This document shows positions 1 through 36,590 of a DNA stretch of 36,590 nucleotides, piece by piece. Location of the stretch: the IMG/VR virus record IMGVR_UViG_3300035698_028152, positions 1 to 36,590 of that record. The stretch is one strand, 5' to 3'. This DNA comes from a virus. Under the pieces are notes generated by a model that was given only the letters and a program-made list of their open reading frames with translations, was not told the DNA's origin and did no database searches. The number at the start of each line of letters is the position of its first letter. The stretch's first letter is position 1. Both the position numbers and the translations under genes were made by a program.

Positions 1-133
1 CTAAATCGGCACCGAGAAAGTCAGCGCCCAAAAGGATGGCACCGGCAAAATTCGCCCGAACTAGATCGGCCCATCTGAAGTCAGCCTTCACTAGATTCGC
101 CCCTGGATTAACGTTATAGCTATTAACAGTCAT
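1..133 (-). CDS. Pentapeptide-repeat protein, N-terminal part (cut by window start)
   Basis: Read leftward from an ATG at 133, about 15 non-repeat residues lead into A(D/N)(L/F)xx units (ANLVK, ADFRW, ADLVR, ANFAG, ADFLG, ADL), and the frame is still open at base 1. Pentapeptide repeats fold as a right-handed quadrilateral beta-helix; some members (Qnr, MfpA) mimic DNA and inhibit or protect gyrase, but nothing here shows the target. No clear Shine-Dalgarno precedes the ATG. The same repeat type on the same strand fills the other end of the window (36176-36590), so these are plausibly the two halves of one gene of about 180-190 residues. A direct join leaves the reading register 2 nt out. Confidence 0.8.
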   Translation of the reverse strand, partial: MTVNSYNVNPGANLVKADFRWADLVRANFAGAILLGADFLGADL

Positions 134-202
134 TGTATTTATACCCGTAGGGGGTGTTCTATTAGCGTCTAATGGATTGGTCGCCCCAGCGGAGGACAGT
201 GC

Positions 203-991
203 TTAGCTGATTTGGCATACATCTTTGAACCGAGAGGATGGCTGAAAAAAGTCCTCTTCACGCAAAGAACTGGTGCTGTCGGTGAAGATCGTACCGTAGG
301 ACGAAGCTGCTCGAGATTGCGCCTCAGCTGCGGATAACTGAAGATGAGTAGGAGGCAAGGGTAGACCGTCTGCCCTATGGTCCGTCATGTTGCGAAAGAA
401 GTTAGTAATTGTTGACTCATAAGGATAGAAGTCACGGTAATCATCGATATATTCCATGCGTCGCGCCAAGGGTATGCGGCTAACGTAATCTTCTCTGCCT
501 ATATCAGGGTAAACATTTTGGAACCACAGAAACACCCATTTCTCCCCTTTTATCAACTTACCCATGCGTTCCTTATCACCGGCCTTTAACGCCCATAACA
601 GCGCCCACTTCGGGGAGTGTATGCATTCGATAAGACGGGGATCAGGTCCAAGCGTAATGCGCCACAAAAACGCTTCGCGCTCATCTTTAATTCGCCCTAT
701 CATTATATCGCGGTCACCAATAGTCAGCGCCCACGCCAAAACATCCATGGATTCATGAACGAGGTCGATCATGATGTCTCGGTCACCTATCGTCGCACCC
801 CAGTAATAAGCCTGCGAACCTGTGAAGCCAGCAGCAACCGTTCGAAAAGGGGTATTTCGTGGGAAGGACTGGATATGAGCAAGAAACGTCTCATCCTCGG
901 TAAAGCACGAAAGGTGGCGTATTGCGGGGTAGATATTTTGAGAGAATACAATCATGAAAACAATACTAACACATCCGGCGCAGCAAAGCAA
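203..991 (-). CDS. Membrane-anchored protein with five 23-residue Trp-periodic repeats
   Basis: 262 residues from a TTG start at 991; weak GGA upstream, with an in-frame ATG 12 codons later as the alternative. Residues 2-22 are hydrophobic, fitting a signal anchor. Trp residues stand at 64, 87, 110, 133 and 156, exactly 23 apart. The unit has the form W-A-x-x-(I/L)-G-(D/P)-x-x-x-(I/M), with copies such as TIGDRDIMI occurring twice. The last unit changes to a longer form with YPDI in place of IGD, as in the two rightward relatives at 1539 and 2626. The C-terminal ~70 residues are unrelated and low in complexity. I do not recognise the family; the repeat suggests a helical solenoid. It lies divergent to the 1144-3303 genes and upstream of the pentapeptide gene. 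Confidence 0.75.
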   Translation of the reverse strand: MLCCAGCVSIVFMIVFSQNIYPAIRHLSCFTEDETFLAHIQSFPRNTPFRTVAAGFTGSQAYYWGATIGDRDIMIDLVHESMDVLAWALTIGDRDIMIGRIKDEREAFLWRITLGPDPRLIECIHSPKWALLWALKAGDKERMGKLIKGEKWVFLWFQNVYPDIGREDYVSRIPLARRMEYIDDYRDFYPYESTITNFFRNMTDHRADGLPLPPTHLQLSAAEAQSRAASSYGTIFTDSTSSLREEDFFQPSSRFKDVCQIS

Positions 992-1074
992 CGCAAATCC
1001 AACAAGGCTAACAGATTAGGGATGGTTGACGACTTAAAACAAGTACAATCAACCTGTAACACTAATGAATTTGT

Positions 1075-1102
1075 TTGACTTGCGATCAAAACATGTTAAA
1101 TT
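1075..1102 (+). promoter_or_regulatory. Putative sigma70-type promoter for the 1144-3303 genes
   Basis: TTGACT at 1075-1080 is followed after 16 bp by TAAATT at 1097-1102 in an AT-rich stretch, about 40 bp upstream of the first start codon. It lies in the intergenic space between the leftward 203-991 gene and the rightward accessory genes. The -35 is good and the -10 is only 4/6. Confidence 0.5.
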
Positions 1103-1143
1103 AATGGGCTTTAGTTTAAAAGTTCACCCCCACAGGAGTAAGA

Positions 1144-1437
1144 ATGATGAGTATAGGTTCAAATGTGGTTAAGCTAGCATACTGTTCAAATGAAGGTGTT
1201 GTAAAGCATGAGGTTCGGCTAGCCCTTGATGAGGTTGGTCTAGACGACATATTTCAGGCGTTTTACAACCTACTCATTGGTGCATCATACACAAGAAGAG
1301 ACATCATGCTGGCGCATGAAGATCAATTGGTCGCATACAACCAAGAGATTTTAATGTTCCTTGAAGAGTTAAAAGAGGAAATGAAGGATCCGGAAAAAGA
1401 ACAACTAGCGACACCCCCGGCGGAAGACGAGCGTTAA
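1144..1437 (+). CDS. Small acidic hypothetical protein
   Basis: 97 residues. ATG at 1144 (an ATG also at 1147) is preceded by AGGAG at a 5-nt spacing. The C-terminal half is a charged helix rich in Glu and Lys (about residues 60-90), compatible with a coiled coil. There is no signal peptide or membrane segment. It is the first gene after the promoter at 1075 and is probably co-transcribed with the two repeat proteins downstream, ending before the terminator at 3323. I do not recognise it. Confidence 0.65.
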   Translation: MMSIGSNVVKLAYCSNEGVVKHEVRLALDEVGLDDIFQAFYNLLIGASYTRRDIMLAHEDQLVAYNQEILMFLEELKEEMKDPEKEQLATPPAEDER

Positions 1438-1538
1438 CACCTCGGACAACGAAGGGGAACCCACACGAAATTATTGCGCCTGATGTTTTTGTTGTGTATA
1501 GTTTTAGAACGCATATGGTTGACAAAATGAGGTGGGGC

Positions 1539-2609
1539 ATGAGAAGAACAGACGAAGATATTTTGAGAGAGATGCATCAAAAAGTAGGAGGAAAGATTGT
1601 CAGAGGGTATCTAGATCGGGGACACCCGGTCGCTCGCAATAGGGACCCGTCCTCTTGTCCGCCAGGCCATATTTTCTACCTGAAGACAGTAAGGATGGAG
1701 AATAAAGAAGCCTATAGATTAGCCATAGACCAACCTCATCTTCGCCCGATAATAATAAAGACGATAGTTGATGAGAAGGTCTGCGTACTTTGGGCTAAAA
1801 CGATTGGAGATGTAGGCCTTATGAGGCTCCGCATTTACTCGGCCTGTGGGATGGCGGCTTGGGCAAGGGAATTCCCGGAGGATGAGGCTGCAATGTACGC
1901 GAGAATACGGCGGATAAACCATCCGCATGCGCTGCATCCATGGGCTCCTGAACCCGTTTATGACTGGATTTCTGCTATTGGTGCATTTCTTTTACATTAC
2001 CGGCCCGAACCACGGATAGCGAACGTAGAGAGATATAAAGTATCCCTCATTATGGCGTTAAAAGAGGAGGTGGAGAGTGATCCTGCTTATCAATATGGCG
2101 TACTTTCACCGGCGATGGGTAAGCGTATGATTGACATTTTTGGCAGGGATGACGCTCCTCCCGTCTTAATCCAAGAAATGGTCACACTCCCTCAAGAGGA
2201 CGCTATCTCAAGTGTCCATCATAATCCTATTTTGCGCGACTTACTTAAAGTCCAGATGACAGATGAGGCGCAGTGCTTACGGTGGGCATTAGATATCGGT
2301 GATAAAAGAATCATGCGTGACCGCATGTGTTCGCCAGAATATATCATACTGTGGGCGAAGATGTGTCCTGAGGATGCGACGTATATGTTCCGTAAGATAC
2401 AGCGCATGGATGATAGCGCCGCCTTAAATGTGTGGAATGACACCATACCATCCTTTGAGGAGACAGAAGAAGATGAGGCCATCGTAAGGGCGCCAAGTAG
2501 TCCTAGGGTGAGGGGAGGGCTAACATTTTGGCAGCCCCCCGTTCATTCATCAGATAACAACCAAGGGTTGAGAGAAGGCATGCCATACCAGCCTAGCCGT
2601 CTCCCTTAA
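1539..2609 (+). CDS. Repeat protein with two copies of the W-x22-W-x26-W module
   Basis: 356 residues. I chose the ATG at 1539 (MRRTDEDIL), which follows GAGG with a 6-nt gap and matches the N-terminus and leader of the next gene; in-frame GTG 1494 and ATGs 1515 and 1527 lack ribosome sites. Two modules show Trp at 85/108/135 and 249/272/299, so spacing 23 then 27 both times. The first unit carries WAxxIGD (WAKTIGD, WALDIGD); the second carries WA...PED..(Y/M)M..(K/R)I. Each module is preceded by a (V/T)DE.xC..W segment. The C-terminal ~60 residues are acidic and disordered. No membrane segment. Clearly paralogous to 2626-3303 and, by repeat, to 203-991. Function unknown; probably a cytoplasmic helical-repeat scaffold or host-interaction protein. 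Confidence 0.8.
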   Translation: MRRTDEDILREMHQKVGGKIVRGYLDRGHPVARNRDPSSCPPGHIFYLKTVRMENKEAYRLAIDQPHLRPIIIKTIVDEKVCVLWAKTIGDVGLMRLRIYSACGMAAWAREFPEDEAAMYARIRRINHPHALHPWAPEPVYDWISAIGAFLLHYRPEPRIANVERYKVSLIMALKEEVESDPAYQYGVLSPAMGKRMIDIFGRDDAPPVLIQEMVTLPQEDAISSVHHNPILRDLLKVQMTDEAQCLRWALDIGDKRIMRDRMCSPEYIILWAKMCPEDATYMFRKIQRMDDSAALNVWNDTIPSFEETEEDEAIVRAPSSPRVRGGLTFWQPPVHSSDNNQGLREGMPYQPSRLP

Positions 2610-2625
2610 ATTTAAGAGGTTACCC

Positions 2626-3303
2626 ATGAGACAAGAAGATGAAGCGGAAAGAAGGGAGGTCGAGGAAGAAATACTGAGAGGTTTTTTGACGCATAGAGAG
2701 TTTGTAGCCGACTTAAGGCAGAACCCTGCTCTTCTGGCGAGGCTTGCGACGGATGATCTGTTGCTTGGACGTCTGAGAGAGGAAGCGCAGCCCGTGGATC
2801 TGGGGTTATTTCGTCGCGCCGTGGCCTCTTCTTTTCGTCAACCCGCTTTCCGGATAACGGTCGGCCTGGTTATGGATGATCAGCGGGCCTATGAGTTGGC
2901 CTTAGCTCACCCCGTATTACGCGCGAAGTTAATAAGATATATGACGGATGAACATTATTGCTGGCTGTGGGCGCGGAACATTGGGGACAAGGAGATTATG
3001 CGCGATCGAATGGACACGGCCCTCTGGATGATTGTGTGGGCGAAGACTTACCCACGGGATGAGGGATACATGTATCGTCGGATACTCCATATGAACGATT
3101 ATGAAGCCATACAGGCATGGCAATCAGAGATGGCGCCTGCTGCGGCAGAAGGACTTTTTTCCCGTGCGGCAAGACAGTTCTCGTTCTTTCGGTCAGCGCC
3201 AGAGGCTCCTTCACTGGGGTTGGCGGGTATTGAGGCAAGACTTGGATTAGAAGGCGTTCCACCAGGGGGTGGGTCACCGAACGCAAGGCCAGCGGCACCT
3301 TAA
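2626..3303 (+). CDS. Repeat protein with one W-x22-W-x26-W module
   Basis: 225 residues; ATG at 2626 with GAGG upstream, 16 bp after the preceding gene. The acidic N-terminal helix (to about residue 25) aligns with the start of the 1539 protein. Trp at 115/138/165 repeats the 23/27 spacing, with WARNIGDKEIMRDRM nearly identical to the second module of its neighbour (WALDIGDKRIMRDRM). The C-terminus, about 55 residues rich in Ala, Pro and Gly, is probably disordered. It is the last gene of the 1144-3303 unit and is followed 20 bp later by an intrinsic terminator. No family is recognised. One module here against two next door suggests growth by module duplication. Confidence 0.8.
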   Translation: MRQEDEAERREVEEEILRGFLTHREFVADLRQNPALLARLATDDLLLGRLREEAQPVDLGLFRRAVASSFRQPAFRITVGLVMDDQRAYELALAHPVLRAKLIRYMTDEHYCWLWARNIGDKEIMRDRMDTALWMIVWAKTYPRDEGYMYRRILHMNDYEAIQAWQSEMAPAAAEGLFSRAARQFSFFRSAPEAPSLGLAGIEARLGLEGVPPGGGSPNARPAAP

Positions 3304-3322
3304 TATTTTATAGCTTTTCTCA

Positions 3323-3364
3323 GGGCATACTCGCCGTCATAGCAGATTGGGTATGTCCTTTTTT
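3323..3364 (+). terminator. Intrinsic terminator of the 1144-3303 unit
   Basis: GGGCATAC (3323-3330) pairs with GTATGTCC (3351-3358), 8 bp including one G-U, followed directly by a run of six T. It lies 20 bp after the stop codon of the repeat-protein gene. Confidence 0.75.
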
Positions 3365-3508
3365 CACCGTAACCACTTGTTTAAAAATGCAACTATTTGT
3401 TTCTGTAGATGCTTCAAATTGACGCAATAAACCCTAAAGTTCTTCCTTCCAACGCCGATAAAAGTCGTGACCATTTAGCGAATCACTCAACAAAGAGGAG
3501 GATTAGTA

Positions 3509-3946
3509 ATGGACAAGAGGCTTGTCGAAAGATACACCGGGAAGATGATTATAGGTTACGCACTGATATCGATTCTAATGACGATTGGTGTTGTTTTGCT
3601 CCCCCCCACACCCGCATCCGCATCTATCATAAAAATGGATGGTCAGGGGTTTTATAGCAAGGGGGACACCTATTTACTGGTGGCGTTATCGAGTCATCTG
3701 ACTTACTGCGAGATTTCTTTAGTGACCGTTCAGGAGGTTATTTGTCGCAACCCTGGGGTACTTAAGGGAACGCAGTGTGAAGCAGGGAACTCGACGTGTG
3801 ATTTCAAGAAATACAAAGTGGCACGCGAATGGATTGCGAAGGGGATGCCTAGAGAGGACATTTTGTTTCCGGCATCAAGATACGACGTTTCATTTTCACG
3901 CGGATCGCTGACAGGAGTAAGGCTATCCCGACCTGTTTCAGAGTAA
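3509..3946 (+). CDS. Predicted exported or membrane-anchored small protein
   Basis: 145 residues. ATG at 3509 has an excellent AGGAGG 9 nt upstream. Residues 12-40 form a signal peptide: a charged start, a hydrophobic core (IIGYALISILMTIGVVLL) and a signal peptidase I-like ASA before SIIK. The mature part, about 105 residues, has four Cys (in YCEI, ICRN, TQCEA and STCDF), suiting disulfides in the periplasm. It sits alone between two terminator hairpins, in the typical position and form of a phage cargo gene altering the host envelope. Function not recognised. Confidence 0.7.
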   Translation: MDKRLVERYTGKMIIGYALISILMTIGVVLLPPTPASASIIKMDGQGFYSKGDTYLLVALSSHLTYCEISLVTVQEVICRNPGVLKGTQCEAGNSTCDFKKYKVAREWIAKGMPREDILFPASRYDVSFSRGSLTGVRLSRPVSE

Positions 3947-3956
3947 ACCCCAAAGA

Positions 3957-3984
3957 TGGCTAGTCCCACCCTCGGGGCTGGCCA
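3957..3984. terminator. Hairpin between convergent genes
   Basis: An 11-bp stem (TGGCTAGTCCC with GGGGCTGGCCA, two G-U pairs) with a 6-nt loop fills the space between the rightward gene ending at 3946 and the leftward gene ending at 3985. No strong T-run follows in either direction, so termination would be moderate. Confidence 0.5.
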
Positions 3985-5841
3985 TTATATTAACCTAAGA
4001 CCAGAGGTTTTAGTGCTTTTATCGACAGGGTAGTCTTCGAGAAGCGGGGCAGATTCTTTCGTTTCTTCTTCGGAAGAGTAGTCTTCTTCGGCAAGAAACA
4101 ATGAAGAAGGAACAATCACGGGAGAAGAGTCGTCCAGCGGTGTTTTCTCCTCAGCCACGCCTAAAGGCGCGCTTAATCCTTCTTTTTCTTTTTTAAGGAG
4201 CTCCTTTTCTTTTTCAAGCTCCTGTTTGTTGAGATAGGACTGGAATCTATCTTTCACCCCCACCGCGTCATAACACAGCTTAAAATCCTGTATAGACATG
4301 GCAGGTCCTCGGCCAAAAATTCGGTCTTCCGTTCTATTCCTTCTCATTATTTCTTGGCCGACGGTTTCTTTGGTTGACTCATCATCAGAGACTTCACCCC
4401 CATCAGCTATTATTTTAGCTCTTAGGGTTTCTCTCTTTCCGATCGCTAAAACCTCCTCTTTAAATTCCGTCATTGTTTCGTCGGTTGGTTCTCCACACGC
4501 AAGCGTATCGAGGCGGTCCATGACCTTTTCTTGCTGTCCTTTCGTTAAGGATTCAAACCAAGGGGTCCTTATCATGCAGAAGTCCTCAATGTCTTTTTGT
4601 AGCTTTTTTTGTCGCTGAACTTCGCACAAATCCCGCCATCGCTCCTCTCTCATTTGGTCTTTCATGCCTGCTTCTTCATACAGCTTCATGAATTTTTCAG
4701 CCGTAGAAACGATTCTCCCGTCCCTAATATTTTTGTCTCTGTTTTCGAGCATTTCTTTCTGCTTAGTGCTCGGCGGCCCAGGCATAACCAATGCGTCCTC
4801 GTCCTCTATACTTTCTTCCTGCGCCCACTCCCCCAAAGTAAATGCACCTTCGGTGCTGCCATTAACTCTAGCTCCCAGCCTGTCATCCATTCTCATTCGA
4901 ATAGCGAGCCTGTCTTCCCTACCTATTCTTGTATACTCAAACATCCACGGTCCATAAGAGCGGAACGTGCTTCCTTGTGATTGAATATCAGTGTTTCTCT
5001 GTCTAACCAGGACTTGCTGCCTGCGGGTGCATCGAGGAATCATCGGCACGCCTTGCACGGTGAGCGTCGTTCTTATCCTGTGGAAAGGTGCATCCTCCGG
5101 GCGCAATCCTAGGTATTTAGAAATAGGGATACAGGCCGTTATTGCCAGCATTGAATCGTCGGATAAATCGACCAAGGGTATTAGCTGGGAAACCTCTTCT
5201 ACAGGCATAGTTAAGAGGTACTCAAGGACGAGTTCATGCCGTTTACATTGATCAAATGAAGCGAGAAGCGACGCCTTCAACCTTATCGCCGCGTCATCGG
5301 TGGCAGGGGGGTAAGGCTCATCAAGACGCTCTTCATTATAGCCTTCCGGCTCAAAACGCGCGCGGACTTGGCGTCCAACGATCTCAGTCCTGCTGTCATC
5401 TAGACACATCGTGCTGAGCAACTCATAGGCGTTCAGATAGGATTGTGAGCAAATAAACCTTATGAGGTAGTGGTGTTCAACACAAGCATCTAATAGAACT
5501 ACAAATGCTTTTTTCTTCATCATAAATTCTTCTCTCTCCAGCCGTTTTACTCTATTTAAGTTTTCACGTGCTATCCGAAAGTCTCGACGCCAGTAAGTCT
5601 GAATGACTATCTGTTCAGGGTCTCGCTCAGGGCTTGGAAAACAGGCAACAGGAAAGTGTTGTAGATTTCTGGCTTGAGCGAGTTGAAAAATCTGTCCTTG
5701 ATTCCTATGATCCAGCCATATGTCGTGGCCATAGGCCCAGATGATGTTGGCGAAGAGGTTTATGATAGAGAATAGCAGCATCCCTACGGCGGCCATGCTG
5801 GGGATACCTAAAAGAATAAAAACGAGAAGTTCAGCGAACAT
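3985..5841 (-). CDS. 618-residue membrane-anchored protein with a coiled-coil tail
   Basis: ATG at 5841 is chosen because AAGGAG lies 6 nt upstream; an upstream in-frame GTG at 5874 has none. Residues 2-40 are strongly hydrophobic, one long or two short membrane segments. The rest is a large charged soluble domain with no motif I recognise. A heptad-like run around residue 560 (ELEKEKELLKKEKEG) predicts a coiled coil, and the C-terminus is acidic. A stretch near residue 310 (YTRIGREDRLAIRMRMDD) faintly recalls the IGD repeat of the 1539 and 2626 proteins, but this is too weak to claim. At 1.86 kb it is the largest accessory gene and is read opposite to the late operon from a divergent promoter. 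Function unknown. Confidence 0.75.
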   Translation of the reverse strand: MFAELLVFILLGIPSMAAVGMLLFSIINLFANIIWAYGHDIWLDHRNQGQIFQLAQARNLQHFPVACFPSPERDPEQIVIQTYWRRDFRIARENLNRVKRLEREEFMMKKKAFVVLLDACVEHHYLIRFICSQSYLNAYELLSTMCLDDSRTEIVGRQVRARFEPEGYNEERLDEPYPPATDDAAIRLKASLLASFDQCKRHELVLEYLLTMPVEEVSQLIPLVDLSDDSMLAITACIPISKYLGLRPEDAPFHRIRTTLTVQGVPMIPRCTRRQQVLVRQRNTDIQSQGSTFRSYGPWMFEYTRIGREDRLAIRMRMDDRLGARVNGSTEGAFTLGEWAQEESIEDEDALVMPGPPSTKQKEMLENRDKNIRDGRIVSTAEKFMKLYEEAGMKDQMREERWRDLCEVQRQKKLQKDIEDFCMIRTPWFESLTKGQQEKVMDRLDTLACGEPTDETMTEFKEEVLAIGKRETLRAKIIADGGEVSDDESTKETVGQEIMRRNRTEDRIFGRGPAMSIQDFKLCYDAVGVKDRFQSYLNKQELEKEKELLKKEKEGLSAPLGVAEEKTPLDDSSPVIVPSSLFLAEEDYSSEEETKESAPLLEDYPVDKSTKTSGLRLI

Positions 5842-5874
5842 GTGGTGCTCCTTGCCTAAGGGGTTGTTGCCCAC

Positions 5875-5902
5875 ATTATACTTAAACAGACAGATACTAC
5901 AA
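5875..5902 (-). promoter_or_regulatory. Putative promoter for the 3985-5841 gene
   Basis: On the minus strand a perfect TATAAT (5880-5875) lies 16 bp after TTGTAG (5902-5897); an alternative TTGTTG has a 19-bp spacer. It is about 35 bp upstream of the start codon. Confidence 0.5.
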
Positions 5903-5944
5903 CAAATGTGTGGGGGTTAACAGAATAAGTAGGGTGCGGGGGTG

Positions 5945-5973
5945 GTCGTAAATAGGCGATAAACGAGTATAAT
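5945..5973 (+). promoter_or_regulatory. Putative promoter of the late (virion) operon
   Basis: A perfect -10 box TATAAT is at 5968-5973, about 55 bp before the small terminase start and divergent from the leftward TATAAT at 5880-5875. No good -35 is present at the right distance, so it may be weak or need an activator. Confidence 0.4.
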
Positions 5974-6027
5974 TGTATGCTTGGGGTTATTGCTGCACAA
6001 TGTTCCAACCAATCCGAAGGGGGATGT

Positions 6028-6540
6028 ATGTCAAAGACAAAGCAAGATGTGACGAAGTACTGGTTCGAGTTAGCAAACGCGGGAAAAGGGTTGAAGTCAG
6101 GCGCACCCGGTGGGCGTGGGTACCAAGCCTGGTCTGAAGAAGAAAAAGCCTGCATTGTTGATGTCGTTATATCGGAATTATGCGCAGGGAAAACAGTTCG
6201 ACAATTTTGCCGGGAATACACCAAAGGGCCAACAAGGCCCACGTTAATCAAATGGCTGAACGAGGAGCATGTGATTAAGCGGTACCATCAGGCCATGAAC
6301 CTCGCTGCAATTGCGATACAAGAAGACAGTATCGAAGTGGCTAACGAGGTGGATGAGCGGTCAGAGGCGATTCAAAAGGCCACACTCCAAGTTAAAACGT
6401 TCAACCATATCTCCAACCTTTACCTGAAAGAGTTCCCAAGACAATTGGACATTAGCCAGTTTAGTGATAGCGAGGTGGGTGAATTAATTCAGCGGCTAAA
6501 CAAAGAGCGTGAACAACGTCATGAGCAATACGGCAAGTAA
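6028..6540 (+). CDS. Terminase small subunit (TerS)
   Basis: 170 residues from ATG 6028, behind an AAGGGGG Shine-Dalgarno; an earlier in-frame start at 5977 has no ribosome site. TerS binds the packaging site and feeds DNA to the large terminase. Residues ~40-80 carry a helix-turn-helix (TVRQFCREYT...TLIKWL), followed by the typical Y-x-A-x-x-x-A-x-x-I helices with acidic residues (IEVANEVDE) of the small-terminase oligomerisation core. The next gene, 2 bp on, encodes the terminase ATPase, which supports the call. First gene of the late operon. Confidence 0.8.
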   Translation: MSKTKQDVTKYWFELANAGKGLKSGAPGGRGYQAWSEEEKACIVDVVISELCAGKTVRQFCREYTKGPTRPTLIKWLNEEHVIKRYHQAMNLAAIAIQEDSIEVANEVDERSEAIQKATLQVKTFNHISNLYLKEFPRQLDISQFSDSEVGELIQRLNKEREQRHEQYGK

Positions 6541-6542
6541 GC

Positions 6543-7262
6543 ATGTCTGATCTTGAGTTGCTGAGAGCGCTCCAACAAGAAGCGGACTACTATCGATACA
6601 ACCAGGTTGAATTAGCCTTCCCAGCCGAGGGCAAATATGCACGCCGCTATTATTCCAAGCATCTAGAGTTTATGGCGCTAGGAAAACATTATCGAGAGCG
6701 TTTGATGTTGGCAGGCAACCGTATCGGTAAAACGTACACTGCGGGGGTGGAGTGTACCTACCACGTCACTGGGTTATACCCGGATTGGTGGGAGGGGGCG
6801 CGCTTTGAGCGGCCTATTGAGATGTGGGCAGCGGGTGTCTCGAGCAAAGCTACGCGCGACACGATCCAAAAAACATTATTGGGCCCTATTGACGACCTAG
6901 GGTCTGGGCTCATCCCGAGGCGTCTTATTGTCGGTAGGCCAAGACCGTGTCACGGAACCGCTGATGCTATTGAGAGTGTGGCCGTTCGCCATGTGAATGG
7001 GGGGATTTCTCATTTGGTGTTTAAATCCTACAAGCAGGGGCGGGATGAGTTCCAGGGGACGGCTCAGCATGTCGTTTGGCTGGATGAAGAGCCACCGGAC
7101 AGTGTTTATCATGAGTGCTTGACACGAACAGCGGTTGTACCCGGTAACACACCGGGGATCGTCATTTGTACGTTCACCCCCTTGAGCGGGATGACACATA
7201 TGGTGTCACATTTTTTACCGGAAGGCCGATTGCAAGAGGGTGAATATAAATATGTAGCATAG
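6543..7262 (+). CDS. Terminase large subunit, ATPase part (first half of a split gene)
   Basis: 239 residues. It contains the packaging-motor ATPase: Walker A AGNRIGKT at 57-64, Walker B VVWLDEEPP at 177-185 with catalytic Glu182, and the coupling segment CTFTPLSGMT at 209-218. The frame stops after YKYVA, just where large terminases continue into the linker and RNase H-like nuclease. That continuation is at 7638-8408 (NLTWADNPPHL...). Full-length TerL is about 480-500 residues, and the two pieces together fit. The 7256-7648 interval is therefore an intron-like insertion, or the enzyme works as two polypeptides. The TAG stop lies in the last codons before the insert. Confidence 0.9.
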   Translation: MSDLELLRALQQEADYYRYNQVELAFPAEGKYARRYYSKHLEFMALGKHYRERLMLAGNRIGKTYTAGVECTYHVTGLYPDWWEGARFERPIEMWAAGVSSKATRDTIQKTLLGPIDDLGSGLIPRRLIVGRPRPCHGTADAIESVAVRHVNGGISHLVFKSYKQGRDEFQGTAQHVVWLDEEPPDSVYHECLTRTAVVPGNTPGIVICTFTPLSGMTHMVSHFLPEGRLQEGEYKYVA

Positions 7263-7285
7263 AGAGCCACGAAGGAGAGCCAGGC

Positions 7286-7495
7286 TTGTTAAGTCATTTT
7301 CTTTATTTGTTTATACTTTCAGTTATTGGACTTCAGCTTTCTTATTTCTTCTTGAACAGGGAAGAAGAGTTGTCGTTAATGAGGCGATCATCACAGTTCT
7401 TCTTAGGGACCCTGGGGATAGGTTCTTTAATGTACTTGGTCCTTGTTGATTTATCGAGTGGAACCCCCTATAACATAACCGCCTGGACCCCTTAG
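7286..7495 (+). CDS. Small two-TM membrane protein inside the split terminase
   Basis: 69 residues. A TTG start at 7286 lies 8 nt after a strong AAGGAG (7272-7277), so translation is credible. There are two hydrophobic segments, residues ~2-22 and ~38-56, separated by a charged loop (NREEELSLMRR). No homing-endonuclease motif (HNH, GIY-YIG, LAGLIDADG) is present, which is unusual for a gene carried in an intron-like insert. Size and shape would suit a holin-type or host-membrane-modifying protein, but there is no direct evidence. Confidence 0.6.
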   Translation: MLSHFLYLFILSVIGLQLSYFFLNREEELSLMRRSSQFFLGTLGIGSLMYLVLVDLSSGTPYNITAWTP

Positions 7496-7514
7496 TAGGC
7501 CGAGGCAAAAGCGA

Positions 7515-7596
7515 TGGAGAGGTCCTCTTGCGCTAAGAGGGTTGTCTGCAAAAGGAGCGGGGGCGCTGCCTTCGGGCGGAAGGCCCTCCCTCTCCA
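7515..7596 (+). ncRNA. Structured RNA-like segment upstream of the terminase nuclease part
   Basis: An outer 8-bp helix TGGAGAGG (7515-7522) with CCTCTCCA (7589-7596) encloses hairpin CCTCTT/AAGAGG (7524-7529 with 7535-7540) and hairpin GCCTTC/GAAGGC (7568-7573 with 7579-7584), leaving an A-rich joining segment. This multi-branch fold is not expected in an ordinary spacer and could be part of a ribozyme core or a regulatory fold for the downstream start at 7638. The class is not recognised. Confidence 0.45.
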
Positions 7597-7637
7597 CCTA
7601 TTCATGTAATGCTGGATTCGTTCGTCTGGGGGTGATA

Positions 7638-8408
7638 ATGGCACGTTGCATCATGAATCTGACATGGGCAGATAACCCGCCTCATCTCGACGAAAAGGCG
7701 AAGGAAGAGCTGCTTGAGTCCTACCCCGCGCATCAACGTGATGCTCGCACGAAGGGGACACCGTCACTGGGTTCTGGGGCGATCTACTATTTACCACAAG
7801 AACGGTATGTGCTGGACCCTTTCCCGGTCCCAGGCCATTGGCCGCGCGCGTACGGAATGGATGTGGGTTATGCACACACGGCGGCAGTGTGGGGTGCATT
7901 AGATCCCACCAGTGATGTTGTTTATCTTTATAGTGACTATTACCATTCTGAAGAACGAGGACGTATTGCCTCGACAGACTATTCGAGTGAAGACCGGGGC
8001 ATCGCGGAGCCGATCACGGCCATTCATGCACGCGCTATTCGGTCCCGAGGGGAGTGGATTCATGGCGTCATCGATCATGTGGGGATTAGCTTGGGTGATG
8101 GTCGTAAGGTGCTAGAGCTCTACACCGACGAAGGTCTACGCTTAGAGTTGGCGAACAAGGCGGTCGCCGCTGGTCTTTTGAATATACAGCAACGATTGTC
8201 TGCGGGTGGGCTGAAGATATTCTCCTCTTGTCGGTTTTTATTGAAAGAGATGCGGGAATACCAGCGCAATGAGAATGGAAAAATTATCAAAGAAAACGAC
8301 CATTTGTGTGACGCAATGCGTTATTTAATCAACAATGGGATGGATTATGCTCGTCCATACTTCTACGCAGAAGTGCAATCTGAAGGAAAAATAGATTTCC
8401 CGTATTAA
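7638..8408 (+). CDS. Terminase large subunit, nuclease part (second half of a split gene)
   Basis: About 256 residues if translated from ATG 7638, which has a GGGGGTG-like ribosome site 4-10 nt upstream; otherwise this is the second exon. It holds the RNase H-fold headful nuclease: Asp75 in YGMDVGYAH, a central IDHVGI, and near the C-terminus NDHLCDAMRYL (Asp221, Asp225), the usual metal-binding acids. The region before it (NLTWADNPPHL...LLESYPAHQRDARTKG) is the standard linker between ATPase and nuclease, so nothing essential is missing. The presence of a plausible independent start means either splicing or a two-subunit motor would work. Confidence 0.88.
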   Translation: MARCIMNLTWADNPPHLDEKAKEELLESYPAHQRDARTKGTPSLGSGAIYYLPQERYVLDPFPVPGHWPRAYGMDVGYAHTAAVWGALDPTSDVVYLYSDYYHSEERGRIASTDYSSEDRGIAEPITAIHARAIRSRGEWIHGVIDHVGISLGDGRKVLELYTDEGLRLELANKAVAAGLLNIQQRLSAGGLKIFSSCRFLLKEMREYQRNENGKIIKENDHLCDAMRYLINNGMDYARPYFYAEVQSEGKIDFPY

Positions 8409-8503
8409 CAACAATTCAATGGCGGTTAGGTCGGGCTTTCTTTCTTTTGAGGCTGTTTAGTATTAACATTGTCACCCGACTTCATCAATAAAGGTTGCGA
8501 TTC

Positions 8504-10516
8504 ATGTTAGAATTAAGCAAGACGCTCCCCATCAATACCCTCATTTCCAGCTCCAATCTTCTTACCGAATATGATGAACATGACCGCAGCACGATTGCCC
8601 ATCATTTTTGCAGCGCCATCGAAGAGGACGTTAACTCTCAGCAGGATTGGCGTGACCACGTCGTCCAAGTGAGGGACTTACTCAGTAACAAGTTAGAGTT
8701 TTCATCCACGCGTGTTTTTAAAGACGCACCTAAAATTAAAATACCGATCCTGGCGCAAACGTTGATCCAGACGGTGTCACGCTTATTTTCATCGGTATTG
8801 CGGGATAACCGCCCGGTCAAAGGCAAGGCGTATGGCCCGCAGTTCCAGGATAAGATTGATAAAGCCGCTCGTATCGCTGGCCACATGAATTGGCAGCTGA
8901 TGGAGGGGATGGACAACTGGAAAGATGATACTGATGAAGTCCTTTATAATTTATTAGCGTACGGCATGTCTTTTCGTAAGCTGTGGTTTGACCCCATTCA
9001 TCAAGCCAAAGAATCACGCTTCATTGATGCTGAAATGATGATTGTGAATGACGAAGCAACTTCCATTGAAAAAGCACGAAGAGTGACGCAAACTTTCAAG
9101 CTATCAAGAAATGAGATTGTCGAACGAATCCGACGAGGTTTGTTTGACTTTGATATCGCGGGTGATGCAATTGGTTCGGAGTGGTTGAAAGATAAGAGCC
9201 ATGATGACTTGTACGAACTCTATGAGTGTCACTGTTATTTTGATTTAGACCAGGATGGCTATGAAGAACCTTATGTCTTAACCATTTTGAAAGATTACCG
9301 AATCCCATTGCGCCTTGTCGCTCGGTATGACGAAGAAGATATTGAATACAACGCTAAAAAAGAAATCGTAACGATCGCCCCCGAAAACTTCTATACGGTT
9401 TACCAATGTTTCCCATCAGGTCAGCCTGGGTTTTGGCGTATTGGGTTTGGCTCATTGATGTTAGGTCTAAGCACAGCGGTTAATAGCTTGGTCGCGGTAA
9501 CGATGGACGCGGGCATCATGGCAAACTTACAGGGCGGGTTTTTAGCGGTGAAAGGTATGGCCGCAGACGAATCCGGGGAGATTGAAATCCCACGGGGTAA
9601 GCTGAAGAAAATTCGATGGGCGACAGGTGAGGAGCTACGTAAAAATCTAGTGATGCTTGACTTCAAAGAGCCGTCGCCCGCCCTTTTTAATTTAATTGGT
9701 TTTCTATCACAGCAAGCAAGAAGTATTGGTATGGTTGATTTGATGGGTGATCAAAAGCCATCGAATGTGGGACAGATGACGATGCTTGCATTAGTCGAAG
9801 AAGGGACAGCGGTTCTTTCTTACCTGCAACGTCGCATTCAGTCTGGTTTGCAGATGGAGTTAAAACGCCTGTTTGAATTAAACCGTGTTTTTTTTAATGA
9901 AGATGAATACTTTGAATTGCAAGATGCGGCTGAACTGGGCACAGACCCAGAGATGTTACGTCAAGATTACGAAACCAGTTCTTTAGATGTTGTTGCAAGC
10001 ATTGACCCACGCGACTCATCAATGATTCAGCAAGTCACTCGGTTGCAATTGTTAAACGACATGGCGGACAAACATCCTGAATGCTTCAATATCCATGAAG
10101 TCTGTAAGTTATGGGTGAAGGCCATGGAGTTTGAACAAGCGGAGAATTTAATTGTTCAACCGCAACCGTCCGGCCCTTCTGCTGAAGAACAAGCGATTCA
10201 AGCAGAGTACGAGTTACGAAAAGAAGATCTTGCGCGCAAAGAAAAAGAATTCGAGTTAAAAGTTGTTGAGTTATCGCTGAAGATGGAAAAGATGCAGGTG
10301 GATATCGTGAAGACTAAAGCGGATAGCATCAAGGCGCTAGCAGAGGCTGAGGCAAAAGAGGAAGGTTCACAGCTTAATCAACTGAGAATGGAGATGGATA
10401 GCTTGTTGGCAGGGGTTAAGGCGGGTCAGAGTCAAGCGGTTGCTGCACCACGTCAACCACAAAATATAAATCAGATAGAGGAAGGAGGGATTAATCTTGA
10501 TGATATCACACAGTGA
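8504..10516 (+). CDS. Portal protein (P22 gp1-like)
   Basis: 670 residues from ATG 8504 (AAGG upstream; an in-frame TTG at 8495 is less likely). The dodecameric portal forms the DNA channel at one capsid vertex. Support: position directly after terminase, size close to the 725-residue P22 portal, family-like segments (DPRDSSMIQQVTRLQLLNDM followed by a WVKAMEFEQAE segment), and a long charged helix near the C-terminus (residues ~565-630) matching the P22-type barrel or coiled coil. The last bases overlap the start of the next gene. Confidence 0.85.
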   Translation: MLELSKTLPINTLISSSNLLTEYDEHDRSTIAHHFCSAIEEDVNSQQDWRDHVVQVRDLLSNKLEFSSTRVFKDAPKIKIPILAQTLIQTVSRLFSSVLRDNRPVKGKAYGPQFQDKIDKAARIAGHMNWQLMEGMDNWKDDTDEVLYNLLAYGMSFRKLWFDPIHQAKESRFIDAEMMIVNDEATSIEKARRVTQTFKLSRNEIVERIRRGLFDFDIAGDAIGSEWLKDKSHDDLYELYECHCYFDLDQDGYEEPYVLTILKDYRIPLRLVARYDEEDIEYNAKKEIVTIAPENFYTVYQCFPSGQPGFWRIGFGSLMLGLSTAVNSLVAVTMDAGIMANLQGGFLAVKGMAADESGEIEIPRGKLKKIRWATGEELRKNLVMLDFKEPSPALFNLIGFLSQQARSIGMVDLMGDQKPSNVGQMTMLALVEEGTAVLSYLQRRIQSGLQMELKRLFELNRVFFNEDEYFELQDAAELGTDPEMLRQDYETSSLDVVASIDPRDSSMIQQVTRLQLLNDMADKHPECFNIHEVCKLWVKAMEFEQAENLIVQPQPSGPSAEEQAIQAEYELRKEDLARKEKEFELKVVELSLKMEKMQVDIVKTKADSIKALAEAEAKEEGSQLNQLRMEMDSLLAGVKAGQSQAVAAPRQPQNINQIEEGGINLDDITQ

Positions 10517-10718
10517 ATTTCGCAGCTGGAAGGAAGATAAAGTAACGTGCGCGTTATTCGGGGCGCTTAATCGGTTTAAGCGTCAGGTCGGGGAGAGTTA
10601 TGTCTTGATGGGCGTTTATGATAAAGGACAATTTGATGCGGAACGCGGGTTCATCTCTGCAATCGATCAGATTCTAGCAATAGACCTAACCACCCCTGAT
10701 GATGAGGATGCGCAATAA
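10500..10718 (+). CDS. Small hypothetical protein following portal
   Basis: 72 residues from ATG 10500; the TTG at 10497 sits at better spacing (8 nt) from AGGAGG and could be the true start. It overlaps the portal end by 17-20 bp and ends at the ATGA overlap with the GroES-like gene, so it is translationally coupled on both sides. Mostly helical, no membrane segment. Such a 70-100 residue gene between portal and scaffold is common in related podoviruses; role unknown. Confidence 0.65.
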   Translation: MISHSEFRSWKEDKVTCALFGALNRFKRQVGESYVLMGVYDKGQFDAERGFISAIDQILAIDLTTPDDEDAQ

Positions 10719-11221
10719 TGACCGAGAGCGTACAAGAAGAAACAATAGCGAGTAAAGAGCCGATCAAGATAGTGGATATGACGAAGCTGGCAGAGCAGCG
10801 CCCGGCGATGAAAGGGGCTCAGATGACGAGTGATTGTCCGAAGCTTCCTATCATTTATTACGTAATTGTCCGCGTGAATGACCTTGTTGAGAAAGTCAGC
10901 GGGGGTGGGATTATCTTTGCAGAAGCAAATGTCGAACGTGAGATGCACGGCTCAAGCAAGGGTGTTGTTGTAGGCCTAGGCCCTATTTGTTATGAGCACC
11001 TAGGTGAACAATGCAGCGGTTCTTTGCAGTTGGGCGACGTGGTGAGCTTTCCGCGATATGCCGGTGTTGACCACCGCATTAAACGTGATGGCAATATCAT
11101 CCGATATAAGGAGATGAGAGAGTCCGAAGTTTATAGTCCGTTATTGGTGGACGATGATGGCAACCGTTACCCCCAAATGGCTAGTGTGTTTGAATCGCTA
11201 GAAGGAGAAACATCATGGTAG
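10718..11221 (+). CDS. GroES-like co-chaperonin for capsid assembly
   Basis: 167 residues. Residues ~45-140 match the GroES fold: YVIVRVNDLVEKVSGGGIIF, where GGGIIF (62-67) is the mobile loop with the hydrophobic tripeptide that docks on GroEL; then GVVVGLGP, LQLGDVVSFPRYAG and IIRYKEMRESEV, parallel to GroES VGDIV...GYGVK...VLIMSESDI. N- and C-terminal extensions are phage-specific. T4 gp31 is the known precedent for a phage GroES substitute that folds the capsid protein with host GroEL. Its place between portal and scaffold or capsid genes supports the same role here. Start by ATGA overlap with the preceding gene. Confidence 0.8.
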   Translation: MTESVQEETIASKEPIKIVDMTKLAEQRPAMKGAQMTSDCPKLPIIYYVIVRVNDLVEKVSGGGIIFAEANVEREMHGSSKGVVVGLGPICYEHLGEQCSGSLQLGDVVSFPRYAGVDHRIKRDGNIIRYKEMRESEVYSPLLVDDDGNRYPQMASVFESLEGETSW

Positions 11222-12177
11222 CAGCAGAGCATGAAGTGATGGAGGAAGCTGATGCGTCCGAGATGGGTGCCGAAGAATCAGTGGCGCCGGAGTCCGCGCT
11301 AGAGCAAGCAAGTGAAGAGGCCTCTGACGAGGAGACGTCTGCCGGCACGGTGGCTCAAGAAGACTCACTGGCATTAGGTTGGGATGAAAATAAAGATTAT
11401 GGTGGGGGTGTGGTTTCAGCGCAGGATTTCTTAGAGGCGTGGAAAACAGGTTGGCGCCCTCGTGATCGTTATAAGGGTGAAGGATACTTACCTCCAAAAG
11501 CGTACAATGAATTCAACGGGAAGAAACGTGGCGATCTATATCGTGAGATCGGTGAATCCCGCAAAGAAATTAACGCGCTCAAAGATATGCTGCATGACAT
11601 GAAAAGCTCAATGACTCGTGCAGAGCAAGTCGGCTATAACAAAGCACTAAAAGAACTAGACGTTAAGCGTAAAGAAGCATTTGAAAGCGGTGACTATGAA
11701 GGGTTTGAAGAAACCAACAAGCAATTTGATGAGATCAAGCGTCAGTTAGAAGCCGGTGAATCAGAGCCACAGCGTGAAATTGAAAAAGCAGCAGAGTCGT
11801 TCATCAGTCGTAACAGTGAATGGTTTAATCGTGAGTCCACTGCTAATCGAAAGATGCAGCGTGAAGCGATCCGAATTGAGACAAAACTACGAACAGACAA
11901 CGAACAGGCTCAAGGTGCCCTTTATGAGAGCTACGAAGAGCTATATGAGGATGTTGAGGATGAGATAAAACGGCGCTACCCAGAATTCTTTGCCCCTGCA
12001 AAGACAACACGTGAAAGCCGCCGGCACCCGGTCGTTGAAGACGGTAAGGGCGGGGCGAAGAAAAGTGCAGTCACGTTATCGGATGACGAACGTCAGCAAG
12101 CGATGCGCTATATTCGTCTAGGCACATTTAAAGATATCGATGAATACAAAGAATATTACAGCCGCTATAAGACTTAA
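11215..12177 (+). CDS. Scaffolding protein
   Basis: 320 residues; ATG 11215 overlaps the preceding stop and has AAGGAG upstream. Very acidic, Ala/Glu-rich N-terminus (residues 1-55), a helical coiled-coil centre (about 105-190) and a basic C-terminal third (KTTRESRRHP...KSAVTLSDDERQQ) are the usual plan of scaffolds that bind coat through a basic C-terminal helix-turn-helix and leave the procapsid. The position between portal and capsid genes agrees. No protease motif, so P22-style exit rather than cleavage is likely. Confidence 0.75.
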   Translation: MVAAEHEVMEEADASEMGAEESVAPESALEQASEEASDEETSAGTVAQEDSLALGWDENKDYGGGVVSAQDFLEAWKTGWRPRDRYKGEGYLPPKAYNEFNGKKRGDLYREIGESRKEINALKDMLHDMKSSMTRAEQVGYNKALKELDVKRKEAFESGDYEGFEETNKQFDEIKRQLEAGESEPQREIEKAAESFISRNSEWFNRESTANRKMQREAIRIETKLRTDNEQAQGALYESYEELYEDVEDEIKRRYPEFFAPAKTTRESRRHPVVEDGKGGAKKSAVTLSDDERQQAMRYIRLGTFKDIDEYKEYYSRYKT

Positions 12178-12193
12178 CAGGAGGCACCCCCAA

Positions 12194-12703
12194 ATGACCA
12201 CTGATGACACAAATGTAACACCGAAAAAGAAAGCGACAACACGTAAAGGACAGTTCGAAGAGAGAGTAGTGAGCGAACATCCTGACCATGAAGACCGTAT
12301 GGACCAAGCACCTAAGCCTATCTTTAATGGGGCGGGCCCGCTGAAGTTCATGGAAGATTTTAAGCGACCAGGGTTTAAGTACTATATTGTGATCTGTAAC
12401 CCACAGGTCGGCGACTTTAAAGAGTTTGATGACCTGAAGAACAAGGGTTGGACGCCTTGCAAGCGAAAGAAGGTGAATGACAAGTTCACGGAGTTCACCC
12501 ACCAGGGTGATAACCGTTTTGCTGATTATGTGACCTCCCACGCGGGGGCGGGTTGGATGAATGTGTTGATGGAGCTTCCAGAAGAAATCTATGAGGCGAG
12601 AAAAGCCGCAACCCGAGCAGAGCAAGTAAAGATACAGGAGCAGCTTGATCCGAAGGGGCGTGATGGCATTCATCAGTACAAATACCGCCGTGAGATTACC
12701 TGA
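12194..12703 (+). CDS. Hypothetical virion-assembly protein between scaffold and capsid
   Basis: 169 residues. The ATG at 12194 follows AGGAGG at 9 nt; an upstream in-frame ATG at 12140 lies inside the scaffold gene without a ribosome site. The first ~35 residues are polar and probably disordered. The remainder is a mixed alpha/beta domain (FKYYIVICNPQVGDFKEFDDL) with a basic C-terminus. I do not recognise the family. Its conserved-looking position suggests an assembly or minor head role. Confidence 0.65.
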   Translation: MTTDDTNVTPKKKATTRKGQFEERVVSEHPDHEDRMDQAPKPIFNGAGPLKFMEDFKRPGFKYYIVICNPQVGDFKEFDDLKNKGWTPCKRKKVNDKFTEFTHQGDNRFADYVTSHAGAGWMNVLMELPEEIYEARKAATRAEQVKIQEQLDPKGRDGIHQYKYRREIT

Positions 12704-12732
12704 TAGAGGCACCCTGTCCGTGAGCACTTGTC

Positions 12733-12896
12733 AGCCAGTCTTGAAGATGATAGCCTTTAAAGACTGGCTACCCGCCAGAAACTAGATTTGAGCAGGCTGT
12801 GTTCCTGACTCTTATGTCACATACGATTTTATCCAAATCTTAGGGGCATTTGCCCGCAAAATCATTCAGTTATTTACCCCATACCCTTTTGGTATG
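12733..12896 (+). promoter_or_regulatory. Structured leader upstream of decoration and capsid genes
   Basis: The 221-bp gap before the decoration gene holds three hairpins: AGCCAGTCTT/AAGACTGGCT (12733-12742 with 12760-12769, 10 bp perfect), GGGC/GCCC (12844-12855) and CATACC/GGTATG (12880-12885 with 12891-12896), the last followed by TTCTGTTATTTTTT. The first looks like a processing or stability hairpin; the last could be an attenuating terminator just before the GGAGG ribosome site. No convincing promoter was found. Confidence 0.5.
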
Positions 12897-12924
12897 TTCT
12901 GTTATTTTTTATGGAGGATTTTTC

Positions 12925-13542
12925 ATGGCAAATCTTGACACGCCGTATGGTGGCCTCGTCGTAGGAACCATCAGCGGTGCTTATGATGCGCGCGTTAGAG
13001 CTTATTTTGTACCAAGCACCTACGCGACAAATGTATTTAAAGGCGACTTCGTAACCATTACTGGTGACGCAAATAGCACACAATTGACAGGCGCTGGCGA
13101 AGTATTTCGTCCAGGTGTCCTTCAAGCCGTAAACCGCACAACACCGGGCACAACAAATCCTATTACGGGTGTTGTTGTGGGTATTGCTGTTAATCCTGAT
13201 AGTCCTACAACGGTTTATCACCCCCTCTCAACAGAGCAAGTTGTCTATGTTTGTGATGACCCGATGGCTCTTATTCAAATCCAATGTGAAGGCACGATTG
13301 CTGTTGCAGATATTGGTTTAAATGCTGTTTTGATCGACACACACGCAGGTGATACAACAAGTGGTCGTTCCGGTACTGAGCTTGATAACGGTGCAACAAC
13401 AGCGATGAATACAACAGCTGCGTTCCAGCTGAAATCAATTGGTTTGGTTGATCGTGAAGACAATGCCGTGCTGGCTCATGCCGATATATTGGTAATGATT
13501 AATAACCATACCCTAGGCTATGCATCCGCTGGTATTTCCTAA
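12925..13542 (+). CDS. Head decoration or head-associated structural protein
   Basis: 205 residues. ATG 12925 has GGAGG 7 nt upstream; an in-frame start further upstream would be within the leader. The pattern (MANLDTPYGGLVVG, YFVPSTYATNVFKGDFVTI, GVVVGIAVNP, IGLVDREDNAVLAHADILVM) matches a beta-rich protein commonly encoded just before or after the capsid gene in environmental podo- and siphoviruses. Likely a capsid-surface or stabilising protein. High expression is implied by its strong ribosome site and structured leader. Confidence 0.7.
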   Translation: MANLDTPYGGLVVGTISGAYDARVRAYFVPSTYATNVFKGDFVTITGDANSTQLTGAGEVFRPGVLQAVNRTTPGTTNPITGVVVGIAVNPDSPTTVYHPLSTEQVVYVCDDPMALIQIQCEGTIAVADIGLNAVLIDTHAGDTTSGRSGTELDNGATTAMNTTAAFQLKSIGLVDREDNAVLAHADILVMINNHTLGYASAGIS

Positions 13543-13565
13543 CGAGACAATAAAGGAGTAAGACG

Positions 13566-14492
13566 ATGGGATTAACAACGACAGGTACTTTTCCCAATTT
13601 TGTAGGCTTAAAAGCAGGTTCCGTTAAATCATGGGGCATGGCTTATGCTGACTACAAGGAAGAATACAAAGAAATATTTAAGACACATGATTCGTTCAAA
13701 AAATATGAAGAAGATACATTAACGGTTGGTCTAGGTTTAGCAAAAGCAAAATCTGAGGGTGCAGCAGTATCCGCAGATAGCTTTAACCAGGCATGGACAC
13801 GTCGTTATGAACACACGACTTACGGCAATATGTTTTCTATCAGTCGTGAGATGTCATCTGATGGTGATGCAGAGTTGATGACAAAGATTAGAACCGAAGC
13901 GTTAAAGTGGTCTTTACTTCAAACGAAAGAACATTTGGGCGCTAACATTCTGAACAATGCATTTGACAGCAGTTATCTTGGTGGTGATGGCGTTGAATTA
14001 TGCTCAACTGCACATCCATTAGATATCGGTGGGACTTATGCGAATGAGTTAACATCAGCTGCTTCTTTAAGTGAAACCTCTGTTGAGCAAGCGTTTATTG
14101 ATATTGCGTCATGGACAGATGAGCGTGGCTTAAAAATAAGCGTAATGGGCGAGAAAATGGTTGTTCCTGCAATTAGCCAATTCAACGCACAACGTTTATT
14201 GATGAGTGTTAATCAGTCTGGTTCAGCGAATAATGACATCAATGCCCTTCGTAGCATGAACTTGCTGCCTAAAGGTTTTGTTGTTAATCATTACCTGACT
14301 TCAAACAACGCTTGGTTTATTTTGACGAATGTTGAAAATGGTTTGAAACATTATGTGCGTGAAGAAATGCGCCTTAGTGATGACAATGATTTCACCTCTG
14401 AAAACATGTTGTTTAAAGCAATGATGCGCGTTTCTTTCGGCTGGACAGATCCAAGAGCAATCATGGGTTCAGCAGGTACTGGCGGCGCTTAA
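13566..14492 (+). CDS. Major capsid protein
   Basis: 308 residues; AAGGAG upstream of ATG 13566. The sequence fits the Mu gpT-like group of HK97-fold capsid proteins: RYEHTTYGNMFSISREM in the N-terminal half, LCSTAHPLDIGGTY, a middle DERGLKISVMGEKMVVP, and a C-terminal NMLFKAMMRVSFGWTDPRAI. Forms the icosahedral shell, presumably with the scaffold (11215) and the GroES-like protein (10718) helping. A small terminator-like hairpin follows at 14531. Confidence 0.85.
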   Translation: MGLTTTGTFPNFVGLKAGSVKSWGMAYADYKEEYKEIFKTHDSFKKYEEDTLTVGLGLAKAKSEGAAVSADSFNQAWTRRYEHTTYGNMFSISREMSSDGDAELMTKIRTEALKWSLLQTKEHLGANILNNAFDSSYLGGDGVELCSTAHPLDIGGTYANELTSAASLSETSVEQAFIDIASWTDERGLKISVMGEKMVVPAISQFNAQRLLMSVNQSGSANNDINALRSMNLLPKGFVVNHYLTSNNAWFILTNVENGLKHYVREEMRLSDDNDFTSENMLFKAMMRVSFGWTDPRAIMGSAGTGGA

Positions 14493-14530
14493 AGCACCAA
14501 TAACCGAACATTGAACATGTGTTCGACATG

Positions 14531-14547
14531 ACGGCAATGCCGTTTTA
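14531..14547 (+). terminator. Short terminator-like hairpin after the capsid gene
   Basis: ACGGC (14531-14535) pairs with GCCGT (14539-14543) around a 3-nt loop, followed by TTTTAA. The stem is short, so partial termination or attenuation after the capsid gene is more likely than a full stop. Confidence 0.4.
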
Positions 14548-14559
14548 ATGGAGGTTTAA

Positions 14560-15930
14560 ATGGGTACCTATTCAAATTATCCGAAAGGATTTTTAAATGG
14601 AGTCACAATTCGTGGCATTCCATTGTTACAGCTACATCCGGGACGTGTGTTCTGGGTTAACAATTCAACTGTATTGGCACCGGGCGGTATTGCGGGCGCG
14701 GATCTAAGCGCAGCGGGTAGCTACTTACGCCCGTTCAGAACGATTGACTATGCCATTGGCCAGTGTACAGCCTCTCGTGGTGACATCATCGCGATTATGC
14801 CAGGACACAGCGAAAGCATTACAGGCGCTGCAGAAATCAATTTAGATCAAGCGGGCATTGCGATTGTGGGTTGTGGTCACGGTAGTTTAATGGCAGAAGT
14901 GGAGTTTGCTCATGCTGATGCTACTTTTGATGTTGCAGCTGCAAACTGTTTAATCTACAACGTACGTTTTAATGCAAGTATTACCTTAGTTGCACAGGGT
15001 GTTGATATTCTAGCAGCCGGTGATCACGCTAAGGTGCTAAATTGTGTTTTTGATGTTGATGTTGAAAACACAGATGAATTTTTAATTGCAATCGAAGTTG
15101 AAGCCGGTGCCGACCATGTTGTTATTGAAAACAACCACATCGACATGGGTGACACGGGTGGCGCAAACGCGGGTATTTCATTGACCGGTGCTTGTGTTTC
15201 TCCAGCTATTCGTAAGAACTACATCCATGGTGCTTACTCTGTTGCGAACATCAAGGGCATTGTAACAGCCTCAACAGATATCATCATTGAAGACAACTTG
15301 CTGATTAATGGTGCGACAGATGCTTTGGGTACAGTCGAATGTGTTGAGCTATTGACAGGAACAGATGGTGTTGTTCGTAACAATGATCTCGTGACGAACG
15401 TTGCTTCACCCGCTGCTGCAATTGTCGGTGATACTGTCATGCTATTTGGCAACAAGTATAGTGAAACGGTTGCAGGATTTGCTCTCGATGTCCCTGTTAA
15501 AACAGACACGGTCGCTAACGTTACTGTTAAAACAAATGCGACATTGAGTTCAGATGACTTGTTTGACGTCAACACAGGCGACGTTCTTGTTCACGAGCTT
15601 TTTGCGATCTGTACAACTGCAGAGGCAGGTGGTACTAATCCAGTTGTTAGTCTACAAAATGACGTTGATACCGGGACAGATATTGTGATTGCAACGGGAT
15701 TAGATTTGGCTTCTTTAGCTGTTTCTGATTCATTAAACTTTGCAAGCCATGGCTCTGTTGTTGTTAAAACCACAGGCGGTGCGTTTACCTCTGCTGGTTT
15801 ACCGTTTGTTACATCAGCGGGTGTTATTGAGTCAGTATTGGATTCAGGGTCTTATTCCGCAGGTGATGCAACATGGGTTTGTGTTTGGAGCCCAGTGACA
15901 TCAGGTGCGACTGTGACTGCCGCGAGCTAA
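14560..15930 (+). CDS. Virion protein with right-handed beta-helix
   Basis: 456 residues; GGAGG before ATG 14560. Residues ~60-320 show the short hydrophobic turns of a parallel beta-helix (VIENNHIDMGD, IRKNYIHGAY, IIEDNLLINGA, VVRNNDLVTN), like pectate-lyase-type repeats. The C-terminal ~140 residues are beta-rich and Ser/Thr-rich. Directly downstream of the capsid gene and in the structural operon, so probably a head-surface fibre, decoration or adhesin-like protein. No catalytic polysaccharidase residues could be assigned. Confidence 0.65.
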   Translation: MGTYSNYPKGFLNGVTIRGIPLLQLHPGRVFWVNNSTVLAPGGIAGADLSAAGSYLRPFRTIDYAIGQCTASRGDIIAIMPGHSESITGAAEINLDQAGIAIVGCGHGSLMAEVEFAHADATFDVAAANCLIYNVRFNASITLVAQGVDILAAGDHAKVLNCVFDVDVENTDEFLIAIEVEAGADHVVIENNHIDMGDTGGANAGISLTGACVSPAIRKNYIHGAYSVANIKGIVTASTDIIIEDNLLINGATDALGTVECVELLTGTDGVVRNNDLVTNVASPAAAIVGDTVMLFGNKYSETVAGFALDVPVKTDTVANVTVKTNATLSSDDLFDVNTGDVLVHELFAICTTAEAGGTNPVVSLQNDVDTGTDIVIATGLDLASLAVSDSLNFASHGSVVVKTTGGAFTSAGLPFVTSAGVIESVLDSGSYSAGDATWVCVWSPVTSGATVTAAS

Positions 15931-15936
15931 TAAAAT

Positions 15937-15962
15937 GGGGTGGGATTCCACCCCCCCTTTTA
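15937..15962 (+). terminator. Attenuator-like hairpin
   Basis: GGGGTGG (15937-15943) pairs with CCACCCC (15948-15954) across a 4-nt loop, then CCCTTTT. It lies between the beta-helix gene and the next ribosome site (AAAAGGAG), so it may dampen read-through into the minor structural genes. Confidence 0.45.
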
Positions 15963-15978
15963 AAAGGAGTTTGTCGGG

Positions 15979-16614
15979 ATGAGAATCCAACGTTTAACGT
16001 ACACGCCAGATAACGTCGATAGTGACTATTTTGGTGATGCCGTCACAGGCGCAACATTCACCTTACTGCAAACAGCAACAGCTGATTCTTCCGCTGACAA
16101 TGGCCTTATCGCTCACCAGGTGAGTCTGCTAGAAAATTCAGGCACAGATCAAAGTGGCAAGACATTCAGCATCGTGGGGGTGAATTCTGACGGCATTGAT
16201 GTGACAGAAGTGGTGACTGGGCCGGGTGCAAGCGTCGCAGTAGAGTCAACGACTTATTTCCGAACCATCAGTTCTGTTACGCCGAGCAGCACCATTGGTG
16301 CGGATACCATGGATATTGGTTTTGTTGATGAATTTGCAACGCCAACCTTGCCGATGAACAGTTACGGTGGGAAGTTACTCTTGCATGTGGTTGTTACCGG
16401 AACAATCAACTACACCTTGCAGTATACGATGTCCGACATAGCGAACGGTACAGCCACACGAAGTTGGTACGACGTTGTCGATGCAGATGTTGTTGATGTC
16501 AGTGCTGATGGTACTACCGGTTTATTGTTTGTTCCCGTTGCCGTGCGTCTTATTGTTAATTCATACAGCTCTGGAGCAACCGCCAATTTAATTATCAGTC
16601 AACAAACGAGGTAG
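15979..16614 (+). CDS. Beta-rich virion structural protein
   Basis: 211 residues; AAAAGGAG upstream of ATG 15979. The sequence is Thr/Val/Ser-rich with alternating beta-strand patterns, including FSIVGVNSDGIDVTEVVTGPG, a form seen in many phage structural proteins of unassigned role. No transmembrane segment. Lies between head and tail genes in the late operon, probably part of the head surface or neck. Confidence 0.6.
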   Translation: MRIQRLTYTPDNVDSDYFGDAVTGATFTLLQTATADSSADNGLIAHQVSLLENSGTDQSGKTFSIVGVNSDGIDVTEVVTGPGASVAVESTTYFRTISSVTPSSTIGADTMDIGFVDEFATPTLPMNSYGGKLLLHVVVTGTINYTLQYTMSDIANGTATRSWYDVVDADVVDVSADGTTGLLFVPVAVRLIVNSYSSGATANLIISQQTR

Positions 16615-16617
16615 CAT

Positions 16618-17142
16618 ATGTCTCTTCAACCCACTCAGAACATCAGTGAAAACATTGTTACATCGAGCACATCGTTTGCGCGCCCCGCTGATGCTAGCAT
16701 TTATGCGGCGAACGATGTTGTGAGCAATAGCACGAGTGCGCCGACTATCTTAACTTTCAGCGCTATCACAAAAGGATTTGACCAGTTCTTTGAAATCCGA
16801 GGCGTGACCTTGGTATCGACCTATCAAGGCGCGGGTACGCCGCTAGTCACTTTATTTTCTGAGTTACGTTTATTCACAGCCGCTCCAACGGCGATGGAAG
16901 ACAATGCGGTCTTTGATCCGTCGGACGCTGAAGCATTAAATATGGTGCCGGCCATTCCGCTGTTTGAAACATCGATTGGTTCTGTGAACACCTTGGTGAG
17001 TAACCATAACATTGGCGTCTGGGGTAAAACCTCAAGCACAGCGAATGCACTGTACGGCCATCTTGTCGCTCAGAACGCCTACACGCCAGTCAGCGGTGAA
17101 GTGTTTACAATTACATTGTATATTGCGCGAAAAAATCCTTAA
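16618..17142 (+). CDS. Beta-rich virion structural protein
   Basis: 174 residues, 3 bp after the previous stop. Single beta-domain composition (ILTFSAITKGFDQFFEIRGV, TPLVTLFSELRLFTAAP, VFTITLYIARKNP), similar to small jelly-roll-like structural proteins next to lectin-type domains in phage operons. No signal peptide or membrane segment. It probably works with the paralogous lectin-like proteins that follow. Function by position only. Confidence 0.6.
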   Translation: MSLQPTQNISENIVTSSTSFARPADASIYAANDVVSNSTSAPTILTFSAITKGFDQFFEIRGVTLVSTYQGAGTPLVTLFSELRLFTAAPTAMEDNAVFDPSDAEALNMVPAIPLFETSIGSVNTLVSNHNIGVWGKTSSTANALYGHLVAQNAYTPVSGEVFTITLYIARKNP

Positions 17143-17157
17143 CGATAAGGAAGGCTC

Positions 17158-17889
17158 GTGAGAAAACACTATGATCGAAAAACACGACTAAACATCGACA
17201 GTATTCCGTCGTTACGGGTTTGGCTTGAGTACGTAAAATCACCGAGGGTCATTGACAGCGCGAACAATGTAACGACGTGGGGTAGCATTCCATGTCGCAC
17301 ATGCGACTACACTGAAGACACTGCAGGCACTAATCCGAATGCTCACCCGCAAGGTTTTTATTACGATATTGACGCGATGAGCTCAGAAGATGGTGCGATT
17401 ACGTTACCGACGGCATTAACGATCTTTTGTGCGACGAATACCACAAGAACCGCTTTTATTGGACGTTGGTTTTCTTTTTACAACCCCAGTGAGTATACGC
17501 TCACAATTAACAAAACAGCGGCGCAAGGCATGCAGTTCTTTTTTAACAACTCGTTAGAAGGTGAAAGCGTAGGTACGGCAGGAACAGCTAATATTATTCA
17601 AGACGGCTGCCCAGAGATCGTTACTATTCGGATATCGGACATAAACACCTTGGCGACACTTTGGTTTAATAGAACACAATTACCTGTGCAGCCAAACGTA
17701 TCTAATGTGACATGGCCGTCATTAACATCTACCCCGGTACTTGGCGCGCTCAATACTGGCGGGGCCAATGGCTTGAAGGGCTATTACAAAGAATTTATCT
17801 GGTTTAATGAAGGACTGCCTGACCGTGTCATCGCCATTATTCAAGATTATTTGGTGGCAAAATGGCAATCGCCCGTCAAGGGCTATTGA
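17158..17889 (+). CDS. Concanavalin/LamG-like virion protein, copy 1
   Basis: 243 residues with a GTG start at 17158 behind AAGGAAG. The ending GYYKEFIWFNEGLPDRVIAI, then IQDYLVAKW, is the usual C-terminal strand-helix of LamG/concanavalin-like beta-sandwich domains that bind glycans or pack in fibres. The N-terminal LRVWLEYVKSPRVIDSANNV is nearly identical to that of the next gene, so the two are tandem duplicates. Likely exposed on the virion and involved in host-surface contact, by inference. Confidence 0.65.
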   Translation: MRKHYDRKTRLNIDSIPSLRVWLEYVKSPRVIDSANNVTTWGSIPCRTCDYTEDTAGTNPNAHPQGFYYDIDAMSSEDGAITLPTALTIFCATNTTRTAFIGRWFSFYNPSEYTLTINKTAAQGMQFFFNNSLEGESVGTAGTANIIQDGCPEIVTIRISDINTLATLWFNRTQLPVQPNVSNVTWPSLTSTPVLGALNTGGANGLKGYYKEFIWFNEGLPDRVIAIIQDYLVAKWQSPVKGY

Positions 17890-17899
17890 GGAGAGACGT

Positions 17900-18643
17900 A
17901 TGCGACGACCACAGCGGCGCCATCATTATCTCAATGTTATTAATATTCCGACGTTGCGGGTATGGACTGAATATGTGAAGTCGCCACGCGTTATTGATAG
18001 CGCGAATAATGTAACGTCCTGGGGCAACATTAAAAATCGTGATAAAGATTATATCGGGACGGTGTCAGATGATAATCCGAACCTGCATGCGCAAGGGCTT
18101 TATTATGATGTCGACGCGTTAAGTTCTGAAGACGCGGAAATTGAAATGCCGGCTGAGCTGACGGTATTTTGTGCGACGTCACTTGTGTCATCCGGCGGTG
18201 TTTATCGGTTATGGTGTATTCACGATCTGACGGGGACAAACTACGGCGTATTTATCAATAAATTTGGGGGGGGTGCCCTTGGTTTGTTCTACCAAAATAA
18301 AGCAACAGGCGAGAGCTTATCGTACATTACCGGCAATAACATTGTGAGTGCCGCGACTAACAATGAAGTGGTTGTCGTGGCATTGAGAATGGTACTTGCG
18401 ACAAACAAAGCAGATTTTTGGTTTAACCGCCGAAAGCTCGCTCAGAGAGATACCTCTTCTATAACGGCGCCAAGCGGAACGGCCTTACCCATTATTGGCG
18501 CAGGAACGCCAACAGGTGGGACAGGTGTTGCTGGTTCTTTTAAAGAAGTGGTCTGGTTTGATAGCGCGTTAGATAACGGTACGATTATGCGAATACAAGA
18601 TTATTTAATCAGCAAGTGGAAAGCAAAATCAAAAAACATATAA
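17900..18643 (+). CDS. Concanavalin/LamG-like virion protein, copy 2
   Basis: 247 residues from ATG 17900 with GAGGAGAG upstream; an earlier in-frame start lies inside the previous gene. Paralogous to 17158-17889: both open with an LRVW(L/T)EYVKSPRVIDSANNV segment, share Q-G-(F/L)-YYD-(I/V)-DA-(M/L)-SSED, and end in FKEVVWFDSAL...IQDYLISKW. The middle of the domain, where ligand-binding loops would be, is strongly divergent. This suggests duplication followed by binding-site change. Confidence 0.65.
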   Translation: MRRPQRRHHYLNVINIPTLRVWTEYVKSPRVIDSANNVTSWGNIKNRDKDYIGTVSDDNPNLHAQGLYYDVDALSSEDAEIEMPAELTVFCATSLVSSGGVYRLWCIHDLTGTNYGVFINKFGGGALGLFYQNKATGESLSYITGNNIVSAATNNEVVVVALRMVLATNKADFWFNRRKLAQRDTSSITAPSGTALPIIGAGTPTGGTGVAGSFKEVVWFDSALDNGTIMRIQDYLISKWKAKSKNI

Positions 18644-18652
18644 GGGCTTGTG

Positions 18653-18847
18653 GTGAAAAATTACATATTAGAAGAAAAAACATATCACCTTGTAATGAAC
18701 TATCTTGTTCGACGCCCTTGGGGTGAGGTGTGTGAATTGATGGGTGAACTCACAAAAATAAATATTCGTATTGAGAACTCGGCAACTGATCAAGGTGAAG
18801 GGGGTGAAGTATGCGACGCAACGGATACCGGGCAGGTGACTGGCTAG
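18653..18847 (+). CDS. Small conserved-type phage protein
   Basis: 64 residues; GTG at 18653 has AGGG six bases before it (GTG 18650 is the alternative). A helix with the pattern MNYLVRRPWGEVCELMGELTKI resembles small proteins found near head-tail connector genes in many podoviruses. It overlaps the following gene by 37 bp in another frame, suggesting coupled translation. Role unknown. Confidence 0.5.
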   Translation: MKNYILEEKTYHLVMNYLVRRPWGEVCELMGELTKINIRIENSATDQGEGGEVCDATDTGQVTG

Positions 18848-19068
18848 TTGAGTGCGATGTTTGTGGTTTTGTGGTGTACCACTCTAACACCCGCAAACGT
18901 TATGATGGGTATATTGTCTGTGAGCAAGACTGGGATCCAAAGCCAGCGGCTGAAATGAAGAATCGTATTTATCATGATTCTCGGGTGGTTCCAGATGCAC
19001 GGCCACAAACGACAGTGACGTACCATGACAGAGACGCGTACACCTCAACGGATGATGACTACAATTAG
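18811..19068 (+). CDS. Small CxxC structural/connector-associated protein
   Basis: 85 residues; AAGGGGGTGAAGT before ATG 18811. Pattern GDWLVECDVCGFVVYHSNTR, then RYDGYIVCEQDWDPK and VPDARP, is a widespread small phage protein near portal-tail connector genes; the three Cys (CDVC and IVC) may bind a metal with a nearby His. It immediately precedes the gp4-like gene by 12 bp. Probably a minor virion or assembly component. Confidence 0.65.
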   Translation: MRRNGYRAGDWLVECDVCGFVVYHSNTRKRYDGYIVCEQDWDPKPAAEMKNRIYHDSRVVPDARPQTTVTYHDRDAYTSTDDDYN

Positions 19069-19079
19069 GAGCGATTGCC

Positions 19080-20033
19080 ATGGCAACATCAGGCAGCATT
19101 GATTATAACGACACGCGAACGGAGATCGTCCAGGACGCACTGTACTTGATTGGTGTGTTGGGTGTTGACCAAACGGTTAGTGCTGAAGAGCTCATGATGG
19201 GTTCTCGTACTTTAAACCGAATGATTAAAGCGTGGCAGTCTGGACCTTTTGGCACGATGGTATGGAAGAAGACAGAGTGCACTTTGTTTTTAACCAGCGG
19301 GCAATCCTCTTATACCCTCAGCACATCGGGGGACCGGGCAGCTGAAAACAGTGTTGTTGTAGAAACAACCTTTGGTGCAGATGAAGCCGCGGCGCAAACC
19401 GTATTAACGGTAACGACAAGCACGGGGATGACCGCAGCGGACAATATTGGCCTGGTACTGGATGATGGCACCGTGGATTGGACAACGATTTCCACGGTTG
19501 ATGACTCAACGACGGTAACGGTGGCTAGCGGTTTATCCAGCGCTGCGTCGAGCGGTAATCGGATATACACCTTTACGTCAAAGATGAGCACTCCTTTTCG
19601 GCTGATACAGTCCTATTTGCGGGATAACTCGGATAACGACCGCGAGGTTAACCGGGTCTCTCGTGAAGACTATAACCGTATCTCCAATAAGAGTAATGGT
19701 GGCACTCCCATTCAATGGTATTACGACCGACAGCTATCGAACGGCGTTCTATATTTATGGCCCACCCCCGACGACATAACTGAACGCTTAAAATTTACAG
19801 TGGTTGAGCGCTTGGAAGACTTTGATGGTAGTGCGAACAACCCTGACTTCCCAGCGGAATGGTTGGAAGCGATTGTATATGGCTTGGCTGTTCGGCTATT
19901 ACCGCTTTCGTCGATTGAAACGAACGCACTGAAAGTCCAGGAGCTCAATAAGATTGCTAACGAAGCATTGAGCTTAGCGATGAGTGCAAACCAGGATGAT
20001 ACCGATATTAATATCGTCCCAGGGTGGTGGTGA
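19080..20033 (+). CDS. Head-to-tail connector / tail accessory factor (P22 gp4-like)
   Basis: 317 residues. The N-terminal helices (EIVQDALYLIGVLGVDQTVSAEE...LNRMIKAWQ) and the later YNRISNKSNGGTPIQWYYDRQ, LYLWPTPDD and AEWLEAIVYGLAVRL fit the gp4-like adaptor that assembles below the portal. An Ig-like beta segment of ~85 residues (about 80-165) is inserted between them, so it is longer than the 166-residue P22 gp4. It ends in TGATG overlap with the gp10-like gene, the same order as in P22-type phages. Confidence 0.75.
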   Translation: MATSGSIDYNDTRTEIVQDALYLIGVLGVDQTVSAEELMMGSRTLNRMIKAWQSGPFGTMVWKKTECTLFLTSGQSSYTLSTSGDRAAENSVVVETTFGADEAAAQTVLTVTTSTGMTAADNIGLVLDDGTVDWTTISTVDDSTTVTVASGLSSAASSGNRIYTFTSKMSTPFRLIQSYLRDNSDNDREVNRVSREDYNRISNKSNGGTPIQWYYDRQLSNGVLYLWPTPDDITERLKFTVVERLEDFDGSANNPDFPAEWLEAIVYGLAVRLLPLSSIETNALKVQELNKIANEALSLAMSANQDDTDINIVPGWW

Positions 20034-21469
20034 TGCCGACTATTCAGATCCCTGTTGTTGGTTCTTTTGGTGAGACAAGGGAGCGGTCTCAGAATCCTCA
20101 GCGCACAATTAATTGGTTTGTTGAGCAAGATGCTGACAAAGACGGCAAGTTTGCTAACACCTTGATACCCACCGAAGGGTTGACGCTGTGGAAAGATCTG
20201 AGCGGCCTGACAACTCGAGCATTGTTCGAGCAATCAGGCGTGCTATATGCTGTTGTGGATGGCACGGTGTATTCGTTGGATACCAACGCCACAGCAACGA
20301 ACTTGGGGACGCTAAGTACGACGAGTGGTGTGGTTAGTTTTTCTGGCATTTTAGGCCAGATTATGCTTATGGATGGGTCGAATGGTTATAATTTTAACAT
20401 CGCCACAAGTACCTTTGCGACGATCTCAGATGGGGACTTTAACAATGGGGCTGATATTGCCGTAGCGCTTGATGGGTACTTTATTTATTTCAAAGAAAAC
20501 ACGGATGAAATCTATATCTCCAACCTGGATGACGGAACAGCCTATGACGCCTTAGACTTTATTTCGGCTGAACGTAATCCTGACAACCTCGTTAGCTTGT
20601 TATCGCTACAGGGTGAATTGTGGGCGTGGGGAACGCAATCTGCAGAAGTGTACTACAACAGTGGCTCGAGCTTTCCGTTTGAGCGGCGTGAAGGGGTTGT
20701 TATTGACATAGGATGTGCCGCAGCACACAGCGTTGTCTCTGTTGATAATAGTGCATTTTGGTTAGGACAGAATCATTTGGGCCGAGGTCAGGTTTATCGA
20801 ACCAATGGCTATCAGCCCATCAAAATAAGCACCCCCGCGCTTGAAGAAGAGTTCGCTGACTACAGCACGGTGAGTGATGCTATTGCCTTCGCTTACCAGT
20901 CGAGGGGTCATCTTTTTTATTGGTTGGTCTTCCCGACGGCTAATAAGACGTGGGTTTACGACCTAACAACAAATGGCTGGCATGAGCGTCAAAGTGTTGA
21001 CTTGGATGCGACGGACACCTATGAGCGACACTGGGGGAACTGCTTTGCCTACTTCGATGGCAAGTACTTAGTGGGTGACTACCAAAGCGGTAAGATATTT
21101 CAGCTTGACCCGACGGTGTTTACGGACAATGGGTCGCTGATTCGCCGACTTCGTCGTACACCTAATTTTCATGAAAATGGGCGCTCTATTGTGATCAATA
21201 AATTTGAGCTGGATACGAAGAAAGGGGTTGGTCTTGTCACGGGGCAAGGTAGCGACCCTTCTTATATGTTGCGTGTTTCGAGGGATGGTGGGTATACCTA
21301 CGGTAATCGAATGACACGCTCTCCTGGCAAGATTGGTGAATATTCCAAGCGATGTACATGGAACCGCTTGGGTGGTTGCAAGCAATTTATGGCGGAGATC
21401 ACCATTACGGACCCTGTTAATGCCGTTATTTTAGGCGGGTTTGTAGAAGCCGAAGTAGGTAAATTGTAA
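20033..21469 (+). CDS. Tail hub / packaged-DNA stabilisation protein (P22 gp10-like)
   Basis: 478 residues from ATG 20033, overlapping the previous stop (upstream in-frame GTGs are inside it). Close in length to P22 gp10 (472). Typical features: N-terminal SQNPQRTINWFVEQD, many short beta-propeller-like blades (LYAVVDGTVYSL, LMDGSNGYNFN, YFIYFKENTDEIYIS), RRTPNFHENGRSIVINKFEL and a C-terminal RDGGYTYG. In P22 this protein sits between gp4 and the tail needle, closing the channel and supporting tailspikes. Confidence 0.8.
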   Translation: MPTIQIPVVGSFGETRERSQNPQRTINWFVEQDADKDGKFANTLIPTEGLTLWKDLSGLTTRALFEQSGVLYAVVDGTVYSLDTNATATNLGTLSTTSGVVSFSGILGQIMLMDGSNGYNFNIATSTFATISDGDFNNGADIAVALDGYFIYFKENTDEIYISNLDDGTAYDALDFISAERNPDNLVSLLSLQGELWAWGTQSAEVYYNSGSSFPFERREGVVIDIGCAAAHSVVSVDNSAFWLGQNHLGRGQVYRTNGYQPIKISTPALEEEFADYSTVSDAIAFAYQSRGHLFYWLVFPTANKTWVYDLTTNGWHERQSVDLDATDTYERHWGNCFAYFDGKYLVGDYQSGKIFQLDPTVFTDNGSLIRRLRRTPNFHENGRSIVINKFELDTKKGVGLVTGQGSDPSYMLRVSRDGGYTYGNRMTRSPGKIGEYSKRCTWNRLGGCKQFMAEITITDPVNAVILGGFVEAEVGKL

Positions 21470-21978
21470 TGCTGGTTGGGCCTGCTAAGTCGAGTGAAGT
21501 TCTGGCGGACAAAGATGGTTTCCCTCAGCCCTTCTGGGTTCGTTGGTTTGATTCGGTTAAAATAAGGTCTAACCAGCACCCTATTGTGACAGCGATCACC
21601 ACGACAATAGCGTTCAGCAGTTTGAGCAGCGCAGGGACGGTTGTCTTGAAAGCCGCCGGAGCGAAAGAAGCGTACTACTGTCGAGAAATCATGTTATCGG
21701 GGGGTGGTACTAACTTTAATGCCGGGGGTGATCGTGGTCTTGCGATACAAGACAGCAGTGGGACGATCATTTGGTCGGTTATTCCGACGGCCACAATGGA
21801 ATCGCTGGCTGCTGCACGATGGGGTGACGCGGGGTTAGCGTTCCCAACGACGGCAAGTGACTTGACGGCCACCTCTACCGCAGGTGAAGATATCATTGCA
21901 ACGTATAGTGGCGGCAGTACGGATTACACCAGTGGGTCGTTGACGATCCGGATCATATTGGAGCTAGACGAAAGTTAA
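21469..21978 (+). CDS. Small tail-associated structural protein
   Basis: 169 residues; its ATG overlaps the gp10-like stop. N-terminal FPQPFWVRWFDSV recalls the start of many phage tail-fibre or needle-adaptor proteins; the remainder is beta-rich (residues ~40-165). It occupies the P22 gp26 (needle) position, but no trimeric coiled coil is visible, so equivalence is not claimed. Confidence 0.6.
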   Translation: MLVGPAKSSEVLADKDGFPQPFWVRWFDSVKIRSNQHPIVTAITTTIAFSSLSSAGTVVLKAAGAKEAYYCREIMLSGGGTNFNAGGDRGLAIQDSSGTIIWSVIPTATMESLAAARWGDAGLAFPTTASDLTATSTAGEDIIATYSGGSTDYTSGSLTIRIILELDES

Positions 21979-21989
21979 AGGAGTAAGTG

Positions 21990-22688
21990 ATGGGCATATT
22001 CAGCAGTTTATTTGGCGGTAGCGGTAGCGGTCTGGTTTCCTCAGGTCAAGCCGCCGCGGCTGCAGCACGAGAAAAGGCGATCAATCAGGCACGTAGTGAG
22101 ATCAAAACTGCTCGAGATGAGTCCGTCACGGGGTTCGTTCCATTCCAGGAGACGGGTTTTGGTGCGAATGATGCGTTATCCGCTTTACTTGGTTTGGGCA
22201 CCCCAGAAGAACAGCAAGAAGCGTTAACGCAATTGCAGGACAGTCCGGGCTTTCAGTTCCAGCTAGGTGAAGGGGTTAACGCGATTGATAGAGCAGCGGC
22301 GTCACAAGGGTCTTTGCGATCGGGTAATCGGCTAAAAGAGCTGCAAGAATTCGGGCAGAACCTCGCATTGACGACGATTGATTCACGTCAAAGCGCATTA
22401 AACGATTTAGCAAACCGAGGCTTTAATGCCAGCGGGAGCATTGGCAACCTTAAAACAGGTGCGGCAAGTGAGCTTGGGAACCTGGCTTTATTGAGCGGTA
22501 ATAACCAAGCCAACAACTTATTAGCGCAGGCTCAATTTGCGCAGGCCGATGCAAATAGGCCCTCACCATTGGGCAGTATATTAACAACTGCGGCAGGGTT
22601 TGCTGCTCCAGGTCTTAGCCAAGGGCTTGGGCCCGCATTATCGGGCGTAGGTGGCCAACTGGGCTCTGTGTTGAGCAGCTTTCTTTAA
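21990..22688 (+). CDS. DNA ejection protein (P22 gp7-like)
   Basis: 232 residues; ATG 21990 with AGGAG at 6 nt (GTG 21987 is too close). Gly/Ala-rich N-terminus, then FVPFQETGFGANDALSALLG, DSPGFQFQLGEGVNAIDRAA and ASQGSLRSGNRLKELQEFGQ, typical for the smallest of three proteins ejected with DNA to cross the envelope. C-terminal amphipathic or hydrophobic Gly/Ala segment. First of three consecutive ejection genes. Confidence 0.75.
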   Translation: MGIFSSLFGGSGSGLVSSGQAAAAAAREKAINQARSEIKTARDESVTGFVPFQETGFGANDALSALLGLGTPEEQQEALTQLQDSPGFQFQLGEGVNAIDRAAASQGSLRSGNRLKELQEFGQNLALTTIDSRQSALNDLANRGFNASGSIGNLKTGAASELGNLALLSGNNQANNLLAQAQFAQADANRPSPLGSILTTAAGFAAPGLSQGLGPALSGVGGQLGSVLSSFL

Positions 22689-22699
22689 AGAGGTGACTT

Positions 22700-23965
22700 A
22701 TGGCAATTCAAGGTGGATTACTGGGCGTACCCGCAAACGACATGAGGATGATCTTACCGGACTTAAATGGGCCGTCTCCTCTTATCAACGCGTTCCAGCG
22801 TGGGGTGAACTTTTCTGATCAGTTTGGGAAGATCGAGGGGCAGGATGCCGCGAATATTGAGCAGCGTCAGCGTACACAACAATCCTCCCAATTATTCCCA
22901 CAGCAGCTAAGGTCAGCGCAGTTAGCCAATCAAGGGGCCGCTCAAAACTTAGCGTTCAAAAGAGCGGATAGAGCACAAAATAGGGATCAACAAGCACAGC
23001 TTGGTCAAGCGCTTAAGTCAGGAGGTGTTGGCGGTTATATAACCGCACTGGAACAGTTGAGCCCTGAAAGAGCCATTGATCTTCGTCAAAAGATGGCGGT
23101 ACTCGACAAGACCAATGCAGACTCCACAACCGTGGAGCTTAAGAACTCGCTTCAAGCCAACAGCCAGCTAAATCAGATTGCAGCCTTTGTACAAACGCAG
23201 CCGGATGTCGCTTCAAAGCGGGCTGCCTACCAGCAGAGCCTTCAAGCGCTACGCCAAACAAACCCAAATCTGACGAAGGATTTACCGGATCAATATGACC
23301 CCAATACAATAGAATCTATCTTACTTAACGCTGCAATCCAGCAGCAGGTGCTTTCTTCCAACCCAGACATATTGAATGACTTAAGGTCTGGGGATGCGCA
23401 GAAAGAAGAGAAAGCACTAGGGCTGTTGAAAACACGGATAACATCAAAGTCCTTCACAGAAGAGAATCAATTAAGAACTCAATACCTCAGCCAATCCTCC
23501 GAGTTTGCAGATGTCAGCCGGTCTTACCAGCGTGTCCTGGATTCCTCTGAAAACCCATCTCCTGCGGGTGATTTGGCCTTAATCTTTAATTTTATGAAAA
23601 TGCTCGATCCTGGCTCTGTTGTTCGTGAAAGTGAATTTGCCGCGGCTGGACGTGCGGGTAGTCTGCCGACGGTGGTCCAGGCTAGCTTCAATAAGATTGC
23701 TTCCGGACAATTACTAACGGAACGTCAGCGAACAGATTTCAGGGGCCGGGCAGGATCTTTGTTTAAAGGTCAGAAAGAACGTCAGTCGGAATTACAAGAT
23801 GAGTTTTCTCGTGTAGCGAGGGATTCAGGGCTCGCCCCAGAAAACATCATTATTAAATTCGGCCAGGAAATACGGTCTCCTGAAAAGCCCCGCCCTCAAG
23901 AGGGAAATGCTGAGTTAAGAACGCGGGTGGAGCGTATTCTGAAAGCGCGCCGAGGAGAACAATAA
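22700..23965 (+). CDS. DNA ejection protein (P22 gp20-like)
   Basis: 421 residues. Long helical, Gln-rich protein; the segment SPAGDLALIFNFMKMLDPGS followed by VVRESEFAAA is a strong marker of this ejection-protein group. The N-terminal part (to residue ~120) is Gln/Arg-rich with heptads. Its TAA overlaps the next ATG by one base (TAATG). In P22, gp7, gp20 and gp16 leave the virion ahead of DNA and form a conduit. Confidence 0.8.
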   Translation: MAIQGGLLGVPANDMRMILPDLNGPSPLINAFQRGVNFSDQFGKIEGQDAANIEQRQRTQQSSQLFPQQLRSAQLANQGAAQNLAFKRADRAQNRDQQAQLGQALKSGGVGGYITALEQLSPERAIDLRQKMAVLDKTNADSTTVELKNSLQANSQLNQIAAFVQTQPDVASKRAAYQQSLQALRQTNPNLTKDLPDQYDPNTIESILLNAAIQQQVLSSNPDILNDLRSGDAQKEEKALGLLKTRITSKSFTEENQLRTQYLSQSSEFADVSRSYQRVLDSSENPSPAGDLALIFNFMKMLDPGSVVRESEFAAAGRAGSLPTVVQASFNKIASGQLLTERQRTDFRGRAGSLFKGQKERQSELQDEFSRVARDSGLAPENIIIKFGQEIRSPEKPRPQEGNAELRTRVERILKARRGEQ

Positions 23966-26115
23966 TGCCTGGACAAACCCCCTTCCGTGATTATACCGAC
24001 GATGAACTGCATCAGCTGAGCACACCTGAGCTGGAGGCACTCTTACAACCATCAGATCCCACCCCCCTGTTTACTGATGAACAGTTGCAGCAATTACCGG
24101 ATGAACAATTACGGTCGATGCTAAGACCTGAGGCACCGACATCACCTGAGCAGTTGGCGGCGACTATATCTACGCCAGAAGCCATTAAGATTGGGGCAGG
24201 CGCCTCGGCACAATCTGTGGTTGACACGATTAAAGGGATTGGGCTGATAGGTGAAGAAGCCCTAGGACGTACGCTGGGTATCCCTGCGTTAGAAAAGGGT
24301 GGGCAGCGTCGTCGTCAAGCCTTAAAACAATCGTCTCGCCAGAAAAGAGAATCGTTTAGTGCGCTACAAAAAGAAAAGCCAATAGCCACTTTCGCAGGAC
24401 AGCTTTTGGCCGACGCAGCCATTGGCGCGCCCTTGGTAGGCCCTGCTTCAGCCTTAACGAAATTTGCTGGAAAAGGTGCCTCACGTTTTATCCCGCTAGC
24501 AACACCGGGGGCGATTCCGGCATTAAGTTCGGTCGCTACACGTGCGGGCCTAGAATCTGCGGGTCTAGAAGCATTACAGTTCCGCCCTGAAGAAGCACCA
24601 GAGGGCAGGGCTGCGCAAGCGGGCATTGTAGGGGCGGGTTTTGGCGCTGGGCTGTCAGCCCTTGGACGTGCAGGTCGCGCAGGCACACGAGGCTTACAGG
24701 CGTTCCGTCGCGCAGGATTGGAGGGCGCACCGGCTGACGGATTACCACCGGAGACCTTACAGGTCTTGCGAGCGAGCACGGAAGGAAGTATCCCTGTGAC
24801 TGCTTTTGATGTTGGACCAACCTCTGTTAGAAACTTGGGTAAGTTCTTTAAAGAGGTTCCGCTATCCGGGCTTCGTGAATTAGCTGAAGTCCAAAATGTA
24901 CAAACGGCCGGTCGTGTTGATGACCTCTTCAAGTTCCATAAAGAACAGTTAGCCAGCACCCCACTTGACAACTTTGATGAGATTACTCAGTTAGCGGAAT
25001 CCAGCAGTCCTTTATCTTCTGAGGCACGAAAAGTCATTCAAGACATGGGTGATGCGGGCGATGATTGGTTATTGATCCTGAAGGGTAGCCCGAATGCTAA
25101 ATTATTAGTGCGACGAGCAGAAGCTTCTCGGCTCTATGATGAGGTTGATCGGTTGTCGGACGGCCTAACGGTCTTACCGAGCCGTCTTCGTCAAACAATC
25201 AGTACACTTTCGAAAGAAGAGAAAGAAGCATTTCTTGGAACGCCGGGTATTGGCGAGACATTGCAGCAAATTGACAACAAACTAGGGACATCCGAGGCTT
25301 TTACTTTCGATCAGATGCGGGACTTACGTTCACGGCTGGGAGGTTTGTCACGACAAGCACAAAGCCAGTTTAATCCAAACAAAACACCCCAACTGGTTAG
25401 GGCGTTAACGCGTATCCAGCAAGCCTCTGATAAAGACTTATCAGAATTTGTGCGGAAAGAAGGGGGTGAGTTGGAAGCTTCTTGGCGTAAGGCGGATCAG
25501 TATTATCGTGAATCCGTTGTCCCACTGCGCAACGCTGAAGTTATTCGGAAGATTAATAAAGATGAAGTACGTATCGAAGAGATCTTTGACCAATATATTA
25601 AACGTGGATTAGAAGAGAGGGGCCAACAGTTTTATAACGTCCTTGATGAAAAAGGACGTGCAGCTGTTCGTGTGGGATATATGCAAAAAGCAATTGAAGC
25701 ATCGAAAGGGAAAACCAATGTTGCGATTAGTCCCGCAAAGTTTTCAACCTTCTTCAACAAGACACAAAAAGTGGCGAATCATTTCTTCACGGGGCGTGAT
25801 CGTCGAGAGCTAGAAGGCTTTTCAAAGTTGGCCGAATATACAGAAGAGAGCGGACGATTCCTTGAGAACCCACCGACGGGTGTTCGAGTGATTAATGCCC
25901 TCATTTTTGGGGGTGCGACCGTGGACTTAGGCGCAACGGCATCGAGTGTTCTAGGGACAGCAGGTTTGTCGAGAGCAATGCAAACAAAACGTTTCCGTGA
26001 CACCTTGTTGCAACTACAGGCATTAAAGCCAGGCTCTACTAAATTTATAGAAACAATGGATCGAGCCGGCATTATATTATCCAGAGAGTTAGCAAAACAA
26101 CAGCAGGAGACTTAA
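23965..26115 (+). CDS. DNA ejection protein (P22 gp16-like, largest)
   Basis: 716 residues. It opens with a duplicated motif (YTDDELHQLSTPELEALLQ and FTDEQLQQLPDEQLRSMLRP). A Gly/Ala-rich amphipathic section follows (about 145-245) that could insert in membranes, then long helical domains. A second Ala/Gly-rich hydrophobic stretch is near residues 645-670. No transglycosylase motif is visible. Third of the ejection set, coupled by TAATG overlap to the previous gene. Confidence 0.75.
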   Translation: MPGQTPFRDYTDDELHQLSTPELEALLQPSDPTPLFTDEQLQQLPDEQLRSMLRPEAPTSPEQLAATISTPEAIKIGAGASAQSVVDTIKGIGLIGEEALGRTLGIPALEKGGQRRRQALKQSSRQKRESFSALQKEKPIATFAGQLLADAAIGAPLVGPASALTKFAGKGASRFIPLATPGAIPALSSVATRAGLESAGLEALQFRPEEAPEGRAAQAGIVGAGFGAGLSALGRAGRAGTRGLQAFRRAGLEGAPADGLPPETLQVLRASTEGSIPVTAFDVGPTSVRNLGKFFKEVPLSGLRELAEVQNVQTAGRVDDLFKFHKEQLASTPLDNFDEITQLAESSSPLSSEARKVIQDMGDAGDDWLLILKGSPNAKLLVRRAEASRLYDEVDRLSDGLTVLPSRLRQTISTLSKEEKEAFLGTPGIGETLQQIDNKLGTSEAFTFDQMRDLRSRLGGLSRQAQSQFNPNKTPQLVRALTRIQQASDKDLSEFVRKEGGELEASWRKADQYYRESVVPLRNAEVIRKINKDEVRIEEIFDQYIKRGLEERGQQFYNVLDEKGRAAVRVGYMQKAIEASKGKTNVAISPAKFSTFFNKTQKVANHFFTGRDRRELEGFSKLAEYTEESGRFLENPPTGVRVINALIFGGATVDLGATASSVLGTAGLSRAMQTKRFRDTLLQLQALKPGSTKFIETMDRAGIILSRELAKQQQET

Positions 26116-26117
26116 GA

Positions 26118-27224
26118 ATGGCACTTAACTTTGCACCCGGGACAGGCCGTGTAACCGTTTTTGATAACTCCGGAGTAATTGCTCCTGGGGCATTGATCTA
26201 TACGTACACGACCGGAACTACGACGAATAAAGCGACATATCAAGACGAGGGTCAATCCGTCGCGAATGCAAATCCAGTCGTCTGTGATGCTGCTGGGCGC
26301 GCTACAGTGTGGCTATTGGCGGATGGTGCGTATACATTTTTAGTGAAAGATGCAGATGACGTCACGCTGTACACAGAAGACGATTTAGTCGGTATTTTCA
26401 ACCCGCTTTCTGGTGGCTTTTCGCTTGGGGGTGACTTAGATTTTAACAGTTATGCGGCTCAGTTCGACACAGGCACGGGCATTGAAGATGGTTCCAGCAA
26501 TGAGCAGCTGCTATTTACTAGTACGGCAAGTGCGGTTAATTATTTTTTAATGACGAATGGGGCAACCGGTACGGGCGCTATTTTAGCGGCAGCGGGCGAT
26601 GACACAAACCCTGAGTTAAGTTTGCAACCAAAAGGAACCGGTGGTGTTGGCGTGCTGGGGACCGCGACAGGTGCGGGTCTTTTGAAAATGTATGAAGATA
26701 CCGATAATGGCACAAACTATATTGGGTTGCAGGGCCCTGCCAGCGTAAGCAGCAATGTGACCTTTACCTTACCGAGCACGGATGGGACGGTGAGTGGTGA
26801 TGCGCTAACGACAGATGCGGCAGGCACCTTATCTTTTGTGACCATCCCGAGTTATTTGACGTTCATGACTCGTTCAACCACAGCATCCGATGCAGCGTCA
26901 ACGCAATACCTTTCGTCGGTGGGTAATGCCTCGACTGAAAACCCAGCCAAGCACATCATACCGGTGGCAGGCACACTGGAGAAACTTTTCGTAGGGTGTA
27001 CAACGGCACCTGGCTCCAGTGAAAGCTACGCATTTACGGTCCGGAAGAATGGGGCCGATACGTCGGTAACAGCAACCATTAGCAACACGGACACAGCGGC
27101 GAGCAACCTCGTAAATACACTCTCGGTGGCGGCGGGCGATGTTATGTCAATCAAGCTTGTCGCCTCAGCCAGCGCAGCTTCAGGCTCATTCATGCAGGCG
27201 TCTTATGTTGTTTCTTTGACCTAA
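26118..27224 (+). CDS. Tail fibre / receptor-binding protein
   Basis: 368 residues. The N-terminal ~90 residues have the virion-attachment form common in podoviral fibres (GRVTVFDNSGVIAPGALIYT, TTTNKATYQDEG, GRATVWLLADGAYTFLVKD). The middle has short Gly-rich repeats (LQPKGTGGVGVLG, NVTFTLPSTDGTVSGDALT), typical of fibre shafts. The C-terminal beta domain (residues ~250-368) is probably the receptor-binding tip. No endosialidase or lyase motif. Last long gene of the late operon. Confidence 0.75.
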   Translation: MALNFAPGTGRVTVFDNSGVIAPGALIYTYTTGTTTNKATYQDEGQSVANANPVVCDAAGRATVWLLADGAYTFLVKDADDVTLYTEDDLVGIFNPLSGGFSLGGDLDFNSYAAQFDTGTGIEDGSSNEQLLFTSTASAVNYFLMTNGATGTGAILAAAGDDTNPELSLQPKGTGGVGVLGTATGAGLLKMYEDTDNGTNYIGLQGPASVSSNVTFTLPSTDGTVSGDALTTDAAGTLSFVTIPSYLTFMTRSTTASDAASTQYLSSVGNASTENPAKHIIPVAGTLEKLFVGCTTAPGSSESYAFTVRKNGADTSVTATISNTDTAASNLVNTLSVAAGDVMSIKLVASASAASGSFMQASYVVSLT

Positions 27225-27388
27225 TGAAGGGCCCTTCAAGGATTGAAAAGCGAGTGGAGCAGTTAGAGCGAGAGGTCTTTCGTTTGCAGGTAAAACTTGA
27301 GAACAAGTTGAGTTTATATACAAGTTTGGGTGCGTTGATTTTAATTCTTGCTGATGTGGCGGTGCAATTAAAGAAAGCAGCCCCTTAA
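27224..27388 (+). CDS. 54-residue coiled-coil plus TM protein (holin or fibre-chaperone candidate)
   Basis: The ATG overlaps the fibre stop (TAATG). Residues 5-30 form an amphipathic charged heptad helix (RIEKRVEQLEREVFRLQVKL); residues 33-49 are hydrophobic (YTSLGALILILADVAV), followed by a KK tail. Size and layout fit small class-III-like holins or spanin fragments at the end of late operons, but are not diagnostic. The stop codon lies inside a 7-bp hairpin (27380-27397). Confidence 0.6.
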   Translation: MKGPSRIEKRVEQLEREVFRLQVKLENKLSLYTSLGALILILADVAVQLKKAAP

Positions 27389-27435
27389 CGAAGGGGCACC
27401 CCCACTGTCTCGAGAGAAGAGTCAGACAATGGGGG
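27380..27435 (+). promoter_or_regulatory. Two adjacent hairpins at the end of the late operon
   Basis: GCCCCTT/AAGGGGC (27380-27386 with 27391-27397, loop AACG) is followed at once by a 12-bp stem with one mismatch (27399-27410 with 27424-27435). The G-rich and C-rich arms could also pair in alternative combinations. No T-run follows directly, so a role in mRNA 3'-end stability or processing is more likely than termination here. Confidence 0.5.
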
Positions 27436-27445
27436 GTATAGCGTG

Positions 27446-27520
27446 ATGAAGAAGAAAAGATGTTACTTTACTTATGATACGGATTCTGCCCGTAAAGACA
27501 ACCCAACCAACGCCTTGTAA
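27446..27520 (+). CDS. Possible 24-residue peptide
   Basis: ATG 27446 (GTG at 27443) after GGGGGG encodes a short basic-to-polar peptide ending in TAA just before a nine-T run (27524-27532). It begins MKKKRCYFTYD. Nothing shows that it is translated; listed because its leader and terminal T-run frame it neatly. Confidence 0.2.
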   Translation: MKKKRCYFTYDTDSARKDNPTNAL

Positions 27521-27606
27521 ACTCTTTTTTTTTGTTTTAACCTGGACATGTTTAGCTTGGTTTAGCTGTATCGCCTATACAGTGTAGAGTAAAAAGTGAA
27601 GTGTGG

Positions 27607-27634
27607 TGCCCCCATTTAATTGGGGGCATTTATC
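27607..27634 (+). terminator. Terminator hairpin in the 27.4-27.8 kb gap
   Basis: TGCCCCCA (27607-27614) and TGGGGGCA (27621-27628) pair perfectly over a 6-nt loop and are followed by TTTATCC. Apart from this, the 27389-27795 gap holds hairpins, one tiny reading frame and the terminator at 27731; no other gene is seen. Confidence 0.6.
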
Positions 27635-27730
27635 CTTGATAAATTTGAGTGAGTTCGGTTACACTTAAAGCGCCAGCAACGAACTTTGACTCCTCAGTTA
27701 GAACAGGGTTGTTGGTAATGTGACGCATTA

Positions 27731-27754
27731 ACCCTCGCCCCGGCGGGGGTTTTT
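27731..27754 (+). terminator. Intrinsic terminator closing the late operon
   Basis: ACCCTCGC pairs with GCGGGGGT (27731-27738 with 27743-27750, one G-U) over loop CCCG, followed by TTTTG so that five T run from 27750. Strong GC stem plus U-tract, placed between the rightward late operon and the leftward small genes. Confidence 0.75.
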
Positions 27755-27795
27755 GTAAACTTACGCTGTGATACTCGGCTTTATCGCCTACCCCT

Positions 27796-27897
27796 CTAAA
27801 ACACAATCAACAACGCTAACAAAATAAACGGGATAGCTAGGGTGATACCAATCAACCCAAGCAGAAATTTGCATATCGGCTCATTGTCTACCTTCAT
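27796..27897 (-). CDS. 33-residue single-TM membrane peptide
   Basis: ATG at 27897 has AGGAGGG upstream at good spacing and lies within the last codons of the upstream gene (27881), so it is translationally coupled. After a short charged start (MKVDNEPICKF) comes one hydrophobic helix (residues 12-33: LLGLIGITLAIPFILLALLIVF) running to the C-terminus. Possibly a partner of the multi-TM protein encoded just upstream, as in holin/antiholin pairs; not proven. Confidence 0.55.
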   Translation of the reverse strand: MKVDNEPICKFLLGLIGITLAIPFILLALLIVF

Positions 27898-28180
27898 TGT
27901 AAACCCTCCTTTTAGCGAGTATGAGCAGCATCAATATTGAGCTGACAAAGCACACCCAAAACGTCTGTGTATACAGACCACCGATCAGGGCTGACAGTCC
28001 GACGACATAAACCCCTCGATAATGGAACATCATTAAGACAACCCCTAAGACCACAACAACGGCATTGTCTACCCAGTAACCGGCGAGGATGAGGATGCAC
28101 CCCAGTGTATGCACGGCTAAGTTAAAACTAATCAGCAAGGGAGGCCAAGGCCTCTTTGGTTTTGTACTGAATGGGTTCAT
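27881..28180 (-). CDS. Small multi-TM membrane protein (holin candidate)
   Basis: 99 residues. A basic N-terminus (STKPKRPW) precedes three or four hydrophobic segments (about 13-36, 38-54, 56-72, 73-88) and a basic C-terminal tail (KRRVYNEGRQ). The start at 28180 has AAAGGA upstream. Topology and size resemble class I holins, but the M15 endolysin gene is 4.6 kb away on the other strand, so the role is inference. Confidence 0.6.
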   Translation of the reverse strand: MNPFSTKPKRPWPPLLISFNLAVHTLGCILILAGYWVDNAVVVVLGVVLMMFHYRGVYVVGLSALIGGLYTQTFWVCFVSSILMLLILAKRRVYNEGRQ

Positions 28181-28258
28181 GGCTTACAGTCCTTTTCCTC
28201 AGTGGAGGGCAGCTACTAGGCTTTATGCGTCTGCATGATGAGCCACCCCCAGTGACGG

Positions 28259-29260
28259 TTATGGCTTCATGCTGGGCCTATCGCTAAGTGGATTTGGTAA
28301 TTCAAGCGCATTATCTCGGTCAAGGCTACCTCCAGGCATTTTAGGTCCGCTGTCTAGAATCTTAGCAACCTGGTTCAGCACATCCTGATCGAGTGGCGAA
28401 GGTCCTTCTTCAGACGGCTCTTGAAAGGGGTGTGAATCAATGAAGCCTGACAAGGTCTTCCCTGCTTCTTCGTGGCTCATTTTTGGGGAGGTATCTTCTG
28501 GCTGAAAGGCATACAGGGCCTGCGTTCGTTCGTCTTCAGGTGTCGCGCCCGGGATCGCTATCTCTGTTTGTTCATAGAGGGCATTGACGAGCTCATCGGT
28601 TGTGAGGTTGTTGACGTCAGAGCGCAGGGCGACCAGTTCTTGCAGTTGTGTGGTGGCCTCTCTAAGACGGCTCAACTCGGCGGGGTCGGCTGAATGTTGG
28701 GAGATGTCGTGTTGTGCCATTGCGACACGGATGCTGGTTTGTAGTTCTACTTGTGTTGCACCGGGGAGGGGCCGGGGGGTGATGCCGTTTTCTTGTTGCT
28801 CCACACATTTAATTAAGTCGTCCAGCACCATCTTGACCTGTGCTTCTATCAATGTGGCTTCAAGAGCGACATGGAAGTCATGGTCGTCATTGCGTTGAAG
28901 ATGGCCACGAATGTTGGGGGGTGAGAAAGTCTCTTCTTCGGCGTTATTGGGTTCCTGTGGGCCATCACCCCCAGTCGTCATAAGCGGATCAAGTGCCCCC
29001 CGCTCTTCTTTCTTCTTCTCGACCCCTCCTTCACCGTTACGGCCGGGGTGTGAGCCAACGCGACCATTTGTAAAGTCAAGCAACTGGGTGAAGAAATTAT
29101 CTTTGCCGATTGTTACTTCATAAGCATCAGACATGCCCACCAACAGGGCATCCCAGCTTCGTTTCAGGAATGATCTTGATTTCTTTTCTTGCTTCTTTTG
29201 TGTCTCTATCGCTTCATGATTGACGTTGACTTCATTCTCTTGGTTCTCTTGATCTGGCAT
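28259..29260 (-). CDS. Acidic hypothetical protein
   Basis: 333 residues; AAGGAG about 10 nt before ATG 29260. Rich in Glu, Asp, Gln and Pro with several disordered linkers; a short basic segment lies near residues 22-36 (QKKQEKKSRSFLKRSW). Helical parts around residues 130-160 and 200-230. No membrane segment or recognisable domain. Encoded in a leftward block with four small membrane proteins. Could be a host-interaction or virion-associated protein; function unknown. Confidence 0.65.
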   Translation of the reverse strand: MPDQENQENEVNVNHEAIETQKKQEKKSRSFLKRSWDALLVGMSDAYEVTIGKDNFFTQLLDFTNGRVGSHPGRNGEGGVEKKKEERGALDPLMTTGGDGPQEPNNAEEETFSPPNIRGHLQRNDDHDFHVALEATLIEAQVKMVLDDLIKCVEQQENGITPRPLPGATQVELQTSIRVAMAQHDISQHSADPAELSRLREATTQLQELVALRSDVNNLTTDELVNALYEQTEIAIPGATPEDERTQALYAFQPEDTSPKMSHEEAGKTLSGFIDSHPFQEPSEEGPSPLDQDVLNQVAKILDSGPKMPGGSLDRDNALELPNPLSDRPSMKP

Positions 29261-29377
29261 GTCTGTTAACTCCTTGATTAGGTCTATACCCGTATTGTTA
29301 TCGGCCTGTGTGTCGCAATCTTGAGCTTTATGTACTAGTTTTATTCAGTTCCGAATCAAAGAGATGTCAATTAGCCT

Positions 29378-29635
29378 TTAGGAATATCGTCGATGGTGTG
29401 CGAGGTCAAGACGTTCTTCCTCAAAAAGCATGCTGCTTAGATAATAAATACTGACCATAACCATCACATAATTATGTGCCATGAAACCGACGGTGATAAA
29501 TAACAAGCCAACACAGAAGTCGAAGTAAGGATCTTTGTTTCCATAGCGGTAGACATTGATGATCGAGTTCAGTAAAAACAAGCCGACCAGGAGGAAGCTT
29601 ATTCCTCCCATGAAGAGAAGCAGTGGGTTTGCCAT
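29378..29635 (-). CDS. Small membrane protein
   Basis: 85 residues; AGGA about 8 nt before ATG 29635. Two to three hydrophobic helices (residues ~4-28 and ~38-70), then a charged C-terminus (FEEERLDLAHHRRYS). It starts 3 bp after the stop of the small gene upstream. Could act in lysis or envelope modification; unassigned. Confidence 0.6.
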   Translation of the reverse strand: MANPLLLFMGGISFLLVGLFLLNSIINVYRYGNKDPYFDFCVGLLFITVGFMAHNYVMVMVSIYYLSSMLFEEERLDLAHHRRYS

Positions 29636-29638
29636 GTG

Positions 29639-29773
29639 TTAATCCTCTGTATGTTGAATCGTAGGTAGGCGGTTATGATCGTTATAGTTGATGACAGTCA
29701 TGGCTAAAAAAGCCATGAAACAGATCAATAAGAGCACGTATATTTTATTCATAGTCGCCACGTATTTGCTCAT
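29639..29773 (-). CDS. Single-TM small membrane protein
   Basis: About 44 residues from ATG 29773, or 37 from ATG 29752; neither has a clear ribosome site. A longer in-frame extension upstream to 30013 has no membrane-protein character and overlaps the divergent regulatory region. Residues ~11-29 form one hydrophobic helix (YVLLLICFMAFLAMTVI), then a polar tail. Coupled to the 29635 gene by 3-bp spacing. Confidence 0.45.
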   Translation of the reverse strand: MSKYVATMNKIYVLLLICFMAFLAMTVINYNDHNRLPTIQHTED

Positions 29774-29983
29774 TAGCTCGGATTTAAAAAGATGGGCCTT
29801 ACCCAACATCCTTGTTTGTCTTGGTTTGGCTTCAGCCCATAAACACCAAAAGGGTAAGTATGCCCGCCTGCAAAAGGTATCGGCAGGGCGTGGCAGAACT
29901 TTAATGAGCCCGCCCTTTGGTAGACAAGCCCCCACACTTTTGTTAGATTGACGGACGGTTGAAACCGACTTAAAGGACTTATC
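29774..29983. promoter_or_regulatory. Divergent intergenic region with hairpins
   Basis: 210 bp between the leftward membrane-protein block and the rightward LysR-type HTH gene. A weak TTGACG-17-TAAAGG promoter-like pair lies just before 29984, and nested hairpins (TTGGT...ACCAA enclosing GGCTTCAGCC) and CGCCTGC/GCAGGGCG are present. Reading frames crossing it show no protein-like features. A natural operator site for the HTH protein, by position only. Confidence 0.35.
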
Positions 29984-30313
29984 ATGGCGGATAAAGAACA
30001 TATATATGAACAACTTGTCATGCGAAATCTGATGACAGCAGTCCTTCTCTCTAAAGAGCCAGACGTTACAAAAATGGCTAAAAAACTAGGGATCAGCAGT
30101 ACTTGTTTGAATGAACGTATTCGACGATTAGAGGTGCTTATTGGCGTGCGTCTGTTTAATCGTATTTACAACAAAACAAATCGCCATAAAAAAGATTACC
30201 ATATGCGTTCCGAATGTAAGAAAATATTTAAAACATTCGAAGCGATATTGGCGCCAATAAAAACGCTAGACGGCCAAATAAAACGATTAAGAGACAAACA
30301 AGAACAGGCGTAA
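29984..30313 (+). CDS. Stand-alone LysR-type HTH regulator
   Basis: 109 residues; AAAGGA before ATG 29984. Residues 13-60 match the LysR winged helix: LMTAVLLSKEPDVTKMAKKLG, then ISSTCLNERIRRLEVLIGVRLFNR, where the final RRLEVxxGVRLFNR is the hallmark of that HTH. The effector-binding domain of LysR proteins (about 200 residues) is absent; only a basic helical tail follows. Probably a DNA-binding switch for early or late genes, sitting at a divergent junction beside its likely operator. Confidence 0.7.
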   Translation: MADKEHIYEQLVMRNLMTAVLLSKEPDVTKMAKKLGISSTCLNERIRRLEVLIGVRLFNRIYNKTNRHKKDYHMRSECKKIFKTFEAILAPIKTLDGQIKRLRDKQEQA

Positions 30314-30326
30314 GGGAGTAACCAAT

Positions 30327-31034
30327 ATGCGGGATACATCCAAGTCACAATCAATAGCCGTGATCACTTTGCACGGTGCTTTTGTCCGTCATGGTGGTTC
30401 TCAATCAACAGATAAGTTGCGTCCTTTTGTTTTAAGCAAACGATGGTCTTATTTTGATTTAGATTACGGGCAAACGTTCTTCCGATCATCGAAGGTACGC
30501 AACGAAAAGACAGCAGAAGAATTAATTCAATTAATCCGAATGATCCAAACGCAGTTTGATGCCATCTTTGTTGTTGGTCATTCAAACGGTTGTACGATCA
30601 TGCATGAAGCGAGCTATCGTGCGAACTTCCCTTCATTGGGCCAAATACCTGTGTATTACAGCTATATTAACCCGGCCCTAGACTCTAACCGCATTCCAAC
30701 AAATCGCGTTCAAGGGCTCGACGTTTGGTATTCGCAGTATGATCGTGCCGTATGGTGGGGTGATGTTTTAGATACGCTGACGTTTGGTTGCTTGGTCCCG
30801 CGACAATGGGGGACGATGGCAAGAGAGGGGTTATCGATGCGAAACCATTATCACAATCATCACAATGAAAACGAAGTCTACCTTTCATTGATGATGGGCA
30901 GTCAAGGCGAGAAAGTTTATAAGCGTTTTCGCCACGCGACTTTCTTTGAGTCCCCGTACCTCGAAGTGATGGCGCCTTATCTACTAAGCGTCATGGAACA
31001 TCGCCTTAACGCTGCAAGAGCGGATAAACGTTAG
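30327..31034 (+). CDS. Alpha/beta-fold hydrolase
   Basis: 235 residues; GGGAG before ATG 30327. Strand and oxyanion region ITLHGAF (13-19), nucleophile elbow VVGHSNG (82-88, Ser86) after a helix, a candidate acid in LDVWYSQYD, and His-rich segments NHYHNHHNEN and FRHATF that can supply the catalytic His. No signal peptide, so cytosolic or released at lysis. Possible roles: esterase/lipase acting on host lipids, or a cargo metabolic enzyme. Its stop overlaps the convergent SSB gene by 4 bp. Confidence 0.7.
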   Translation: MRDTSKSQSIAVITLHGAFVRHGGSQSTDKLRPFVLSKRWSYFDLDYGQTFFRSSKVRNEKTAEELIQLIRMIQTQFDAIFVVGHSNGCTIMHEASYRANFPSLGQIPVYYSYINPALDSNRIPTNRVQGLDVWYSQYDRAVWWGDVLDTLTFGCLVPRQWGTMAREGLSMRNHYHNHHNENEVYLSLMMGSQGEKVYKRFRHATFFESPYLEVMAPYLLSVMEHRLNAARADKR

Positions 31035-31498
31035 AACGGAATATCATCATCAGGGTCTGGCTCAACAGAATAAGAGGTCTGGCGAGCCGGAGGAAATGCG
31101 TCGGCTTGCTGTTGGTTGGTCTCTTGGAAATCATGTTCTGGCGGCGGACGTGTGGCATCACTTAACCGTCGTACGGATTGTTGCGGGCTATCAACCAAAT
31201 TATAGCGTGAACACAGAGCGCTTATGTCGTAACGGGTCATCCCTTTTTTATCTTCCGACGTAAATCCTTGCAGCTTTCCATCAATACTAATGGTTTGTCC
31301 TTTCTCTGGATAGACGTCGCCACTTCTCGGAAAGACAGTGACGGCGATATCAGAAGGTGTTTTGTCTTGTTGGAAGGGATAGAAGCGTACGATCACTTTC
31401 CAGAACTCACCGCCCATCTTTGTTTTAAGGTGAATGACATGCTCAACAGTGCCGACCAGGCGAAAGCTGTTTAAGCAGAAGGGTTTGTTGTTACTCAT
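31031..31498 (-). CDS. Single-stranded DNA-binding protein (SSB)
   Basis: 155 residues. OB-fold-like N-terminal ~100 residues (FRLVGTVEHVIHLKTKMGGEF, AVTVFPRSGDVYPEKGQTISIDGKLQGF), a Pro/Gln-rich linker, and the exact SSB acidic tip DDDIPF at the C-terminus, the site that recruits partner proteins. The start overlaps the end of the annealing-protein gene by 8 bp, so the two are made together for phage DNA replication or recombination. Confidence 0.88.
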   Translation of the reverse strand: MSNNKPFCLNSFRLVGTVEHVIHLKTKMGGEFWKVIVRFYPFQQDKTPSDIAVTVFPRSGDVYPEKGQTISIDGKLQGFTSEDKKGMTRYDISALCSRYNLVDSPQQSVRRLSDATRPPPEHDFQETNQQQADAFPPARQTSYSVEPDPDDDIPF

Positions 31499-32243
31499 AT
31501 TGAGACTCCCGTGTTAGTTGCTCTTTTTTATATTTAAAACTTTGATGCATGTGCTTTAGCCAAAGATCATCAGCCGATAAGTTTTCTTTAAAGTCAGAAA
31601 GTTTTTTTGCAAGGTCACCCAGCTCCTCCATACAATCAACATTTTCTTGCAAGCATTTTTGATAATATTGTTTACGCGAATTAATTTCTGACTCGTTGAG
31701 TTTTTTTATCGGCGATACCGCCACCGCTTTTGGTGCGGGCGCGCTAGGCTTAATTGGTTTAGGGGCCGGTGGTTTGGCGGGGGGTGTTTGGCTGTCATGA
31801 TATTCTTGCGGATCATCCATCCACAAGCTTAAACCCAACCCAAACTGCGCCGCATTTTTTACAAAGCAGCGAATCAGACTGTTATTAACGTCCATTGCAT
31901 TCGGTTGTGCGATTGCTTTATTTCTATAATCAATCACGGGTAATAACTGTGCGCGCCAAATGGTGAGTGCTGAGTCAGGTAATACGATATCGATCCGTGT
32001 TTTAACGAAGTACCCTTGTCCTGCGGGCCAAAGCAATAGTGTTTGCGCCTCATCAAGATATTGAGGTGAATAAATGAAGGAAAAGTGTTGTGCAAGCAGG
32101 CGATAGCAGATCGCCCATGGGAGGTAAGCATATCCTGCTTTGTGTTTAATATGTTTATCAACGTTGCAATGGTACAACGTTTCGAATATGGCTTGAAAAT
32201 CCAACGGCTTGTTTGTCGGTTGGTTTTCGGTATCATGAGTCAT
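31491..32243 (-). CDS. Single-strand annealing recombinase (Sak3/DUF1071-like)
   Basis: 250 residues; AAGGAG about 10 nt before ATG 32243. Residues ~13-150 follow the DUF1071/Sak3 pattern: AGYAYLPWAICYRLL, YFVKTRIDIVLP, LLPVIDYRNKAIAQPNAMDV, then NNSLIRCFVKNAAQFGLGLSLWM. These proteins anneal complementary single strands in phage recombination. A Pro/Lys/Ala-rich linker (153-178) leads to a helical C-terminal tail. Operon with SSB; both probably work with the divergent VRR-NUC nuclease. Confidence 0.82.
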   Translation of the reverse strand: MTHDTENQPTNKPLDFQAIFETLYHCNVDKHIKHKAGYAYLPWAICYRLLAQHFSFIYSPQYLDEAQTLLLWPAGQGYFVKTRIDIVLPDSALTIWRAQLLPVIDYRNKAIAQPNAMDVNNSLIRCFVKNAAQFGLGLSLWMDDPQEYHDSQTPPAKPPAPKPIKPSAPAPKAVAVSPIKKLNESEINSRKQYYQKCLQENVDCMEELGDLAKKLSDFKENLSADDLWLKHMHQSFKYKKEQLTRESQYE

Positions 32244-32306
32244 AAAGGTGATGCTCCTTCAAGTACTAGCAAAGCGCAACTCTAACAGATTTAAGGGAGT
32301 TTTGGT

Positions 32307-32774
32307 ATGCCAACACCCCGAATATCAAAGCAAAAAGGCGACAAAGTAGGCCTCAAAGATGTGCCTGCTGAACTGCAACCCTTCGTCTTTTTTAGGCGAG
32401 CCAGCACGTTACCGGCGAACTACAGTGAGAATAAACATGTCAAGCCAGCCCTTCAAGCGCGATTAGCGTACTGCCCTTCCGTCCATTTTATTTGTCGTGC
32501 GAACGCAGGGATTTCTTTTCTGGAGAACACAAAGGGTGGGAAACGAGCGGTTGTCGGGTTGCCACGAGGATTCCCTGATTTTTTTGGCCAGTTAAAAGAT
32601 GGTCGATTATTTGGTGTAGAGGCCAAGGGTAAGCAATTCACGTTAACCGTCTGGCAGCTTGACTGGTTGCAGAAGATCTACGCAGGGAATGGCTGTGTGG
32701 GGGTGATCAATCATGTGGATGATATCAATTCATTAATAGGAGCTTGGACGAATGATGACAGACAGAAGTATTAA
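32307..32774 (+). CDS. VRR-NUC domain nuclease
   Basis: 155 residues; GGGAG before ATG 32307. The PD-(D/E)xK core of VRR-NUC proteins is visible: FPDFFG (Asp91) followed by FGVEAKGK (Glu105, Lys107), and upstream RANAGISFLENTKGGKR and GLPRGFPD with typical Arg/Gly spacing. Phage VRR-NUC proteins are structure-specific nucleases, sometimes Holliday junction-type. Divergent from the annealing-protein gene and overlapping the endolysin start by 23 bp. Confidence 0.8.
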   Translation: MPTPRISKQKGDKVGLKDVPAELQPFVFFRRASTLPANYSENKHVKPALQARLAYCPSVHFICRANAGISFLENTKGGKRAVVGLPRGFPDFFGQLKDGRLFGVEAKGKQFTLTVWQLDWLQKIYAGNGCVGVINHVDDINSLIGAWTNDDRQKY

Positions 32775-33189
32775 GCAGTATGCGCCCTACTTTACAGCGG
32801 AAGAGCTAAAGTGCCATTGCGGTGAATGCAATTCAACGGGGCTGGAGATGGAGAGCCCCTTCATGGAGCGCATCCTGTGGCTTCGAAAAGCGGCTAATTT
32901 CCCCTTTATTGTCACGAGTGCTTATCGATGCCCTGCTCATAACGCACGGATCAGCAGCACCGGCCCTGGAGGCCCACACACTTGGGGGCGGGCGATGGAC
33001 ATTAAGGTGCCGAAGCATGAATTATTCAACGTTGTGGCTTTAATTTACGCAGGAACGCAATGGTTCACGGGTATCGGTATTGGTCGTTTAGCAGGGGATG
33101 GTGGTTATTACATACATCTCGATGACTTGGATGAGAAGGCGGCGGAACGGTTCAAGGTTCGTCCTAACTTTTGGACGTATAAGAACTAA
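32752..33189 (+). CDS. Endolysin: M15-family peptidase
   Basis: 145 residues; AGGAG precedes ATG 32752 (ATG 32755 is also possible). Peptidase_M15_3 features: TSAYRCPAHNARI, GGPHTWGRAMDIKV with zinc ligands His76 and Asp83, and YIHLDD with His122. Such enzymes cut the peptide part of peptidoglycan (D-Ala-D-Ala or L-Ala-D-Glu). No signal peptide, so it needs a holin; none is adjacent. CHCGEC at 21-26 is an extra Cys cluster sometimes seen at the N-terminus of this group. Confidence 0.82.
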   Translation: MMTDRSIKQYAPYFTAEELKCHCGECNSTGLEMESPFMERILWLRKAANFPFIVTSAYRCPAHNARISSTGPGGPHTWGRAMDIKVPKHELFNVVALIYAGTQWFTGIGIGRLAGDGGYYIHLDDLDEKAAERFKVRPNFWTYKN

Positions 33190-33418
33190 AGCAAAAGGAC
33201 GGGTAACAAAAAAACATCACGCGCCCTTTTCCTCTATGCGGAGTCACTATTGTTTTAGGCAGTCCGACCAAGAAGGCCATCCAATTAGCGTGAGTGGAGA
33301 CTCTACTACTCAAACAGTCTCAGCGGCTGAACCACCTGAACAATGATGTGGAGTTTAGCAGATTTTGTGTCAAGTGGGCGCTTAATGTGAGCGCCTCCAA
33401 CCCAAGGAGTCATAAATT
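33190..33418 (+). promoter_or_regulatory. Intergenic region with a hairpin before the 33419 gene
   Basis: 229 bp without a convincing gene. GGCGCT/AGCGCC (33377-33382 with 33390-33395) forms a 6-bp stem with a 7-nt loop just before the AAGGAG ribosome site of the next gene. A 36-codon frame from ATG 33236 has no ribosome site and is left out. Confidence 0.35.
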
Positions 33419-34153
33419 ATGAAGCCATTGGAAGAGGAATCAGACCTTGTCAGTAGGGAGGTCAGCGAGGAAGAGGAATACGACCGTGAGGAAGGCAATT
33501 TCAAGCGTTTTTGGAGGCAGGTTTTTCCTATTGCTTTAGTGCTTAATGCGCTGGCAATCGCCTGTGAGGTGATGTTTTTTTGGGTAAGCAACCCTTACTT
33601 TATTGCTATCATTTTATTACAAGTGGCGTGTGTGTCGTTTTGTGGGGGGCGGTTACTGGATTTCATTCATGATATTGAGCCTGAGAACCATATGCTGAAC
33701 GGCATACTCACGCGTTTACACCGGCTAAGAGATGACATTAAGTCTATTAATGAGGACCGGGGCCAGGATCGTTATGAGATGGGGCTGATCAAGAAGAAAG
33801 TGGACGAGCTCATTATGTATGAAAGAGATCATTCTGAGCAGCATAAGCGGCCACCCCTTGTGGCACAGCCCCATACGTCAACCGGCATGTTCCGCATGTC
33901 ACGCAACAAGGAACCGGAGCTCGAGGTCCGGGAAGCACGCTCAGACAGCGGAGGGCTGCTACCACCGAGGACTTTCACGGAAGATGAAGCAGTCCTGCGC
34001 CAGATGTATTCGCCTTTCTTTCGGAGCAATCCATCGCCAGAGACGGTCAAGATGTCGGGCTTGTTTGAAAGTGAAAGCCCGAGGGAAAGTTCTAGGTCGG
34101 AGCCACGGGGAGAGAGTCCGCATCACTCAACGTGGGGCTCAAGCTATTTGTAG
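33419..34153 (+). CDS. Two-TM coiled-coil protein of unknown function
   Basis: 244 residues; AAGGAG at 9 nt. An acidic N-terminus (1-27), TM helices ~35-57 and ~59-77, a heptad-rich helix (~90-140: LNGILTRLHRLRDDIKSINE) and a Ser/Pro/Arg-rich disordered tail. Resembles in plan, not in sequence, the 618-residue protein at 3985: membrane anchor plus cytosolic coiled coil. Likely acts at the host inner membrane. It is followed by the 805-bp non-coding region. Confidence 0.65.
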   Translation: MKPLEEESDLVSREVSEEEEYDREEGNFKRFWRQVFPIALVLNALAIACEVMFFWVSNPYFIAIILLQVACVSFCGGRLLDFIHDIEPENHMLNGILTRLHRLRDDIKSINEDRGQDRYEMGLIKKKVDELIMYERDHSEQHKRPPLVAQPHTSTGMFRMSRNKEPELEVREARSDSGGLLPPRTFTEDEAVLRQMYSPFFRSNPSPETVKMSGLFESESPRESSRSEPRGESPHHSTWGSSYL

Positions 34154-34158
34154 CCTGG

Positions 34159-34600
34159 CGCTAAGACGGTCCCACGGCTCATAAGTGTATCGGCGGGCGT
34201 TATTCAACAGTAATACACACTATTTTGTGTGTGTTGTTCGGTTTGCTGTTGATTTTATGTCTTATTTGTACTAATAATGTATCCGCACACTGTGGCTGGT
34301 TTGGTTACCAGCCCACCAAATAAAACAACCTAGAATGTCGGGATAGATGAAAGGCCACCCGAAAGAAAGAAAAAGACCTACCTCTTTCAATTTATCGGTG
34401 TTGACGTACGTTCGGTTGAAAGCGCACAAGCTTAATAGCAGCATCATTAGGTGAAACGGTTAGAAGATAGATGCAAAGCCGTAGTGAGGGGTGAAAGGCC
34501 TAACCACGCATCAAGCAGATGATTACTGCTGAATAGGCCGACGTGGAACAATCATTATCCCACGGCACGACGACACCTCGGGCTCCGTCCAGGCTTAGCG
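34159..34600 (+). ncRNA. Candidate large structured non-coding RNA
   Basis: No protein gene lies in 34154-34958. CGCTAAG (34159-34165) pairs with CTTAGCG (34594-34600), extended by ACGG/CCGT, enclosing many local helices: CAACAG/CTGTTG around ACACAC/GTGTGT (34205-34251), GGCTGGT/ACCAGCC (34294-34313), CTTTCAA/TTGAAAG (34384-34422), AGCAG/CTGCT (34514-34530), CGTGG/CCACG (34542-34564). An H-type pseudoknot is possible: 34458-34463 with 34500-34505, and 34470-34474 with 34508-34512. Another 6-bp hairpin (34630-34647) follows. Class, strand and ends are not established; large ornate phage RNAs (GOLLD, ROOL) are the known kind to compare. Confidence 0.4.
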
Positions 34601-34674
34601 TGCAGAAACCATTTTGTGATTCAGTTCACAGGGGTTTTTGCACCCCTCTCCCCCGTCACCATCCCGGCTAGTGA

Positions 34675-34818
34675 GCAACGAGAGTAACGAAGTTGCAGGA
34701 GGTTGACTGTAGAGGGAGATAAGCAACGAGAGTAACGAAGTTGCAAGAGGTTGACTGTAGAGGGAGAAGAGCAACGAGAGTAACGAAGTTGTAAGAGGTT
34801 GGCTGTAGAGGGAGATAA
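34675..34818 (+). repeat. Three tandem 48-bp repeats
   Basis: Units start at 34675, 34723 and 34771. Each begins GCAACGAGAGTAACGAAGTT and ends with GACTGTAGAGGGAGA or a near copy. Every unit can form GCAAC/GTTGC around a 12-nt loop, and in unit 3 the pairing survives as G-U (GTTGT). Candidates: iterons of a replication origin, a packaging recognition site, or tandem RNA hairpins at the end of the 34159 RNA. Confidence 0.85.
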
Positions 34819-34930
34819 GTAAGCGCGTAGATTGATCCTGATTATAGATTCTGAGTAACCTTATTTTTTTTAGAGATAACCTTTATTAAACATTAATTAA
34901 TATGTTAACCTTCATGCATTCGAGAGAGTG
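34819..34930. other. AT-rich segment with three TAACCTT repeats (putative unwinding region)
   Basis: TAACCTT occurs at 34856-34862, 34877-34883 and 34906-34912 within a strongly AT-rich stretch containing T8 and TTAATTAATATGTTAA. Placed beside the 48-bp tandem repeats, this is the usual layout of an iteron-type origin. It also serves as the upstream region of the 34959 gene. Confidence 0.45.
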
Positions 34931-34958
34931 TAACGATATTTGCATAAAGGATTGAACA

Positions 34959-35249
34959 ATGAGGTTTAACAAAGGGGATGTCATCCACCTAATCAGTAGT
35001 GAGGCTAATGCACATACTGAGGTGGTGAAAAGTAATTTGCCTTGGGATTATGGCTCCTTTGTTGCAAAGAAGGACTTTGATTTCTTTCAAGTGCGGAACT
35101 TGTTTGATGAGAAGATACCGACGGGTATTTATTCTAATTCATTTGTGACGTACTTACAGACGAAGGGTTTTGTAAGGCGATCGGACATCGTCATTGATGT
35201 GGTCTGTGATGAGGGTGAGTATCAGCACCAAGAAGCAATAGCATTTTAA
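34959..35249 (+). CDS. Small hypothetical protein with RFNKGD start
   Basis: 96 residues; AAAGGA upstream of ATG 34959. Opens MRFNKGDVIHLI; an almost identical nucleotide stretch (17 of 18 bases) recurs at 35760-35777 in the gene after next. Mixed alpha/beta composition, no membrane segment, acidic C-terminus. First gene after the putative origin, so perhaps an early gene. Not recognised. Confidence 0.6.
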   Translation: MRFNKGDVIHLISSEANAHTEVVKSNLPWDYGSFVAKKDFDFFQVRNLFDEKIPTGIYSNSFVTYLQTKGFVRRSDIVIDVVCDEGEYQHQEAIAF

Positions 35250-35264
35250 AAAGGACAGGCGAGG

Positions 35265-35717
35265 ATGGGGTGCATTCAACAACTCATGGATAGTGGCGCT
35301 ACGCATGTGAACGAGGGTCGTACACAGATTGCGGAAGGGGGTGGCAACTATTGTGGTTATGAATATCTCGTTGTGTTTGGTTGTGTTGGTTTTCGTTGCG
35401 GGTATGTCGCAATTCCTGAAGGCCATGTGTTGTATGAGAAGAAAAAAGAGTCAGAGATCACGTTAAAGATGCATGGTGGGTGTACTTATTTCAAGAAGCA
35501 GATGACAGATTTTAATTGCACGGATAAATGGTTGGGCTTTGATTGTTTTCATTCGGGAGATGACTTCGATCGAAAGAGCCAAAAGAAATACTTCCCCGAG
35601 TCCGCAAAGCTGATGCCTGAAGAGTCCTTTGGCCTCCATATTCACACATACCGTGATGTTGAGGGCCAGTGTCGGCATATCATTGATCAGCTCTGTAACG
35701 GCGAATATGAGGCGTAG
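35265..35717 (+). CDS. Conserved-type phage hypothetical protein (HGGxTY/GFDCxHxGD)
   Basis: 150 residues from ATG 35265. Contains a pattern common in many phage and prophage early regions: CGYVAIPEGHVLY, KMHGGCTYF, KWLGFDCFHSGDD, then TYRDVEGQCRHIIDQL near the end. The fixed His, Cys and Asp residues suggest metal binding, but no function is established. Nine Cys in all. Lies between the two RFNKGD-type genes. Confidence 0.7.
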   Translation: MGCIQQLMDSGATHVNEGRTQIAEGGGNYCGYEYLVVFGCVGFRCGYVAIPEGHVLYEKKKESEITLKMHGGCTYFKKQMTDFNCTDKWLGFDCFHSGDDFDRKSQKKYFPESAKLMPEESFGLHIHTYRDVEGQCRHIIDQLCNGEYEA

Positions 35718-35723
35718 GTGGGT

Positions 35724-36179
35724 ATGAAGTTCATTGACAACGAAGATGCGACAATAGACGTGAGGTTTAATAAAGGGGACCACCTCGCGTTTATTGCTGA
35801 TTTTTATTTCTACCAGGCGTCAGATGATGGTCGATTTAAGTTAAAGACGCTGCCTTGCCTACGCCTAATACGCCTGTTATCTGCTTCGGACGTAGAGTAC
35901 GCTGACTCGGTCAAGTCGCCTGAGATCAGTCGGTATAAGTATTTTGATTGCTATATCACTTCAGTGCTTCATTTCCAGTACATTGAGATCTTCTCTAATC
36001 GCACCCCCAAAAAAGAGCCAAGAGTGGTCGAAGACTATCGTTTGATTGATTGGCGGTTCCGTTGGGAGGGTGTCCCCTTGTCGGGGGTGTGGTGTATGGA
36101 TAGAACGGTATTGTTGGAGCAATTAACAAAAGACAGGGAAGAAGGGCGAGAAGAGAACCCTGGTGAGAATGAGACTTAA
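35724..36179 (+). CDS. Hypothetical protein with VRFNKGD motif
   Basis: 151 residues from ATG 35724 (AGG at 5 nt; GTG 35718 is also possible). In-frame GTG 35760 would give a protein opening (M)RFNKGDHLAFI, parallel to the 34959 product (MRFNKGDVIHLI), though it lacks a ribosome site. Remainder Arg- and Trp-containing alpha/beta (YRLIDWRFRWEGVP) with a Glu-rich tail. Its stop overlaps the convergent pentapeptide gene by 4 bp. Confidence 0.6.
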   Translation: MKFIDNEDATIDVRFNKGDHLAFIADFYFYQASDDGRFKLKTLPCLRLIRLLSASDVEYADSVKSPEISRYKYFDCYITSVLHFQYIEIFSNRTPKKEPRVVEDYRLIDWRFRWEGVPLSGVWCMDRTVLLEQLTKDREEGREENPGENET

Positions 36180-36590
36180 CCCTCTTTAATGCACATTTGA
36201 ATTTGTGCGTCGGTAAGCGTCACCCCCCAAAGAATAGCGTTTGTCAGGTTCGCCCCCTGGAGATGTGTGCCTTCTAGGTTGGCACCTGACAAATTAGCGC
36301 CGGTAAGGTTGGCACGTGCCAAATTTGCCCCTTTGAGACCTGCACCACTTAAATCTGCTTGCGTTAAATTCGCCCCTTTGAGAGACGCCCGTGAGATGTC
36401 TGCTCTAACGAGGTTTGCCCTGGTTAAGTTCGCGTGCTCTAGGCTGGCTCGCCTGAGGATGGCTCTCGTTAGGAGGGCATTTGACAGGTTGGTACTTTTA
36501 AAGTGTGCGCCGGAGAGGATGGCTTTTGTGAGATCGGCTGCTTCTAGGTCGGCGCGGGAAAAGTTAGCCCCCGACAGTGTTGCGCCTGAG
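36176..36590 (-). CDS. Pentapeptide-repeat protein, C-terminal part (cut by window end)
   Basis: 137 codons plus TAA, reading leftward and open at base 36590. Some 24-25 consecutive A(D/N)Lxx units (ANLTG, ANLSG, ANLEG, ADLSG, ANLTQ), with the final turns degenerate (AILWGVTLTDAQ) before a short non-repeat tail. Forms a right-handed quadrilateral beta-helix; some relatives act on DNA gyrase. Probably the rest of the gene starting at 133, if the molecule is circular. No N-terminus is present here. Confidence 0.85.
   Translation of the reverse strand, partial: SGATLSGANFSRADLEAADLTKAILSGAHFKSTNLSNALLTRAILRRASLEHANLTRANLVRADISRASLKGANLTQADLSGAGLKGANLARANLTGANLSGANLEGTHLQGANLTNAILWGVTLTDAQIQMCIKEG

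Follow-up and report, generated by a model that had tools for sequence, protein, structure and literature searches.

We conclude with considerable confidence that the large terminase (TerL) of this virus is specified by two independently translated genes and that two polypeptides make up its packaging motor. The window, by which we mean the whole stretch of DNA analysed here, is a 36,590-nt IMG/VR virus record in which the small terminase, an open reading frame (ORF) at 6543–7262, a second ORF at 7638–8408 and the portal gene follow one another. The one-polypeptide form that is usual for terminases of the Terminase_6 type is absent: as a preliminary description of the DNA had recognised, terL lies in two ORFs. 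Gene A carries an in-frame stop at 7260, and 375 nt separate it from the start codon of gene B (Table 1). No close relative of the window genome is known, and its TerL sits on the tree with a tip length of 1.13.

Both terL ORFs are intact, and each has its own translation start. The product of gene A, which ends ...RLQEGEYKYVA-stop, matches Pfam Terminase_6N (PF03237, E 1.9e-15) and the 261-aa N-half profile phrog_31467 (E 4.5e-60); a phmmer search of chain A against the PDB gave no match. The product of gene B begins MARCIMNLTW... and matches Pfam Terminase_6C (PF17289, E 1.9e-7) and phrog_5653 (E 6e-21). Alignments show that the window TerL keeps Walker A (GNRIGKT), Walker B (VVWLDEEPP) and motif III (TFTP), along with the acidic residues of the nuclease. 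The Shine-Dalgarno (SD) sequence at ATG 7638 is equalled in strength by only 12 of the 734 ATGs in the window (top 1.6%) and is the strongest among the 34 split loci described below. The family phrog_31467, listed as of 'unknown function', corresponds to the TerL N-terminal half; its profile probably derives from split terL genes, and the family deserves a new name. Upstream, the small terminase ORF extends over 5977–6540, and ATG 6028 (SD -10.8) is probably a better start than 5977. Elsewhere in the window, a GroES-like co-chaperonin (PF00166, E 1e-7) is encoded at 10718–11221, directly past the portal gene, and a 629-aa ORF without a known Pfam family runs on the minus strand at 3985–5874, opposite to the packaging genes. 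A scan of the window for tRNA and tmRNA genes found none.

Table 1. Features of the terminase region of the window (energies are those of the duplex with the anti-SD)
Feature	Position	Strand	Description
Terminase small subunit, Sf6-like	6028..6540	+	Pfam PF20901, E 3.3e-11; phrog_1482
terL gene A	6543..7262	+	239 aa; ATPase domain except its last part, with Walker A, Walker B and motif III
SD AAGGAGAG of the 69-aa ORF	7272..7279	+	-8.8 kcal/mol
Candidate small gene	7286..7495	+	TTG-initiated ORF of 69 aa with two hydrophobic stretches
GC-rich intergenic stretch	7496..7627	+	58% GC; foldable, not significantly
SD GGGGGTGAT of terL gene B	7628..7636	+	-9.7 kcal/mol
terL gene B	7638..8408	+	256 aa; final ATPase strand with two further ATPase helices, complete RNase H-like nuclease

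On the AlphaFold2 model of L051, one of the fused relatives (mean pLDDT 88.6), the break maps to the loop at residues 225–237; a strand (238–243, in a block with pLDDT 80–93) and helices (253–273) follow. ATPase-only crystal structures cover residues 19–279/291 (P74-26) and 24–277 (T4, 2o0h) of this model, and nuclease-only structures begin at its residues 277–281. These domain-structure alignments place the break ~45 residues inside the ATPase domain and not at the interdomain hinge, which corrects the preliminary description, where the interruption had been set between the ATPase and the linker and nuclease. Modelled alone, chain B of the window contains a confident nuclease (residues 46–244) that matches P22 TerL (4dkw, Z 25.1); its residues 1–10 have a pLDDT of 49 and form no strand. 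Because the final strand of the ATPase and two of its helices belong to the nuclease chain, the ATPase is probably completed in trans by the two chains, and the simplest reading of the models is that the N-terminus of chain B would fold onto chain A to complete the ATPase sheet.

The same break is found throughout the viral relatives. We retrieved 100 viral loci with either half and checked whether both halves share one open frame; L046 and L100, which are frameshifted elsewhere, were excluded. Among the viral relatives in the tree set that have both parts, terL occupies one ORF in 47 of 80 and two ORFs in 33 of 80, and the split relatives are broken in the same loop. Fused relatives read ...TFTPLxGMSETVMAFLPNGxxxxxxxGSKFVVMATWDDVPHL...; in split relatives, chain A ends at or just past FLP..., and chain B opens with M-S/T/A-K/R, which replaces the residue before K-F-V-V. 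The Rhizobium phages RHph_N2 and kin, whose match names had suggested a split, carry terL in one ORF.

A start could be assigned to the second gene in 34 split loci, a set that includes the window and several near-identical pairs, and it falls in the same alignment column in all of them. Stop and start overlap (by 1–4 nt) or abut in 19 of the 34, as in ATGA or TAATG, and the two halves are in different frames in 26. The second starts in these loci have a median SD energy of -5.7 kcal/mol, compared with -2.5 kcal/mol for all ATGs. Where two genes overlap in different frames, they cannot represent exons of a single message. Wider spacings also occur: the halves are ~5–6 kb apart, with many ORFs between them, in the records holding L079, L061, L060 and L090, 2.25 kb apart in L082, and 133 nt apart in MW202785, a complete circular genome in which both CDS are annotated 'large terminase protein'. 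By eye, a GroES-like ORF lies between the terL halves of L082 and L090. The preliminary description would have been contradicted by homologues that invariably have two separate genes and nothing between them, and this is half the case: the halves are separate in many homologues, with spacings from a 4-nt overlap to several kb, while other homologues are fused. In L058 (3351–3983), the first residues of the chain A frame resemble the C-terminal end of an intein (...VYDLTVDGLHNYIAGGIVHHN) and lie at the Walker A motif, so this terL seems to carry an intein as well as being split.

The arrangement extends to bacterial genomes. A search with a single split C-terminal half as the query found terL in two ORFs in 51 of the 73 bacterial relatives with both parts, at distances from a 4-nt overlap to ~3 kb, and the split loci include the complete chromosomes NZ_CP015318 and NZ_CP080525. 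The hosts are mostly Mesorhizobium, together with Bosea, Bradyrhizobium, Methylobacterium and Propionivibrio. In Mesorhizobium, where the spacer covers the same range and is filled by unrelated genes, median dN/dS is 0.171 and 0.122 for the two halves, indicating purifying selection on both. About 45 Mesorhizobium genomes (L135–L198) are split, with host-like genes between the halves (by eye, FAD monooxygenase-like and lipoprotein-like); these loci could be ancient prophages or gene-transfer-like elements. The split bacterial copies L138, L177 and L198 look decayed or frameshifted.

On the tree, grouping all split forms into one clade is rejected (p-AU 3.6e-43), and the split/fused label needs 11–12 changes by parsimony, at least five of which are forced by well-supported branches. 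The split forms are thus not one clade, so splitting or re-fusion has recurred; the tree does not distinguish between the two. In Mesorhizobium, two copies whose halves overlap or nearly abut form the sister group of all gapped copies, which suggests that the split came first and the cargo later.

What lies between the halves in the window had been described as a two-transmembrane protein gene followed by a structured segment. The 69-aa ORF does have two hydrophobic stretches (residues 5–23 and 38–56, mean KD 2.06 and 1.88) and an SD of its own. An ORF of this length arises in 13% of shuffles of insert-like composition, and searches gave it neither a relative among IMG/VR viral contigs nor a Pfam or PHROG family; for these reasons, we treat it as a candidate gene only. 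It is most likely passenger cargo that may encode a membrane protein. The structured segment was not borne out: against dinucleotide shuffles, folding gives z -1.0 for 7510–7602 and -0.6 for 7490–7605, 200-nt windows range from -1.5 (best) to +1.7, and the whole insert is less stable than its shuffles (z +1.76). Nor did whole and windowed folding of the insert against shuffles reveal the compact stable fold of a group I or II intron. At the insert ends, the K-Y-V-A and R-C-I-M codons are dissimilar as DNA by eye, giving no sign of a target-site duplication. In agreement with the preliminary description, the insert holds no homing endonuclease gene detectable with Pfam or PHROG. The 375-nt stretch is most likely a spacer, cargo that entered after the split, and not an intron.

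Several other readings would return a single TerL to the virus. If the 393 nt at 7256–7648 were a self-splicing intron (group I, group II or an undescribed type), its removal would restore the frame, as previously proposed, and this part of the proposal holds: 393 is divisible by three, and the deletion yields a perfect fused ...EYKYVIMNLTW..., comparable to ...KFVVMATW... in the fused relatives. The window differs from the other split loci in that chain A retains the linker through K-Y-V, with the result that each chain has its own version of this strand. Introns in terL exist, in ICP1 (PMC10448857) and, as group I introns, in the Jug phages (PMC12363816). Because chain A keeps K-Y-V and in-frame removal gives a normal TerL, the intron stays under consideration as an unlikely reading. 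Rfam returned no match in the insert at E ≤ 10 bar a chance miRNA model, and scans of the window and 15 relatives returned nothing; this silence is weak evidence, since Rfam also failed to detect the terL locus of ICP1, whose splicing has been demonstrated experimentally. The other observations speak against splicing: the insert folds less stably than shuffles, the candidate ORF with its own SD occupies much of it, and a strong SD and ATG stand exactly at the start column of dozens of split relatives that cannot be spliced. The comparative evidence from these sequences points to two genes instead. One TerL could also be obtained from two ORFs by ribosomal bypass of the spacer or by a split intein, and terL inteins do occur, as in Mic1 (PMC7156551) and perhaps at the intein-like end in L058. 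In the window, chain A stops right past the conserved strand and chain B opens with MARC, which leaves no room for intein parts, and neither bypass nor an intein is applicable to split relatives whose genes overlap or lie kilobases apart. To our knowledge, a ribosomal hop of 375 nt has no precedent, and we regard bypass and protein splicing as extremely improbable.

The remaining alternatives concern how the split arose and whether it is real. A homing endonuclease could have made the split on insertion and later been lost or replaced by the small ORF, an origin that is compatible with a two-gene motor and that we hold to be possible, if doubtful. The route is known from the Aeh1 nrdA and phage gene 43 cases (PMC2988022). 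Among the relatives, an HNH gene lies between the halves of L003 (PF01844, E 8.8e-5), and directly upstream of chain B lie an endonuclease VII-like gene in L079 (3225–3980; PF02945, E 2.6e-17) and, in L073 (3394–3984), a gene that is HNH-like by eye and has no Pfam match. Most split relatives, however, have no endonuclease and simply overlap by 1–4 nt, and the sister position of the coupled Mesorhizobium forms fits an order in which splitting preceded cargo. The L003 gene is itself an argument against this origin: its first residues duplicate the chain B start, as though the gene had entered a terL that was already split. In that locus (1631–2195), the HNH gene opens with SKCVVMAG, the chain B start is repeated after it, and chain B is frameshifted. 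A broken pseudogene or an assembly artefact of the metagenomic contig is very improbable. A similar split in Parabacteroides phage PDS1 was suspected by its authors to reflect recoding, a genetic-code problem or an assembly error (PMC10773633), but the window has all catalytic motifs intact in both halves, no other frameshift and a strong second SD. The same break column recurs in independent complete genomes, and the split halves are under purifying selection.

We therefore return to the motor made of two proteins. Since split terL recurs across many related phages and prophages, two proteins probably come together within the ATPase to form the motor. Of the earlier suggestions, that of two polypeptides, the second starting at 7638, has strong support from the comparative evidence. 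The two chains would be made from neighbouring genes, and in related phages their translation is likely often coupled at ATGA overlaps. Chain A would supply the P-loop core of the ATPase as far as motif III, and chain B, from ATG 7638, the last ATPase β-strand, two helices, the hinge and the whole nuclease. We infer that the chains assemble into an active motor, in which the N-terminal strand and helices of chain B would dock on chain A and complete the ATPase in trans. Docking would re-create a TerL subunit, with the hinge that couples ATPase and nuclease kept intact on chain B. When the two domains of T4 gp17 are separated at the hinge, each retains its activity but DNA translocation is lost (PMC9958956), so any split motor must somehow preserve coupling. 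That the hinge is kept with the nuclease, and the ATPase is cut instead, suggests why a natural split could still couple.

Compared with TerL of the P22/T4 type (P22 gp2; 4dkw, 4znk, 3cpe), the window shares all motifs and both domains but uses two genes, broken inside the ATPase before its last strand. The closest parallels in organisation are genes in pieces of T4-like phages, such as Aeh1 NrdA split by mobE, gp43A/B of phage 25 and the T4 topoisomerase gp39/gp60 (PMC2988022). As in those cases, an essential single-chain enzyme has become two polypeptides, which in the window would presumably function together; the differences are that here the enzyme is, as judged from sequence, a packaging motor, that no endonuclease is present in the window and that the split recurs in one clade at one loop. 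PDS1 (MN929097), a lytic phage available in culture, encodes its TerL as two CDS, gp45 and gp46 (PMC10773633), and this two-CDS form is what it has in common with the window, although its TerL belongs to a different lineage. Its gp46 (148 aa) gives a weak match to a T7-type RNase H model that begins at position 31 of the model's 108, and the PDS1 TerL is on that account probably broken further downstream. The terL genes of ICP1, the Jug phages and Mic1 resemble that of the window in being interrupted by extra sequence. In these phages splicing restores one polypeptide, whereas no intron or intein core was found in the window and many of its split relatives cannot splice.

TerL is among the most used phage marker genes and among the strongest molecular motors. 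A literature search within non-subscription papers found no paper treating split TerL as a recurrent functional state; it had been noted in passing only, in PDS1 (PMC10773633) and in the annotation of MW202785. The arrangement had been called unusual beforehand, which is apt for the literature and not for this clade, where it is common. We lean towards the wider view that bipartite motors are widespread here, with an ATPase completed in trans, a state repeatedly reached or reversed at one loop, and a gap that serves as an insertion site for cargo. As natural two-part motors, they would offer halves that can be mixed, labelled and titrated to test subunit and domain coupling. They also carry a warning for annotation, in that a terL that seems 'truncated' or 'frameshifted' at this loop may often be a real two-gene motor.
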